A stretch of DNA of 48,094 bases from an uncultured Bacilli bacterium (GTDB lineage Bacteria; Bacillota_I; Bacilli_A; RF39; UBA660), in assembly GCA_944373095.1 (NCBI GenBank), contig CALWAK010000003.1, forward strand, positions 1-48,094, in the 5' to 3' direction. Made by a program: the position numbers and the translations under genes. The notes beneath the pieces are model-generated. The model was given only the letters and a program-made list of their open reading frames with translations. It was not told the DNA's origin and did not search any database. Positions 1 through 48,094 of this stretch are shown in pieces (position 1 is the stretch's first letter; each line of letters starts with the position of its first letter).

Positions 1-10
1 ATAAGAATAC

Positions 11-1254
11 ATGATTTTTTATATAAAAGATACATTTTATCATAATTTAATTATTATTTTTTATGCGATTGCCATAATAAAGATATTAAAAAGTATATTT
101 GCTTTTATAGATCATGGTATAATTAAAATTGATAATAAAGTATTTACTGGTCATCCTGGTTTATATTTTTTTCATAATAAAGATGAATTATCACTTAAGA
201 TACTAGAAGCATTAAATAAGGATTATTATGATAGATATGATATTTATTATATTGGAAATAAATTAATAAAATATATGTTAAGTAAATATGATTCTCATAC
301 TAAGATAAATTTTTTTAATAATAAGTATATACCAATTAAATTTAAAGTATATGATAGTAAAGTTTATATTATAAATCAATCTTTAGGTATTGATAACTTT
401 ATTGGTTCTTGTGTTTTAGAAATAAATGGTATTAGTATAGAAGTTATATTAAAAGAGTTAGAAAGTATTATATGTTATTCTACTAATGAATATTTATTAG
501 TTCAAGAAGAAGATATGTTAAGAAATATAGATATATTAAAATCATTACCTAGTATATCTAGTAATATAGATAAGTTAGTTTTTAAGGTATTATATAATAA
601 CGAAATAAAAGAAGTAACTATTGATTTAAAAAAGAATATAGTCCTATTATCGAAAAGAAAGTAGATAATTATTCTTTTGAAATAATAGATAATATTGTTA
701 TAGTTCATTACAATTCATGTCTAAATGCAACTGGGATGCAAAATTTAATTAGTAAGTTAAAAGAAATTAAAGATACAGATAACTATATAATTGATTTACG
801 AAACAATAGTGGGGGAGATTCATCAATAATAAAACCATTAATTGAATTCTTAAAGGATAAAAATATTGTTATATTAGTTAATGAACGGGTATTTTCTAGT
901 GGTAGAATGGCTTATGTAGATTTAAAAAATATTGGTGGGTATTCTATTGGAAGCAATATAAGTGCTTCTCTAAATTGTTTTGGTAATAATCCAGGAAGCT
1001 ATTTATTAAAGGATTTAGGCTTATCTGTAAAAAGAAGTTCTACATATTGGTTATATGATGAAAATTTTGTATGTCATGGTTTTGAAAAAGATACTTTTTC
1101 TGATTATTTTAAAGATAAAAGATATTTACTAGAGCCAATTATTTTACAACCAGATTTATATGTTCCAAATACTATTCTAGATATTTTAAATAATAGAGAT
1201 TTAGAGGTAGAAGCTGCAATAAATTATTTTAATAGAAATAAAAGATTGAAGTAA
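11..1254 (+). pseudogene. S41-family (C-terminal processing type) peptidase, split by a frameshift
   Basis: Two adjoining reading frames together encode one S41-like serine peptidase. The first (11-664) has a hydrophobic N-terminal segment (about residues 10-30) and a PDZ-like stretch around GSCVLEINGISIEVIL. The second begins in-frame well upstream of the ATG at 736 and carries IDLRNNSGGDSS and the likely nucleophile region NERVFSSGRMAY, typical of tail-specific proteases. Reading from about 641 in the second frame continues the protein without a stop (PIIEKKVDNYSFEI), so the break is a single-base frame change. The likely site is the A run at 628-633 inside the heptamer A AAA AAG (628-634). 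An A-run indel, a sequencing error or programmed -1 slippage would each restore a protein of about 410 residues. The family assignment is good; the substrate is unknown. Confidence 0.7.
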
Positions 1255-1310
1255 TTAATTGCAAAATAAGGATTATTTGTTAATATTTATGTGAGAGGAG
1301 ATTACTTTAT

Positions 1311-1529
1311 ATGACGAATGAACAAGAATATAAAAATTATCAAGATTATTGTCAAGCAAAATATGGCTCTGCTTATATGAGTGCGATGAAAAAATTAAGT
1401 GCACCTTACACAGAGGCTTTTGATAAAGATAATTGTTTAAAACCAGATTATGTTTTAACTCCATTTGAAAAAGAAGCATTACTTACACATATACCAGAAT
1501 ATATTGATAACCAAAGAAAAGGAAGATAA
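1311..1529 (+). CDS. small conserved-looking hypothetical protein (72 aa)
   Basis: A 72-residue soluble protein with no membrane segment or recognised motif. It is rich in Tyr, Lys and Glu and has an internal LTPFEKEALLTHIPEYI helix-like stretch. The start is supported by GAGAGGAG about 9 bases upstream of the ATG, and a clear intrinsic terminator follows directly. It sits between the broken S41 peptidase and the SpoU methyltransferase as its own short unit. I do not recognise the family and assign no function. Confidence 0.6.
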   Translation: MTNEQEYKNYQDYCQAKYGSAYMSAMKKLSAPYTEAFDKDNCLKPDYVLTPFEKEALLTHIPEYIDNQRKGR

Positions 1530-1540
1530 ATTAATAATAA

Positions 1541-1580
1541 AATACAGTATATTTTTAAAGCATATACTGTATTTTATTTT
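1541..1580 (+). terminator. intrinsic terminator after the 72-aa gene
   Basis: An 11-bp perfect stem (AATACAGTATA at 1541-1551, TATACTGTATT at 1563-1573) with a short A/T loop is followed by a T-rich tract. Confidence 0.8.
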
Positions 1581-1624
1581 GTAAATCGGTTATATAAAAG
1601 GTAATTAATTTTTCTTACTTTAAA

Positions 1625-1653
1625 TTTACTTATAAAATTTTTAATGATATAAT
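1625..1653 (+). promoter_or_regulatory. sigma-A type promoter for the spoU-rimM-trmD operon
   Basis: TTTACT (1625-1630), a 17-nt spacer and TATAAT (1648-1653) lie just upstream of AGAAGGTGG and the ATG at 1671. Confidence 0.65.
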
Positions 1654-1670
1654 TTTTTAGAAGGTGGATT

Positions 1671-2408
1671 ATGGAAGTAATAACTAGTACAGATAATAAA
1701 AAAATAAAAAATTTATGTAAATTAAAAGAGAAAAAGTATCGTGATGAAGAAAATCTTTTTTTAGTAGAAACTAAACATTTAATTGAAGAAGCAAATAAAT
1801 GTGGATTATTATTAGAAGTTATTATTTTAGATGGTGAAGACTTAGATATTGATGTACTTAAAACTTATGTAAGTTTAAATGTTATGAAAAAATTAAGTTT
1901 TATATCTAATAGTAAATATATTGGGGTAGTAAAAAAATATGAACCATATAATTATAATAAAAGATTATTACTTCTTGATAATATTCAAGATCCTGGTAAT
2001 TTAGGGACAATTATAAGAAGTGCTAGTGCTTTTAATATTGATACAGTAGTACTAGGGGATAACTGCGTAGATTTATATAATGATAAGGTTATCCGTGCTA
2101 GTGAAGGTATGCTTTTTCAAGTTGATTGTATGCGTAAGAATTTAAGTAGGTTTATTGATGAATTAAAAGTAAATAACTATTTAATAATTGGTACTAATGT
2201 AGTAAATGGAATAAATGTATCTGAATTTAAATATCCTGATAAATTTGCTATAATTATTGGTAATGAAGGTAAGGGAATAAGTGATGAAATAAAAACTAAA
2301 ATAGATAAAAATATTTATATTCCGATGAATAAAAAAACTGAATCATTAAATGCTTCAGTAGCGGCCTCTATTATTATGTATGAAATGAGTAAGATGGATT
2401 ATGAGTGA
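1671..2408 (+). CDS. TrmH/SpoU-family RNA 2'-O-ribose methyltransferase
   Basis: A SAM-dependent methyltransferase of the SPOUT (knotted) class that modifies a ribose 2'-OH in rRNA or tRNA. The N-terminal 95 residues match the small substrate-binding domain of the family (FLVETKHLIEEA). The knot motifs are NIQDPGNLGTIIRSASAF (about 104-121), IIGNEGKGIS (about 197-206) and KKTESLNASVAASIIMYE near the C-terminus, with the conserved Asn, Arg, Glu and Ser-Leu-Asn-Ala residues present. At 245 residues it is a usual size. It has its own promoter and overlaps rimM by 8 bases, so the two are translationally coupled. The exact target nucleotide cannot be told from sequence. Confidence 0.92.
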   Translation: MEVITSTDNKKIKNLCKLKEKKYRDEENLFLVETKHLIEEANKCGLLLEVIILDGEDLDIDVLKTYVSLNVMKKLSFISNSKYIGVVKKYEPYNYNKRLLLLDNIQDPGNLGTIIRSASAFNIDTVVLGDNCVDLYNDKVIRASEGMLFQVDCMRKNLSRFIDELKVNNYLIIGTNVVNGINVSEFKYPDKFAIIIGNEGKGISDEIKTKIDKNIYIPMNKKTESLNASVAASIIMYEMSKMDYE

Positions 2409-2886
2409 ATATGTTTATATAGGTAAAATAATTAATACTTTTGGTATTAAAGGAGAAGTTAAAATACTAAGTGATTTTTTAGAAAAAGAAAGTGTATTTA
2501 AAGAAGGTAATGAAGTATTTATAGGAGATAATAAACTTAAAGAAACTATTAATACTTATAGAGTACATAAAGGATATGATTTAATAACTTTTAAAGGATA
2601 TAATAATATAAATGAAGTATTAAAATATAAAGGATTATCTATATATAGTAAAAGAGAAGTATTAAATAATAAATATGTATTAAATGATTTAATAGGTTTT
2701 AAAGTTATTGAAAATAATATTACTTATGGGAAAGTAATTGATTATTATGATTTTAATGGAAATAAAGTATTATATATAAAAGGTAGTAAGAATTTTTATA
2801 TACCTATTAATGATTATTATATAAAGGATATTGATTATAAATTAGGCATTATATATGTTTTAAATGTAAGGGATTTGGTATTATGA
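2401..2886 (+). CDS. rimM: 16S rRNA maturation factor RimM
   Basis: A 30S assembly factor that binds S19 near the 3' domain of 16S rRNA. The N-terminal RimM beta-barrel is recognisable from GKIINTFGIKGEVKI (about 7-21). The C-terminal PRC-barrel is seen in LIGFKVIENNITYGKVIDYY followed by VLYIKG and FYIPIND. Length (161 aa) is normal for low-GC bacteria. The ATG lies inside the end of the preceding methyltransferase gene, and the gene overlaps trmD by 4 bases (ATGA). This is the usual rimM-trmD pairing, but the rpsP normally found upstream and the rplS normally found downstream are absent here. Confidence 0.95.
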   Translation: MSEYVYIGKIINTFGIKGEVKILSDFLEKESVFKEGNEVFIGDNKLKETINTYRVHKGYDLITFKGYNNINEVLKYKGLSIYSKREVLNNKYVLNDLIGFKVIENNITYGKVIDYYDFNGNKVLYIKGSKNFYIPINDYYIKDIDYKLGIIYVLNVRDLVL

Positions 2887-3557
2887 GAATAGATATATTA
2901 ACTTTATTTCCAGATATGGTAAAAGGCTTTTTAAATGAATCTATTATAAAAAGAAGTATTGATAAAGGGTTAGTTACTATAAATGTTATAAATTTTAGAG
3001 AATATTCTAAGTTATCTAACAGCCAAGTTGATGATACACCATATGGTGGTGGTGCTGGTATGGTTTTACGATGTGAACCTATATTTGAATGTTTAGATGA
3101 TATTAAAACACCTGAATCATTTGTTATTTTAACTACTCCTGATGGAATAAAATATAACCAAAGTGTTGCTAAAGATTTAAGTTTAAATAAGAGTCATATT
3201 ATTATTATTTGTGGTCATTATGAAGGCTTTGATGAGAGGATAAGAACTTTATGTGACATGGAAATATCTTTAGGTGATTATATTTTAACAGGTGGGGAAC
3301 TTGCAGCTTGTGTTATAACTGATTCAATTACTAGATTAGTAGATGGTGCGATAAATAAAGAGTCATTAGATAGTGAGTCATTTACGGATAATTTACTTGA
3401 TTATCCAACTTATACTAGACCTAGAGAGTATAGAGGATTAGAAGTACCTGACATATTACTTAGTGGAGATCATAAAAAAATTGATGAATGGCGAAATAAA
3501 AAAAGAATAGAAAAAACAATGGAAAGAAGACCAGACTTATTAGAAAAAGGGAGGTAG
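2883..3557 (+). CDS. trmD: tRNA (guanine-37-N1)-methyltransferase TrmD
   Basis: It methylates N1 of G37 in tRNAs that read CNN codons, preventing +1 frameshifts. Family hallmarks are MRIDILTLFPDM at the N-terminus, DDTPYGGGAGMVLR (50-63), IIICGHYEGFDERI (about 105-118) and the SAM-knot segment LGDYILTGGELA. The C-terminal helical domain has TRPREYRGLEVPDILLSGDH. Its 224 residues are close to the normal length. It is translationally coupled to rimM through ATGA. The next gene starts 5 bases after its stop, so the operon continues. Confidence 0.97.
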   Translation: MRIDILTLFPDMVKGFLNESIIKRSIDKGLVTINVINFREYSKLSNSQVDDTPYGGGAGMVLRCEPIFECLDDIKTPESFVILTTPDGIKYNQSVAKDLSLNKSHIIIICGHYEGFDERIRTLCDMEISLGDYILTGGELAACVITDSITRLVDGAINKESLDSESFTDNLLDYPTYTRPREYRGLEVPDILLSGDHKKIDEWRNKKRIEKTMERRPDLLEKGR

Positions 3558-3561
3558 TAAT

Positions 3562-3990
3562 GTGAACTTTTATTTACATAGAGAAAATGGTAAAAAAGAG
3601 ATATTTAGTTCTAATAATTATTTTAATGGATATGAATTTAATCCTAAAAAAAATAAAACTTTAATAAAAGTGAATCATATTACTGTAGTAGATCCTAAAA
3701 TGATTGATTCTATTTTAACTTTAAAATTTAATAAAAGATTTAATAAATTATTAAAATATGTAACATATTTATTAAATGAAAGTAATGATGATACTGGTAT
3801 TGCTATTGCTTTAAATGAAGTAGAAAAACTAAGAGGTATTCTTTTAAATAGATATCAAAAATTTTTAAATCAAGAGAAAGAAGAATTATTTTTAAAAAAA
3901 TTAAGAATTATAGAAAATGAATTAAGATTAAAAGAGGTAATGTTAAACAGTTATTTAAATAATATTGAACAAGAATCAAGAAGTAGATAA
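3562..3990 (+). CDS. conserved-looking hypothetical protein, trmD-coupled (142 aa)
   Basis: A mainly helical, charged 142-residue protein without membrane segments. A beta-like N-terminus (MNFYLHRENGKKEIF) is followed by long amphipathic helices from about residue 50 to the end (LNEVEKLRGILLNRYQKFL, EKEELFLKKLRIIENELRL), which look coiled-coil forming. The start is GTG at 3562 with AAAGGGAGG about 8 bases upstream. An ATG two bases earlier is followed at once by a stop. It belongs to the trmD operon by spacing (4 bases). I do not recognise the family. Like the longer coiled-coil gene downstream, it may be structural. Confidence 0.65.
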   Translation: MNFYLHRENGKKEIFSSNNYFNGYEFNPKKNKTLIKVNHITVVDPKMIDSILTLKFNKRFNKLLKYVTYLLNESNDDTGIAIALNEVEKLRGILLNRYQKFLNQEKEELFLKKLRIIENELRLKEVMLNSYLNNIEQESRSR

Positions 3991-4052
3991 AAATTATCTT
4001 GAAAAATATTATTGTTTATTAGATAATATAAAAAGGATAGGAAGGGTATTAT

Positions 4053-6056
4053 ATGTGTGTACAAAATAAAATTGATAATTTATTTAAAATGAATGAAGAG
4101 GAGTTAAGAACCCTTGTAACTAACAATTTATCTATTAGTGAAATAAGAAGTATTATAGATATGTTAAGAAATTATGATAAAGTAATGGATGAACAATTAG
4201 AACTAGATGAAATTAGTTATAAAGAAAATGATATTACTAAAGAAATAGAAGATTTAAAAAAACAATTAGATTTTTCTAGAAAAACTTTAGCATCTGATAA
4301 AGAATTAGAAATTCTTAAAAGTAAAATAGATGAATTAATGAATTCATTAAGTAATTTAAATGATGAAAGATTATCTATTATAAAAAAATATGATGATATA
4401 AGAAATGAAATAATTAATGTTTGTTTAGATGCTATTAAAAATGCTAATGATGCTAAAATAGAACTTGCTCGTCAAGAAAAATTAGATAGTTATACTGTTG
4501 ATTTACAAGTTTTAATTAATAAAAAAAGAAAATTAGAAGTAACATATATTAGTTTAAATAAGTCTAGTGGTTATAGAGAAAATAAAGTTAAAATTGAAGA
4601 ATTAAAAAGTAAAATAAAACAAATTGAACATGATGTTAACCATGGAATACTTGATATGACTATTGAACTTACTAATGAAGTAGTTAGATATCGTAATATG
4701 ATTCATGAACTAAGTTTAACTGATAGTAATACTTATAAATATTTAGAAAAAATTAATAAAGAACTTGCTTATACTAATAGTAAGATAAGTGAAATAAATT
4801 CTATTATATTAGAATTAGAAAATATGAATATAGCTAAATATAGAGAAAAGTTAGTTGATGAATTAACACCATCAGTTATTGAACAAAATTATTTAAATCA
4901 AAAACAAGTTTATGATTCTTTAATATATCCTATTAAAGTTAAGGATAATATTACAACTAATAATTTATTAGAAGAATTTAATAAAATATTAGAAGATATT
5001 AAATGTCCAGTAATTAAAATAACTGCTAGTGATAACTTAGAAATAGCTAATAGTTTATTACTAATAGATGCTGATAAAAAAGTTAATTATATTGAATTAC
5101 TAATAAATATATTAAATAAATCTCTTAGTCTTTATAATGATGGCTTTGATACTAAATATATAAAAACTAATGTAGAAAGTAATAATTTATTTAATGTTCC
5201 TTTTGAACGTAATGTATGGGAAGAATATTTTGCTACTAATTTAGAAGATAAAGATATTAATTTCTTAAATTTAATTAATTCTAAGTATTTAAGTTTAAGT
5301 CAAAAATATACTATTTCTAAAAATAATTCTAAGTTATCTAATAAATATAAGGATATTATAATAGAATTATTAGATGAATTATATTATAAGTTATTATCTA
5401 AATATATTACAACTTCTAATCAATATAATACTACTTTAGATGATTATAAAGATATAGATAGTTATAATAGTTATATAAGTAATACTAAGAATTATTTATC
5501 TGAAAAACTTAATAAATTAAATAATTTATTAACCGAAATAACTGAAAAAGAAAAAGATATGTTTGATGAAATAAATGCTAAGTATGATAGATTATCTATA
5601 ATAAAAGAAGATATAAAAAGGTATTTAAGTAATGAAGAAAGTATTATAGAAAATAATAATTTAGAAGATATTAATTTATCAAATGCTACAAATGAAGATA
5701 GTGATACTAAAGAAGCTGTAGTAGATAATATTATTGAAAATACTAATGATGTTGTTATAGATGATCTTAGTGATAATACTTCTTTAGAAGAGGATAATGT
5801 TAATAATACTTCTTTAGAAGATGTAGTAGATAATGCTAATATATTTGATCAAAATATATTTCAGTCTAATGATATAGATAAAGAAGATAATTATAGTACA
5901 TTAGCAATAGATAAGTTACTAAGTGAGTTAGAAACTGACAAAGAGGACAAGGAAGTTCCAACTTTTGAAGTTCCTACAATAGGAGTAAACCCATATACTA
6001 ATTTTGAAGGTATAGATAGTATTAGTGAAGATAATAATGAAGATGCTAGTAATTAG
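4053..6056 (+). CDS. long coiled-coil protein with acidic low-complexity tail (667 aa)
   Basis: A large cytoplasmic-type protein without signal peptide or membrane segment. Residues about 15-260 are dense heptad-like coiled coil (for example IEDLKKQLDFSRKTLASDKE). A middle region (about 280-500) may be globular. Residues about 520-650 are an Asp/Asn/Glu-rich disordered tail with a short internal repeat (NTSLEED, then NNTSLEDV). The tail ends with a proline-containing conserved-looking stretch, VPTFEVPTIGVNPYTNF. The ATG follows AGGAAGGG at 8-10 bases. It lies in line with the trmD operon after a 62-base gap. I recognise no family; a scaffold or cell-division-associated role is only a guess from the architecture. 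Confidence 0.7.
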   Translation: MCVQNKIDNLFKMNEEELRTLVTNNLSISEIRSIIDMLRNYDKVMDEQLELDEISYKENDITKEIEDLKKQLDFSRKTLASDKELEILKSKIDELMNSLSNLNDERLSIIKKYDDIRNEIINVCLDAIKNANDAKIELARQEKLDSYTVDLQVLINKKRKLEVTYISLNKSSGYRENKVKIEELKSKIKQIEHDVNHGILDMTIELTNEVVRYRNMIHELSLTDSNTYKYLEKINKELAYTNSKISEINSIILELENMNIAKYREKLVDELTPSVIEQNYLNQKQVYDSLIYPIKVKDNITTNNLLEEFNKILEDIKCPVIKITASDNLEIANSLLLIDADKKVNYIELLINILNKSLSLYNDGFDTKYIKTNVESNNLFNVPFERNVWEEYFATNLEDKDINFLNLINSKYLSLSQKYTISKNNSKLSNKYKDIIIELLDELYYKLLSKYITTSNQYNTTLDDYKDIDSYNSYISNTKNYLSEKLNKLNNLLTEITEKEKDMFDEINAKYDRLSIIKEDIKRYLSNEESIIENNNLEDINLSNATNEDSDTKEAVVDNIIENTNDVVIDDLSDNTSLEEDNVNNTSLEDVVDNANIFDQNIFQSNDIDKEDNYSTLAIDKLLSELETDKEDKEVPTFEVPTIGVNPYTNFEGIDSISEDNNEDASN

Positions 6057-6111
6057 TGTCTTTTTTATTGTCAGTAATTATTATTGATGATAATATAAAT
6101 TTGGTGTATTT

Positions 6112-6882
6112 ATGAAAATTATAAAATATATAAAAAAGAAAGATAATAGATATGAAATTATATTAGATGATAATAAATATTTATTATATGAAGATGTTAT
6201 TCTAAAATATGATTTATTACTAAAAAAAAATATAGATACTACAGAATTAAATAGTATTTTAAAAGATAATATATATGAAGAAGCTTATAATAAAGCACTA
6301 AAATATATTAATACTAAATTAAGATGTAAAAAAGAAATTATAAAATATTTAAATAACTATGATAAAGATATAATAGATTATGTAATAAACAAATTAATTA
6401 AAAATAATTATTTAAATAATAAATTATATATATCTAGTTATATTAATGATAGTCTTCTATTAAGTAATAAGGGATATAATAAAATATTAAATGAATTATT
6501 AAATTTAGATTTTAATAGAGAAGAAATTATAAATCATTTAGATAATATTGATTTAAATATTTGGGAAGATAGAATTATTAAATATATCGATAAAAAGAGT
6601 AGATGTAATAATAAATATAGTATTAATTATTTAAAAAATAAAATATTAAATGAATTAATAAACTTAGGTTATGAACGTACTTTAATTAATAATTGTTTAG
6701 AAAATATTACTAGTAGTAATGAAGATGAAATAATAGAAAAAGAATATAATAAAATTTATAATAGTTTATGTAAAAAATATAGTTCTAAAGAATTAGAATA
6801 TAATATAATTAAAAAGCTATTATCTAAAGGATTTAATTATGAAGATATAAAAAATGTAATTCTTAAAAATAAAAACTGCTGA
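6112..6882 (+). CDS. recX: RecX-family regulatory protein
   Basis: RecX modulates RecA filaments, generally inhibiting their extension. The 256-residue protein shows the three-helix repeats of the family: ALKYINTKLRCKKEIIKYL (first), INKLIKNNYLNNKLYISSYI (second) and further degenerate copies to the C-terminus (IIKKLLSKGFNYEDIKNVI). The key pattern of a short helix, R-[ST/C]-K-E, then a long helix ending in Y is visible at about residues 60-110. Residues 1-40 form the beta-strand N-terminal extension typical of Firmicutes RecX. The stop codon lies within the left arm of a bidirectional terminator shared with prsA. Confidence 0.85.
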   Translation: MKIIKYIKKKDNRYEIILDDNKYLLYEDVILKYDLLLKKNIDTTELNSILKDNIYEEAYNKALKYINTKLRCKKEIIKYLNNYDKDIIDYVINKLIKNNYLNNKLYISSYINDSLLLSNKGYNKILNELLNLDFNREEIINHLDNIDLNIWEDRIIKYIDKKSRCNNKYSINYLKNKILNELINLGYERTLINNCLENITSSNEDEIIEKEYNKIYNSLCKKYSSKELEYNIIKKLLSKGFNYEDIKNVILKNKNC

Positions 6883-6909
6883 GGCTTATTATAAACCTTA
6901 GCAGTTTTT
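6871..6909. terminator. bidirectional terminator between recX and prsA
   Basis: A 14-bp stem (AAAAACTGCTGAGG at 6871-6884 with CCTTAGCAGTTTTT at 6896-6909, one wobble pair) is flanked by A and T runs. It overlaps the recX stop codon and abuts the prsA stop codon, so it can serve both converging genes. Confidence 0.88.
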
Positions 6910-7942
6910 ATTCATTAGTACTATTAGATTGTGCTTCTAATAATGCATTTTGAATATATTCAGTATATTTTTGGTCTAGATCACTATCAATTATATCTAA
7001 ATCATATTTTTTTCTTAATTCTTGCATTGATTTGATATAAGCATCTTGATGTTCAGAAGTATATTCTGCTACTAGTGCATCTATTATTGTATCTCTAACA
7101 TCATCTAAACTTGCTTTTTCTTTAGATTCAGTTCTTAAAACAATATGATAACCTAACTCAGTTTCAACGATTCCACTATATTCACCATCTTCAAGTTTAT
7201 ATGCTTCTTCAGTTAATTCTGTATAATTAGTTCCCAAAGTATCAGTGTTAATAAAACCTAAATCTCCACCATCATCTTTAGTAGAATCATCTTCACTATA
7301 TTCTTTAGCTAATTCACTAAATTTAGTTGCAATATTATCTTTACTAGTTTCTTTTAATTTATTTAATACTTCTTCAGCTTTCTTTTTAGCTTCTTCTTTT
7401 GCTTTATCTTTTTCTTCAGTAGTAGCATCAGAATCATAGTTTACAGTAAATAGAATATGAGAAACTTTTATATCACCTTTAATTTCATTCTTATAATAAT
7501 CTTTTATATCACTTTCAGTAATTTTATCTTTTGCATAATTAGTTAATACTTTATTTTCTAAATTACTTATATATAAGTATTCTTCATATTCTTCTAATGT
7601 AGCATAACCAGTATAGTATTGAATAGCACTTAGTAAATCTTCACCGTAACTAGCTTCTAATTGTTCCATTGTTTTTTTAGCTTGTTCTTTTGCGTCTTCT
7701 AAATCATTTGGAAACTCTTTTTCTAAAATAACTTTATCTATTAAAGATATTATTGCTTTTAAACCATATTTTTCCTTTAATTCATTATATAAATCATTAA
7801 TACTTATTTTTGTATCATCTTTTAATGTAGCAACAGCTTCTTCACCATTTTCTAGTTTAGGAATTGTTTTAGCGCCACATCCACTTAATAGCATTAAACT
7901 ACATAATGCTAAACAGATACCTTTTTTTAAATTATTATTCAT
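6908..7942 (-). CDS. prsA: PrsA-type peptidyl-prolyl isomerase lipoprotein
   Basis: An extracytoplasmic foldase anchored by lipid that helps secreted proteins fold. The N-terminus is a lipoprotein signal with lipobox LLSGC, giving Cys22 as the modified residue. Residues about 30-150 form the SurA-like helical chaperone part. A parvulin PPIase domain spans about 155-275 (VSHILFTV, FSELAKEYSED, GGDLGFI, LGYHIVLRTE). The end is a Lys/Asp-rich helical segment. At 344 residues it is slightly larger than B. subtilis PrsA. RBS AGAGGAGA lies a few bases before the ATG, with a TATAAT box further upstream. It is monocistronic, converging on recX. Confidence 0.93.
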   Translation of the reverse strand: MNNNLKKGICLALCSLMLLSGCGAKTIPKLENGEEAVATLKDDTKISINDLYNELKEKYGLKAIISLIDKVILEKEFPNDLEDAKEQAKKTMEQLEASYGEDLLSAIQYYTGYATLEEYEEYLYISNLENKVLTNYAKDKITESDIKDYYKNEIKGDIKVSHILFTVNYDSDATTEEKDKAKEEAKKKAEEVLNKLKETSKDNIATKFSELAKEYSEDDSTKDDGGDLGFINTDTLGTNYTELTEEAYKLEDGEYSGIVETELGYHIVLRTESKEKASLDDVRDTIIDALVAEYTSEHQDAYIKSMQELRKKYDLDIIDSDLDQKYTEYIQNALLEAQSNSTNE

Positions 7943-8103
7943 TTTATCTCTCCTCTTAACTAATTATAACATATGTAATTCAATTAGTATTAATTATTTT
8001 ACGTTATATTAACATTTTATTTCTCTAAATAATTAAATATTTATCCATTTTTATTGTGGTACTTATTATTTTAATTTCATAAATTATATAAGGGAGGTTT
8101 TAA

Positions 8104-8976
8104 ATGAATAGAAAATTTAATTCAGGATGTTGTTTAGATATAGATAGATTATTACAAATTGCTAGAGTAACAGGCCCAACAGGTCCAACAGGTCCAACCG
8201 GCCCAAGCGGTGGCCCAACAGGTCCAACTGGTGCTAGAGGTGCTACCGGTGCAATAGGTCCAACCGGTCCAACAGGTGCAACCGGTCCAACAGGCCCACA
8301 AGGTCCAACAGGAGCTACTGGAGTAACCGGTCCAACCGGTTCAACGGGCCCAACAGGGCCAACCGGTGCTACTGGAGCAACAGGCCCAACAGGTCCAACC
8401 GGAACAATACCAACATTTGCAATAGGCGAAGTAACTACAGGAGCTCCTGGAACTAATGCATCTGTAACATTAACCCAAAGTCCAACTGGATATACATTAA
8501 GCTTTGTTATTCCACAAGGCCCAACTGGTCCGACTGGTCCAGAAGGTACAGCTGGAACAGAAGGTGCAACAGGCCCAACCGGTCCAACCGGTCCAACAGG
8601 TCCAGAAGGCGTAGCCGGAGCTGAAGGTGCAACAGGTCCAACCGGTCCAACCGGTGCACAAGGTTTAGCTGGAACAGAAGGCGCAACCGGTCCAACCGGT
8701 CCAACCGGTCCAGAAGGTGCAGCCGGAGCTGAAGGTGCAACAGGTCCAACCGGTCCAACCGGTGCACAAGGTTTAGCTGGAACAGAAGGCGCAACCGGTC
8801 CAACCGGTCCAACCGGTCCAGAAGGTGCAGCCGGAGCTGAAGGTGCAACAGGTCCAACGGGTCCAACAGGTCCAGAAGGTGCAGCCGGAGCTGAAGGCGC
8901 AACAGGCCCAACCGGTCCAGAAGGTCCAACGGGTCCAACCGGTCCAACGGGTCCAACGGGTCCAACCGGTCCGTAA
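8104..8976 (+). CDS. collagen-like Gly-Pro-Thr repeat protein
   Basis: A 290-residue collagen-like protein resembling the BclA/exosporium class. The short N-terminus ([20 protein letters not shown]) has a Cys-Cys pair and no signal peptide. It leads at residue 23 into G-P-T triplets. A non-collagenous segment at about 100-139 ([20 protein letters not shown], then SFVIPQG) matches an interruption common in gut Firmicutes collagen-like proteins. The second collagen block is built on a 108-nt tandem repeat, and the protein ends inside a GPT run with no C-terminal domain. RBS AAGGGAGG precedes the ATG. The glycosyltransferase gene follows after 15 bases, suggesting the Thr-rich triplets are O-glycosylated. 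Base composition is far more GC-rich than the neighbours, largely forced by Gly/Pro codons. Confidence 0.9.
8656..8871 (+). repeat. two 108-nt tandem units in the collagen-like gene
   Basis: Units at 8656-8763 and 8764-8871 both start GCACAAGGTTTAGCTGGAAC. They encode 36-residue blocks ([17 protein letters not shown], then [17 protein letters not shown]) that differ only at a few bases near the end. Partial copies flank them from about 8545 to 8920. Such repeats can expand or contract by recombination. Confidence 0.85.
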
Positions 8977-8991
8977 TAAAGGAGTTTAAAA

Positions 8992-10098
8992 ATGTATAAA
9001 GTTGTTGTTTATGCTATATCAAAAAATGAGGAAAAGCACGTAAAACGCTGGTATGAATCAATGAAGGAAGCAGATGAAATCTATGTCTTAGATACTGGCT
9101 CTACTGATAAAACAGTAGAGCTTCTATCTAATTTAGGCGTGCATGTTAAAACACAAAAAATTGATCCATGGCGTTTTGATGTTGCTAGAAATGCTTCATT
9201 AGATTTAGTGCCAAAAGATGCAGATATTCTCGTTTGCGTTGATTTAGATGAAATATTTTTGCCTGGTTGGCGAAAAAAATTAGAAGAAATTTGGCAACCT
9301 GGAACAACCAGATTAAGATATATTTATAATTGGAGTTTAGATGAACTTGGAAACCCAATAGTAAGTTTTTATAGTGAAAAAATTCATTCACATGATAATT
9401 TTAAATGGATACATCCAGTGCATGAAGTTTTATTTTATGAAGGCGAAGAGAAATTTTTAACAACTGATGATATTGTACTAAATCACTATCCGGATGCTAC
9501 AAAATCTAGAAGTTCTTATTTACCTCTTTTAGAACTTTCTGTAAAAGAAGAGCCGGAAGACGATCGTAATGTTCATTATTTAGGCCGTGAATACATGTAT
9601 TATGGAAGATGGAATGAGGCAATAGATACTCTTATTAAACATCTTGGATTAAAAAGGGCAACCTGGAGAGACGAAAGATGTGCTTCAATGCGTTTTATTG
9701 CAAGATCTTATACTAATTTAGGCAGATATGAAGAGGCAAAAATGTGGTTAGATAAAGCTATAAAAGAGGCACCATATTTAAGAGACGCTTATATGGAAAA
9801 AGCTTTATTAATGTATACATTACGAGATTATAAGGAAGTTGAAAAGTTAGTAAGAAAAGCTTTAAAAATACCTATGAATAATCACAGTTATATAAATGAA
9901 ATTTTTACTTTTGATCATACAGCTTATGATTTATTATCCATAGTTGAGTATGAAAAGCAAAATTATAAAAAGTCACTTTACTATGTAAAAAAAGCGTTAA
10001 AAATATCGCCAAAAAATGAACGCTTATTAAATAATTATGATATAATCTTATCAAAGGTTAGGGAAGAAAATGAAAATAGAAGTAGGAGTGTCAAATAG
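8992..10098 (+). CDS. family 2 glycosyltransferase with C-terminal TPR repeats
   Basis: A cytoplasmic GT-A fold enzyme that transfers a sugar from a nucleotide-sugar donor. The GT2 domain covers about residues 1-190: VVVYAISKNEEKHVKRW, the nucleotide-binding LDTGSTDKT (33-41), the metal-binding DLDE (84-87) and HPVHEV. Residues about 195-360 are TPR-like helix pairs (AIDTLIKHLGL, YTNLGRYEEAKMWLDKAI, KKSLYYVKKALKISPKNERLL), probably for binding the acceptor protein. It lies 15 bases after the collagen-like gene with a good AAAGGAG site, so that protein is the obvious candidate acceptor (inference). Codon choice (CGC, GGC, CCG) is less AT-skewed than in neighbouring genes, which may mean recent acquisition. 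It overlaps pduL by 29 bases. Confidence 0.9.
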   Translation: MYKVVVYAISKNEEKHVKRWYESMKEADEIYVLDTGSTDKTVELLSNLGVHVKTQKIDPWRFDVARNASLDLVPKDADILVCVDLDEIFLPGWRKKLEEIWQPGTTRLRYIYNWSLDELGNPIVSFYSEKIHSHDNFKWIHPVHEVLFYEGEEKFLTTDDIVLNHYPDATKSRSSYLPLLELSVKEEPEDDRNVHYLGREYMYYGRWNEAIDTLIKHLGLKRATWRDERCASMRFIARSYTNLGRYEEAKMWLDKAIKEAPYLRDAYMEKALLMYTLRDYKEVEKLVRKALKIPMNNHSYINEIFTFDHTAYDLLSIVEYEKQNYKKSLYYVKKALKISPKNERLLNNYDIILSKVREENENRSRSVK

Positions 10099-10627
10099 AC
10101 ATTGTCATTTAACTAAAGAAGTTTATAAAAAATTATTTAATAAAGAGGATTTAACTTTAAAAAAAGCATTAAAGCAACCGGGACAATTTGCAGCTGAAGA
10201 GGTAATAACTATTGAGGGACCTAAAAATAAAATTGAAAAAGTTAGAGTGTTGGGACCTTTAAGAAGTTATACTCAAGTTGAAGTTTCTAAAAGTGATGCT
10301 TATAAATTAGGCGTTAATCCTCCAGTTAGAAATAGTGGAGAAATAGATGGCGCAGCTGAGGTAACTTTAATTGGACCAGAAGGTAGTGTTACTTTAAATT
10401 GCTGTATATTAGCAAATCGCCATATTCATATTACTGAAGAAGAGGCTAAAAGCTTAAATATTAAAGATAAACAAAAGGTAAAAATTTATGTAAATAATGA
10501 TAAGGGTGGAGTAATGGAAGGATGCTTTAAAGTATCTAAAGAAGCTTATAAAGAATTACATATTGATATCGATGATGCGAATGCTTTTCTATTAAACCAA
10601 GATGATATGGTAGAAATCGAATATTAA
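10070..10627 (+). CDS. pduL: PduL-type phosphate acyltransferase
   Basis: It interconverts acyl-CoA (acetyl- or propionyl-CoA) and acyl phosphate. Two PduL domains carry the zinc-binding histidine clusters VSNRHCHLT (near residue 8) and LANRHIHIT (near 115). GPLRSYTQVEVSKSDA and GPEGSVTL are also typical. At 185 residues it is a short form with no obvious microcompartment-targeting extension, so probably cytosolic and acting as a Pta substitute (inference). The start at 10070 has AGGGAAGAAA upstream and lies inside the glycosyltransferase gene. No acetate kinase or other pdu gene is in the window. Confidence 0.92.
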   Translation: MKIEVGVSNRHCHLTKEVYKKLFNKEDLTLKKALKQPGQFAAEEVITIEGPKNKIEKVRVLGPLRSYTQVEVSKSDAYKLGVNPPVRNSGEIDGAAEVTLIGPEGSVTLNCCILANRHIHITEEEAKSLNIKDKQKVKIYVNNDKGGVMEGCFKVSKEAYKELHIDIDDANAFLLNQDDMVEIEY

Positions 10628-10655
10628 AAGTTCTATTAAAAGTAGAACTTTTTAT
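10626..10655 (+). terminator. intrinsic terminator after pduL
   Basis: A 10-bp stem (AAAAGTTCTA at 10626-10635, TAGAACTTTT at 10643-10652) with a 7-nt loop and T run. It overlaps the pduL stop codon and ends where the rpsB promoter begins. Confidence 0.85.
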
Positions 10656-10683
10656 TGTAAACATAAAGAATTTTTGATACAAT
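10655..10683 (+). promoter_or_regulatory. promoter of rpsB-tsf
   Basis: TTGTAA (10655-10660), a 17-nt spacer and TACAAT (10678-10683) predict transcription starting near 10690, which leaves a leader of about 109 nt before rpsB. Confidence 0.75.
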
Positions 10684-10689
10684 AGCAGT

Positions 10690-10798
10690 GGCTTTAAAAA
10701 CCAAATATTCATATATATCTAGAGGAAATCCGAGTGCCGAAGAGGTGGCTTTTCTTGTTTTAACGATATATAGAAGTTAAACGAAGGAGGGATTTTTA
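10690..10798 (+). promoter_or_regulatory. candidate structured 5' leader of rpsB
   Basis: The untranslated leader contains a possible closing stem ATATATC (10713-10719) with GATATAT (10765-10771). Inside it is an imperfect hairpin built on GCC (10736-10738) and GGC (10747-10749) with flanking GAG/TTC pairing. The interior, especially CCGAGTGCCGAAGAGGTGGC, is much more GC-rich than other intergenic sequence here. This suggests a conserved RNA, perhaps an S2-responsive autoregulatory leader. I cannot match it to a named family. The Shine-Dalgarno sequence AAGGAGGG lies at its 3' end. Confidence 0.5.
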
Positions 10799-11695
10799 AT
10801 GGCTGTAGTTTCTATTAGTAATTTATTAGAAGCTGGGGTTCATTTTGGTCATCAGACTAAAAGATGGAATCCAAAAATGAAGGAGTATATCTTCACAACA
10901 AGAGATGATATTTATATCATTGATTTACAAAAAACTGTAAGTTGTATGGAAAAGGCTTACGAAAAAATTAGTGAGATTGCTAAAAATGGAGGTACTTTCT
11001 TATTTGTTGGTACTAAAAAACAAGCTCAAGAAGCATCTATTGAATGTGCAACACGTTCTAAATCTTATTATGTAATTGAAAGATGGTTAGGTGGAACATT
11101 AACTAATTTTAGAACAATAAGAAGAAGAGTTAAACGTTTAGAAGAAATTGAAAAGATGGAAGAAAATGGTACATTTGATGTACTACCTAAAAAAGAAGTT
11201 ATTCAAATAAAGAAAGAATATGAAAAATTAAATAAATTACTTGGTGGTATTAGAGAAATGAATAAATTACCACAAGCAATGATTATAGTTGATCCTAAAA
11301 AAGAATATAATGCTATAAGAGAAGCAAGAAAGTTAAATATTCCTGTATTTGGTATCGTTGATACTAACTGTGATCCAGATGATGTTGATTATGTAATTCC
11401 AGGAAATGATGATGCTGTTCGTGCTGTAAAAGTAGTTTTAGGAGCTTTAACAAACGCTATTTGTGAAGCAAATGGATTAGAAGTAGTTGACTATGTAACT
11501 GAAGAAGCTCCAAAAGCTAAAAAAGTTGATTCTGAAGAAGAAAAAACTGAAAATAAAGAATTAGAAGCAATGCGCAAAGAAGATGAATTAGAATCTAAAA
11601 CATTAAATGAATTAAAAGGACTTGCTAAATCTAAGAAAATTAAAGGTTATTCTTCAATGAAAAGAAATGACTTAATTGAAGCATTAAAAGACTAA
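10799..11695 (+). CDS. rpsB: 30S ribosomal protein S2 with C-terminal Rho-N/SAP-like extension
   Basis: A small-subunit ribosomal protein binding at the head-body junction of the 30S. The S2 core spans about residues 1-228 with typical segments [43 protein letters not shown] and [13 protein letters not shown]. Instead of ending near 240-260 residues, the protein continues to 298. The addition is an acidic Lys/Glu linker and then a short helical module, [19 protein letters not shown] followed by [11 protein letters not shown], resembling the Rho N-terminal/SAP-like nucleic-acid-binding fold. The ATG has AAGGAGGG about 8 bases upstream. tsf follows after 17 bases. Confidence 0.96.
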
Positions 11696-11712
11696 TATAG
11701 GAGGATTTTATT

Positions 11713-12588
11713 ATGAATGCAAGCTTAGTAAAAGAATTAAGAGAAGCTACTGGGGCAGGAATGTTAGATTGCAAACATGCTCTAGAAGCTACTAATGGTA
11801 ATATTGATGAAGCTATGAAATGGCTTAGAGAAAAAGGCATTTCAAAAGCTGTAAAAAAAGAATCTAGAATTGCTGCTGAAGGATTAGCTAATGTTTATGT
11901 TGATGGTAATAAAGCTGTTATTTTAGAAATTAATTCTGAAACTGATTTTGTTAGTAAAAATGAAGAGTTTAAAAATATGGTAGATGTTATTGGTAAAGCT
12001 ATTTTAAATAGCGATGCTAAAACATTAGATGAGGCAAATAAACTTACTGTAGAAGATGGTACAGTTGCTGATTATATTATTTCTAAAACAGCTAAAATTG
12101 GCGAAAAATTATCTTTCCGTAGATTTGAAGTTGTTGAAAAAAATGATGATGAAGCATTTGGCTATTATCTACATATGGGTGGAAAAATTGCTGCTATTGC
12201 AACACTTTCTGGTGCAAACGCTGAGGTTGCTAAAGATGTAGCAATGCAAGCTGCTGCTATGAAACCAAAATATGTTTTTGAATCTGATGTTCCAGAAACT
12301 GAAGTTGAGGAAGAAAAAGAACGTATTAAAAATGATGCAATTAAAGAAGGAAAACCTGCTGATATTGCTGAAAAAATGGTTGCAGGTCGCTTAAAGAAAT
12401 ATTTCAAAGAAATTTGCTTAGAAGATCAAGAATTTATTAAAGATAGCGATGTAGATGTTAAAACATACGTTAAAAATAATGGCGGTAGCATTGTAAATGT
12501 AATTTACTATGCTGTAGGTGAAGGCCTTCAAAAGAAAGAAGAAAACTTTGCTGAAGAAGTTATGAATCAAGTAAGTTCTGCAAAATAA
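11713..12588 (+). CDS. tsf: elongation factor Ts
   Basis: The nucleotide exchange factor for EF-Tu. The N-terminal UBA-like domain (LVKELREATGAGMLDCKHAL) is followed by INSETDFVSKNEEF, the TDFV motif that contacts EF-Tu. The core subdomains (HMGGKIAAIATLSGAN, DVAMQAAAMKP) and the C-terminal module (EICLEDQEFIKD) follow. Its 291 residues are normal. It has an AGGAGG site and is co-transcribed with rpsB. A terminator follows directly, so pyrH and frr, the usual downstream partners, are not in this operon. Confidence 0.97.
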   Translation: MNASLVKELREATGAGMLDCKHALEATNGNIDEAMKWLREKGISKAVKKESRIAAEGLANVYVDGNKAVILEINSETDFVSKNEEFKNMVDVIGKAILNSDAKTLDEANKLTVEDGTVADYIISKTAKIGEKLSFRRFEVVEKNDDEAFGYYLHMGGKIAAIATLSGANAEVAKDVAMQAAAMKPKYVFESDVPETEVEEEKERIKNDAIKEGKPADIAEKMVAGRLKKYFKEICLEDQEFIKDSDVDVKTYVKNNGGSIVNVIYYAVGEGLQKKEENFAEEVMNQVSSAK

Positions 12589-12617
12589 AAAATGGTGAAT
12601 ATTTTCATCATTTTTTT
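12589..12617 (+). terminator. intrinsic terminator after tsf
   Basis: An 11-bp stem with one G-U pair (AAAATGGTGAA at 12589-12599, TTCATCATTTT at 12604-12614), a 4-nt loop and a run of seven T. Confidence 0.85.
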
Positions 12618-12856
12618 ATTTTCCTAAACCTTAAGGCATACTAAAGATGGATTTATCATTCTTTTTCATTTAATGGCAAAGTTGTAATCTTATTTACCTA
12701 TTATATTTTTTTAGTATTGTTAAAAATAAATCATTATAGTATTGCTTTATTTTTAAATTAAGTATTTTTTTAGATAAATTATAAAATTTTGTAATTCATT
12801 TATTAGCTTATGTTATATATAAAAATATATGTTTTATAGTTGGTTTTATTAATTAC
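12618..12856. other. AT-rich intergenic stretch with no recognised gene
   Basis: About 240 bases between the tsf terminator and the next promoter, made of scattered T and A runs with stops in all frames. I see no ORF, RNA gene or convincing repeat here. Confidence 0.5.
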
Positions 12857-12885
12857 TTGACATATTTCTGGTTTTAATTTAAAAT
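12857..12885 (+). promoter_or_regulatory. strong promoter for the interrupted transglutaminase-like gene
   Basis: TTGACA (12857-12862), a 17-nt spacer and TAAAAT (12880-12885), followed by AAGGGGGA and the ATG at 12911. Confidence 0.75.
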
Positions 12886-12910
12886 TTATACCAATACAAG
12901 GGGGACAATC

Positions 12911-13804
12911 ATGAGTAATGCTAGTAGTAAAGTGTTTATAGAATTAAATCGTGAGAAGTATTTATCTATTTTAAAAAATGAGGATAAAGTAAAACAAAAA
13001 CTTATGAATAGTAATATTTATAATACTTATAAATTATTAATATTAAAATAGGCTATGTTAATAAGAAATTTAGCTGGTAATGATTCCAAAATTTCAACTT
13101 ATTTTGCAATATATTATTATTTATTATGGAATGGATTATTATCGAATAATAATAAATTTATATATAGTGAACATATCGAATCAGAACCACTTGATAAACT
13201 TTCAGGGTTTACTATAATTTTAGGTGGTGGGGTATGTAGAAATATTGCTAGTCATTTTACAGAGTTATTGAGGGAACTAGAACCATGTGCCAAATATTTA
13301 ACAATAGGAACCTATGTTGATAATAATGATATTATTGCATTACCAAAAAATGAATTTATTGCTAGAAATATTTCTTATTCAAACGTGACTTCTTGTGAAG
13401 ATGTTATTAATAAACCTTTACTAAATCATGCCGAAACTTTTGTATCTTCCAATGGTTTTTATATTTTTGATCCTACTAGTTTTAGAATTAATGAGCTAAT
13501 AATCGATAAAAATAATAGTGATAATAGATTTTATGATATGAGAGTTCCAGCTTTATTTGATTTTAAACATTACTCTGGTACACCTGAAGAAATTTTAACT
13601 AAAATGGAAAAAGCAATCGAGTTGCTTTATATGACAAAAAAAGTTCCTTTTTCCGCTGAAGAACTTTTAAAAATAAGAACTTGTGGAATTAGTCATTGTG
13701 TTGATAATAATGAGTTAATCAACCACTTTAGAAAAGATACAAGTGAATTACGAGCTTATTTAGAAGCAGAGAAGACTAAAGTTTTAACTAAAAAATACAT
13801 TTAA
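12911..13804 (+). pseudogene. transglutaminase-like (Cys-His-Asp) protein interrupted by an in-frame TAG
   Basis: A 46-codon ORF (12911-13051) with a strong promoter and an AGGGGG ribosome site ends in TAG at 13049-13051. One codon later, in the same frame, a second ORF starts at 13055 and encodes 249 residues. That second ORF has no recognisable ribosome binding site, so the two probably were one gene of about 297 codons. The second part carries a likely transglutaminase/papain-like triad: Cys61 in GGGVCRNIASHF, His125 in LNHAETFV and Asp139 in YIFDPTS (numbered from 13055). No signal peptide is seen. The pieces could also be two coupled genes, or TAG could be suppressed. The substrate is unknown. 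Confidence 0.6.
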
Positions 13805-13893
13805 TTATTTGAAGTTAGAATTATTTTAAATTACTAATAAAAATGGATTGTTTAAATCAAAAAAAATAAGATAAATATTAAAACATTTTAATA

Positions 13894-14262
13894 CTAATTA
13901 TGTTGGGAACTATTTTTTTCTAAAAGATTAGCAGCTGCCGAAGAATAAGCCCTAATTAAACCACCAGCACCTAGTTTTACACCGCCAAAATATCTTATTA
14001 CAATAATAAGTATATTATTTAAATTATTTCTTTCAATAATATTATATATAGGTAAGCCAGCAGTTCCACTTGGCTCTTTATCATCACTTTTTTTAGCTGT
14101 ATTATTAAGTTTATAAGCATAAGGAAAATGTCTTGCTTTCTTATGTTCTTTTTTTAATGCTTCTAATACATTATTGACATCTTCTTTAGAAGATATTTCG
14201 TACATTAAAGAAATAAATCGTGATTTTTTAATAATTATTTCATTTTGATTAATAAGTTTCAT
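13894..14262 (-). CDS. YigZ/IMPACT-family N-terminal domain protein (short form)
   Basis: A member of the UPF0029 (Impact) family, whose full-length relatives act around translation and the ribosome. The domain is clear: KKSRFISLMYEISS, KARHFPYAYKL, DDKEPSGTAGLPI, VIRYFGGVKLGAGGLIRAYSSAA. The family is usually about 200 residues with a second DUF1949 domain. Here the protein stops after the first domain (about 122 residues) and the sequence beyond has no room for the second. I choose the ATG at 14262, preceded by GGTG, over an upstream TTG at 14274. A divergent TATAAT region lies between it and uvrC. Confidence 0.85.
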   Translation of the reverse strand: MKLINQNEIIIKKSRFISLMYEISSKEDVNNVLEALKKEHKKARHFPYAYKLNNTAKKSDDKEPSGTAGLPIYNIIERNNLNNILIIVIRYFGGVKLGAGGLIRAYSSAAANLLEKNSSQHN

Positions 14263-14334
14263 TTTAAACACCAAAATAATTATAGCAAAATAATTAAAAA
14301 TACTCTATAATTTAATTAGTAAGGGGTTGATAAA

Positions 14335-16101
14335 ATGCTACCTATTATAAAAGAAAAATTATCTTTAGTACCAAATTTGCCAGGTTCATATCAAATGTTA
14401 GATGAAAATGGTACAATAATTTATGTTGGTAAAGCAAAAAATTTACATAGAAGATTATCATCTTATTTTAATCGAACTCAATTTGGCAAAACTAAACGTT
14501 TAGTTGAAGATATAAGAGATTTTACATATATTATTGCGACAAGTGAAACAGAGGCTTTTTTAATAGAGATTAATTTAATAAAGAAATATGATCCTAAATA
14601 TAATATTATGCTTCGTGATGATAAGAGTTATCCTTATATTGAATATATTTCTAAACCTTATCCTAAGTTAAAAATATCAAGATATTTAAATATTAAGAAA
14701 AAAGATAGCAAACTTTTATTTGGACCTTATCCAAATGCATATGCAGCACGAAGAATAGTTAATTTATTAAATAGATTATATCCGTTAAAAAAATGTGAAG
14801 GTAATCCTAAGGAAGTATGTTTATACTATCATATTGGTGAATGTTTAGGTTATTGTTCTAAAATACTTGATACTGATAAAGTTAAACAGATGGAAGATGA
14901 AATACTTAGTTTTTTAAGAGGAAATGATAAAGTTTTAAAAGCTAAGATTATGGAAAAAATTAATATATATAGTAAAAATTTGAATTTTGAGATGGCTTTA
15001 GAATTAAAACAGGAATTAGAATATATTGATTATATAATTGAAAAACAAAAAGTTGAATTACATGATTTAGTTAATCGTGATTGTATTGGTTATTATATTA
15101 AAGATGGATATGCTTCAATAAATATATTTTATCTAAGAAATGGTAAACTTGTAGGTAGTAAAAATGAAATATTTAGTGTTACTGATGAATTAGAAGAATT
15201 AGAATATTATATTGCATCTTTTTATTTAAGACATGAAATACCAAAAGAAATAATTGTTAGTGATGAATTAAATATAGATTTACTTAGTAGTACAGTTAAT
15301 ACAAAGTTTGTTACTCCTAAAAAAGGAATAAAAAAAGAACTTTTAAAAATGGCTATTATGAATGCTAAAATAAATTATGAGAATGAAATAAAATTAATTT
15401 TAAAAGATACTAAAAGAACTAGTGGTGCTAATGATGAATTAGCGCGTCTTCTAAATATTCCTTCTTTAGTAAGAATTGATATATTTGATAATTCAAATCT
15501 TTTTGGGGAATATTGTGTTAGTGGTATGGTTGTTTTTTATAATGGAATACCTAAGAAAAACGAATATCGTAAATATAAAATAAGTTTAGGAAAAAATGAT
15601 GATTATCATACGATGCAAGAAGTTATTTATAGAAGATATTATAGAGCTTTAGTAGATAAAACTAAGTTACCAGAATTAATTATAGTTGACGGTGGTAATA
15701 CACAAATTAAAGCTGCCAAAGAAGTATTAAATAGTTTAAATCTTAATATTAGAGTAGTTGGCTTAAAAAAGGATGATCATCATCGCACTAATATGTTAGT
15801 TGATGAAAATTTAAATATTATTAAAATAGATCCAACAAGTGACTTATTTCATTATTTAACAAGAATGCAAGATGAAGTCCATCGTTTTACAATAAATTAC
15901 CATCGTCAAATTAGATCTACTGGCTCATTAGAAAGTGTTTTAAAAAATATTGAGGGTATTGGGGAAAAAAGAAGAAAACTATTAATTAAAAAATTTGGTA
16001 GTATAACTAAGATAAAAGATGCTTCACTAGATGAATTAGAAGACATATTACCTAAAGATATAGCTATAAATTTAAAAGATTATCTTATAAAGAGGAATTA
16101 A
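14335..16101 (+). CDS. uvrC: UvrABC excinuclease subunit C
   Basis: The nuclease of nucleotide excision repair that makes both incisions around a lesion marked by UvrAB. The N-terminal GIY-YIG nuclease shows PGSYQML, IIYVGKAKNLHRRL and Glu in SETEAFLIE. A UVR (UvrB-binding) helix lies around residues 195-230 (NLNFEMALELKQELEYID). The RNase H-like second nuclease begins at RIDIFDNSNLFGEYCVSGMV with the Asp residues present and includes PELIIVDGG. C-terminal helix-hairpin-helix motifs follow (LKNIEGIGEKRRKLLIKKFG). The 588 residues are full length. The RBS is AAGGGG. rnfC follows directly. Confidence 0.97.
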   Translation: MLPIIKEKLSLVPNLPGSYQMLDENGTIIYVGKAKNLHRRLSSYFNRTQFGKTKRLVEDIRDFTYIIATSETEAFLIEINLIKKYDPKYNIMLRDDKSYPYIEYISKPYPKLKISRYLNIKKKDSKLLFGPYPNAYAARRIVNLLNRLYPLKKCEGNPKEVCLYYHIGECLGYCSKILDTDKVKQMEDEILSFLRGNDKVLKAKIMEKINIYSKNLNFEMALELKQELEYIDYIIEKQKVELHDLVNRDCIGYYIKDGYASINIFYLRNGKLVGSKNEIFSVTDELEELEYYIASFYLRHEIPKEIIVSDELNIDLLSSTVNTKFVTPKKGIKKELLKMAIMNAKINYENEIKLILKDTKRTSGANDELARLLNIPSLVRIDIFDNSNLFGEYCVSGMVVFYNGIPKKNEYRKYKISLGKNDDYHTMQEVIYRRYYRALVDKTKLPELIIVDGGNTQIKAAKEVLNSLNLNIRVVGLKKDDHHRTNMLVDENLNIIKIDPTSDLFHYLTRMQDEVHRFTINYHRQIRSTGSLESVLKNIEGIGEKRRKLLIKKFGSITKIKDASLDELEDILPKDIAINLKDYLIKRN

Positions 16102-16102
16102 T

Positions 16103-17095
16103 ATGAAGTTAATTAATATAAAAAAAGAGTTAGATTTAAAAAAAGTAGAAAATTATAAAGAGATATTAGACCCCACTTATATTTATTTACCTATAAATAT
16201 AAATAAAAGTAAAGTTTATAAGGGAGAAATTATAGGAAATTATACAATAAGTATTTCTGGAAAAGTAAATAATAATATTATAGAAAATGATTTTATGGAA
16301 GATATAAAACCTTTAGATCAAGATTTTATTAATAAATATTTTTCTAAATATAATGATATAGCTAATAAAGATATGATTTATATTAATGCTATTGATAAAG
16401 ATCCATACTGCTATAATAGATATTATATTTTAAAAAATAATATGGATATAATAAATGATGCAATAGAATATATTTTAGATAAGTTTAATATAAAAAAAGC
16501 TACTATTGTTTTAACTTCAAGTTTAGCAGAATTTATAAGTAAACTTAAAGCTTCTACTACTTATAATAATATTATTTTTAAAGTAGTTGATGATTTATAT
16601 CCTATAGGGTTTAATAAAGTATTAAAGGATAAATTAAATATAGAAAATGAAAAATTAATTATAAATATTGAAGAATTATTAGATGTATATAGTTTAATTA
16701 AAAAAAAGATATTTAATACTGAAAAGTATATAACTATAAATGGTGATTTAATAAAAAAGCCAATAGTATTAAAAGTTAAACTATATACTAAATTAAATGA
16801 TTATTTAAAATTTCTTTCAGTTACTAGTAAAGATTCTATTATAATAAATAATAGTTTATGTGGTAAGTTAGTTACTAGTGAATATATAGTTACTAGAGAT
16901 GCTGATTTATTTATCATAGTTAAGTTAAAAAAGGATAATGTAGATTTATGTAATAATTGTGGTTTATGTTACCGTGTTTGTCCAGTTATGATTAATCCTT
17001 TAAAGAAGAGTTCTAAATGTATTAAATGTGGATTATGTAATTATATATGTCCATCAAAAATTAATTGTTTAAAGGTAGGGAATAATAATGAATAG
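16103..17095 (+). CDS. RnfC-like iron-sulfur subunit (short)
   Basis: It resembles RnfC, the NADH-side ferredoxin-like subunit of the ion-translocating Rnf complex. The C-terminus has two 4Fe-4S sites: CNNCGLCYRVCP and CIKCGLCNYICP. The preceding region has an RnfC-like fold pattern (YIYLPININKSKVYKGEIIG, ISGKVNNNI, DDLYPIGFNKVL, the last matching the YPxG region before the NADH-site loop). At 330 residues it is shorter than usual RnfC (about 430 or more), and the flavin/NADH motif is degenerate. It starts one base after uvrC and overlaps the RnfD-like gene by 8 bases. Confidence 0.75.
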   Translation: MKLINIKKELDLKKVENYKEILDPTYIYLPININKSKVYKGEIIGNYTISISGKVNNNIIENDFMEDIKPLDQDFINKYFSKYNDIANKDMIYINAIDKDPYCYNRYYILKNNMDIINDAIEYILDKFNIKKATIVLTSSLAEFISKLKASTTYNNIIFKVVDDLYPIGFNKVLKDKLNIENEKLIINIEELLDVYSLIKKKIFNTEKYITINGDLIKKPIVLKVKLYTKLNDYLKFLSVTSKDSIIINNSLCGKLVTSEYIVTRDADLFIIVKLKKDNVDLCNNCGLCYRVCPVMINPLKKSSKCIKCGLCNYICPSKINCLKVGNNNE

Positions 17096-17999
17096 TTATT
17101 TAAAATCTAAAATAAATAATAAAATTATAAAATCTATTTATTTTATTAGTTTAATACCAATCATTTTATATGCTACATATAAAAATGGATATATACCATA
17201 TTCTAAACATTTATGTTCTTTTAGTTATTTTATAAAACCTTTAATATTAAGTTTATTAAGTTATGTATTTGCTATATTATGGGAATATATATATTATAAT
17301 TTAATAAAAAAAGATAAAGATTATCTGATAAAGATGAAAAATAGTTATACTTCTTTATATAGTATTTTATTTTCTTTAATAGTACCTATAAATGTCAATT
17401 ATTTTATATATATATTAATTAATTTTATTTTACTTGTTATGCTTACTTGTTTTAAAAAAATTAGAATAAATTATATTGTATTATGTCGCATTTTATTAGT
17501 AGGTATATTAGTTATACTTGGAAAATATTCATACAACAATGTATTTGAAAATAATGTTTTAACTAGCTACACTACATTTGATATATTTTTTGGTCATGCT
17601 ATTACTTCAATTGGAGCATCTAGTACATTTTTGATTTTATTAGTTTACTTAGGATTATTAATCATACCAAGTTATAAAAAAAATATTTTATTAGAAATAA
17701 TTGGAACTTATTTAATAGTTATTTTAATATTTAGTATATTTGGTTATAATATTAAAGAAGAAATCAAGTTAATGTTAAGCAATGAAATCTTTTTTGCATC
17801 TTGTTTTGTTGCTAGTATATCTTTATTTAGTCCAATAACTATAAAAATGGAAATTTTATATTCTACTTTAATTGGTATTATTGGTTTTGTTTTATGTAAA
17901 TTTAATATTCATGAAGGAATTTATTTAAGTATTTTAATTAGTAATGTAATTTATCTTATTATAGATAAGATAGGTAATTTAAAAGTTAGCAATAAATAA
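17088..17999 (+). CDS. RnfD-like membrane subunit
   Basis: A 303-residue polytopic membrane protein with about eight or nine hydrophobic segments. The segment FDIFFGHAITSIGASSTFLI aligns with the RnfD/NqrB region GN-x-GG-SIGETSAL, the most recognisable RnfD signature. The position directly after an RnfC-like gene, with an 8-base overlap and GGTAGGGA as RBS, supports the call. The other Rnf subunits (A, B, E, G) do not follow: a terminator ends the operon here. Whether the pair works with subunits encoded elsewhere or has a different role cannot be told. Confidence 0.7.
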   Translation: MNSYLKSKINNKIIKSIYFISLIPIILYATYKNGYIPYSKHLCSFSYFIKPLILSLLSYVFAILWEYIYYNLIKKDKDYLIKMKNSYTSLYSILFSLIVPINVNYFIYILINFILLVMLTCFKKIRINYIVLCRILLVGILVILGKYSYNNVFENNVLTSYTTFDIFFGHAITSIGASSTFLILLVYLGLLIIPSYKKNILLEIIGTYLIVILIFSIFGYNIKEEIKLMLSNEIFFASCFVASISLFSPITIKMEILYSTLIGIIGFVLCKFNIHEGIYLSILISNVIYLIIDKIGNLKVSNK

Positions 18000-18013
18000 T
18001 TGCTAATTTTTTT
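17986..18013 (+). terminator. intrinsic terminator after the RnfD-like gene
   Basis: An 8-bp stem (TTAGCAAT at 17986-17993, ATTGCTAA at 17999-18006) with a run of seven T, overlapping the stop codon at 17997-17999. Confidence 0.85.
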
Positions 18014-18071
18014 GTTTGATAAAAAGGAAAATATATATGTATAGATAATAATTATAATAGAGGGAGTAAAA

Positions 18072-20114
18072 ATGAATAAAAGATTGGTTACAATACAAGA
18101 AGATTTAAAAGATTGTGGTGCAGCTTGCTTGCAATCAATTATTAAATATTATAATGGATATATATCCATGGAAAAAATTAGACAAGATACTTGTATAAGT
18201 AAAGATGGTATTACAGCATATAATCTTGTTTTAGCTGCTAAAAAATATGGTTTTCAATCGTATGGGTTAAAATTAGAACTCTCCAAATTAGATTCCATTC
18301 CAACCCCTTTTATAGCCCATTTTGATTATAATAAAAAGAGAACTCATTATGTTGTAGTATATAAAATAAATAAAACTAATTTAATTATAATGGACCCATC
18401 TATAGGAATGAAGAAAATTTCTTTAAATGAGTTTACAAGTATTTGGACTAATATTTGTATTGTAATGTATCCTATAAGTAGTATTATTAATGAAAAATAT
18501 GATAACACTTTATTTAATATTTTTTGGGAATTTATTAATAAAAAAAGAAATTTAATTATAAATAGTTTAATTGTTAGTATAATATTAAATTTATTATTAA
18601 TATTAAATAGTTTTTATACTAAAGTAGTTATTAATAGTATAAATAATTATGATAGTTATATTATATATTATATTTTTATATTCTTCTTCATTTCGATCAT
18701 TTTAAAACTAGTTTATAATTATATTAAAGATTATTATATAAATTATTTAAATAAAGATTTAGATGTTTTTCTCATAATTCCATTTATAAAACATATTTTT
18801 AAACTCCCTCTAAACTATTTATCAACTAAAACACCCGGAGAAATTTTAAAAAGAATCGAAGAATTAAATAGCATTAAATTATTGTTTACTGAAATATTTG
18901 TTTTGTTTGTTACTAGTTTAACACAAGTATTTATATCTTTTGTTATTTTATATAAAATTAATAATAATTTAACAATTATGCTAGTTATTATTTTATTAAT
19001 TTATATAATTACATCATTATTTTTTAATAAACCTATTAAGGATAAAATAAATGATAATATTATTAAAGATACTATAGTTAATGAATATTTAGTAGAATAT
19101 ATTAATGGAATAGAAACAATTAAAAATAATAATCCATTATATATTAATAGTAATATAGAAAATAGTATTTGTAATTTATTAAAAAATAATTTAGACTTAA
19201 ATAATTTTTTAAATAAATATAATACTTTTAAAAATAGTATTTATGATATTGGAATATTTATTATAAATACATATGGATTTATTATGATAATGAATAACGA
19301 ATTTAGTTTATTAAATTTAATAACATTTTTAAGTATAGTTAGTTATTTTAGTGAACCAATAAAAAATATGCTAAATATTATTCCTAAATATAATTATATA
19401 AAAAATACATTTAAAAAGATTAGTGAATTTATTAATTTAGAATCAGAAGAAGATTCGGTGAGTACTAATTTTATAAATGGTGATATAAAAATAGAAAATT
19501 TAGTTTTTTCCTATAATAATTATCAATATCCGATTAAAGATTTTAATCTCAACATTAAATGTGGTAATAAGGTTTTAGTATATGGCAAAAGTGGGTGTGG
19601 CAAATCAACAATTTGTAAATTAATTTATAGGCTATTTAATCCTATTAGTGGTTCAATTAAAATAGCAAATATTAATATATCAGATTATAATATTAATACT
19701 ATTAGAGAAAATATTAGTTATATAAGTCAAAATGATGTTTTATTTACGGATACTTTAAGAAACAATATTACTTTAAAAAAAGATATTAATATAAAAAAAT
19801 TAAACGATATTTTAAGAATATGTTGTTTAAATGAATTTATTAATAAATTACCTCTTAGATTAAATACTTTAATTCTTCCTAATGCTAATAATTTATCAGG
19901 AGGTCAAAAGCAAAGAATTATTCTTGCTAGAACTTTAATAAGAAATACAAAGATAATTATTTTAGATGAAGCATTAAGTGAAGTTGACTATAAAACTGAA
20001 GAAAAAATAATACTTAATTTAAAAAAATATTTTAAGGATAATACTATTATTTATGTTAGTCATAAAAAATATAAAAATTTATTTGATAGTGAGATTAATT
20101 TTGATTATGTATGA
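18072..20114 (+). CDS. peptidase C39-containing ABC transporter (bacteriocin maturation and export)
   Basis: A PCAT-type exporter that cleaves double-glycine leaders and secretes the peptide. The N-terminal C39 peptidase (about 1-135) has catalytic Cys15 in EDLKDCGAAC, His92 in THYVVVYKI and Asp108 in IMDPSIG, with the oxyanion Gln9 in TIQED. A six-helix ABC membrane domain spans about 155-440. The ATPase domain (about 475-680) has Walker A YGKSGCGKST, signature LSGGQKQRI, Walker B IIILDEA and the switch His in YVSHK. Its 680 residues are slightly short but complete. AGAGGGAG precedes the ATG. It is followed, with overlap, by the accessory gene and then two peptide genes with GG leaders. Confidence 0.95.
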   Translation: MNKRLVTIQEDLKDCGAACLQSIIKYYNGYISMEKIRQDTCISKDGITAYNLVLAAKKYGFQSYGLKLELSKLDSIPTPFIAHFDYNKKRTHYVVVYKINKTNLIIMDPSIGMKKISLNEFTSIWTNICIVMYPISSIINEKYDNTLFNIFWEFINKKRNLIINSLIVSIILNLLLILNSFYTKVVINSINNYDSYIIYYIFIFFFISIILKLVYNYIKDYYINYLNKDLDVFLIIPFIKHIFKLPLNYLSTKTPGEILKRIEELNSIKLLFTEIFVLFVTSLTQVFISFVILYKINNNLTIMLVIILLIYIITSLFFNKPIKDKINDNIIKDTIVNEYLVEYINGIETIKNNNPLYINSNIENSICNLLKNNLDLNNFLNKYNTFKNSIYDIGIFIINTYGFIMIMNNEFSLLNLITFLSIVSYFSEPIKNMLNIIPKYNYIKNTFKKISEFINLESEEDSVSTNFINGDIKIENLVFSYNNYQYPIKDFNLNIKCGNKVLVYGKSGCGKSTICKLIYRLFNPISGSIKIANINISDYNINTIRENISYISQNDVLFTDTLRNNITLKKDINIKKLNDILRICCLNEFINKLPLRLNTLILPNANNLSGGQKQRIILARTLIRNTKIIILDEALSEVDYKTEEKIILNLKKYFKDNTIIYVSHKKYKNLFDSEINFDYV

Positions 20115-20547
20115 TGATTTAATATTTATAAATAATAGTTATCTAATAAATTTAAAACCTAAAAAATATTTTTTGCCAATCTTAACTATTATGTTAATTA
20201 TAATATTAGTAGTATTTTCTATTATTAAAGAAAGTTACGATGTAAAAAAATATATTGGATATGTTACTTGCAATGATTTATGTGAAATAGATATTAGTTT
20301 AAGTTTAGATGAAGTTAGTAAAATAAAGGATGCTAGATACTTAAAAATAGATAATAATAATTTAAATATTAAAGAAATAGAAATTAGTGATGTTTTAGTT
20401 GATAAAAATAATAATTTAAATTATCAAATTATTTCTTATAAAGTAGAAAATATTAATATTGAGTCATTATTTTATGAAGTAAAAGTTTATTATAATAAAG
20501 AAATAATTTTAAAAAAGATATTTAATATACTAATGGGAAGTGAATAA
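20107..20547 (+). CDS. short single-pass membrane protein, putative transport accessory
   Basis: A 146-residue protein with a cytoplasmic N-terminus (MYDDLIFINNSYLINLKPKK), one membrane span (FLPILTIMLIIILVVFSI) and an extracytoplasmic part of about 100 residues. The layout recalls the N-terminal anchor of HlyD-type accessory proteins, without the long coiled coil or a full C-terminal barrel. I place the start at ATG 20107, overlapping the transporter stop by 8 bases. A longer upstream frame (from 20053) merely runs through the transporter gene. It is followed after 2 bases by the first bacteriocin gene, so a role in export or immunity is likely by context only. Confidence 0.7.
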   Translation: MYDDLIFINNSYLINLKPKKYFLPILTIMLIIILVVFSIIKESYDVKKYIGYVTCNDLCEIDISLSLDEVSKIKDARYLKIDNNNLNIKEIEISDVLVDKNNNLNYQIISYKVENINIESLFYEVKVYYNKEIILKKIFNILMGSE

Positions 20548-20549
20548 TT

Positions 20550-20690
20550 ATGAATTATTTGAGTGATACAAAGTTAAAAAATATTACTGGTGGTGGTATT
20601 AGTATTGGATTAGTTGTAGTATTAATAGGAATTGGCGCTTTTATTATTGGCTTTATTGATGGCTTAAAAAGACCATATAGTTGTAGATAG
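20550..20690 (+). CDS. class II bacteriocin precursor 1 with double-glycine leader (46 aa)
   Basis: A 15-residue leader MNYLSDTKLKNITGG matches the class II double-glycine consensus (conserved Leu residues, Ile at -4, Gly-Gly at -2/-1). Cleavage would give a 31-residue peptide with a very hydrophobic centre (ISIGLVVVLIGIGAFIIGF), a GFIDG (GxxxG) motif and a cationic tail KRPYSCR. The gene lies 2 bases after the accessory gene, in the operon of a C39 transporter that processes exactly such leaders. The RBS is GGGAAGTG. With the next gene it looks like one half of a two-peptide (class IIb) bacteriocin. Activity is inferred. Confidence 0.8.
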   Translation: MNYLSDTKLKNITGGGISIGLVVVLIGIGAFIIGFIDGLKRPYSCR

Positions 20691-20699
20691 GAGAATAAA

Positions 20700-20858
20700 A
20701 TGTTAAGTGATAGAGAATTATATAATGTAATTGGTGGTGCAACTGTTTTTAGTGCAACATTAGTAAACGCAGTAGCAAGATTAATAGATACAGTTATGGA
20801 AGCAGGAAGGCTATTAGGTACTGCTGTTCATATGTTTATTTACGGAAAGAGTTGTTGA
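20700..20858 (+). CDS. class II bacteriocin precursor 2 with double-glycine leader (52 aa)
   Basis: The leader MLSDRELYNVIGG is a near-perfect double-glycine leader (LSxxEL, hydrophobic at -4, GG). The predicted mature peptide has 39 residues, is amphipathic and helical, and begins ATVFSATLVNAVARLIDTV. It contains GRLLG (GxxxG) and AxxxA-type spacing and ends in GKSC. RBS AGGAG lies 5 bases upstream of the ATG. The pairing with the preceding peptide, both having GxxxG motifs and a Cys at or next to the C-terminus, fits a two-peptide bacteriocin. The single Cys in each could allow a disulfide between the peptides (speculative). Confidence 0.8.
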   Translation: MLSDRELYNVIGGATVFSATLVNAVARLIDTVMEAGRLLGTAVHMFIYGKSC

Positions 20859-20860
20859 AT

Positions 20861-20980
20861 ATGGTAAGTAGTGTAAAAAAAGTTGGATATTTTATTGGCT
20901 TATGGTTAGTTTTAACATCAGTTATTTATTTAATGTTAAATTTAGGAATACAAATTGGAACATATCTTGCTTGTTTATAA
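20861..20980 (+). CDS. 39-aa hydrophobic ORF, possible immunity peptide
   Basis: A very short ORF two bases after the second bacteriocin gene. It encodes an essentially single membrane segment (YFIGLWLVLTSVIYLMLNLG) with a short basic start (MVSSVKKV) and a polar end. It has no double-glycine leader, so it is not an obvious third bacteriocin. Its position, where immunity genes usually sit, and its membrane character make an immunity role plausible. The ribosome site is weak (GGAAAGAG about 10 bases upstream). The operon terminator follows its stop immediately, which supports the ORF being real. Confidence 0.5.
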   Translation: MVSSVKKVGYFIGLWLVLTSVIYLMLNLGIQIGTYLACL

Positions 20981-21005
20981 AGAAATCTTTTTAGGTTTCT
21001 TTTTT
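20979..21005 (+). terminator. terminator of the bacteriocin operon
   Basis: A 9-bp stem AAAGAAATC (20979-20987) with GGTTTCTTT (20994-21002), one U-G pair and a T run. It overlaps the last stop codon. Confidence 0.75.
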
Positions 21006-21011
21006 ATATAA

Positions 21012-21040
21012 TTTACAATATTTTTTACCCATGATATAAT
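21012..21040 (+). promoter_or_regulatory. promoter in front of the decayed surface-protein gene
   Basis: TTTACA (21012-21017), a 17-nt spacer and TATAAT (21035-21040). It is well preserved although the gene behind it is broken. Confidence 0.65.
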
Positions 21041-21062
21041 TTTTTTAGTAAAGGTAGATGTA

Positions 21063-22861
21063 AATACGAATAAAAAAGGGTTTGTTTCCTCTTCATTAAT
21101 TTATTCTTTTATTATGGTTTTTATAGTTTTAGTAGCAGCAATAATAGGAACTTATGCATATTGTCAAGGTTTAATTTTTAGTAGTAATAGAGAAATTATG
21201 AATTCTTTAAATGATCGAATTGAAGTACAATATGTAAAATTAACTAATTATTTAGAAAATAGTGGTTTTGAATACCCTATAAATCCTGGTTCAGCAACTT
21301 ATAATATTGAAAAGTTAGCCGAAATACATTATGATAGTTCAAAAGGTTATAAATTAGACTCAACTATGGATGCATGGACAAATGATAATAATTATTCATA
21401 TCGTTATATAAAAAGTACAAGATATTCTGGGGATTATGCATTAATGTTAGATATTTATATATAGGAATTGATGGCCAAGGTGCTGATAATTTTAATATGG
21501 TGGCGGCGGTGCTATAATAACTCTTAATGACGGAAAAATGGTGGTTCAGGTGGTGGCTATTACGGAGGTAGGGTAAGTTCTACTAAAATTGGAACAGGTG
21601 GCTCTGGATATATAAATAATTCTAAATTATTTGATAAAACGATGTATTGCTACCATTGTGAGATTTCAAGTGATATAGGAACTAATACTTTATCTACTAA
21701 CAGCATTTATCATATATCGGATGGAGAATTTAAACCTCTTGTTTCATCATCAAAAAAGGGAAAAAGGTTATGTTAAAATTACTAAAATCGATAATTCTTT
21801 AGAAAATTATAAGGTGGCATGCAAATAAAAGAAACTGATACAGTTACCTTAACAGAATTACAAACTATTTATGCACATTGGACTTTAGGAGAATACGTAG
21901 TTACTTTTGGGGTTCGGTTCAATGGTGTGGATATTACCCAAACTAATAAAACCGTAACATCTACTAATAATTATGGAGATTTACCAACACCTACAAGAGC
22001 TAGTTATACTTTCGTTGCATGGTATATAGATGCAAATAGTGAAACTAAAATAACGTCTATTTCAGTAGTTACTATTGGAAAAAATCATACATTGTATGCT
22101 CATTGGAAGGCTAATGAACATACAATAACCTTAGATTCAAATGGAGGGAATTTAAGCAACACTAGCATTTCTCTTTTATATGACAGTAACTATGTTATTT
22201 TACCTACACCAACAAAAGATTAGTATAATTTTATTGGATGATATACAAGTAAAGATGGTGAAACATTAATAACTTCTAATTCTATTTATAAAACAGTAGG
22301 TAATCAAACATTATATGTTCATTGGTCAAATAGAAAATGTAATTTTAAATAAATATTGATTCTCATATTAATACTTTTAATGTTAAAGTATGAATAGATG
22401 CAACGATAAATAATCAAACGCTTTATAATCAATCTATACTATATCATACTGAATTTATGATATCAAATATAACTAATAAGACAGGATACCACTATTAAGA
22501 ATATACAAAAAATTGCTCAGTAGAAGAAATAGCAAGTGGTGATAGTACGACTTTAAAAATACGTACATCCGAAGAAAATGCATCTATTACATTAAACAGT
22601 GCTCCAAATATGTTTACTATAAAATTTAATGCAGGAACGGGTAACGGAAGTATGGCAGTTCAAACTTGTTCATATGATCAAAATTGTGTTCTTTCTTGTA
22701 ATTCATTTTATAAGAGTGGTTATACTTTTAGTTATTGGTTAGAAAGTAATGGTAAGACTTATATCAATAAACAAAATGTAAAAAATATATTATTTGAAAA
22801 TGGTTCAAGTATAACATTAACTGCTAGATGGAAATTTGGTATTTTTTATGAACCTTATTAA
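21063..22861 (+). pseudogene. decayed pilin-like N-terminus/Gly-rich/InlB B-repeat surface protein
   Basis: Coding signal runs through this stretch but is broken many times. It opens with a prepilin-like segment (NKKGFVSSSLIYSFIMVFIV) lacking any start codon. A Gly-rich region follows (GGGGAIITLNDGK, then GGSGGGYYGG, GTGGSGYINNSKLF), split by frameshifts at about 21465-21560. InlB B-type repeats come next (TLYAHW, YTFVAWY, LPTPT, LYVHW, LTARW). In-frame stops occur at 22221 (TAG), 22239 (TGA where the repeat has Trp), 22391 (TGA) and 22496 (TAA), with another frameshift near 22350. Longer surviving pieces are 21114-21464, 21819-22223 and 22610-22861. The intact ancestor was probably a cell-surface protein of about 600 residues. 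Confidence 0.85.
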
Positions 22862-22929
22862 AAAATTGCTTTATAAATTAAATTATTAAAAATAAAATTT
22901 TTCTTTTTTTCTGTAAATTATGATTTTTC

Positions 22930-22959
22930 TTGTCAAATAAAAAATAACTATGTTATAAT
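22930..22959 (+). promoter_or_regulatory. promoter of rpsU-yqeY
   Basis: TTGTCA (22930-22935), an 18-nt spacer and TATAAT (22954-22959), followed by GAAGGGAGGG before rpsU. Confidence 0.75.
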
Positions 22960-22986
22960 CTAGTTGTTGGTGAAGGGAGGGAATGT

Positions 22987-23169
22987 ATGACAAAAGTAGT
23001 GGTAAATGGCAATTTAGAAAGCGCAATGAAGAAATTTAAAGTAAAAGTTGCTAAAAGTGGTGTCCCTGCCGAATTACGTAAAAGAAAACATTATGAAAAA
23101 CCAGGCGTAAGAAGAAGAGAAGCTAAAAAAGAAATGATTCGTAATGCTAGGAAACATCATAAAGACTAG
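22987..23169 (+). CDS. rpsU: 30S ribosomal protein S21
   Basis: A small basic ribosomal protein (60 aa) of the 30S platform near the anti-Shine-Dalgarno region. The family pattern is clear: NGNLESAMKKFKVKVAKSG, ELRKRKHYEKPGVRRREAKK and a basic C-terminus. Its own promoter and a strong GGGAGGG site precede it. It heads a block in the same order as B. subtilis (rpsU-yqeY, then yqfC-yqfD). The gap to yqeY is 9 bases. Confidence 0.96.
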   Translation: MTKVVVNGNLESAMKKFKVKVAKSGVPAELRKRKHYEKPGVRRREAKKEMIRNARKHHKD

Positions 23170-23178
23170 GAGTATTTT

Positions 23179-23619
23179 ATGTTAGAAAAAAATATTCAAA
23201 GTGATTTACTTATTGCAATGAAAAATCATGATAAGTTTCAAGTTTCAGTTTTACGTATGTTAAAAAGCGTGTTACAAAATGAAACTATAAATTTAAAACA
23301 TGAATTATCTGATGAAGAAATTATTTTAACAATAAAAAAGCAGATAAAGTTAAAGAAAGATAATATAAATTTATATCATGAAAATAATAGAGAAGATTTG
23401 GCATTAGAACTTGAAAAAGAAGTTTTAGTATTATCTAAGTATGTGCCTCGTGAATTATCTCTTGATGAAATAACTAATAATATATTAGAAATACTAAAAA
23501 ATTATAAAACCCCAACTATTAAAGATATGGGACAAATTATGGCTGAGGCAAAAAAGATGATGGGTACTACTGCCGATATGAGTGTAGTAAGTAAAATTAT
23601 TAAAGAACATTTATCTTAA
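23179..23619 (+). CDS. yqeY: GatB/YqeY domain protein
   Basis: A stand-alone YqeY protein (146 aa) related to the tail domain of the amidotransferase subunit GatB. The fold is thought to bind tRNA; the function of the single protein is unclear. The helical N-terminal half (LLIAMKNHDKFQVSVLRML, ELSDEEIILTIKKQIKLKK) and the small C-terminal domain (YVPRELSLDEI, MGQIMAEAKKMMGTTADMS) are typical. RBS AGGAG. Next to rpsU as in many Firmicutes. A terminator follows. Confidence 0.95.
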   Translation: MLEKNIQSDLLIAMKNHDKFQVSVLRMLKSVLQNETINLKHELSDEEIILTIKKQIKLKKDNINLYHENNREDLALELEKEVLVLSKYVPRELSLDEITNNILEILKNYKTPTIKDMGQIMAEAKKMMGTTADMSVVSKIIKEHLS

Positions 23620-23645
23620 AAGGAGTCTATTAAGACTTCTTTTTT
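23618..23645 (+). terminator. intrinsic terminator after yqeY
   Basis: Stem AGGAGTCT (23621-23628) with AGACTTCT (23633-23640), extended by A-T pairs, a 4-nt loop and a T run. Confidence 0.8.
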
Positions 23646-23668
23646 CATATTATTTTTTAGGTGGTAAT

Positions 23669-23911
23669 ATGCATATTTGGAATAATATAAAAGATTTTTT
23701 ATATGACCAAAATAATTTTATGGCTATGTATAACAAAACCATATATATTTATAATTTTAATAGATTGGTTACATTAAATTCTAAAAATATAATTGTAATA
23801 ATTAATAACCAAGAAGTAAAGATAACGGGTGATGATTTAAAAGTCTTAAAATGTAGTAATAATGAAATTATTGTTCAGGGAAATTTAAAGGAGATAAAAT
23901 ATTTTGAATAA
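23669..23911 (+). CDS. yqfC: YabP/YqfC-family sporulation protein
   Basis: A small beta-rich protein of the YabP/YqfC family (80 aa; usual length about 90). Recognisable are the first strands (NKTIYIYNFNRLVTLNSKNI), IVIINNQEVKITGDDLKV and the closing IIVQGNLKEIKYFE. In B. subtilis yqfC and yqfD are expressed in the mother cell during sporulation. It overlaps the next gene (yqfD) by 8 bases, the conserved pairing that makes the assignment firm despite the short length. The RBS is AGGTGG. Confidence 0.85.
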   Translation: MHIWNNIKDFLYDQNNFMAMYNKTIYIYNFNRLVTLNSKNIIVIINNQEVKITGDDLKVLKCSNNEIIVQGNLKEIKYFE

Positions 23912-25010
23912 CTATATTGATGTTAGTATTAAAGTATGTACTAAAAGTAATTTTTATAGAAGATTAGTTGATAAAAACATTGATATAAGAGTTATAGAGG
24001 AAACTAGTAATACAATAAGATGTTATGTTAGACCTAATGATTTAAAAAAGTTAAATAAGTTTTATGATATAAAAATTAATAAGGCTTTTAATATAAATAC
24101 TATTAAAAACTATTTTAAAAATAATATTTTAAAATATATGTGTATTATATTTGGAATATTTTTGTATGGCATTTTTACTAATACAATTGTTGATGTAAGA
24201 ATTAATTCCAATAATAATGAGTTAGTTGATAAATTAAATAAAAGCTTGGATAAATATGGTATAAAAAGATTTACATTCAAAAAAAATTTTGATGATATAA
24301 ATAAAATTAAAAATGAATTAATGATTGAATATAAGGATTATATTGAATGGTTAGAGATTAAACTAGATGGTATGAAATATATTGTTAATTTAGAAGAAAG
24401 AGTTAGTAATGAAATAAAAGAAGAAAAAGAATACTGCAATGTTTATGCCACTACAGATGCAATAGTAACTAAAGTTTTTGCTGAAAAAGGAACTTCTTTA
24501 ATAAATGAATTTAGCTATGTTAGAGAAGGAGATATTTTAATTAGTGGGGATATTAAATTAAATGAAGAGGTTAAATCAAGTGTATGTGCTAGTGGTGTAG
24601 TTTATGGTGAAGTTTGGTATCAACTAAGTATTTCAATACCTAAGACTTATGAAGAAGAATTTGAAACCGGAAAATATAGATATAATTTAGCAATTGAATC
24701 AGGTAATAAAGATTATATTATTTTTAAAAGTAGATTGGATAAAAAAATTGAAGAAAAACAAGAAATATTAAGTTTATTAGGAAAAAAACTTTATATAATA
24801 AAAGAAAAGGAAATTGGTATTGTTACAAAAAATTATACAGAAGAAGAGCTAAAGAAAAAAGTGGATGAAATAATTGCTAATAATTTAAAATTAAATATTG
24901 AAAATGGTGAAAAAGTTTTATACAAAAAAGTTTTGAAAAAGTATGAATTTGATAGTAAAATAGATTTAGAGGTATTTGTTACAGTTGAAAAAATAATTAG
25001 TAGCAATTAA
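23904..25010 (+). CDS. yqfD: sporulation protein YqfD
   Basis: A membrane protein of the YqfD family, a mother-cell sporulation gene product in Bacillus; its biochemical activity is unknown. An N-terminal cytoplasmic domain (about 1-70) precedes one membrane span (YMCIIFGIFLYGIFTNTIV, about 74-93). A large domain follows with the family segments NKIKNELMIEYKDYIEWLEI, YCNVYATTDAIVTKVFAEKG, VREGDILISGDI and ASGVVYGEVWYQLSISIP. Its 368 residues are normal. It is coupled to yqfC. phoH, which normally follows, is missing, and a VanZ-family gene takes its place. Confidence 0.9.
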   Translation: MNNYIDVSIKVCTKSNFYRRLVDKNIDIRVIEETSNTIRCYVRPNDLKKLNKFYDIKINKAFNINTIKNYFKNNILKYMCIIFGIFLYGIFTNTIVDVRINSNNNELVDKLNKSLDKYGIKRFTFKKNFDDINKIKNELMIEYKDYIEWLEIKLDGMKYIVNLEERVSNEIKEEKEYCNVYATTDAIVTKVFAEKGTSLINEFSYVREGDILISGDIKLNEEVKSSVCASGVVYGEVWYQLSISIPKTYEEEFETGKYRYNLAIESGNKDYIIFKSRLDKKIEEKQEILSLLGKKLYIIKEKEIGIVTKNYTEEELKKKVDEIIANNLKLNIENGEKVLYKKVLKKYEFDSKIDLEVFVTVEKIISSN

Positions 25011-25026
25011 TAAAAAGGTGGTTATT

Positions 25027-25644
25027 ATGTTTGAAAAGACTTTAAGTAGGGCTATTATAAATGCGTTACCAATGCTTATAATATTTATAGTAGTTATATC
25101 AGTTGTTAGAATATGTAGTATAAGAAATGGTAATAAAAAAATAATCTTACATAATGAAATCTTAAATCTATTTTTTATTATATATGTTTTATTATTATTT
25201 GAACTATTAACTGGCACAGAAAATACGTTAGGTAGTGGATTTAATATTATTCCTTTTCAAGAAATATTTCGATATGAAATAGGAAGTAAAATGTTTATAT
25301 ATAATGTCTTAGGGAATATATTAATTTTTCTTCCTTTCGGTTATTTTGTATCACGCTATGTTAAAGCAAATAGTATTTTGCAAATAATTGTTTTAAGTGC
25401 AATTACTAGTGCAACCGTTGAAACAGTTCAATTAAATATAGGTCGTTCTTTTGATATAGATGATATATTTTTAAATGTAATTGGTGGTATTTTAGGTTAT
25501 TTTATTTTTATAGGGTTAGATGCAATTATAAAACACTTACCTGGATTTTTACAAAAAGACTTTTTTTATAGTTTTGTTTGTATTATAATATTTATTGCAT
25601 TTTTGATTTATGTATCAAAGATATGTGGGTTTGGGTGGATATAG
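25027..25644 (+). CDS. VanZ-family membrane protein
   Basis: A membrane protein of about 205 residues in the VanZ family, whose founder gives low-level teicoplanin resistance; most members have no known role. About five hydrophobic segments are present, with signature FNIIPFQEIF, LGNILIFLPFGYFVS, VETVQLNIGRSFDIDDIFLN and VIGGILGYF. The ATG at 25027 is used because AAAAGGTGG is spaced well for it; a GTG at 25018 lies inside that site. It sits between yqfD and ybeY, where Bacillus has phoH and yqfF, and its stop overlaps the ybeY start. Confidence 0.88.
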   Translation: MFEKTLSRAIINALPMLIIFIVVISVVRICSIRNGNKKIILHNEILNLFFIIYVLLLFELLTGTENTLGSGFNIIPFQEIFRYEIGSKMFIYNVLGNILIFLPFGYFVSRYVKANSILQIIVLSAITSATVETVQLNIGRSFDIDDIFLNVIGGILGYFIFIGLDAIIKHLPGFLQKDFFYSFVCIIIFIAFLIYVSKICGFGWI

Positions 25645-26081
25645 TGAATAATTTTGAAATAGTAGATAATAATTTATATAATGATTATGATTATTTAAAT
25701 GATGTTATTAATAGAACTTTAAAAGAATTAAAAGTTAAAAATGCAATATTTTCTATAATCTTTGTAAGTCTAGATGAAATACATGAATTAAATAAACAAT
25801 ATCGTGGTATAGATAGACCAACAGATGTTATTTCTTTTGCATTAGAAGACGATGCCGATAAAATTATGGATTTTCGTGTTTTAGGAGATATTTATATTTG
25901 CATAGATAAAATGCAAGAACAAGCTCTTAGTTATGGACATTCTAATAAAAGAGAATTATCTTTTTTAACGGTCCATGGGTTATTACATTTATTAGGTTAT
26001 GATCATCAAACTAAAGAAGAAGAAGAATTAATGTTTGGATTACAAGAAAAAATATTAAAAGAAGAAAATATATGTAGGTGA
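25644..26081 (+). CDS. ybeY: endoribonuclease YbeY
   Basis: A zinc-dependent RNase involved in 16S rRNA 3' maturation and ribosome quality control. The metal site is HGLLHLLGYDH (His111, His115, His121 from the chosen start). YRGIDRPTDVISFALED and LGDIYICIDKM are typical. I choose GTG at 25644, preceded by GGGTGG and overlapping the previous stop (TAGTG); the frame stays open further upstream to 25578. It is followed directly by era, as in many Firmicutes, but dgkA and cdd, which separate them in Bacillus, are absent. Confidence 0.95.
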   Translation: MNNFEIVDNNLYNDYDYLNDVINRTLKELKVKNAIFSIIFVSLDEIHELNKQYRGIDRPTDVISFALEDDADKIMDFRVLGDIYICIDKMQEQALSYGHSNKRELSFLTVHGLLHLLGYDHQTKEEEELMFGLQEKILKEENICR

Positions 26082-26086
26082 ATGTA

Positions 26087-26965
26087 GTGAAAAGTGGTTT
26101 TGTAAGTATTATTGGGAGACCAAATGTTGGAAAGAGTAGTATTTTAAATAAAATTATTAAAAATCATGTTGCAATTGTATCTAAAAGACCTGGGACAACA
26201 AGAAATATTATTGAAGGAATTTATAATGATTCTAATACCCAAATAGTCTTTGTTGATACTCCAGGAATTAGTAAACCAATAAATAGATTAGGTCATGCTT
26301 TAAATAAAGAAGCAGGTAGTTTAACTAAAGATGTTGATGCAATATGTTTTGTAGTAGATGGTATAGCTGGTTTAGGTAAAGGGGATAAATATATTTTAAA
26401 TACTTTAAATAAAGATATTCCTGTCATCTTAGTTATTAATAAAATAGACGGATTAACTAAAGAAAAATTATTTAATCGGATTAATTCTTATAAAGAATTA
26501 TATGATTTTAGTGATATTGTACCCGTTAGTGCTATAAAAGAAGATAATATAGATACTTTAATTAATGTTATAAAAAAATATTTAACGGATGATATTAAAT
26601 ATTTTGATGATAATACTATTACTACTAGTTCTAAATATTTTATGATTAGTGAATTTGTTAGAGAAAAATTATTTAATTATTTAGAAGAAGAAATACCACA
26701 TGGTATTACATGTTTAACTACTAATTATGAGGATACTAAAGATATAGTTAATATAAGTGTAGATATTATAATAAATCGTAAATCTTTAAAAAAGATTATT
26801 ATTGGTAAAAATGGTAGTATGTTAAAAAAAGTTGGAACTGAAGCTCGTAAAGATATTGAAGAATTATTAAATAAAAAAGTATATTTAGATTTATATGTTA
26901 AGACAGTAGAAGACTGGCATAATAAAGACGCTTTTTTAAAAAATTCTATATTAAATAATGAATAA
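26087..26965 (+). CDS. era: GTPase Era
   Basis: An essential GTPase that binds 16S rRNA and assists 30S assembly. The G domain has G1 GRPNVGKSS, switch region KRPGTTRNIIEG, G3 DTPGI and G4 NKID. The C-terminal KH domain has KIIIGKNGSMLKKVGTEARK and ends VYLDLYVKTVEDWHNKD, all characteristic of Era. Two GTG starts are possible. I prefer 26087 because AGGTGA is ideally spaced for it and gives the normal short N-terminus (KSGFVSIIGRPN); 26078 would overlap ybeY by 4 bases. Confidence 0.97.
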   Translation: MKSGFVSIIGRPNVGKSSILNKIIKNHVAIVSKRPGTTRNIIEGIYNDSNTQIVFVDTPGISKPINRLGHALNKEAGSLTKDVDAICFVVDGIAGLGKGDKYILNTLNKDIPVILVINKIDGLTKEKLFNRINSYKELYDFSDIVPVSAIKEDNIDTLINVIKKYLTDDIKYFDDNTITTSSKYFMISEFVREKLFNYLEEEIPHGITCLTTNYEDTKDIVNISVDIIINRKSLKKIIIGKNGSMLKKVGTEARKDIEELLNKKVYLDLYVKTVEDWHNKDAFLKNSILNNE

Positions 26966-27004
26966 ATTTTCTAATATTTACTCAATATAAAATTGGGTGA
27001 TATT

Positions 27005-27088
27005 ATGAATAAAAAGGAAGCTTGGGATAAGTTTAAAAATAGTGGTAAGGTAGAAGATTATTTAAATTATAAAAAAGTAAAGAAGTAG
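27005..27088 (+). CDS. yqzL: YqzL-like small protein (27 aa)
   Basis: A 27-residue ORF between era and recO, exactly where Firmicutes carry yqzL. The pattern of an aromatic-rich start, Trp, Phe-x-x-[ST]-Gly-x-[IV]-x-x-Tyr-Leu (EAWDKFKNSGKVEDYLNYK) matches that family. The RBS is TTGGGTGA about 6 bases upstream. No function is known for YqzL. It is too short for standard gene callers and easily missed; recO starts 5 bases later. Confidence 0.75.
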   Translation: MNKKEAWDKFKNSGKVEDYLNYKKVKK

Positions 27089-27093
27089 ATGTT

Positions 27094-27828
27094 ATGAATT
27101 TAGAAGTAGATGGTATTATTCTTTATGAAACTCCTTTTAAAGAAAATTCTAAAATTATTCAAGTATTAACATTAAAATATGGCTTAATTGGAATAATTTG
27201 TAAAGGTGTATTAAGCCCTAAAAGTAAATTAAGAGCAAAAGTAAATAAGTTTAGTTTAGTTAGATTTAATATTATCTATAAAGAAAATAAACTATCTACT
27301 TTAATAAATGCTGATATTATAGATAATTATACATATTTAAAAAGTGATATAGTTTTAATTAGTTATTTAACTTATTTATGTGAATTAACTTATCAAGTAT
27401 TTAAAGAAAGTAATAATAATAAATTATATGATATTTTAATTACTTCTTTAAATAAAATTAGTAATAAGTTAGATCCATTAGTAATAACTAATATGGTTGA
27501 AATTAAATATTTAGATTCTTTAGGTATTAAATTAGAATTAAATAAATGTATAAAGTGTGGTTCTAATATTAATATATTAACTTTAGATAGCAACTTAGGA
27601 GGATTTATTTGTCAAAATTGTTATAATAGTGAATATATAGTTGATAAAAAAACTTTAGGTACTATTAGAAAGTATTATTACATTGATATTAAAAAAATAG
27701 TAAATATAAATATATCTTTAAAGGTAAAAAAAGAGATTAATATTTTTTTAACTAATTATTATGAAAAATATACTGGTTTATACGTTAAAAGTAAAGTTTT
27801 TTTAAATAAGCTTATAAGTGATAATTAA
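27094..27828 (+). CDS. recO: DNA repair protein RecO
   Basis: A recombination mediator that works with RecR to load RecA on SSB-coated DNA and anneals strands. The N-terminal OB fold shows DGIILYETPFKENSKIIQVL, LTLKYGLIGIICKGVL and SKLRAKVNKFSLVRF. A helical domain follows with a zinc finger CIKCGSN...GGFICQNC (about residues 152-178). Its 244 residues are normal. It follows yqzL as in Bacillus. Its stop lies inside the terminator stem-loop. Confidence 0.94.
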   Translation: MNLEVDGIILYETPFKENSKIIQVLTLKYGLIGIICKGVLSPKSKLRAKVNKFSLVRFNIIYKENKLSTLINADIIDNYTYLKSDIVLISYLTYLCELTYQVFKESNNNKLYDILITSLNKISNKLDPLVITNMVEIKYLDSLGIKLELNKCIKCGSNINILTLDSNLGGFICQNCYNSEYIVDKKTLGTIRKYYYIDIKKIVNINISLKVKKEINIFLTNYYEKYTGLYVKSKVFLNKLISDN

Positions 27829-27840
27829 TCACTTTTTTCT
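27816..27840 (+). terminator. intrinsic terminator after recO
   Basis: A 7-bp stem AAGTGAT (27816-27822), ATCACTT (27828-27834), a 5-nt loop and a T run; it overlaps the recO stop codon. Confidence 0.78.
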
Positions 27841-27868
27841 TTGATTTAATTTCTATATCTAGTATAAT
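27841..27868 (+). promoter_or_regulatory. putative promoter for the 285-aa membrane protein
   Basis: TTGATT (27841-27846), a 16-nt spacer and TATAAT (27863-27868), followed by AAGAAGG before the ATG at 27894. Confidence 0.55.
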
Positions 27869-27893
27869 AACTAATCAAGAAAGAAGGATTATT

Positions 27894-28751
27894 ATGCTTT
27901 TTAGTTTAATTTATTATTTTATATTTGGACTTATTTTGTTTTTCTTAATAGATTATATTAAATTAAAAAATAAAACTTTTAATAGTTTTTTACCTATTAT
28001 ATTAATTTATTTAGTAGTTATTAGTTCTTTAATAACAAATAAAGACATACTTAATAATATATATTTAGTTGTAGTCGTAGAGTTTTTTATTAGATTATTT
28101 TATAACTTAGTTGTATTAACTAATGATAATGATGAAAACTTAAAATTTATTTATGAATATATATTATATATTATATGTAGTTTAATTCTAAACAATATAT
28201 TTATAAATAAAGTAGACAATGTTTTTTTAGAAGGTGAATCTTTAAAAATAGTAGTTTGGATATTAGTTGTATTATATTTGTTTAAGAATATTGATATATT
28301 TAATATTAGTAGTGTTACTGAAGAACATATTTTAGATAATTCTAAGTATAGAGAGTATATTGTTACTAACTATGCTAGATTTAAAAATTTATATAATAAC
28401 GATATAGAAGTAGAGAGCAGTATTTTTAAAAACTTATTATATGCTATGATGATTTATGAAGATAAAAAGAAAAATAAATTCTTAAGAAGTATAGATAATT
28501 TATTTGTAGGTAAGTTTAATAAAGAATATAAAATGGGTATAATGCAAGTACCTTCTAAAGTATATTTAACTGATTTAGAAAGTATAAAAATTGCTATTAA
28601 TAAATTAAATAAAACATATACAAAATATTTTATAAGTGATGATGATATACTTATTAATAAAATGTTAAAAGATTATTATAAAGATGACTTAATTATTAAG
28701 AATGTAACATATATTTATAATGTAATTAAAGAATTTATTGAATTAAAATAA
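27894..28751 (+). CDS. membrane protein with soluble C-terminal domain (285 aa)
   Basis: The N-terminal half (about 1-150) has four or five membrane segments (LIYYFIFGLILFFLIDYI, FLPIILIYLVVISSLI, VVWILVVLYLFKNI). The C-terminal half (about 155-285) is soluble and contains LLYAMMIYEDKKKNKFLRSI and MGIMQVPSKVYLTDLESIKI. The spacing of a helix ending Y-E followed by G-[IL]-M-Q-V recalls the lysozyme-like transglycosylase fold (catalytic Glu, then GLMQ), but the match is short and may be coincidental. RBS AGAAGGAT. It stands alone between recO and the amidotransferase gene. I leave it unassigned. Confidence 0.55.
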   Translation: MLFSLIYYFIFGLILFFLIDYIKLKNKTFNSFLPIILIYLVVISSLITNKDILNNIYLVVVVEFFIRLFYNLVVLTNDNDENLKFIYEYILYIICSLILNNIFINKVDNVFLEGESLKIVVWILVVLYLFKNIDIFNISSVTEEHILDNSKYREYIVTNYARFKNLYNNDIEVESSIFKNLLYAMMIYEDKKKNKFLRSIDNLFVGKFNKEYKMGIMQVPSKVYLTDLESIKIAINKLNKTYTKYFISDDDILINKMLKDYYKDDLIIKNVTYIYNVIKEFIELK

Positions 28752-28801
28752 GTAGTATATTTATTTTAATTATGATAATATTATTATGTTAGGAGCATGT
28801 T

Positions 28802-29497
28802 ATGAGTATTACAATTGCACATTTATATTATGATATATTAAATTTATATGGAGAATCTGGTAATATAAAGATTTTAAAGTATGCTTTAGAAAAGTTAGGT
28901 ATTAAAGTTATTATTAAATTTGTTACCGTTGATGATGAATTAGATTTTAATGATTATGATATGGTATACATGGGAATGGGAATACCTGAGAATTTTGAAA
29001 TAGTAATTAATCATTTATTAAAATATAAAAAAGATATTAAGAAATTTATAAAAGATAAAAAGGTATTTTTATGTACTGGTAATTCTTATGAATTATTTGG
29101 TAAAGAAATAAAATTAGATAAAAATACTATTAAATGTTTAAATATTTATGAATTTACATCTAAATTATTAAGAGAAAGATTAGTTAATGAAGTTAGTGCT
29201 AAAACTAAGTTATTTGATGATGAGGTTATTGGATTTATTAATACTACTACTTTTAATAATAATAAAAAAAATAATTTTTTAAAAATTAAGTTAGATGATA
29301 AATATGTTAATGAAGGGATTATTGATAATAATTTTATTGGAACTTATACTATTGGACCATTACTTGCAAGAAATCCGAAAATATTAGAATGTATTATTAG
29401 AAAACTTATTAAAGATGATAAATTTATTTTAAATGATATTAATTTTTTAGATGAAGCATATGTGGATACTTTAAAACGAAGAGAAAATAAAAAATGA
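28802..29497 (+). CDS. GatD-like type 1 glutamine amidotransferase
   Basis: A CobB/CobQ-like class I amidotransferase of the GatD type; with MurT, GatD amidates lipid II D-Glu. Hallmarks are IAHLYYDILNLYGESGNI (the family's LYPDLLNLYGDxGN start), nucleophile Cys91 in VFLCTGNSYELFG, and GTYTIGPLLARNPKILE near 180-195. In GatD the last motif normally reads GTYxHGPLL with the catalytic His. Here that position is Ile184, so amidase activity may be altered or lost. The usual Gly-Gly before the Cys pocket (CGGYQ) reads CTGNS. MurT is not adjacent. RBS is AGGAG. Confidence 0.75.
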   Translation: MSITIAHLYYDILNLYGESGNIKILKYALEKLGIKVIIKFVTVDDELDFNDYDMVYMGMGIPENFEIVINHLLKYKKDIKKFIKDKKVFLCTGNSYELFGKEIKLDKNTIKCLNIYEFTSKLLRERLVNEVSAKTKLFDDEVIGFINTTTFNNNKKNNFLKIKLDDKYVNEGIIDNNFIGTYTIGPLLARNPKILECIIRKLIKDDKFILNDINFLDEAYVDTLKRRENKK

Positions 29498-29522
29498 CTA
29501 TAGAACATCATAGTCATTTTTT
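29489..29522. terminator. bidirectional terminator between the GatD-like gene and the pilB-like gene
   Basis: A 13-bp perfect stem AAAAAATGACTAT (29489-29501), ATAGTCATTTTTT (29510-29522), with an 8-nt loop. It spans the stop codons of both converging genes. Confidence 0.88.
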
Positions 29523-30868
29523 GTTTCTTTAATATTAGTTGTTTTACCTAGTAAAGCATTTTTTATTTCAATTTCATCATCACCAAGATCATCTTCAATA
29601 TCAGTTAATCTTAAGATTTCTTCAAAACTTGTATCACCATTTAGTACTTTTTGTAAACCATCTTTTAAAATAGAAATAGTGTGGTCATCTTTATATACTA
29701 GTTTTCTTAATTCATCTTTTCTAACATTGTTTACAATAGCATCTCTTATATCTTGATTTAAATTAAGTACTTCATGAATAGCAATTCTTCCCATGTATCC
29801 TTCAATACAATCTTTACAACCAACTGGATTATATATTTTTTCAACATCTTGATTCATTACCATTTTAAATACTATTTTTTCATATTGGGTAGTTGGCATT
29901 AATTTACGACATTTGGTACATAATTTTTTAGCTAATCTTTGAGATATAATTCCAACTAAAGCTGTACCAAGTAAGTATCTTTCTACATCCATATCAAGTA
30001 AACGCTCAATTGTATTTAAGGAGTTATTAGTGTGTAGGGTAGATAAAACTAGGTGACCAGTAATTGATGCACGAACGGCAATACGAGCAGTTTCATCATC
30101 ACGAATTTCTCCAATCATTATTACATCTGGGTCTTGTCGTAAGATACTTCTTAAAGCAGCAGCAAAATCTAAGCCAATATCACTCATAACTTGAACTTGA
30201 TTTAGCCCTGGTATTTTCATTTCGACTGGATCTTCAACAGTAATTAAGTTAGTATCAGTTCGATTTAGTTTTTGTAGCATAGCGTATACTGTAGTTGATT
30301 TACCACTACCAGTAGCACCAGTAACTAAAATTATACCATTAGGTACTGCTATCATCTTTAAAATTTTATCTAAGTTTATTTTAGAAAGACCTAAAGCCTC
30401 TATACCGGCAAGACTTCTTGAATAATCTAAAATACGAATAACTATTTTTTCACCATCTACTATAGGTAATGATGAAACACGCATATCAATTGGAGAGCCT
30501 TTATGTTCCATTTTAATCGCACCGTCTTGTGGTAGACGTGTTTCAGTAATATTCATATTAGAAATTATTTTAATACGAGTTGTTAAATTCTTTTTTACGC
30601 TAGCAGGTACAACTGCGTAATTTATTAAACTACCATCTATTCTAACACGAATATTTAAAGTATCTGGTGTTGGATCAAAGTGGATATCAGATACTCTTTT
30701 TTCTACGGCATCTAATATAATTTCGTTAGCTAAATCAACGATAGGCATTTTTTCATAATCATAAGTTTTAAATATATTTTCAGATAATTTAGTCATATCT
30801 TCTTGTTTAAATGTTACATTATTAAATTCATCTACACTAGTTATAGTAGCAGTATTACTATTATTCAT
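29498..30868 (-). CDS. type IV pilus/type II secretion assembly ATPase (GspE/PilB family)
   Basis: A hexameric ATPase that powers pilin polymerisation. After a short N-terminal linker come the N2 domain (VSDIHFDPTPDTLNIRVRID, LPQDGAIK, RVSSLPIVDGEKIVIRIL), Walker A GATGSGKSTTV, Asp box EDPVE, Walker B-type IMIGEIRDDETA, the His box TGHLVLSTLHTN and the tetracysteine zinc site CTKC...CKDC. At 456 residues it lacks the N1 domain of long PilB proteins. The ATG at 30868 is preferred over the GTG one codon earlier because GGAGG is 6 bases upstream. pilC, pilD and pilT are not here, but a prepilin gene lies at 44.5 kb. Confidence 0.95.
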   Translation of the reverse strand: MNNSNTATITSVDEFNNVTFKQEDMTKLSENIFKTYDYEKMPIVDLANEIILDAVEKRVSDIHFDPTPDTLNIRVRIDGSLINYAVVPASVKKNLTTRIKIISNMNITETRLPQDGAIKMEHKGSPIDMRVSSLPIVDGEKIVIRILDYSRSLAGIEALGLSKINLDKILKMIAVPNGIILVTGATGSGKSTTVYAMLQKLNRTDTNLITVEDPVEMKIPGLNQVQVMSDIGLDFAAALRSILRQDPDVIMIGEIRDDETARIAVRASITGHLVLSTLHTNNSLNTIERLLDMDVERYLLGTALVGIISQRLAKKLCTKCRKLMPTTQYEKIVFKMVMNQDVEKIYNPVGCKDCIEGYMGRIAIHEVLNLNQDIRDAIVNNVRKDELRKLVYKDDHTISILKDGLQKVLNGDTSFEEILRLTDIEDDLGDDEIEIKNALLGKTTNIKETKNDYDVL

Positions 30869-30896
30869 CACTTTCCTCCAATCCCTATCTTTAATA

Positions 30897-30925
30897 ATTA
30901 TACAATATCTTTTTATTTCTTACAA
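30897..30925 (-). promoter_or_regulatory. promoter of the pilB-like gene
   Basis: Read on the minus strand: TTGTAA (30925-30920), a 17-nt spacer and TATAAT (30902-30897). Confidence 0.72.
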
Positions 30926-30973
30926 TGATATTAATTAAATAATTTTAATGGTATAATTTACTTGGAGTTAAAT

Positions 30974-31606
30974 ATGAAAAAATTAGATATTATTTATGAA
31001 GATAAAGAATTATTAGTTGTTAATAAACCAACTAAATTATTAACTATTGCAGATAGTAAAGAAAAATTTAAAACTTTATATCATGAAGTAAGAGAATATT
31101 TGCATAAGAAAAATCAAAAGGTATTTATAGTTCATCGGTTAGATAAGGATACTTCAGGTATAGTATTATTTGCTAAAAATGAAAAGTTAAAAAAACTTTT
31201 ACAAGATAATTGGGCTAATTATTATCGAGAATATATTGCTGTTGTCGAAGGAAAGTTAAATAGTGATAAAGGGGTAATTAAATGTTACTTAAATGAAACT
31301 AAAACTAATTTAGTTTATGTTAGTAATAATAGTAAAGGTAAACTTGCTATTACAGAATATGAAGTATTAAAATCTAATAAAAATTATAGTTTAGTTAAAA
31401 TAATTATTAAAACTGGAAGAAAAAATCAAATTAGAGCTAGTATGTCTTATATAGGAAATCCAATTGTAGGGGATAAAAAATATAATTCTAAATTAGATAC
31501 TTTTAAGAGATTAGCATTACATCATACAAAATTAGAAATAAATCATCCTATAACTAATAAGGTATTAACATTTGTTTCTGAAGTACCTAAAGAATTTAAT
31601 ATATAA
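30974..31606 (+). CDS. RluA-family pseudouridine synthase
   Basis: It isomerises uridine to pseudouridine in rRNA or tRNA. The catalytic motif is VHRLDKDTSGIVL with Asp57 (from the chosen ATG). DIIYEDKELLVVNKP and TGRKNQIRASMSYIGNPIVG with LALHHTKLEINHP are the other family blocks. At 210 residues it has no S4 RNA-binding domain, like the short RluA/RluC-type members. I choose ATG 30974, which has TTGGAG 7 bases upstream; a TTG at 30962 is also in frame. A TATAAT box lies at 30952-30957. The exact target is unknown. Confidence 0.9.
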   Translation: MKKLDIIYEDKELLVVNKPTKLLTIADSKEKFKTLYHEVREYLHKKNQKVFIVHRLDKDTSGIVLFAKNEKLKKLLQDNWANYYREYIAVVEGKLNSDKGVIKCYLNETKTNLVYVSNNSKGKLAITEYEVLKSNKNYSLVKIIIKTGRKNQIRASMSYIGNPIVGDKKYNSKLDTFKRLALHHTKLEINHPITNKVLTFVSEVPKEFNI

Positions 31607-31630
31607 AAAAAGTCTAGATAATCTAGACTT
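31604..31630 (-). terminator. terminator of the tRNA-Asn transcript
   Basis: Stem AAGTCTAG (31610-31617) with CTAGACTT (31623-31630). The flanking run of A on the plus strand (31604-31611) is a T run on the minus strand, so it fits the tRNA transcript. The pseudouridine synthase stop lies at its edge. Confidence 0.75.
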
Positions 31631-31642
31631 AAATTTCATAAA

Positions 31643-31718
31643 TGGCGCCTGATGTAGGACTCGAACCTACGACCTAACGGTTAACAGCCGTGCGCTCTAC
31701 CGACTGAGCTAATCAGGC
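31643..31718 (-). tRNA. tRNA-Asn (anticodon GTT)
   Basis: A complete cloverleaf reading on the minus strand: acceptor GCCTGAT pairs with ATCAGGC, D arm AGCTCAGTCGGTAGAGC, anticodon arm CGGCTGTTAACCG with GTT at 31685-31683, T arm with GGTTCGAGTCC, and an encoded 3' GCCA. It is 76 nt including CCA. Confidence 0.97.
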
Positions 31719-31729
31719 ATTACTCCTAA

Positions 31730-31759
31730 AGTATACAACATAAAACGCATGTTAGTCAA
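31730..31759 (-). promoter_or_regulatory. promoter of tRNA-Asn
   Basis: On the minus strand: TTGACT (31759-31754), an 18-nt spacer and TATACT (31735-31730), ending 11 bases before the tRNA. Confidence 0.72.
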
Positions 31760-31859
31760 TACATATTTTATTAATTTCATAAAAAATTTTTTATTCTTTA
31801 AATTATATGTAAATTATGGAATAATATACATATAAATAAAATGTATGGAGATGTTTTGA

Positions 31860-32231
31860 ATGAAAGAAATTAACAAAAATAATTTGGCTAGTTTTATAAG
31901 TTATTATCAAAATTTTCATGATAGTGTTATAACAAGTATTGAATATGATATTATAAATTCCAAAATAAATTTATATATAAATGTATTTTGGAGTGGTAAG
32001 CCTTCTTTAAAAGAAGATGGTAGTTTAGAAACAAATAAATTGAATATGAAAGTAGTTTTTGATGATATTTATCAATGCAATAATAAAGAATTATATTCTT
32101 GGGATTCTATTTATGATGCATATTTAAAATTTATTAAGTTAGATAATGTAGAATATATATGTTTTGCTGATGCTAAAGAAAATCCTAATATTTATATTGT
32201 GTCAAAAAAGATGTTTTATGAAATATTATAA
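31860..32231 (+). CDS. hypothetical protein (123 aa)
   Basis: A soluble protein of 123 residues with a beta-strand-rich middle (ITSIEYDIINSKINLYINVF) and the N-terminal motif SYYQNFHDSVI. A Phe-His-Asp-Ser helix end followed by strands is seen in several small families, including some toxin-immunity proteins, but I cannot place it in one. It is monocistronic, with TGGAGATG as RBS and a separate promoter region upstream. No toxin gene is adjacent, so an immunity role has no support. Confidence 0.6.
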   Translation: MKEINKNNLASFISYYQNFHDSVITSIEYDIINSKINLYINVFWSGKPSLKEDGSLETNKLNMKVVFDDIYQCNNKELYSWDSIYDAYLKFIKLDNVEYICFADAKENPNIYIVSKKMFYEIL

Positions 32232-32270
32232 TTAATATATGTTATAATATTATTAGATTAGTGAGGATTT

Positions 32271-33932
32271 ATGAAAAAAATTATTTATAGTTTTATTTTA
32301 TTTTTTGTAGGTAATGTAGTAGTTTTAGCCAATAGTTATGATTTAATTGATATGGATATTTATATTGATTCGAACGGGGATGCTCATGTAAAGGAAAATA
32401 TTAGTTATGATAGTAGTAAAAATACTGAAATATATCATAGTTATAAAGATTTAGGTAATAGTGAAATTACTAATTTTACAGTAAAAGATTCAACTGGTAG
32501 GGATTATACTTATTTAAGTAATTGGAATGTTAATGGTAGTTTTTCAGATAAAAGTTATAAATATGGGTATAACTACATAAGTGATGGAGTAGAGTTATGT
32601 TTAGGTATAAGTCATTATGGTAAATATACATATTATTTAAGTTATACTATTACTGATTTTATTAAAAACTTAACTGATTCTCAATTACTTTATTGGAATT
32701 TAATACCTACATCAAGTGAAAAAAGATATGCGTATGATATAAAGATCTATGCTGATCAAGAATTTTTAGATACTTTAGATGTCTGGGGATTTGGTGATTA
32801 CGGAGCTTATGCTTATGTTAGTGATGGATATATAACTTTAGCAAGTGATGATTCATTGGATAGTGATGAATATGTTACTGTATTAGTTAAGTTTCCACAA
32901 GATTATTTTAATGCTGATGATAATTTGAATCATGATTTTAATTATTACTTAAATATGGCTGAAGAAGGAAGTACTAAATATAGTGATAAAACTTCTATAA
33001 TCTCTACAATTATTGCTATCTTACTTCAATTATTATTTTGGGGATTTATGTGTTATATGATTTATTTAAGTATGCGTAATGCAAAACCATTTGGTAGTAG
33101 AGTAGGTAATAAAAAAATAAATAAAAAAGCTCCATATTTTAGAGATTTACCTTGTAATAAAGATATTAAAAAAGCCTATTTTATAGGTAGTGAATATAAT
33201 GTTGTTAATAAAGATACTAATTTATTTGGGGCAGTTCTTTTAAAATGGTTAAAGTCTGGTAATATAGAAATTATAAAAGTTGAAAAAGATGGAATATTTA
33301 AGAAGGAAGAAAATAAAATAAAATTAATTTCAGAAGTACCAGATTCTTTAGAAAATGAATTATATAAATATATGTATAAAGCATCAAAAGATGGTATATT
33401 AGAGAGTAAAGAATTTGAAAAATGGTGTAAGAGTAATTATTATAAAATATATGATTGGTTTACCAAGGTTATTGATAATGAAATAAAATACTACTTAGAT
33501 AGTGGATTAATTATTAATAATCCTAAAAAAATAAGTCTAAAAAAATACTTAGCAACTCCTACATTAGATGAAGAAGGTAGCAAAGTAATTGGATTAAAAA
33601 ATTATTTAAATAATTTTGGCTCAATTAAAGATAAGAATGCTATCGAAGTTAAATTATGGCAAGAATATTTAATGTTTGCCCAAATATTTGGTATTGCTGA
33701 TAAAGTAGCTAAAGAATTTAAAGAATTATACCCTGAATATTTAGAAAATTTTGAAGATCAATATAGTGATATTTTAATTTTAAATACTTTTTCATATCGT
33801 AGTGTAGGTCAAGTAAGTAAGGCTTATCATGCCGCTCAAGCTAGAAGCTATTCATCTGGTGGTGGTGGCTTCTCATCAGGCGGCGGAGGCGGTGGATCTT
33901 TCGGTGGCGGCGGCTCTATGGGCTCTAGATAA
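32271..33932 (+). CDS. DUF2207-type membrane protein with Gly-rich C-terminus
   Basis: A signal peptide (about 1-20, ending VVVLANS) leads to an extracellular DUF2207 domain (DLIDMDIYIDSNGDAHVKEN, VELCLGISHYGKYTYYLSYT, LLYWNLIPTSSEKRYAYDIK). A single membrane span follows at about 243-266, then a cytoplasmic domain (FIGSEYNVVNKDTNLFGAVL, LKWLKSGNIEI). It ends in a flexible Gly/Ser tail (SSGGGGFSSGGGGGGSFGG). This order and the Gly-rich tail, which ends GSMGSR, are typical of DUF2207 proteins. The 553 residues are complete. The molecular function of the family is unknown. A TATAAT box precedes it and a terminator follows. Confidence 0.88.
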   Translation: MKKIIYSFILFFVGNVVVLANSYDLIDMDIYIDSNGDAHVKENISYDSSKNTEIYHSYKDLGNSEITNFTVKDSTGRDYTYLSNWNVNGSFSDKSYKYGYNYISDGVELCLGISHYGKYTYYLSYTITDFIKNLTDSQLLYWNLIPTSSEKRYAYDIKIYADQEFLDTLDVWGFGDYGAYAYVSDGYITLASDDSLDSDEYVTVLVKFPQDYFNADDNLNHDFNYYLNMAEEGSTKYSDKTSIISTIIAILLQLLFWGFMCYMIYLSMRNAKPFGSRVGNKKINKKAPYFRDLPCNKDIKKAYFIGSEYNVVNKDTNLFGAVLLKWLKSGNIEIIKVEKDGIFKKEENKIKLISEVPDSLENELYKYMYKASKDGILESKEFEKWCKSNYYKIYDWFTKVIDNEIKYYLDSGLIINNPKKISLKKYLATPTLDEEGSKVIGLKNYLNNFGSIKDKNAIEVKLWQEYLMFAQIFGIADKVAKEFKELYPEYLENFEDQYSDILILNTFSYRSVGQVSKAYHAAQARSYSSGGGGFSSGGGGGGSFGGGGSMGSR

Positions 33933-33957
33933 CTAGTTAAAATTAACTAGTTTTTTT
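33931..33957 (+). terminator. intrinsic terminator after the DUF2207 gene
   Basis: A 9-bp stem AACTAGTTA (33931-33939), TAACTAGTT (33944-33952), a 4-nt loop and seven T; it starts within the stop codon. Confidence 0.83.
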
Positions 33958-34017
33958 CTACCTTTTTTGACAAATTAAGACATAGATAAGATGCTACTAT
34001 CATATTAGGTGAATTAT

Positions 34018-34992
34018 ATGAAAAAGTATCTTTTTTTATTATTATTTTTATTTAGTATTAAAGTATATGCATTAGAAAGTAATATTGAGTGTGAAGAAAA
34101 TATATGTAATATTTATTATACTATTAATGAAAATTATAATTTAGATGAATTAAATATTAATATTAATGATTTAAATTTAATAGAAGGTAATTATTATAAT
34201 ATTACAATAAATAATTTAAGTAATATTAAATATAATTATATTAATAATTCTTTAACAACTAATATAGTTTATAGATGTAATACTTCTGAACCATTAATGT
34301 ATTTATTTGATGGTATCCCTTTAGCAAAAGAATATATGAGTGATGATATAATTGATAAAAAATTAAAAGTAATTGGTTATAATAACGGTATTAAAGATTT
34401 ATATTTATATTACCTAGATTATATTAATAAAAATTATAATGAAAATTATAAAAATATCATGGATATTTCCCAAGAATATTTTAAAAAAATATGGCCAGAT
34501 AATTATGATAATTATTTAATTTTAGAAACTAATAGTGAATTAATAAATTTATATAATAGTAATGCTCTTGATTCTATAAGTATATTACCTAATAGTACAT
34601 CTAGTATTTATAATTTTTATTATAAACTTAATACTAATTTAGATTTAAACTTTAGAAAAGATAGTAAATTTGGTAGTATTAATATTTATTATACAGATAC
34701 TTTAGGTAACTATTTAATTGATAAAGAAGTTTTAAGTGGTGCTATTAATGAAGATTATGAAATAAAAGAAAAAAAATTTGATAATTATTATTTAGTCGAA
34801 ATTAAAGGTGATGCTGTAGGTAATTTTGATAACACAAATAAAGATGTATATTTTATATATGATTTAAAAAATACCGAAGATTTAGTATTTAAAGAAAGTA
34901 ATAATATAGATTATTTAACAGATAATAAACATTCTTATTTTTATAATTTAATGTCATTAATAATCTTAGTTATATTATGGTTAAAAAGATGA
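34018..34992 (+). CDS. secreted or membrane-anchored hypothetical protein (324 aa)
   Basis: A signal peptide (KKYLFLLLFLFSIKVYALES) is followed by an Asn/Tyr-rich extracellular region. A C-terminal membrane span with positive end (LMSLIILVILWLKR) gives a surface-anchored type I topology. Residues about 215-280 (FGSINIYYTDTLGNYLIDKE, then FDNYYLVEIKGDAVGNFDN) look like a MucBP/InlB-type beta domain, suggesting a cell-surface adhesin-like role (inference). I choose ATG 34018, with TTAGGTGA upstream, over the GTG at 34009 that is part of that site. It overlaps the next small ORF by 4 bases (ATGA). Confidence 0.65.
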   Translation: MKKYLFLLLFLFSIKVYALESNIECEENICNIYYTINENYNLDELNININDLNLIEGNYYNITINNLSNIKYNYINNSLTTNIVYRCNTSEPLMYLFDGIPLAKEYMSDDIIDKKLKVIGYNNGIKDLYLYYLDYINKNYNENYKNIMDISQEYFKKIWPDNYDNYLILETNSELINLYNSNALDSISILPNSTSSIYNFYYKLNTNLDLNFRKDSKFGSINIYYTDTLGNYLIDKEVLSGAINEDYEIKEKKFDNYYLVEIKGDAVGNFDNTNKDVYFIYDLKNTEDLVFKESNNIDYLTDNKHSYFYNLMSLIILVILWLKR

Positions 34993-35108
34993 AGAAAAAG
35001 ATAATAAGTATTTTAATAATAATTGAATTAATTTTAATATTATTAAATATGTATGATATTAAAATAAGTTATGATGAAAATATTAGAATCAATTACTATA
35101 GAAAGTAA
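34989..35108 (+). CDS. 39-aa membrane peptide, possibly the remnant start of a larger gene
   Basis: It is coupled by ATGA to the surface protein upstream. It has a basic start and one membrane span (KKKIISILIIIELILILLNM), then a polar stretch that ends in TAA. Behind it, to about 35278, the sequence still looks coding in one frame (LNSNNIIIINYYGIDICYKI) with several stops. A beta-strand pattern after a single membrane anchor, next to a surface protein, would fit a degraded sortase, but no catalytic TLxTC motif is present. The function cannot be assigned. Confidence 0.4.
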   Translation: MKKKIISILIIIELILILLNMYDIKISYDENIRINYYRK

Positions 35109-35310
35109 CTATGTTAGTATTTAAACGAAGATATAGTATATTATATAAAATTGTGTAATTAGAACAAGAATGATTCTTACTTAAATTCTAATAATATTAT
35201 AATTATAAATTATTATGGAATAGATATATGTTATAAAATTATAGATATAATGGATAATATTATATTTACAAACTTGTAATTAAAATATATTGGTTGTTTA
35301 TTATTATTAG

Positions 35311-35340
35311 TTGCTACTAAAATATAAATTGTGCTATAAT
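35311..35340 (+). promoter_or_regulatory. promoter for the 226-aa and 68-aa genes
   Basis: TTGCTA (35311-35316), an 18-nt spacer and TATAAT (35335-35340), with AAGGAG before the ATG at 35365. Confidence 0.68.
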
Positions 35341-35364
35341 TGAAACGTAAGGAGATAAAGTTGT

Positions 35365-36045
35365 ATGAACGATGAACCAATAAATTTAAGTAAATTTGTA
35401 GAAATTAAGGAAGATGTTGAGTTTATGACAGAAAAACATCGTAAAGATTACTTAAACAGAATGGCTGGTAAAAGTGTTGGAAATAAAAAAGAAAGTGCAC
35501 GTAAAGGAGAGAAAAAAATACCAAGAAGTCTTTTTATAAAATTGATGCTTGCCGCTATGGCTGGAGCCGCTGCTGCTTTAGCAGGTCAAAAAGTTATTCA
35601 AAGTGGTAGTCGCGCTTTAAATTTAAATAATGCTATAAAATACATGAATGATGTTAAATTTAAAGAGTACTTTGAAAGATTAGGATTAGAATATAGTACT
35701 GAAGATTTTTTAATGTGGAGTAAAGTTAATATACCAAGCGATAATTTAGCTATAATGCAAAATTTAATAGATTTTTTAATTGAAGATGGTTTTACAGAAA
35801 CTGAAGCTTGGTATGCGATTAGTGCATCATTTGGTAATGATGGATTAAGTTTAGTTGCTAATCTTTATGGTAAAGATAATATTGAAGATTTTTTAGTTAG
35901 TAATGGTTATTTTCATAAAAGAGAAGATGGAACAAAAAAAGCATCAGCTGTTTCATTAGGAAATTATTGTGAAGATGGCTATGCTAATAATGTTTATAAT
36001 TTAATGGAAAGACAAGAAAATGAAGAAAAAGGCAAGGGATTATAA
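35365..36045 (+). CDS. hypothetical protein with Ala-rich hydrophobic segment (226 aa)
   Basis: The basic N-terminal region (about 1-55) ends in RSLFIKLMLAAMAGAAAALAG, a short Ala-rich hydrophobic segment around 56-73 that could be a membrane helix or a packed helix. Residues about 80-200 are helical and soluble (KFKEYFERLGLEYSTEDFLM, ENGxxxxEAWYAISASFG pattern). RBS AAGGAG is excellent and a promoter lies just upstream. The stop is coupled to the next gene by a one-base overlap (TAATG). I do not recognise the family. Confidence 0.65.
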   Translation: MNDEPINLSKFVEIKEDVEFMTEKHRKDYLNRMAGKSVGNKKESARKGEKKIPRSLFIKLMLAAMAGAAAALAGQKVIQSGSRALNLNNAIKYMNDVKFKEYFERLGLEYSTEDFLMWSKVNIPSDNLAIMQNLIDFLIEDGFTETEAWYAISASFGNDGLSLVANLYGKDNIEDFLVSNGYFHKREDGTKKASAVSLGNYCEDGYANNVYNLMERQENEEKGKGL

Positions 36046-36251
36046 TGGTAAGTGTTGATTATTATATAATCGATAATAAAATATATTTAGTTTTAAATAA
36101 AAAAGAGTTTAATGGAAGTACTTACGTTTATTTGGCAAATGAAATGGATTCAGCAGATATGATAGTAAGAAAATTAATTGATGAAGATACTTTAAAAATG
36201 TTAGATTCTAAAGAAGAATTAATGAATGTATTGGCATTATTTATAAAATAA
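36045..36251 (+). CDS. small hypothetical protein (68 aa)
   Basis: A small beta-alpha protein (VDYYIIDNKIYLVLNKKEFN, STYVYLANEMDSADMIVRKL). The strand-turn-strand opening and the segment with acidic residues and a Leu-rich end resemble DUF1292-type small proteins, but the match is too weak to name. It is translationally coupled to the preceding 226-aa gene, suggesting shared function. A terminator follows. Confidence 0.6.
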   Translation: MVSVDYYIIDNKIYLVLNKKEFNGSTYVYLANEMDSADMIVRKLIDEDTLKMLDSKEELMNVLALFIK

Positions 36252-36273
36252 CTAGGATTATCCTAGTTTTTCT
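36250..36273 (+). terminator. intrinsic terminator after the 68-aa gene
   Basis: An 8-bp stem AACTAGGA (36250-36257), TCCTAGTT (36261-36268), a 3-nt loop and a T run; it overlaps the stop. Confidence 0.78.
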
Positions 36274-36320
36274 TTAATAAAAAAATATTTCGTGTTACAA
36301 TTTTCTTGTAAGAGGTTTAT

Positions 36321-36758
36321 ATGGATGTAAATTTTAATATTGAAGATTTTATATTAACTGGTACTATATCATATTATGATTTAAATAGCCAGGTATTTAT
36401 AAAAATAGGTAAAAATATTTTTATGAGTGATAAATTAAATTTACATACTATTAACGAAAAATTATTTATGAAAAAATTAAATAATGATATTTTAATTTTA
36501 TTATATAAATATTTAAATACTTATAATGTAAATAAAATAGTTCTTACTATTAAAGAAAATGTTGGTCAAATAGTATATAAAGATACTTTTATTTATTTAA
36601 CATTGGGTTTAAATGTTTTAGATTTATTAGTAGATACTTTATCTGATTTAGATAATATACCAAAGATAACTATTATATGTGATGATGAAGAAAAAGAAAA
36701 ATTAGCTAGTAATTATTTAAGTAGTTTATATAATAAGAAATTAAAATTAATAAAATAA
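36321..36758 (+). CDS. hypothetical protein upstream of glycyl-tRNA synthetase (145 aa)
   Basis: A soluble, strand-rich 145-residue protein. The N-terminus reads as a beta-barrel-like set ([20 protein letters not shown]). A helix ([20 protein letters not shown]) and a C-terminal alpha/beta part ([20 protein letters not shown]) follow. AAGAGG precedes the ATG. glyS starts 16 bases later, so the two are probably co-transcribed. I recognise no family. Confidence 0.58.
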
Positions 36759-36774
36759 GAGTAGGAGAGTTTAT

Positions 36775-38160
36775 ATGAAAACAGATATGGAAAAAATTGT
36801 AAATTTTTGTAAAAATTATGGCTTTGTATTTCCTGGTAGTGAAATATATGGTGGGCTTGCTAATGCTTGGGATTTTGGGCCATTAGGTAGAGAGCTAAAA
36901 GAAAATATAAAGAAGTTATGGTGGAAAAGATTTATTCAAGAAAATAAATTTAATTATGGATTAGATGCTGCGATACTAATGAATCCAAATGTATGGGTAG
37001 CATCTGGACATGTTGCTTCCTTTGCAGATCCATTAATTGATTGCCGTAAGTGTAAATCAAGATATCGTGCTGATAAATTAATCGAAGATTATTTTAAAGA
37101 AAATGATATTAGTGGTAGTGCAGATGGTTGGAGTAATGAAGAATTAGTAAGTTATATTAAAGAACAAAATATTGTTTGTCCTAAGTGTGGTGCTAATGAC
37201 TTTACTGATATTCGCCAATTTAATTTATTATTTGAAACTAGTCAAGGAGTAACTCAGGATACTAAATCTAAAATTTATTTAAGAGGTGAAACAGCTCAAG
37301 GTATATTTGTTAACTTTTTAAATGTTCAAAGAACTATGCGTGCAAAAGTACCATTTGGTATTGGTCAAATTGGTAAGAGTTTTAGAAATGAGATTACACC
37401 AGGAAACTTTATATTTAGAGTTAGAGAATTTGAACAAATGGAATTAGAGTTTTTTTGTAAACCTAATACTGATTTAGAATGGTTTGGTTACTATAAATCA
37501 TATTGTAATGATTTTTTGAAAGATTTAGGAATAAAAAAAGAAAATTTAAGAAATAGGGATCATGCTAAAGAAGAGTTATCTTTTTATTCAAAGGCAACTA
37601 CTGATATAGAATATAATTATCCTTTTGGTTGGGGAGAATTATGGGGAATTGCTGATCGTACTGATTATGATTTAAGTACGCATATGACTCATTCTACTAA
37701 AGATTTAAGATATTTAGATCCAGAGACTAATGAAAAATACTTACCATATGTTATTGAGCCATCTGTTGGGGTAGAACGCTTATTTTTAGCTGTTATATGT
37801 GATGCTTATGAAGAAGAAATGCTTGAGGGTGGAGAAACTAGAGAAGTCCTACATTTAATACCAGCATTAGCACCTATTAAAGCTACAATATTACCACTTG
37901 TAAAGAAACTACATGAAGAAAAAGCTTCAGAAATATTTAATATGTTATCTAAATATTTTAATGTATCAATGGATGTTAGTGGTTCAATTGGTAAGAGATA
38001 TCGTAGAAGTGATGCAATTGGTACACCTATATGTATAACAATAGATGATAATACTTTAAATAATAATACAGTTACTATAAGAGATCGTGATTCTATGGAA
38101 CAAACTACTATTAATATTAATGAGTTAAAAAATTATATTTTAGAAAAAATCACTTTTTAG
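36775..38160 (+). CDS. glyS: glycyl-tRNA synthetase (single-chain, eukaryote/archaea-like type)
   Basis: It charges tRNA-Gly. This is the homodimeric class II enzyme (461 aa), not the alpha2-beta2 form of Bacillus. Signatures are [20 protein letters not shown] at the N-terminus, [13 protein letters not shown] (motif region), [20 protein letters not shown] (motif 2), [13 protein letters not shown] (motif 3) and a C-terminal anticodon-binding domain (AGT-like, [11 protein letters not shown] to ITIDDNTL). A zinc-binding-like CRKC...CPKC insertion occurs at about 83-140. There is no T-box in the short gap upstream. RBS GTAGGAGAG. Confidence 0.97.
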
Positions 38161-38170
38161 TGATTTTTTT
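38144..38170 (+). terminator. intrinsic terminator after glyS
   Basis: Stem AATCACT (38148-38154), AGTGATT (38159-38165), extended by A-T pairs, with a T4 loop and T run; it overlaps the glyS stop codon. Confidence 0.85.
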
Positions 38171-38224
38171 TACTAATTATTAAAAATATATGGTATGATT
38201 ATATAGTAAGAAAGTAGGGAATAT

Positions 38225-39991
38225 ATGATTTATAATAAATATAATATACCATTATTAATTATTACAATTTTATTAGTTGTATCAGTTATAACTGGAACTT
38301 CATATTCTTTATGGATTGTAGAAAAATCTCAAACTAATACTAATGTTATTGAATCTGGTTGTTTTTCTATTAGTGTGGTAGAAAATTCAAATTTTAGTTT
38401 AACTAATGCCTATCCAATAAGTGATGCATCAGGTCTAAAAAATACACCATATTCAGTTACAGTTGAAAATACTTGTAGTATTAATTCATTATTAGATTTA
38501 CGAGTTAATGTTCTTTCAACAAGTACAATGAATGCCAATGCTGTAAAAATTGCTTATAGTAGAGATTCAGGAAATACTAGTAATCCGGTATTATTAGGTG
38601 GTTTAAATGATATTAAAGCTAGGGCTTATCCTGATGATAATACATATTCTAATGTTTATGAATTAATAACTGGAGAAGAATTAAAACCGGGAGAAAGTAG
38701 AACCTATAATGTATATATGTGGATGGACATAAATGCAGGAAATGAAAATATGGGTCAAGCTTTAAATGCAAAGATAAGTATTGTAACATCAGCAACTTAT
38801 TTGCTAGATAAGTACGAAGATGAGAGTGGTGCTTCATCTCCTGAATTATATTCTGGATTAATCCCAGTAACTTATAATGATTCAAATGACATAGTTGTTG
38901 CTGATATAACTAGTAAATGGTATAACTATGATAATCATAACTGGGCAAATGCCATCCTTATAGACCAAAGTAATTTAACAACTAAAGCAAAATATCTAAA
39001 TGCTGATGGTTCATTTAAATCTGGTACTCCAGTAGATATATCAGATGTTCTACAAATGTACGTATGGATACCAAGATATAAATATAAGTTATTCAATGTA
39101 GAAGGCGCAATAACAACTGCTCAAATGATTGAAGTCGAATTTGAAAGTAGCGGAACAGCAAAATCAACTGGCTCATCAAATGGCGAGTGGTTAACTCACC
39201 CAGCGTTTACCTTTGGTACAACTGAGTTAGATGGCATATGGGTAGGAAAATTTGAATCAAGTGGAACATCAGTTAATTATGACAGTATTAGTGAAATAAC
39301 CATAATCCCAAATGTATCAAGCATGAGATATCAAACAATTGGAAATATGTTTAATGCATCCCGTGCAATAGAAACAAACGCCAAATATGGTTTATCATCA
39401 GATGAAATAGATACACATATGATGAAGAATATGGAGTGGGGTGCCGTAGCCTATCTAACAAATTCAAAATATGGTAGATATATAAATGAATCAACTTGTA
39501 TAGCTTCTGGGTGTGGAGTATGGTCAAATTCCACTGATTTCATAACAGGTGGAGCTACTGACATTTCTTCTAATGAATTAATAACTTATAAATGGAATAC
39601 AGAAATGGGTGTCAACGCATCAACGACAGGAACTATTTACGGAATCTACGATATGAGTGGTGCAGCAATCGAGTATGTAATGGGGAATATGTTAAATTTA
39701 TCAAACGATTTTTATCAAGCAAATTCTGGTTTGTCACAACCAGAAAGTAAGTATTATGATTCTTATACTTATGGTACTTCTTCTTCAGATATTTTAAGAA
39801 GTCATTTAGGTGACGCAATAAAAGAGGTATATGGTTGGTATGAAAATTTGTTTATTATTGTTAATTCTTCAACTCCTTGGTTTGGACGAGGTGGTGATTA
39901 TAGTATGCCACCTGGAGTTTTTAATAGTATTGCAACAAGTGGTACAGCAGAAGCATTTCTTACATTTCGCGTAGTTATGTCTTCCACATAA
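38225..39991 (+). CDS. secreted protein with TasA/pilin-like N-terminus and FGE/C-type-lectin-like C-terminus
   Basis: The N-terminal membrane or signal segment (PLLIITILLVVSVITGTSYS) and the following beta domain (about 35-190, ESGCFSISVVENSNFSLTNA) recall TasA/camelysin-type secreted proteins. The C-terminal half (about 270-588) has the FGE-sulfatase/C-type-lectin pattern seen in secreted and phage tip proteins: VWIPRYKYKLFN, WLTHPAFTFG, LDGIWVGKFESSG, MEWGAVAYLTNSKYGRY, YGIYDMSGAAIEYVMGN, WFGRGGDYS and a closing FRVV. The fold may bind ligands; enzymatic FGE residues are not assured. Base use in the second half is slightly more C-rich than the first. It is monocistronic, with AGTAGGGA upstream. 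Confidence 0.75.
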   Translation: MIYNKYNIPLLIITILLVVSVITGTSYSLWIVEKSQTNTNVIESGCFSISVVENSNFSLTNAYPISDASGLKNTPYSVTVENTCSINSLLDLRVNVLSTSTMNANAVKIAYSRDSGNTSNPVLLGGLNDIKARAYPDDNTYSNVYELITGEELKPGESRTYNVYMWMDINAGNENMGQALNAKISIVTSATYLLDKYEDESGASSPELYSGLIPVTYNDSNDIVVADITSKWYNYDNHNWANAILIDQSNLTTKAKYLNADGSFKSGTPVDISDVLQMYVWIPRYKYKLFNVEGAITTAQMIEVEFESSGTAKSTGSSNGEWLTHPAFTFGTTELDGIWVGKFESSGTSVNYDSISEITIIPNVSSMRYQTIGNMFNASRAIETNAKYGLSSDEIDTHMMKNMEWGAVAYLTNSKYGRYINESTCIASGCGVWSNSTDFITGGATDISSNELITYKWNTEMGVNASTTGTIYGIYDMSGAAIEYVMGNMLNLSNDFYQANSGLSQPESKYYDSYTYGTSSSDILRSHLGDAIKEVYGWYENLFIIVNSSTPWFGRGGDYSMPPGVFNSIATSGTAEAFLTFRVVMSST

Positions 39992-40109
39992 TTAAGAACC
40001 ATTTTGTAATATACACTACTAGTAAAAGAAACAAATTTCGTGAATAAAAACAAAGATAATAAAGAAAAAACCATAAGCGAGTGCTGCGAGTTATCAACAG
40101 AAAAAAATA

Positions 40110-40128
40110 AAAAAGACCTATATGGTCT
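40110..40128 (-). terminator. terminator of spoVS
   Basis: Stem AGACC (40114-40118) with GGTCT (40124-40128) and a 5-nt loop. The adjacent plus-strand A run gives a T run for minus-strand transcription. Confidence 0.72.
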
Positions 40129-40378
40129 CTAGAATTAATCTTATAGCAGTTTTTTCTTCGCCACCGATTAAGACATCGTTGAAGGCAGGAATAACTGCTA
40201 TATTTTTTCCGGAAGGGGCTAAGAAGCCTCTAGCAATAGCAACTGCTTTGATAGCTTGGTTAAGTGAACCAGCACCAATAGTTTGGAGTTCTACGTTACC
40301 ATTTTCTCTAAAGATATTGGCAATAGCGCCTGCTACTTTACTTGGATTTGATTTTGATGAAACTTTTAATATTTCCAT
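40118..40378 (-). CDS. spoVS: stage V sporulation protein S family
   Basis: An Alba-fold small protein (86 aa), very well conserved: EILKVSSKSNPSKVAGAIAN, VELQTIGAGSLNQAIKAVAI, ARGFLAPSGKNIAVIPAF and GGEEKTAIRLILE. In B. subtilis SpoVS affects septation and spore coat development. The family also occurs in non-sporulating bacteria, so presence alone does not prove spore formation. RBS AGGAGGAA precedes the ATG. Base composition is less AT-rich than the surroundings, as expected for a strongly conserved gene. It is monocistronic. Confidence 0.97.
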   Translation of the reverse strand: MEILKVSSKSNPSKVAGAIANIFRENGNVELQTIGAGSLNQAIKAVAIARGFLAPSGKNIAVIPAFNDVLIGGEEKTAIRLILETI

Positions 40379-40428
40379 TAATTTATTCCTCCTAACAAAG
40401 TATATGTTGCATATTTTTTTTCTTTACA

Positions 40429-40454
40429 AAAAAATCTAAGTTTTTACTTAGATT
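40429..40454 (-). terminator. terminator of the tail-anchored repeat protein gene
   Basis: An 8-bp stem AATCTAAG (40433-40440), CTTAGATT (40447-40454), with the T run on the minus strand; it overlaps the stop codon. Confidence 0.78.
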
Positions 40455-41281
40455 CCGAATTTAAGAAATACTATTGCTCCTAAGGTAATTCCTGATGCAA
40501 TTGTAAGAATTGTAATTAAAAACATATTAATATAACCATTAGTTGTAATATTACTTTTTGGTACTAATTTTCTTTCTAAACTATCTTTTTGCTGCTTTTT
40601 TTCTCTATCTATTTCATCTAAACTTGCATTAAATGTTTTTACTTCAATTTCTTGTAAAGCATTTTTATTTTCTAATCTTTCCAATTCTTCAATATATTTT
40701 ATAAAAGTTAAATACATTTCTTTAATACTTTGATCTAGAAATTTTTCATATTTATTTACTTTTAACATATAATTATTAAATATAGTTATAATATTTTGTT
40801 TAGAAAAATCATTATTATTTAAAGCAATATATACTACCTCTTGTTTATTTTTTATATATTCTTTATTTACATATAGTTCACAAATATCAAATAATTGTTC
40901 TGAAGTTATTTCAGTAGAATTTAATACACCTAATCTTTCGATTAAATCTCCTAAACATAAGTTTTCTAAATTTAATTCTTTATCATTTAATTTTAACTTA
41001 TTATCAATTATAAATAGATTATTAAAATTAGGATTTAGCTTTATTAATTCAGATAATGCAATAATATTATTAGAACAAAATACACATATGTTAAAAAATT
41101 CTTCTGGGGATACTTTATCTATAGCATTATATACATTATGACGTTGGGCAATATCATCTAAATTTAAATTTGATATATTTATTTTTTTATCTTCAAATTG
41201 TAAAGTTCCACCTTGAATAGTTAAACTTTTATAATTAGGATTTAATTGAATTAATCTTGAAAGTACTATTAAATTATTCAT
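40448..41281 (-). CDS. tail-anchored protein with internal tandem duplication (277 aa)
   Basis: The N-terminal 130 residues are two copies of a module of about 60-65 residues. Copy one runs LSRLIQLNPNYKSLTIQGG to SPEEFFNIC; copy two runs LSELIKLNPNFNNLFI to TSEQLFDIC. Each has strand-rich leucine patterns (INISNLNLDDI, LNLENLCLGDL). A helical coiled-coil-like part follows (about 150-245), and the protein ends in one membrane span (FLITILTIASGITLGAIVFL) with three or four residues after it. So it is a cytoplasmic protein anchored by its tail. I do not recognise the family. Confidence 0.65.
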   Translation of the reverse strand: MNNLIVLSRLIQLNPNYKSLTIQGGTLQFEDKKINISNLNLDDIAQRHNVYNAIDKVSPEEFFNICVFCSNNIIALSELIKLNPNFNNLFIIDNKLKLNDKELNLENLCLGDLIERLGVLNSTEITSEQLFDICELYVNKEYIKNKQEVVYIALNNNDFSKQNIITIFNNYMLKVNKYEKFLDQSIKEMYLTFIKYIEELERLENKNALQEIEVKTFNASLDEIDREKKQQKDSLERKLVPKSNITTNGYINMFLITILTIASGITLGAIVFLKFGI

Positions 41282-41361
41282 ATTTACCTCTATTCTAAGA
41301 ATATTTTAACAAAAGATTTTAAATAATTCAATATTATAGTATAATAAGTTTTGTGATATTT

Positions 41362-42657
41362 ATGGAAGAAAAACTAAGTAAAAACTTTATTATTAAATTA
41401 TCTAAAAAGAAAAATGAACCTAGTTGGATGTTAGAACATAGATTAAAAGCTTATGAAAATTTTTTAACTCAAAAGGAACCTAATTTTGGGCCAAATATAA
41501 ATATTAATTTTGATGAGATATGCTATTATAAAAATGATACTAATACTTTAACTAATGATTGGCAAAACGTGTCTTGTAGTATTAGAGATAAGTTTGCTAA
41601 TTTAGGGGTTATTGAGGCTGAAAAAAAATATTTAGGTGGAGTTACTAATCAGTATGAATCTGAGGTATTTTATCATAATGATACGGTAGGAAATGGTATT
41701 ATTTTTACTTCTACTGATGATGCCTTAAAAAAATATCCTGAATTATTTAAAAAATATTTTAATAACTTAGTTAAATATAGTGAAAATAAATATACGGCTT
41801 TAAATAATGCTGTATGGTCTGGAGGATCATTTATATATATTCCTAAAAATACTATTGTTGATAGGCCTTTACAAAGTTATTTTCGAATAGAAACAGAAAG
41901 TTTAGGCCAGTTTGAACACACAATTATTATAGTAGATGATAACTCTAAATTAGAGTATATTGAAGGTTGTACTGCTACTAGTTATTCTAAAACAAGTTTA
42001 CATGCTGGGGTTGTTGAAATATATGTGGGAAAAAATTCAAGTGTTCGTTATTCTACTATTCAAAATTGGTCTAAAGATGTATACAATTTAGTTACTAAAC
42101 GAGCAATTGTAATGGATTATGGTTTAATGGAATGGGTAGATGGTAATATCGGTAGTCAGTTAACTATGAAATATCCTTCCTGTATTTTAAAAGGTGATTA
42201 TTCAAGGGGAAATTCAATATCTATTGCATATGCTAAGGATAATCAAGTATTAGATGCTGGAGCAAAAATGATACATATTGGCAAGAATACAAAAAGTTCA
42301 ATTATTTCTAAATCAATCGCAGCAAATGGGGGAGTAGCTAATTATCGAGGAACGACTAAAATAACAAAAAATGCTATAAATTCAAAGGCTACTATTAAGT
42401 GTGATACAATTTTATTAGATGGTAAATCAAAAAGTGACACATATCCTAAAAATATTGTGTTAAATTCTACTTCAACTTTAAGTCATGAAGCAACTATTTC
42501 TAAAATTGATGAAGAACAATTATTTTATTTAGAATCTTGTGGTTTATCAGAAAATAAGGCAAGAGAATTATTAATTTTAGGTTTCATAAGTGATTTTAAA
42601 AAAGAATTACCAATGGAATATGCAGTGGAATTAAATAGATTATTAAAAGAAGTATAA
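41362..42657 (+). CDS. sufB: Fe-S cluster scaffold protein SufB
   Basis: A component of the SUF iron-sulfur assembly scaffold (SufBCD). The beta-helix core is typical: AVWSGGSFIYIPKNTIVDRP, SYFRIETESLGQFEHTIIIV, YIEGCTATSYSKTSLHAGVV, IQNWSKDVYNLVTKRA, GSQLTMKYPSCILKGD and SIAANGGVANYRGTTKI. At 431 residues it is somewhat shorter than Bacillus SufB (465). ATG 41362 is the most likely start; a GTG at 41353 is in frame, and the ribosome site is weak. No sufC, sufD, sufS or sufU is adjacent in this window. Confidence 0.93.
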   Translation: MEEKLSKNFIIKLSKKKNEPSWMLEHRLKAYENFLTQKEPNFGPNININFDEICYYKNDTNTLTNDWQNVSCSIRDKFANLGVIEAEKKYLGGVTNQYESEVFYHNDTVGNGIIFTSTDDALKKYPELFKKYFNNLVKYSENKYTALNNAVWSGGSFIYIPKNTIVDRPLQSYFRIETESLGQFEHTIIIVDDNSKLEYIEGCTATSYSKTSLHAGVVEIYVGKNSSVRYSTIQNWSKDVYNLVTKRAIVMDYGLMEWVDGNIGSQLTMKYPSCILKGDYSRGNSISIAYAKDNQVLDAGAKMIHIGKNTKSSIISKSIAANGGVANYRGTTKITKNAINSKATIKCDTILLDGKSKSDTYPKNIVLNSTSTLSHEATISKIDEEQLFYLESCGLSENKARELLILGFISDFKKELPMEYAVELNRLLKEV

Positions 42658-42692
42658 AGTTTATTTTTAGTAATTATTTATTAGTAAAAAAG

Positions 42693-42724
42693 GATAATAT
42701 TATTAGACAATATTATTTTTTTTA
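42693..42724 (+). terminator. intrinsic terminator after sufB
   Basis: An 8-bp stem ATAATATT (42694-42701), AATATTAT (42709-42716), a 7-nt loop and a run of about nine T. Confidence 0.75.
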
Positions 42725-42811
42725 TCTTCTTTTTTTACTCAAATTTATAATTTTTATAATTTGCTACAGATAATTATATATGTTATTTTCTTTTTGGAAA
42801 GGAGCATTATT

Positions 42812-43144
42812 ATGTTAAATGAAGTTGCTTTAGTAGGTAGATTAACAAAAAATATTGAAGTTGTAGAATTAGAAGGCGGTAAAAAAATGGCAAGTATTGT
42901 ACTAGCAGTACCTAGAATGTATAAAAATTCTGAAGGAATATATGAAACTGATTATATTAGAATAGTTCTTTGGAATGGTATTGCAATTAATACTAAAGAA
43001 TATTGCAAATGCGGAGATTTAATTGGCATAAAGGGAAGAATTCAAGTTAATAATTTTACTGATGCCGAAGGTAAAAGTAAATACTCAATGGATATTATTG
43101 CAGAAAAAATATCATTTTTATCTAGTAAAAAATCTGAAGAATAA
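42812..43144 (+). CDS. ssb: single-stranded DNA-binding protein (short SSB)
   Basis: An OB-fold SSB of 110 residues: MLNEVALVGRLTKNIEVVE, ASIVLAVPRMYKN, TDYIRIVLWNGIAINTKEYC (aromatic residues for DNA stacking), KGDLIGIKGRIQV-like GDLIGIKGRIQVN and a C-terminal strand. It lacks the long disordered tail and the DDDIPF tip of main SSBs, so it is probably an accessory paralogue. The ATG at 42812 has GAAAGGAG upstream; the open frame extends to 42761 but without a ribosome site. Confidence 0.88.
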   Translation: MLNEVALVGRLTKNIEVVELEGGKKMASIVLAVPRMYKNSEGIYETDYIRIVLWNGIAINTKEYCKCGDLIGIKGRIQVNNFTDAEGKSKYSMDIIAEKISFLSSKKSEE

Positions 43145-43147
43145 AAA

Positions 43148-43183
43148 ACTAATCCTCAAACATATAAAGAGGATTAGTATTTT
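43148..43183. terminator. bidirectional terminator between ssb and the 152-aa gene
   Basis: A 10-bp perfect stem ACTAATCCTC (43148-43157), GAGGATTAGT (43169-43178), with an A run before and T-rich sequence after. Confidence 0.85.
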
Positions 43184-43607
43184 TCACTAAATTTAGTATT
43201 TTTTGATTGTTTAAAGTATTTTTTCTTACTTTCTTCTTTTTTTCTTTATTTATTGTAACTATTGTAAAAAAATATAATAACTTATTTGTTAGTTCATTAT
43301 TATAAGGAAATGTATTAGCCATATTATTAATAATCATATTGTAAGTAGTATTTAAAAGAACTTTATTATTTAAATTATTTTCACTTACTAAATATTCTAA
43401 TACATCACTATATATTAAATTTATAAAGTAATATTTGTAGTCTTTAATAATACCAATATAAAAAGGATTATCATTAATAAAATAGTAATTTTGATTTTTT
43501 AATAAATCTTTTAAATAGGTAGAAGTTATTAGTATATTATAATTTGTTTTTTCGTATATGTTAATCACTATATTTCGCAATATATCATTAATAGTTAAGA
43601 CTTCCAT
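43149..43607 (-). CDS. hypothetical protein (152 aa)
   Basis: A soluble, Ile/Asn/Tyr-rich protein. Its start MEVLTINDILRNIVINIYEK looks like an alpha-helical lead, followed by alternating strands (FYIGIIKDYKYYFINLIYSD), a long helix and a very basic stretch (TINKEKKKKVRKNTLNNQK). I use ATG 43607 with AGGTGGG upstream rather than the GTG at 43616 inside that site. It converges with ssb and is divergent from the NodB-like gene. I see no family match. Confidence 0.55.
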   Translation of the reverse strand: MEVLTINDILRNIVINIYEKTNYNILITSTYLKDLLKNQNYYFINDNPFYIGIIKDYKYYFINLIYSDVLEYLVSENNLNNKVLLNTTYNMIINNMANTFPYNNELTNKLLYFFTIVTINKEKKKKVRKNTLNNQKILNLVKNTNPLYMFED

Positions 43608-43684
43608 GCTACCCACCTAGAGTTATTATAGCAAAATAATAAATTATTTCAATATTTAACATATATTTAATTAGGTGATTTATT

Positions 43685-44452
43685 TTGAAAAAAGTAATTA
43701 GATATTTTTTATTTGCTATTTTTGTTTTAATTAGTTTTTATGCTACTGAAAAAACAGCAATATTTATAAGAAATCAAGATCCATTACTAAATGAAATTAA
43801 AGAAGCATCAAATTTATACAATGTATCTCCAATTGATGCTTTAATAATTGATAATTATATAATTCCAGGGTTAGTTGGTAAAAAAATAGATGAAATAAAA
43901 AGTTTAATAAATATGAGAGAAAATAATACTTTCAATGAGTTGTTTTTAGTAATGGATGATGTTTATCCAGATATTTCACTACAAGAGAATATGGATAAAA
44001 TAATTATTAAAGGTAACGAGAAGAAAAAAATGGTTAGTATTGTATTAAATAGTAATAAATTTATAGATTATTTTAAAAGTAAAAACATTTCAGTTTCAGT
44101 ATTAGTAAATAATGAGTCTTATAATACTATATCATATGGAGAATTAATAAATAATGATTTTATTAATTATAAAGAAATAGAAAAATATTTAGATAGTAAA
44201 AAAATAAATTCAAATATATGTATTGTTAATAACAATAATGAAGATATATGTCGTAAAAATAATAAATATTTAGTATCTATTTCTAAAGTTTTAGATAATT
44301 CTAATTATATAGATATTAAAAATAATTTAGAAAGTGGAGATATTATATTGATAAGTGATAATACTTCTATAGATTATATAGATTTATTAATCCATTATAT
44401 TAATTCTAAAAGTTTAAAAATAGAAAAATTATCTACTTTGATTATGGAGTAA
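43685..44452 (+). CDS. membrane-anchored NodB/polysaccharide deacetylase-like protein, degenerate
   Basis: One N-terminal membrane anchor (VIRYFLFAIFVLISFYA) is followed by an extracytoplasmic region. The C-terminal half resembles the NodB fold of polysaccharide deacetylases, seen best in the closing blocks NNLESGDIILISDNTSIDYI and LLIHYINSKSLKIEKLSTLI (family: pGsIILlHd...L..lI..lk.kGy.fvtls). The catalytic Asp-Asp and His-x-x-x-His motifs are absent; the first motif is replaced by VSIVLNSNKFIDYF. So it is probably not an active deacetylase. The start is TTG at 43685 with TTAGGTGA 7 bases upstream. Confidence 0.6.
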   Translation: MKKVIRYFLFAIFVLISFYATEKTAIFIRNQDPLLNEIKEASNLYNVSPIDALIIDNYIIPGLVGKKIDEIKSLINMRENNTFNELFLVMDDVYPDISLQENMDKIIIKGNEKKKMVSIVLNSNKFIDYFKSKNISVSVLVNNESYNTISYGELINNDFINYKEIEKYLDSKKINSNICIVNNNNEDICRKNNKYLVSISKVLDNSNYIDIKNNLESGDIILISDNTSIDYIDLLIHYINSKSLKIEKLSTLIME

Positions 44453-44467
44453 GTAATTAAAATTTAG

Positions 44468-44497
44468 TTGACTATAAAGTGAAATCTATTGTATAAT
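44468..44497 (+). promoter_or_regulatory. promoter of the prepilin gene
   Basis: TTGACT (44468-44473), an 18-nt spacer and TATAAT (44492-44497), followed by AAGGAGAG before the ATG at 44520. Confidence 0.75.
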
Positions 44498-44519
44498 TTT
44501 ATCATAAGGAGAGTATAAA

Positions 44520-45122
44520 ATGAAGCGTGTAAAATTAAATACTAAAGGTTTTACTTTAATAGAATTGTTAGCAGTTATTGTTATTTTGGCATTATTAGTA
44601 TTAATAGCTTTGCCAAATGTAACTAATTTAATGAATCAGGCAATAAGTGGAGCATTTGTTACTGAAGCAAGTGAGTATGCAAAGCAGTTAAATAATGCTT
44701 ATATGGTTAGTCAAATTGGTGGAGCTTTTACAAATAGTGAAGATAAATCAATATTAAAAAATGTTACATTAAGTAATGGTAATACTTATACATACTTTTG
44801 TATGAGTATAGACCAATTAAATAAAGAACAAATGGATAAAAGTAATGCTGATGGCTACGAAGGTGTTATTGAAGGATTCTACCCAAATTCAACAGTAACT
44901 TCTACTAATGCAATATTGGTAGTAACAATGACTAATGGTAGTTATGTATTAAATACTGTTTCTTTAACTACATTATCTAAAAATGCTTATTTAAATGAAA
45001 GTGTAGTTGGTGGTTTGTATTCAGGTACAGAATCTCCGGTAACTAGTTGTGCAACTCAACCTAATAATTCAGATGCAATTGCTAGAGGTAATGCCATAAT
45101 TACTGGTGGACAATTTAACTAG
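44520..45122 (+). CDS. type IV prepilin (pseudopilin-like)
   Basis: A textbook class III prepilin signal: basic leader MKRVKLNTKG, prepilin-peptidase cleavage G10|F11, Glu at +5 of the mature protein (FTLIELLAVIVILALLVLIA) and a long hydrophobic helix. The globular part (about 60-200) contains three cysteines, two of which (TYFCMS and TSCATQ) could form a disulfide. At 200 residues it is standard for a Gram-positive major or minor pilin. It is monocistronic with a good promoter and terminator. With the PilB-like ATPase at 29.5 kb it indicates a type IV pilus or Com-type system. Confidence 0.93.
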   Translation: MKRVKLNTKGFTLIELLAVIVILALLVLIALPNVTNLMNQAISGAFVTEASEYAKQLNNAYMVSQIGGAFTNSEDKSILKNVTLSNGNTYTYFCMSIDQLNKEQMDKSNADGYEGVIEGFYPNSTVTSTNAILVVTMTNGSYVLNTVSLTTLSKNAYLNESVVGGLYSGTESPVTSCATQPNNSDAIARGNAIITGGQFN

Positions 45123-45140
45123 ATTATTCTAGTTTTTTTT
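45117..45140 (+). terminator. intrinsic terminator after the prepilin gene
   Basis: A 7-bp stem AACTAGA (45117-45123), TCTAGTT (45128-45134), a 4-nt loop and eight T; it includes the stop codon. Confidence 0.83.
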
Positions 45141-45175
45141 ATTTTATGTTATCATGGTAATGAAAGAGGTGTAAT

Positions 45176-46078
45176 ATGATTATTGGATCACATGTTTCTT
45201 ATGGAAAAGAAGGATTGCTTACTAGTGTAAAGGAAGCTATTAGTTATAATGCTGATACTTTCATGTTTTATACTGGTGCTCCAACTAATACGATAAGAAA
45301 AGAAATAGATGAAAATTTAACTAATCAAGCAAAAGAGTTAATGCTTGAAAATAAAATAGATATAAATAATGTTATATGTCATGCTCCATATATAATTAAT
45401 CCAGCTACCTCGGATATAGAAAAGCAAAATTTTGCTATTAATTTTATTGCACAAGAGTTAAATAGGTGTGCTAATTTAGGTGTTAAATATATGGTTTTAC
45501 ATCCTGGTTCAAGCGTTGGAATTAGTCGTGAAGAAGGATTAAATAATATTGTTTTTGTTTTAAATAAAGTTTTAGAGCAAAATATACCAGTTATGATATT
45601 ACTTGAAACTATGGCTGGTAAGGGTAGTGAGATGTGTATAAATATTGATGAATTAAAATATATCATAGATGCTTGCAATAGCGAATGCTTAGGAGTATGT
45701 TTAGATACATGTCATTTAAATGATTCGGGAGTAGATTTACAAAATTTTAATTTTTATTTAGATGAATTTGATAAAAAAATTGGAATTAATAAAATTAAAT
45801 GTATTCATTTAAATGATAGTAAAAATCCAATTTCTTCTCATAAAGATAGACATGCTAATATTGGTTTTGGAACAATTGGATTTGATATATTATTAAATAT
45901 TGTAAATAGTTATAAATTAAATAATATTCCAATTATTTTAGAAACTCCATATATTGGTGAAGACGATAGTGATAAAAATAGAATTTATCCACCATATAAA
46001 TTTGAAATAGATATGTTAAGAAAAAATGTATTTAATCCAAACGTTTTAGATGATATTCGTTCATACTATAAAAAATAA
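45176..46078 (+). CDS. nfo: endonuclease IV (apurinic/apyrimidinic)
   Basis: A zinc-dependent TIM-barrel AP endonuclease of base excision repair. Motifs are IGSHVSYGKEGLLTSVKEAI, NADTFMFYTGAPTNT, VICHAPYIINPAT (zinc His), YMVLHPGSSVG (zinc His), ILLETMAGKGSEM (Glu), GVCLDTCHLNDSG (Asp/His), IHLNDSKNPISSHKDRHANI and ILETPY. The 300 residues are full length. AAAGAGGTG precedes the ATG. It ends in a terminator shared with the converging downstream gene. Confidence 0.97.
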   Translation: MIIGSHVSYGKEGLLTSVKEAISYNADTFMFYTGAPTNTIRKEIDENLTNQAKELMLENKIDINNVICHAPYIINPATSDIEKQNFAINFIAQELNRCANLGVKYMVLHPGSSVGISREEGLNNIVFVLNKVLEQNIPVMILLETMAGKGSEMCINIDELKYIIDACNSECLGVCLDTCHLNDSGVDLQNFNFYLDEFDKKIGINKIKCIHLNDSKNPISSHKDRHANIGFGTIGFDILLNIVNSYKLNNIPIILETPYIGEDDSDKNRIYPPYKFEIDMLRKNVFNPNVLDDIRSYYKK

Positions 46079-46110
46079 AAAAGATTTTGTTATTTTGCAA
46101 AATCTTTTTT
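46077..46110. terminator. bidirectional terminator after nfo
   Basis: A 13-bp perfect stem AAAAAAGATTTTG (46077-46089), CAAAATCTTTTTT (46098-46110), with an 8-nt loop. Confidence 0.87.
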
Positions 46111-46530
46111 CTATAATTTTTTTGTCTTTTTTAAACTAACATCATCGTGTAAATCATAAGTACTTCTTAATTTATCAAATATTTCTTCAAAAGTATACCC
46201 CTCATTTAATAATCTATCATATTCATTTTTTAAATTTATATAATCTAGATAATAAACATAAGTTAGATATTGAAAGTTATTTTCACTAGCTTTGGCCTCT
46301 AAATAAATATTTTGAAGTGCTTCAGAAAATGGGTCATGAAAGTCAAAATATAAATTTGTTAAATCACATCCCAAACAAGTTGTTACATATGGATTAAAAG
46401 GTTCTAAAAATGCATCACTTCTATAAATTCTAACCATTAAATGCCTATGATTTTTAATTATATTAATTTTTTTTAGTTGTTCATCTGTTAATTTCTTTTG
46501 ATAAAAATTAGCAATAATATCTTTTAACAT
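46111..46530 (-). CDS. hypothetical protein (139 aa)
   Basis: A soluble helical protein with AAAGGAGGG as RBS. Distinct segments are HRHLMVRIYRSDAFLEPFNP, TTCLGCDLTNLYFDFHDPFS and the Tyr-rich YLTYVYYLDYINLKNEYDRL, ending with a basic KKTKKL. The CLGCD and HDP residues could be functional but I know of no matching family. It is monocistronic, between nfo and the phosphomutase gene. Confidence 0.6.
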   Translation of the reverse strand: MLKDIIANFYQKKLTDEQLKKINIIKNHRHLMVRIYRSDAFLEPFNPYVTTCLGCDLTNLYFDFHDPFSEALQNIYLEAKASENNFQYLTYVYYLDYINLKNEYDRLLNEGYTFEEIFDKLRSTYDLHDDVSLKKTKKL

Positions 46531-46580
46531 AAACCCTCCTTTAGTGAGGTATATTATACCAATAAAATATATGTAATTAA

Positions 46581-47948
46581 TTATAAATTATTAATTAATT
46601 TGTCAACTAGTGTCAAGAATTCATTTTTTAATAAGTCTAACTTATTTTCATCAATTGCTTCAAATCTTAAAGTAAGAGCAGGAGTAGTATTACTACATCT
46701 TATTAAAGCCCATCCGTAACTAAAAAATACTTTAACACCATCTATATCATCAATTTTATAATTGTTATTAATACAATATTGTTTTACTTCTTTTACAATA
46801 TTTTGCTTTAATTCATCTTTAACAGAAACTTTTATTTCCGGTGTATTATAATATTTTGTAATACCATTTAATAATTCACTAAATTTTTTTTCAGTATTAG
46901 ATAATATTTCTAACATTCTAAGACCGGAATATATTCCAGAATCAAATCCTGGCCATTTATCATTAAAACAAATATGACCTGAATATTCCCCACCAAATGG
47001 AATGTTATCTTCATTTATTTTAGCCCTTGTATAACTTGCTCCAGTTCTATAAAGTATTGCCTTACCACCTAGCTTGTTAGCTTCTTCGTCAATTATATTA
47101 GAACATTTTACATCATAAAGCATTCTTTTATCATTTAATTTAGGAAATAAATCACGAATTAAAATAGTCATAAATTTATCAGCAGATATTATCTCACCTA
47201 AATCATTAACAAATCCTACACGATCACCATCACCATCAAAAGCAATTCCAATATCACTATTTGTCTCTTTTACTTTTTCTATTAATTGAGTTAAATTTTC
47301 ATTAACTGCTGGATCAGGGTGATGATTAGGAAAATCAGGATTAGATTCACCGTTTATAATAGTTATTTCTAAATTATTAAATTGTTTATAAATATCTTTT
47401 ATAAATAGTGAGGTAGTTCCATTACCAGGGTCTAAAACTACTTTTAATTTTCTATTTTCCATATTAATATTATCTTTAATTAAACTTTTATAATAATTAT
47501 AAATATTAAAATTATATATATTTCCGTTACCTGTTATAAAATCTTCTTTTAAAGTAAAATCACGGAATTCATATACTTGATTACCTCTAGCATTCCCCAA
47601 TTTATCAAAAGAAAATTTAAATCCATTATCATCTTTAGGATTATGAGAAGCTGTAACCATTATTCCTAAATTGTTTGTATGAATACATCCATAAAAGAAC
47701 ATTGGCGTAGTTACTAACCCTAAATCAATTACATCTAAACCTGATTCTATTAAGCCTTTTATTAATGCTTTTTTTAAAGCAGGGGAAGAATGACGATTAT
47801 CCATACCAACACAACATATGTTTCTTTTTAATTTAGTTTTTAGAATTGTTGCATAACTTCTTCCTACTTTATAGGCTACTAATTCATTTACTTCATCTGG
47901 ATATTTTCCTCTTATATCATATTCTCTAAATATTTTTTCATTTATCAT
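46581..47948 (-). CDS. phosphomannomutase/phosphoglucomutase
   Basis: An alpha-D-phosphohexomutase of the ManB/AlgC type that interconverts sugar 1- and 6-phosphates, feeding nucleotide-sugar synthesis for surface glycans. The four domains are present: the N-terminal FREYDIRGKYPDE, the catalytic phosphoserine loop VTASHNPKDDNGFK (Ser101), the metal loop FDGDGDRVGF (about 235-245), the sugar-binding GGEYSGHICF and the C-terminal phosphate-binding RCSNTTPALTLRFEA. At 455 residues it is complete. Whether mannose or glucose is preferred cannot be told. It could supply sugar donors for the GT2 enzyme near 9 kb (inference). Confidence 0.93.
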   Translation of the reverse strand: MINEKIFREYDIRGKYPDEVNELVAYKVGRSYATILKTKLKRNICCVGMDNRHSSPALKKALIKGLIESGLDVIDLGLVTTPMFFYGCIHTNNLGIMVTASHNPKDDNGFKFSFDKLGNARGNQVYEFRDFTLKEDFITGNGNIYNFNIYNYYKSLIKDNINMENRKLKVVLDPGNGTTSLFIKDIYKQFNNLEITIINGESNPDFPNHHPDPAVNENLTQLIEKVKETNSDIGIAFDGDGDRVGFVNDLGEIISADKFMTILIRDLFPKLNDKRMLYDVKCSNIIDEEANKLGGKAILYRTGASYTRAKINEDNIPFGGEYSGHICFNDKWPGFDSGIYSGLRMLEILSNTEKKFSELLNGITKYYNTPEIKVSVKDELKQNIVKEVKQYCINNNYKIDDIDGVKVFFSYGWALIRCSNTTPALTLRFEAIDENKLDLLKNEFLTLVDKLINNL

Positions 47949-47983
47949 AGTATCACCAAACTTATCATAACATAAAACAAAAT

Positions 47984-48003
47984 AAAAAGATACTTTTGTA
48001 TCT
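47984..48003 (-). terminator. minus-strand terminator for a gene beyond the right edge
   Basis: Stem AGATAC (47988-47993), GTATCT (47998-48003), T4 loop, with a T run on the minus strand (A run at 47984-47988 on the plus). It separates the phosphomutase gene from something transcribed from the right. The last 90 bases hold no recognisable gene. Confidence 0.65.
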
Positions 48004-48094
48004 AGTTATATAGTCTATGTTAAATGAAAAAGTTAATGTCTGATAATGTATTGTATCTGACATTTAGTCTTACACTACTTTTTTACTAGTCAAG

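What the first reader, a model, noticed from the sequence alone, without database searches (positions are those of the whole stretch)
20550..20980. Very small genes of a probable two-peptide bacteriocin beside a C39 transporter
Directly after the PCAT-type transporter are two very small ORFs (46 and 52 aa), each with a classic double-glycine leader (MNYLSDTKLKNITGG and MLSDRELYNVIGG), its own ribosome site, and a mature part containing a GxxxG motif (GFIDG, GRLLG). Established knowledge: class IIb bacteriocins are paired helical peptides that assemble through GxxxG motifs and are cut and exported by C39 transporters. Both mature peptides have a single Cys at or next to the C-terminus, which is unusual for this class and hints at a disulfide-linked heterodimer. 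I know of no described bacteriocin with these sequences.
Basis: partly seen in the sequence, partly recalled or inferred. Interest (0 to 1): 0.85.

Follow-up and report, generated by a model that had tools for sequence, protein, structure and literature searches.

The report
Order-wide bacteriocin-like peptide pair
Two tiny exported peptides that look like a two-part membrane-puncturing toxin sit beside their dedicated exporter, and almost every genome of a whole order of small-genome bacteria carries the same pair, which is unusual because such toxins are normally patchy.

Summary
PepA (20550-20690) and pepB (20700-20858) are the only 2 of 101 small ORFs with a strict double-glycine leader (0 in 40 Markov nulls). 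An accessory gene lies between them and the C39 transporter, and a third small gene (orf3) follows. The main new fact is distribution: in 97 of 98 loci, nearly all from different genera of one family, the order is transporter, optional accessory, A, B. The pepB profile is in 359/385 genomes and 111/117 genera of the order; outside the family only leader fragments match. GxxxG in both peptides and a Cys near each C-terminus are nearly or fully invariant over 97 pairs, and the peptides are better conserved than their transporter. PepA relatives pass the class IIb model TIGR03949; window pepB fits no curated family. Orf3 resembles the C-terminus of pepB: a candidate mimic-type immunity peptide. 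A two-peptide, class IIb-like system is well supported. Killing activity and an A-B disulfide are untested. The lineage (GTDB order RF39) is inferred, not read from a name.

The parts
18072..20114 (+). PCAT: C39 peptidase + ABC transporter (680 aa) with catalytic Cys (DCGAACL), HY motif, Walker A and LSGGQ
   Evidence: Pfam Peptidase_C39 4e-37, ABC_membrane, ABC_tran; TIGR01193 368.7 bits, below its 523.85 cut-off; Q...DC motif in 92 of 99 family homologues, most of the rest being ORFs whose called start lies too far downstream
20107..20547 (+). Accessory membrane-anchored protein (146 aa): one TM helix + beta domain, CxxxC; resembles the barrel domain of membrane-fusion proteins
   Evidence: No Pfam family. 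AlphaFold2 pLDDT 91; Foldseek MacA prob 0.96-0.99 but E about 0.04-0.2, so suggestive only. An equivalent ORF is present in 69 loci and absent in 27
20550..20690 (+). pepA precursor, 46 aa; leader MNYLSDTKLKNITGG, mature 31 aa with GFIDG, RP and a penultimate Cys
   Evidence: partner of pepB in all 97 aligned pairs
20700..20858 (+). pepB precursor, 52 aa; leader MLSDRELYNVIGG, mature 39 aa helix with GRLLG and a terminal Cys
   Evidence: profile found in 359/385 genomes of the order
20861..20980 (+). orf3, 39 aa leaderless one-TM peptide with GIQIG and a near-terminal Cys; candidate mimic-type immunity peptide (alternative TTG start 20852 overlaps pepB)
   Evidence: same position in 46 of 96 loci, usually overlapping the pepB stop; profile related to pepB, not to pepA; its profile hits pepB itself in genomes without orf3

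Best explanation
A class IIb-like two-peptide system. Shown or strongly supported by comparison: pepA and pepB are encoded next to one C39 transporter, carry matching double-glycine leaders, and are inherited together as a near-universal, mainly vertical trait of one order. Inferred: the transporter cuts both after GG and exports them, helped in most lineages by a short anchored protein. Outside, the hydrophobic pepA helix and the amphipathic, cationic-ended pepB helix pair through their invariant GxxxG motifs in a membrane and permeabilise it. In about half of the lineages, including this one, producers also make orf3, an uncleaved membrane-anchored look-alike of the pepB GxxxG end, which could occupy pepA and so protect the producer. 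The two invariant C-terminal cysteines have a shared essential role; a cross-link between A and B is one option.
For: Pair + transporter in 97 of 98 loci, and also next to transporters only 26-28% identical. Order-wide presence 359/385. Invariant GG, GxxxG and Cys, with the second-G-to-Cys distance fixed at 7 (A, 96/97) and 12 (B, 96/97). Homologous leader positions of A and B are among the strongest inter-peptide covariations (A48-B31, A44-B27; not corrected for phylogeny), as expected for a shared transporter. PepA matches TIGR03949 at E<=0.1 in 39/41 members and is above its cut-off in 5 of 7 tested. PepB is predicted as one long helix. Orf3-pepB profile relation. Published precedents: CbnZ, a 42-aa one-TM immunity protein (PMC6957408), and GIP, an immunity peptide modelled as a mimic of gallocin A (PMC10100652).
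Against: Conservation is core-like rather than patchy. The mature C-terminal parts (52%, 46%) are more conserved than the leaders (43%, 42%), and few-species dN and dS values show no sign of diversifying selection. No immunity candidate lies next to the pair in about half of the loci. No two-component system or pheromone gene recurs in the operon; the neighbours are housekeeping and sporulation-like genes. No killing or permeabilisation has been measured, and all members are known here only as genomes.
Confidence: 0.62

Rival explanations
1. The peptides are exported for a non-killing, housekeeping job common to the order: surface or matrix components, adhesion, or a function in the cell's own membrane, using the same GG/PCAT export route.
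For: Near-universal, vertical conservation; peptides more conserved than their transporter; no immunity candidate in half of the loci. Precedent: EbfG1-4 GG-peptides and the PteB C39 transporter act in cyanobacterial biofilm formation (PMC4997328).
Against: Two distinct helices with GxxxG, class IIb model hits for pepA, and an orf3 that looks like a short class IIb immunity peptide.
Confidence: 0.22
2. The peptides are secreted signals (pheromones) like ComC/BlpC, read by a receptor.
For: GG leader and C39 export are shared with ComC/BlpC; a few weak hits to these models.
Against: No histidine kinase and response regulator pair recurs beside the operon. The mature parts are membrane-seeking, always paired, and strongly conserved across genera, whereas a species-specific signal should diverge.
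Confidence: 0.06
3. A surface-retained, contact-dependent glycine-zipper killing pair like Caulobacter Cdz, with the conserved Cys tethering the peptides to each other or to the surface.
For: Two small GxxxG peptides, ABC export and a small TM immunity-like gene; Cdz shows that such pairs can stay on the producer's surface (PMC5380434).
Against: Mature peptides here are 29-44 aa, not large aggregating proteins; no tethering enzyme is in the operon; sequence relation to Cdz was not tested here.
Confidence: 0.08

Closest known systems
Class IIb two-peptide bacteriocins, lactobin A/cerein 7B model (NCBIfam TIGR03949)
   Same: GG leader, C39 export, adjacent pair, GxxxG; pepA relatives score above the curated cut-off
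   Different: window pepB does not match it; order-wide core distribution; an invariant Cys near the C-terminus of each peptide; no immunity candidate next to the pair in half of the loci
Gallocin A (GllA1/GllA2/GIP, Streptococcus gallolyticus; PMC10100652)
   Same: two peptides plus a third small gene whose product is modelled to resemble the peptides and confers immunity; cysteines matter
   Different: Gallocin peptides are hairpins with two Cys each (intramolecular disulfide), with a thioredoxin-like helper BlpT and BlpHR control; here both peptides have exactly one Cys in 83/97 pairs and no recurrent helper or regulator was seen
Carnobacteriocin XY with CbnZ (PMC6957408)
   Same: single-helix peptides and a 42-aa, one-TM, N-in/C-out immunity protein of the size of orf3
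   Different: CbnXY peptides lack cysteine (stated in PMC10100652); no peptide mimicry reported for CbnZ in what I read
Cdz contact-dependent system of Caulobacter (PMC5380434)
   Same: two-part glycine-zipper toxin, type I export, small TM immunity protein
   Different: Gram-negative producer, surface-aggregating proteins
EbfG1-4 / PteB of Synechococcus (PMC4997328)
   Same: several GG-motif small proteins exported by a C39 transporter for a non-antibiotic role
   Different: different organism, four proteins, biofilm role; paired GxxxG helices not mentioned in what I read

Membership tests
Class IIb two-peptide bacteriocin | Two different adjacent precursor peptides with GG leaders | tested here: met
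   97 aligned A-B pairs; leader GG or AG in all
Class IIb two-peptide bacteriocin | Dedicated C39 (PCAT) exporter beside the peptides | tested here: met
Class IIb two-peptide bacteriocin | GxxxG-type motif in both mature helices | tested here: met
   A first G 94/97, second G 96/97; B first G 95/97, second G 97/97
Class IIb two-peptide bacteriocin | Adjacent dedicated immunity gene | tested here: inconclusive
   orf3 candidate in 46/96 loci including the window, not found in 50 (6 loci have short downstream sequence); function untested
Class IIb two-peptide bacteriocin | Synergistic antimicrobial activity of equimolar peptides | not testable with these tools
   needs peptides and an assay
TIGR03949 lactobin A/cerein 7B family (pepA) | Score above curated cut-off 21.5 bits | tested here: inconclusive
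   window pepA 19.0, below; of 7 relatives 5 are above (congener 28.8), one is at 21.0 and one has no hit at E<=0.001
TIGR03949 (pepB) | Score above curated cut-off | tested here: not met
   window pepB has no TIGR03949 hit; three relatives gave none at E<=0.001. 14 of 42 relatives match at E<=0.1, best 1.4e-5, so a few may pass
Gallocin A-type class IIb (disulfide hairpins) | Two cysteines per peptide for an intramolecular disulfide | tested here: not met
   exactly one Cys in both mature peptides in 83/97 pairs, including the window
Peptidase-containing ABC transporter (PCAT) | C39 domain with catalytic Cys/His fused to an ABC exporter | tested here: met
HlyD/MacA-type membrane-fusion protein (accessory) | Significant sequence or fold match | tested here: inconclusive
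   prob 0.96-0.99 to MacA barrels but E 0.04-0.2; no Pfam family

The most novel reading that the evidence does not exclude
A bacteriocin-derived two-peptide weapon has become a core function of an entire order of genome-reduced gut bacteria, for example to open neighbouring cells and obtain lipids and other nutrients that the order cannot make, with a peptide mimic as optional self-protection and an essential cysteine chemistry (A-B cross-link or another thiol use) that I know of for no member of this class.
Probability: 0.2. Interest if true: 0.87.

Novelty: new variant of a known kind. Interest (0 to 1): 0.66.

Why it matters
Bacteriocins are thought of as patchy, fast-changing accessory weapons. 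Here a class IIb-like pair is nearly fixed across more than 100 genera of what appears to be a common but uncultivated gut lineage, and changes more slowly than its own transporter. That makes it a handle on how these auxotrophic bacteria interact with neighbours, a set of about a hundred natural variants for work on GxxxG pairing, and a test case for immunity by peptide mimicry.

Tried and rejected
(1) Salt bridge between the Asp of pepA GxxDG and the Arg of pepB GRxxG: raw association p=0.001, but the changes do not coincide on the transporter tree (1 shared branch, 1.25 expected), so rejected. (2) Mobile origin: no tblastn match of window pepB in phages, nor of a hand-written consensus-like pepB in plasmids, and none in viral contigs for the orphan pepB of L163; the pair's divergence follows the neighbouring YqeY (Mantel r=0.53) and rpsU/yqeY lie downstream in 53/47 loci, so mainly vertical. 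(3) Known mature-peptide family: Pfam and PDB give only weak, leader-type or chance hits. (4) DsbA-like helper for a disulfide: PF13462 found in 1 of 37 family genomes; other thioredoxin families not tested. (5) Orf3 related to pepA: not supported. (6) dN/dS: dS too near saturation for firm ratios. (7) The genome-contig scan with the transporter found only distant ABC proteins, so organism names could not be read.

Full report
OBSERVATION. The two ORFs are present as described. A strict GG-leader pattern picks only these two among 101 small ORFs of the window, against none in 40 second-order Markov resamplings. The gene order is: C39 transporter 18072-20114, accessory protein 20107-20547 (overlapping the transporter end), pepA 20550-20690, pepB 20700-20858, orf3 about 20861-20980.

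WHERE IT OCCURS. The window is G000:C3 of a 1.08-Mb, AT-rich draft genome in 72 contigs. The transporter matches at E<=1e-60 in 108 of 196 genomes searched, once per genome with a single exception, and 103 of those are same-family genomes, nearly all of different genera. I fetched the loci and catalogued small ORFs. Of 101 loci, 3 contigs end with the transporter. In 97 of the other 98 the pair A-B follows; two A peptides were missed by the ORF filter and read by eye (L040, L060), and in L062 the contig ends inside B. The exception is L138, where A is truncated and B is not beside it. L127 carries two diverged pairs; L124 has an extra GG peptide.

ORDER-WIDE. A profile of pepB (A2) is found in 359 of 385 genomes of the order and 111 of 117 genera; all listed genomes belong to one family. 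In a class-wide sample of 395 genomes all strong matches are same-family; seven genomes of other families give only leader-length matches at E 2e-6 to 5e-4. Among 21 selected genomes, eight lack both a good pepB match and any transporter match at E<=1e-40 (G067, G079, G081, G101, G219, G224, G390, and G218, whose pepB hit is marginal), i.e. co-loss; G252 has a 27%-identity transporter near a contig edge without pepB. Loci in G006, G012 and G038 show divergent transporters with the pair still adjacent; in G040 (L161) I saw only pepB.

CONSERVATION. In 97 aligned pairs: pepA has leader GG or AG and a Cys near the C-terminus in 97/97, GxxxG at 94 and 96/97, Pro 95/97; pepB has Cys 97/97, GxxxG at 95 and 97/97, the second Arg of RR 89/97. 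The distance from the second Gly to Cys is 7 in A and 12 in B in 96/97 each; both mature peptides have exactly one Cys in 83/97. Over 45 loci mean identity is 41% for the peptides, 35% for the transporter and 50% for the neighbouring YqeY; over the 97 pairs the C-terminal mature parts (52% A, 46% B) exceed the leaders (43%, 42%). Peptide, transporter and YqeY distances correlate (r 0.53-0.60, p 0.0005). This is the reverse of what I would expect for fast-diversifying toxins (own knowledge). dS is near saturation between species, so dN/dS is only roughly below 1.

THIRD GENE. Orf3 occurs in 46 of 96 loci, in most starting 7-23 nt before the end of pepB (six loci have little downstream sequence). 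It has no leader, one hydrophobic helix and an invariant GxxxG. Its profile aligns to pepB (hhalign probability 92.6, E 4.5e-7) but not to pepA, and in genomes without orf3 it hits pepB itself, e.g. G014, G103, G100 (the last two weakly). Caution: short hydrophobic profiles can inflate scores; the pepA comparison is the control. Published precedents are CbnZ (42 aa, one TM, immunity; PMC6957408) and GIP, an immunity peptide modelled as a mimic that blocks the gallocin pair (PMC10100652).

ACCESSORY AND OTHER MACHINERY. The accessory ORF is in 69 loci and absent in 27. AlphaFold2 gives a confident TM + beta domain (pLDDT 91); MacA-type barrels are the most plausible Foldseek matches, but no E-value is significant. 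No modification enzyme or two-component regulator recurs beside the operon; rpsU and yqeY lie downstream in 53 and 47 loci, and genes that I read as spoIIIAH-like and gerE-like lie upstream in about 20 (identities in this sentence by eye). A DsbA/BdbD-like domain (PF13462) was found in 1 of 37 family genomes, so an enzyme-made A-B disulfide has no obvious catalyst, and the role of the invariant Cys stays open.

KNOWN FAMILIES. PepA relatives match TIGR03949 (39 of 41 at E<=0.1; five of seven tested above the 21.5-bit cut-off); window pepA is just below (19.0). Window pepB fits no curated family; 14 of 42 pepB relatives match TIGR03949 at E<=0.1, best 1.4e-5. Mature parts have no convincing PDB relative. 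The papers searched gave no description of this system, but the library lacks many journals.

LINEAGE. FabF was missing in 36 of 37 same-family genomes searched and present in most other families of the class. Together with the small genomes (about 0.5-1.9 Mb) this fits the uncultivated gut order RF39, which lacks fatty-acid synthesis (PMC6784871). The tools gave no name, so RF39 is an inference.

VERDICT. A two-peptide export system resembling class IIb bacteriocins is well supported and is a core trait of its order. Membrane permeabilisation, immunity by orf3 and any disulfide are inferences. Whether it kills, and whom, is unknown; a housekeeping role remains possible.

Noticed in passing
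window 21063-22861: The gene after orf3 looks like a pseudogene: prepilin-like N-terminus without an ATG (ACG), List_Bact repeats, several frame breaks and stops. Loci L120, L122, L128 and L052 have ORFs with a similar N-terminus.
   Followed up: partly
L163:5929-6090 (G017): Orphan pepB-like peptide with GG leader near phage tail, holin and endolysin genes, in the genome whose main locus (L138) is decayed.
   Followed up: partly
L127 (G046), after the transporter: Two tandem A-B pairs, diverged from the consensus; the B peptide of the second pair has no Cys.
   Followed up: no
window 20107-20547 and relatives: CxxxC motif in the accessory protein of the window genus and some others (8 of 69), e.g. 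CNDLC, CQEEC, CEENC; possible thiol or metal site.
   Followed up: no
window 16103-17999: RnfC-like and RnfD-like genes stand together directly upstream of the transporter.
   Followed up: no
L124 (G098), 429 bases after the transporter: An additional GG-leader peptide without GxxxG or C-terminal Cys precedes the A-B pair.
   Followed up: no
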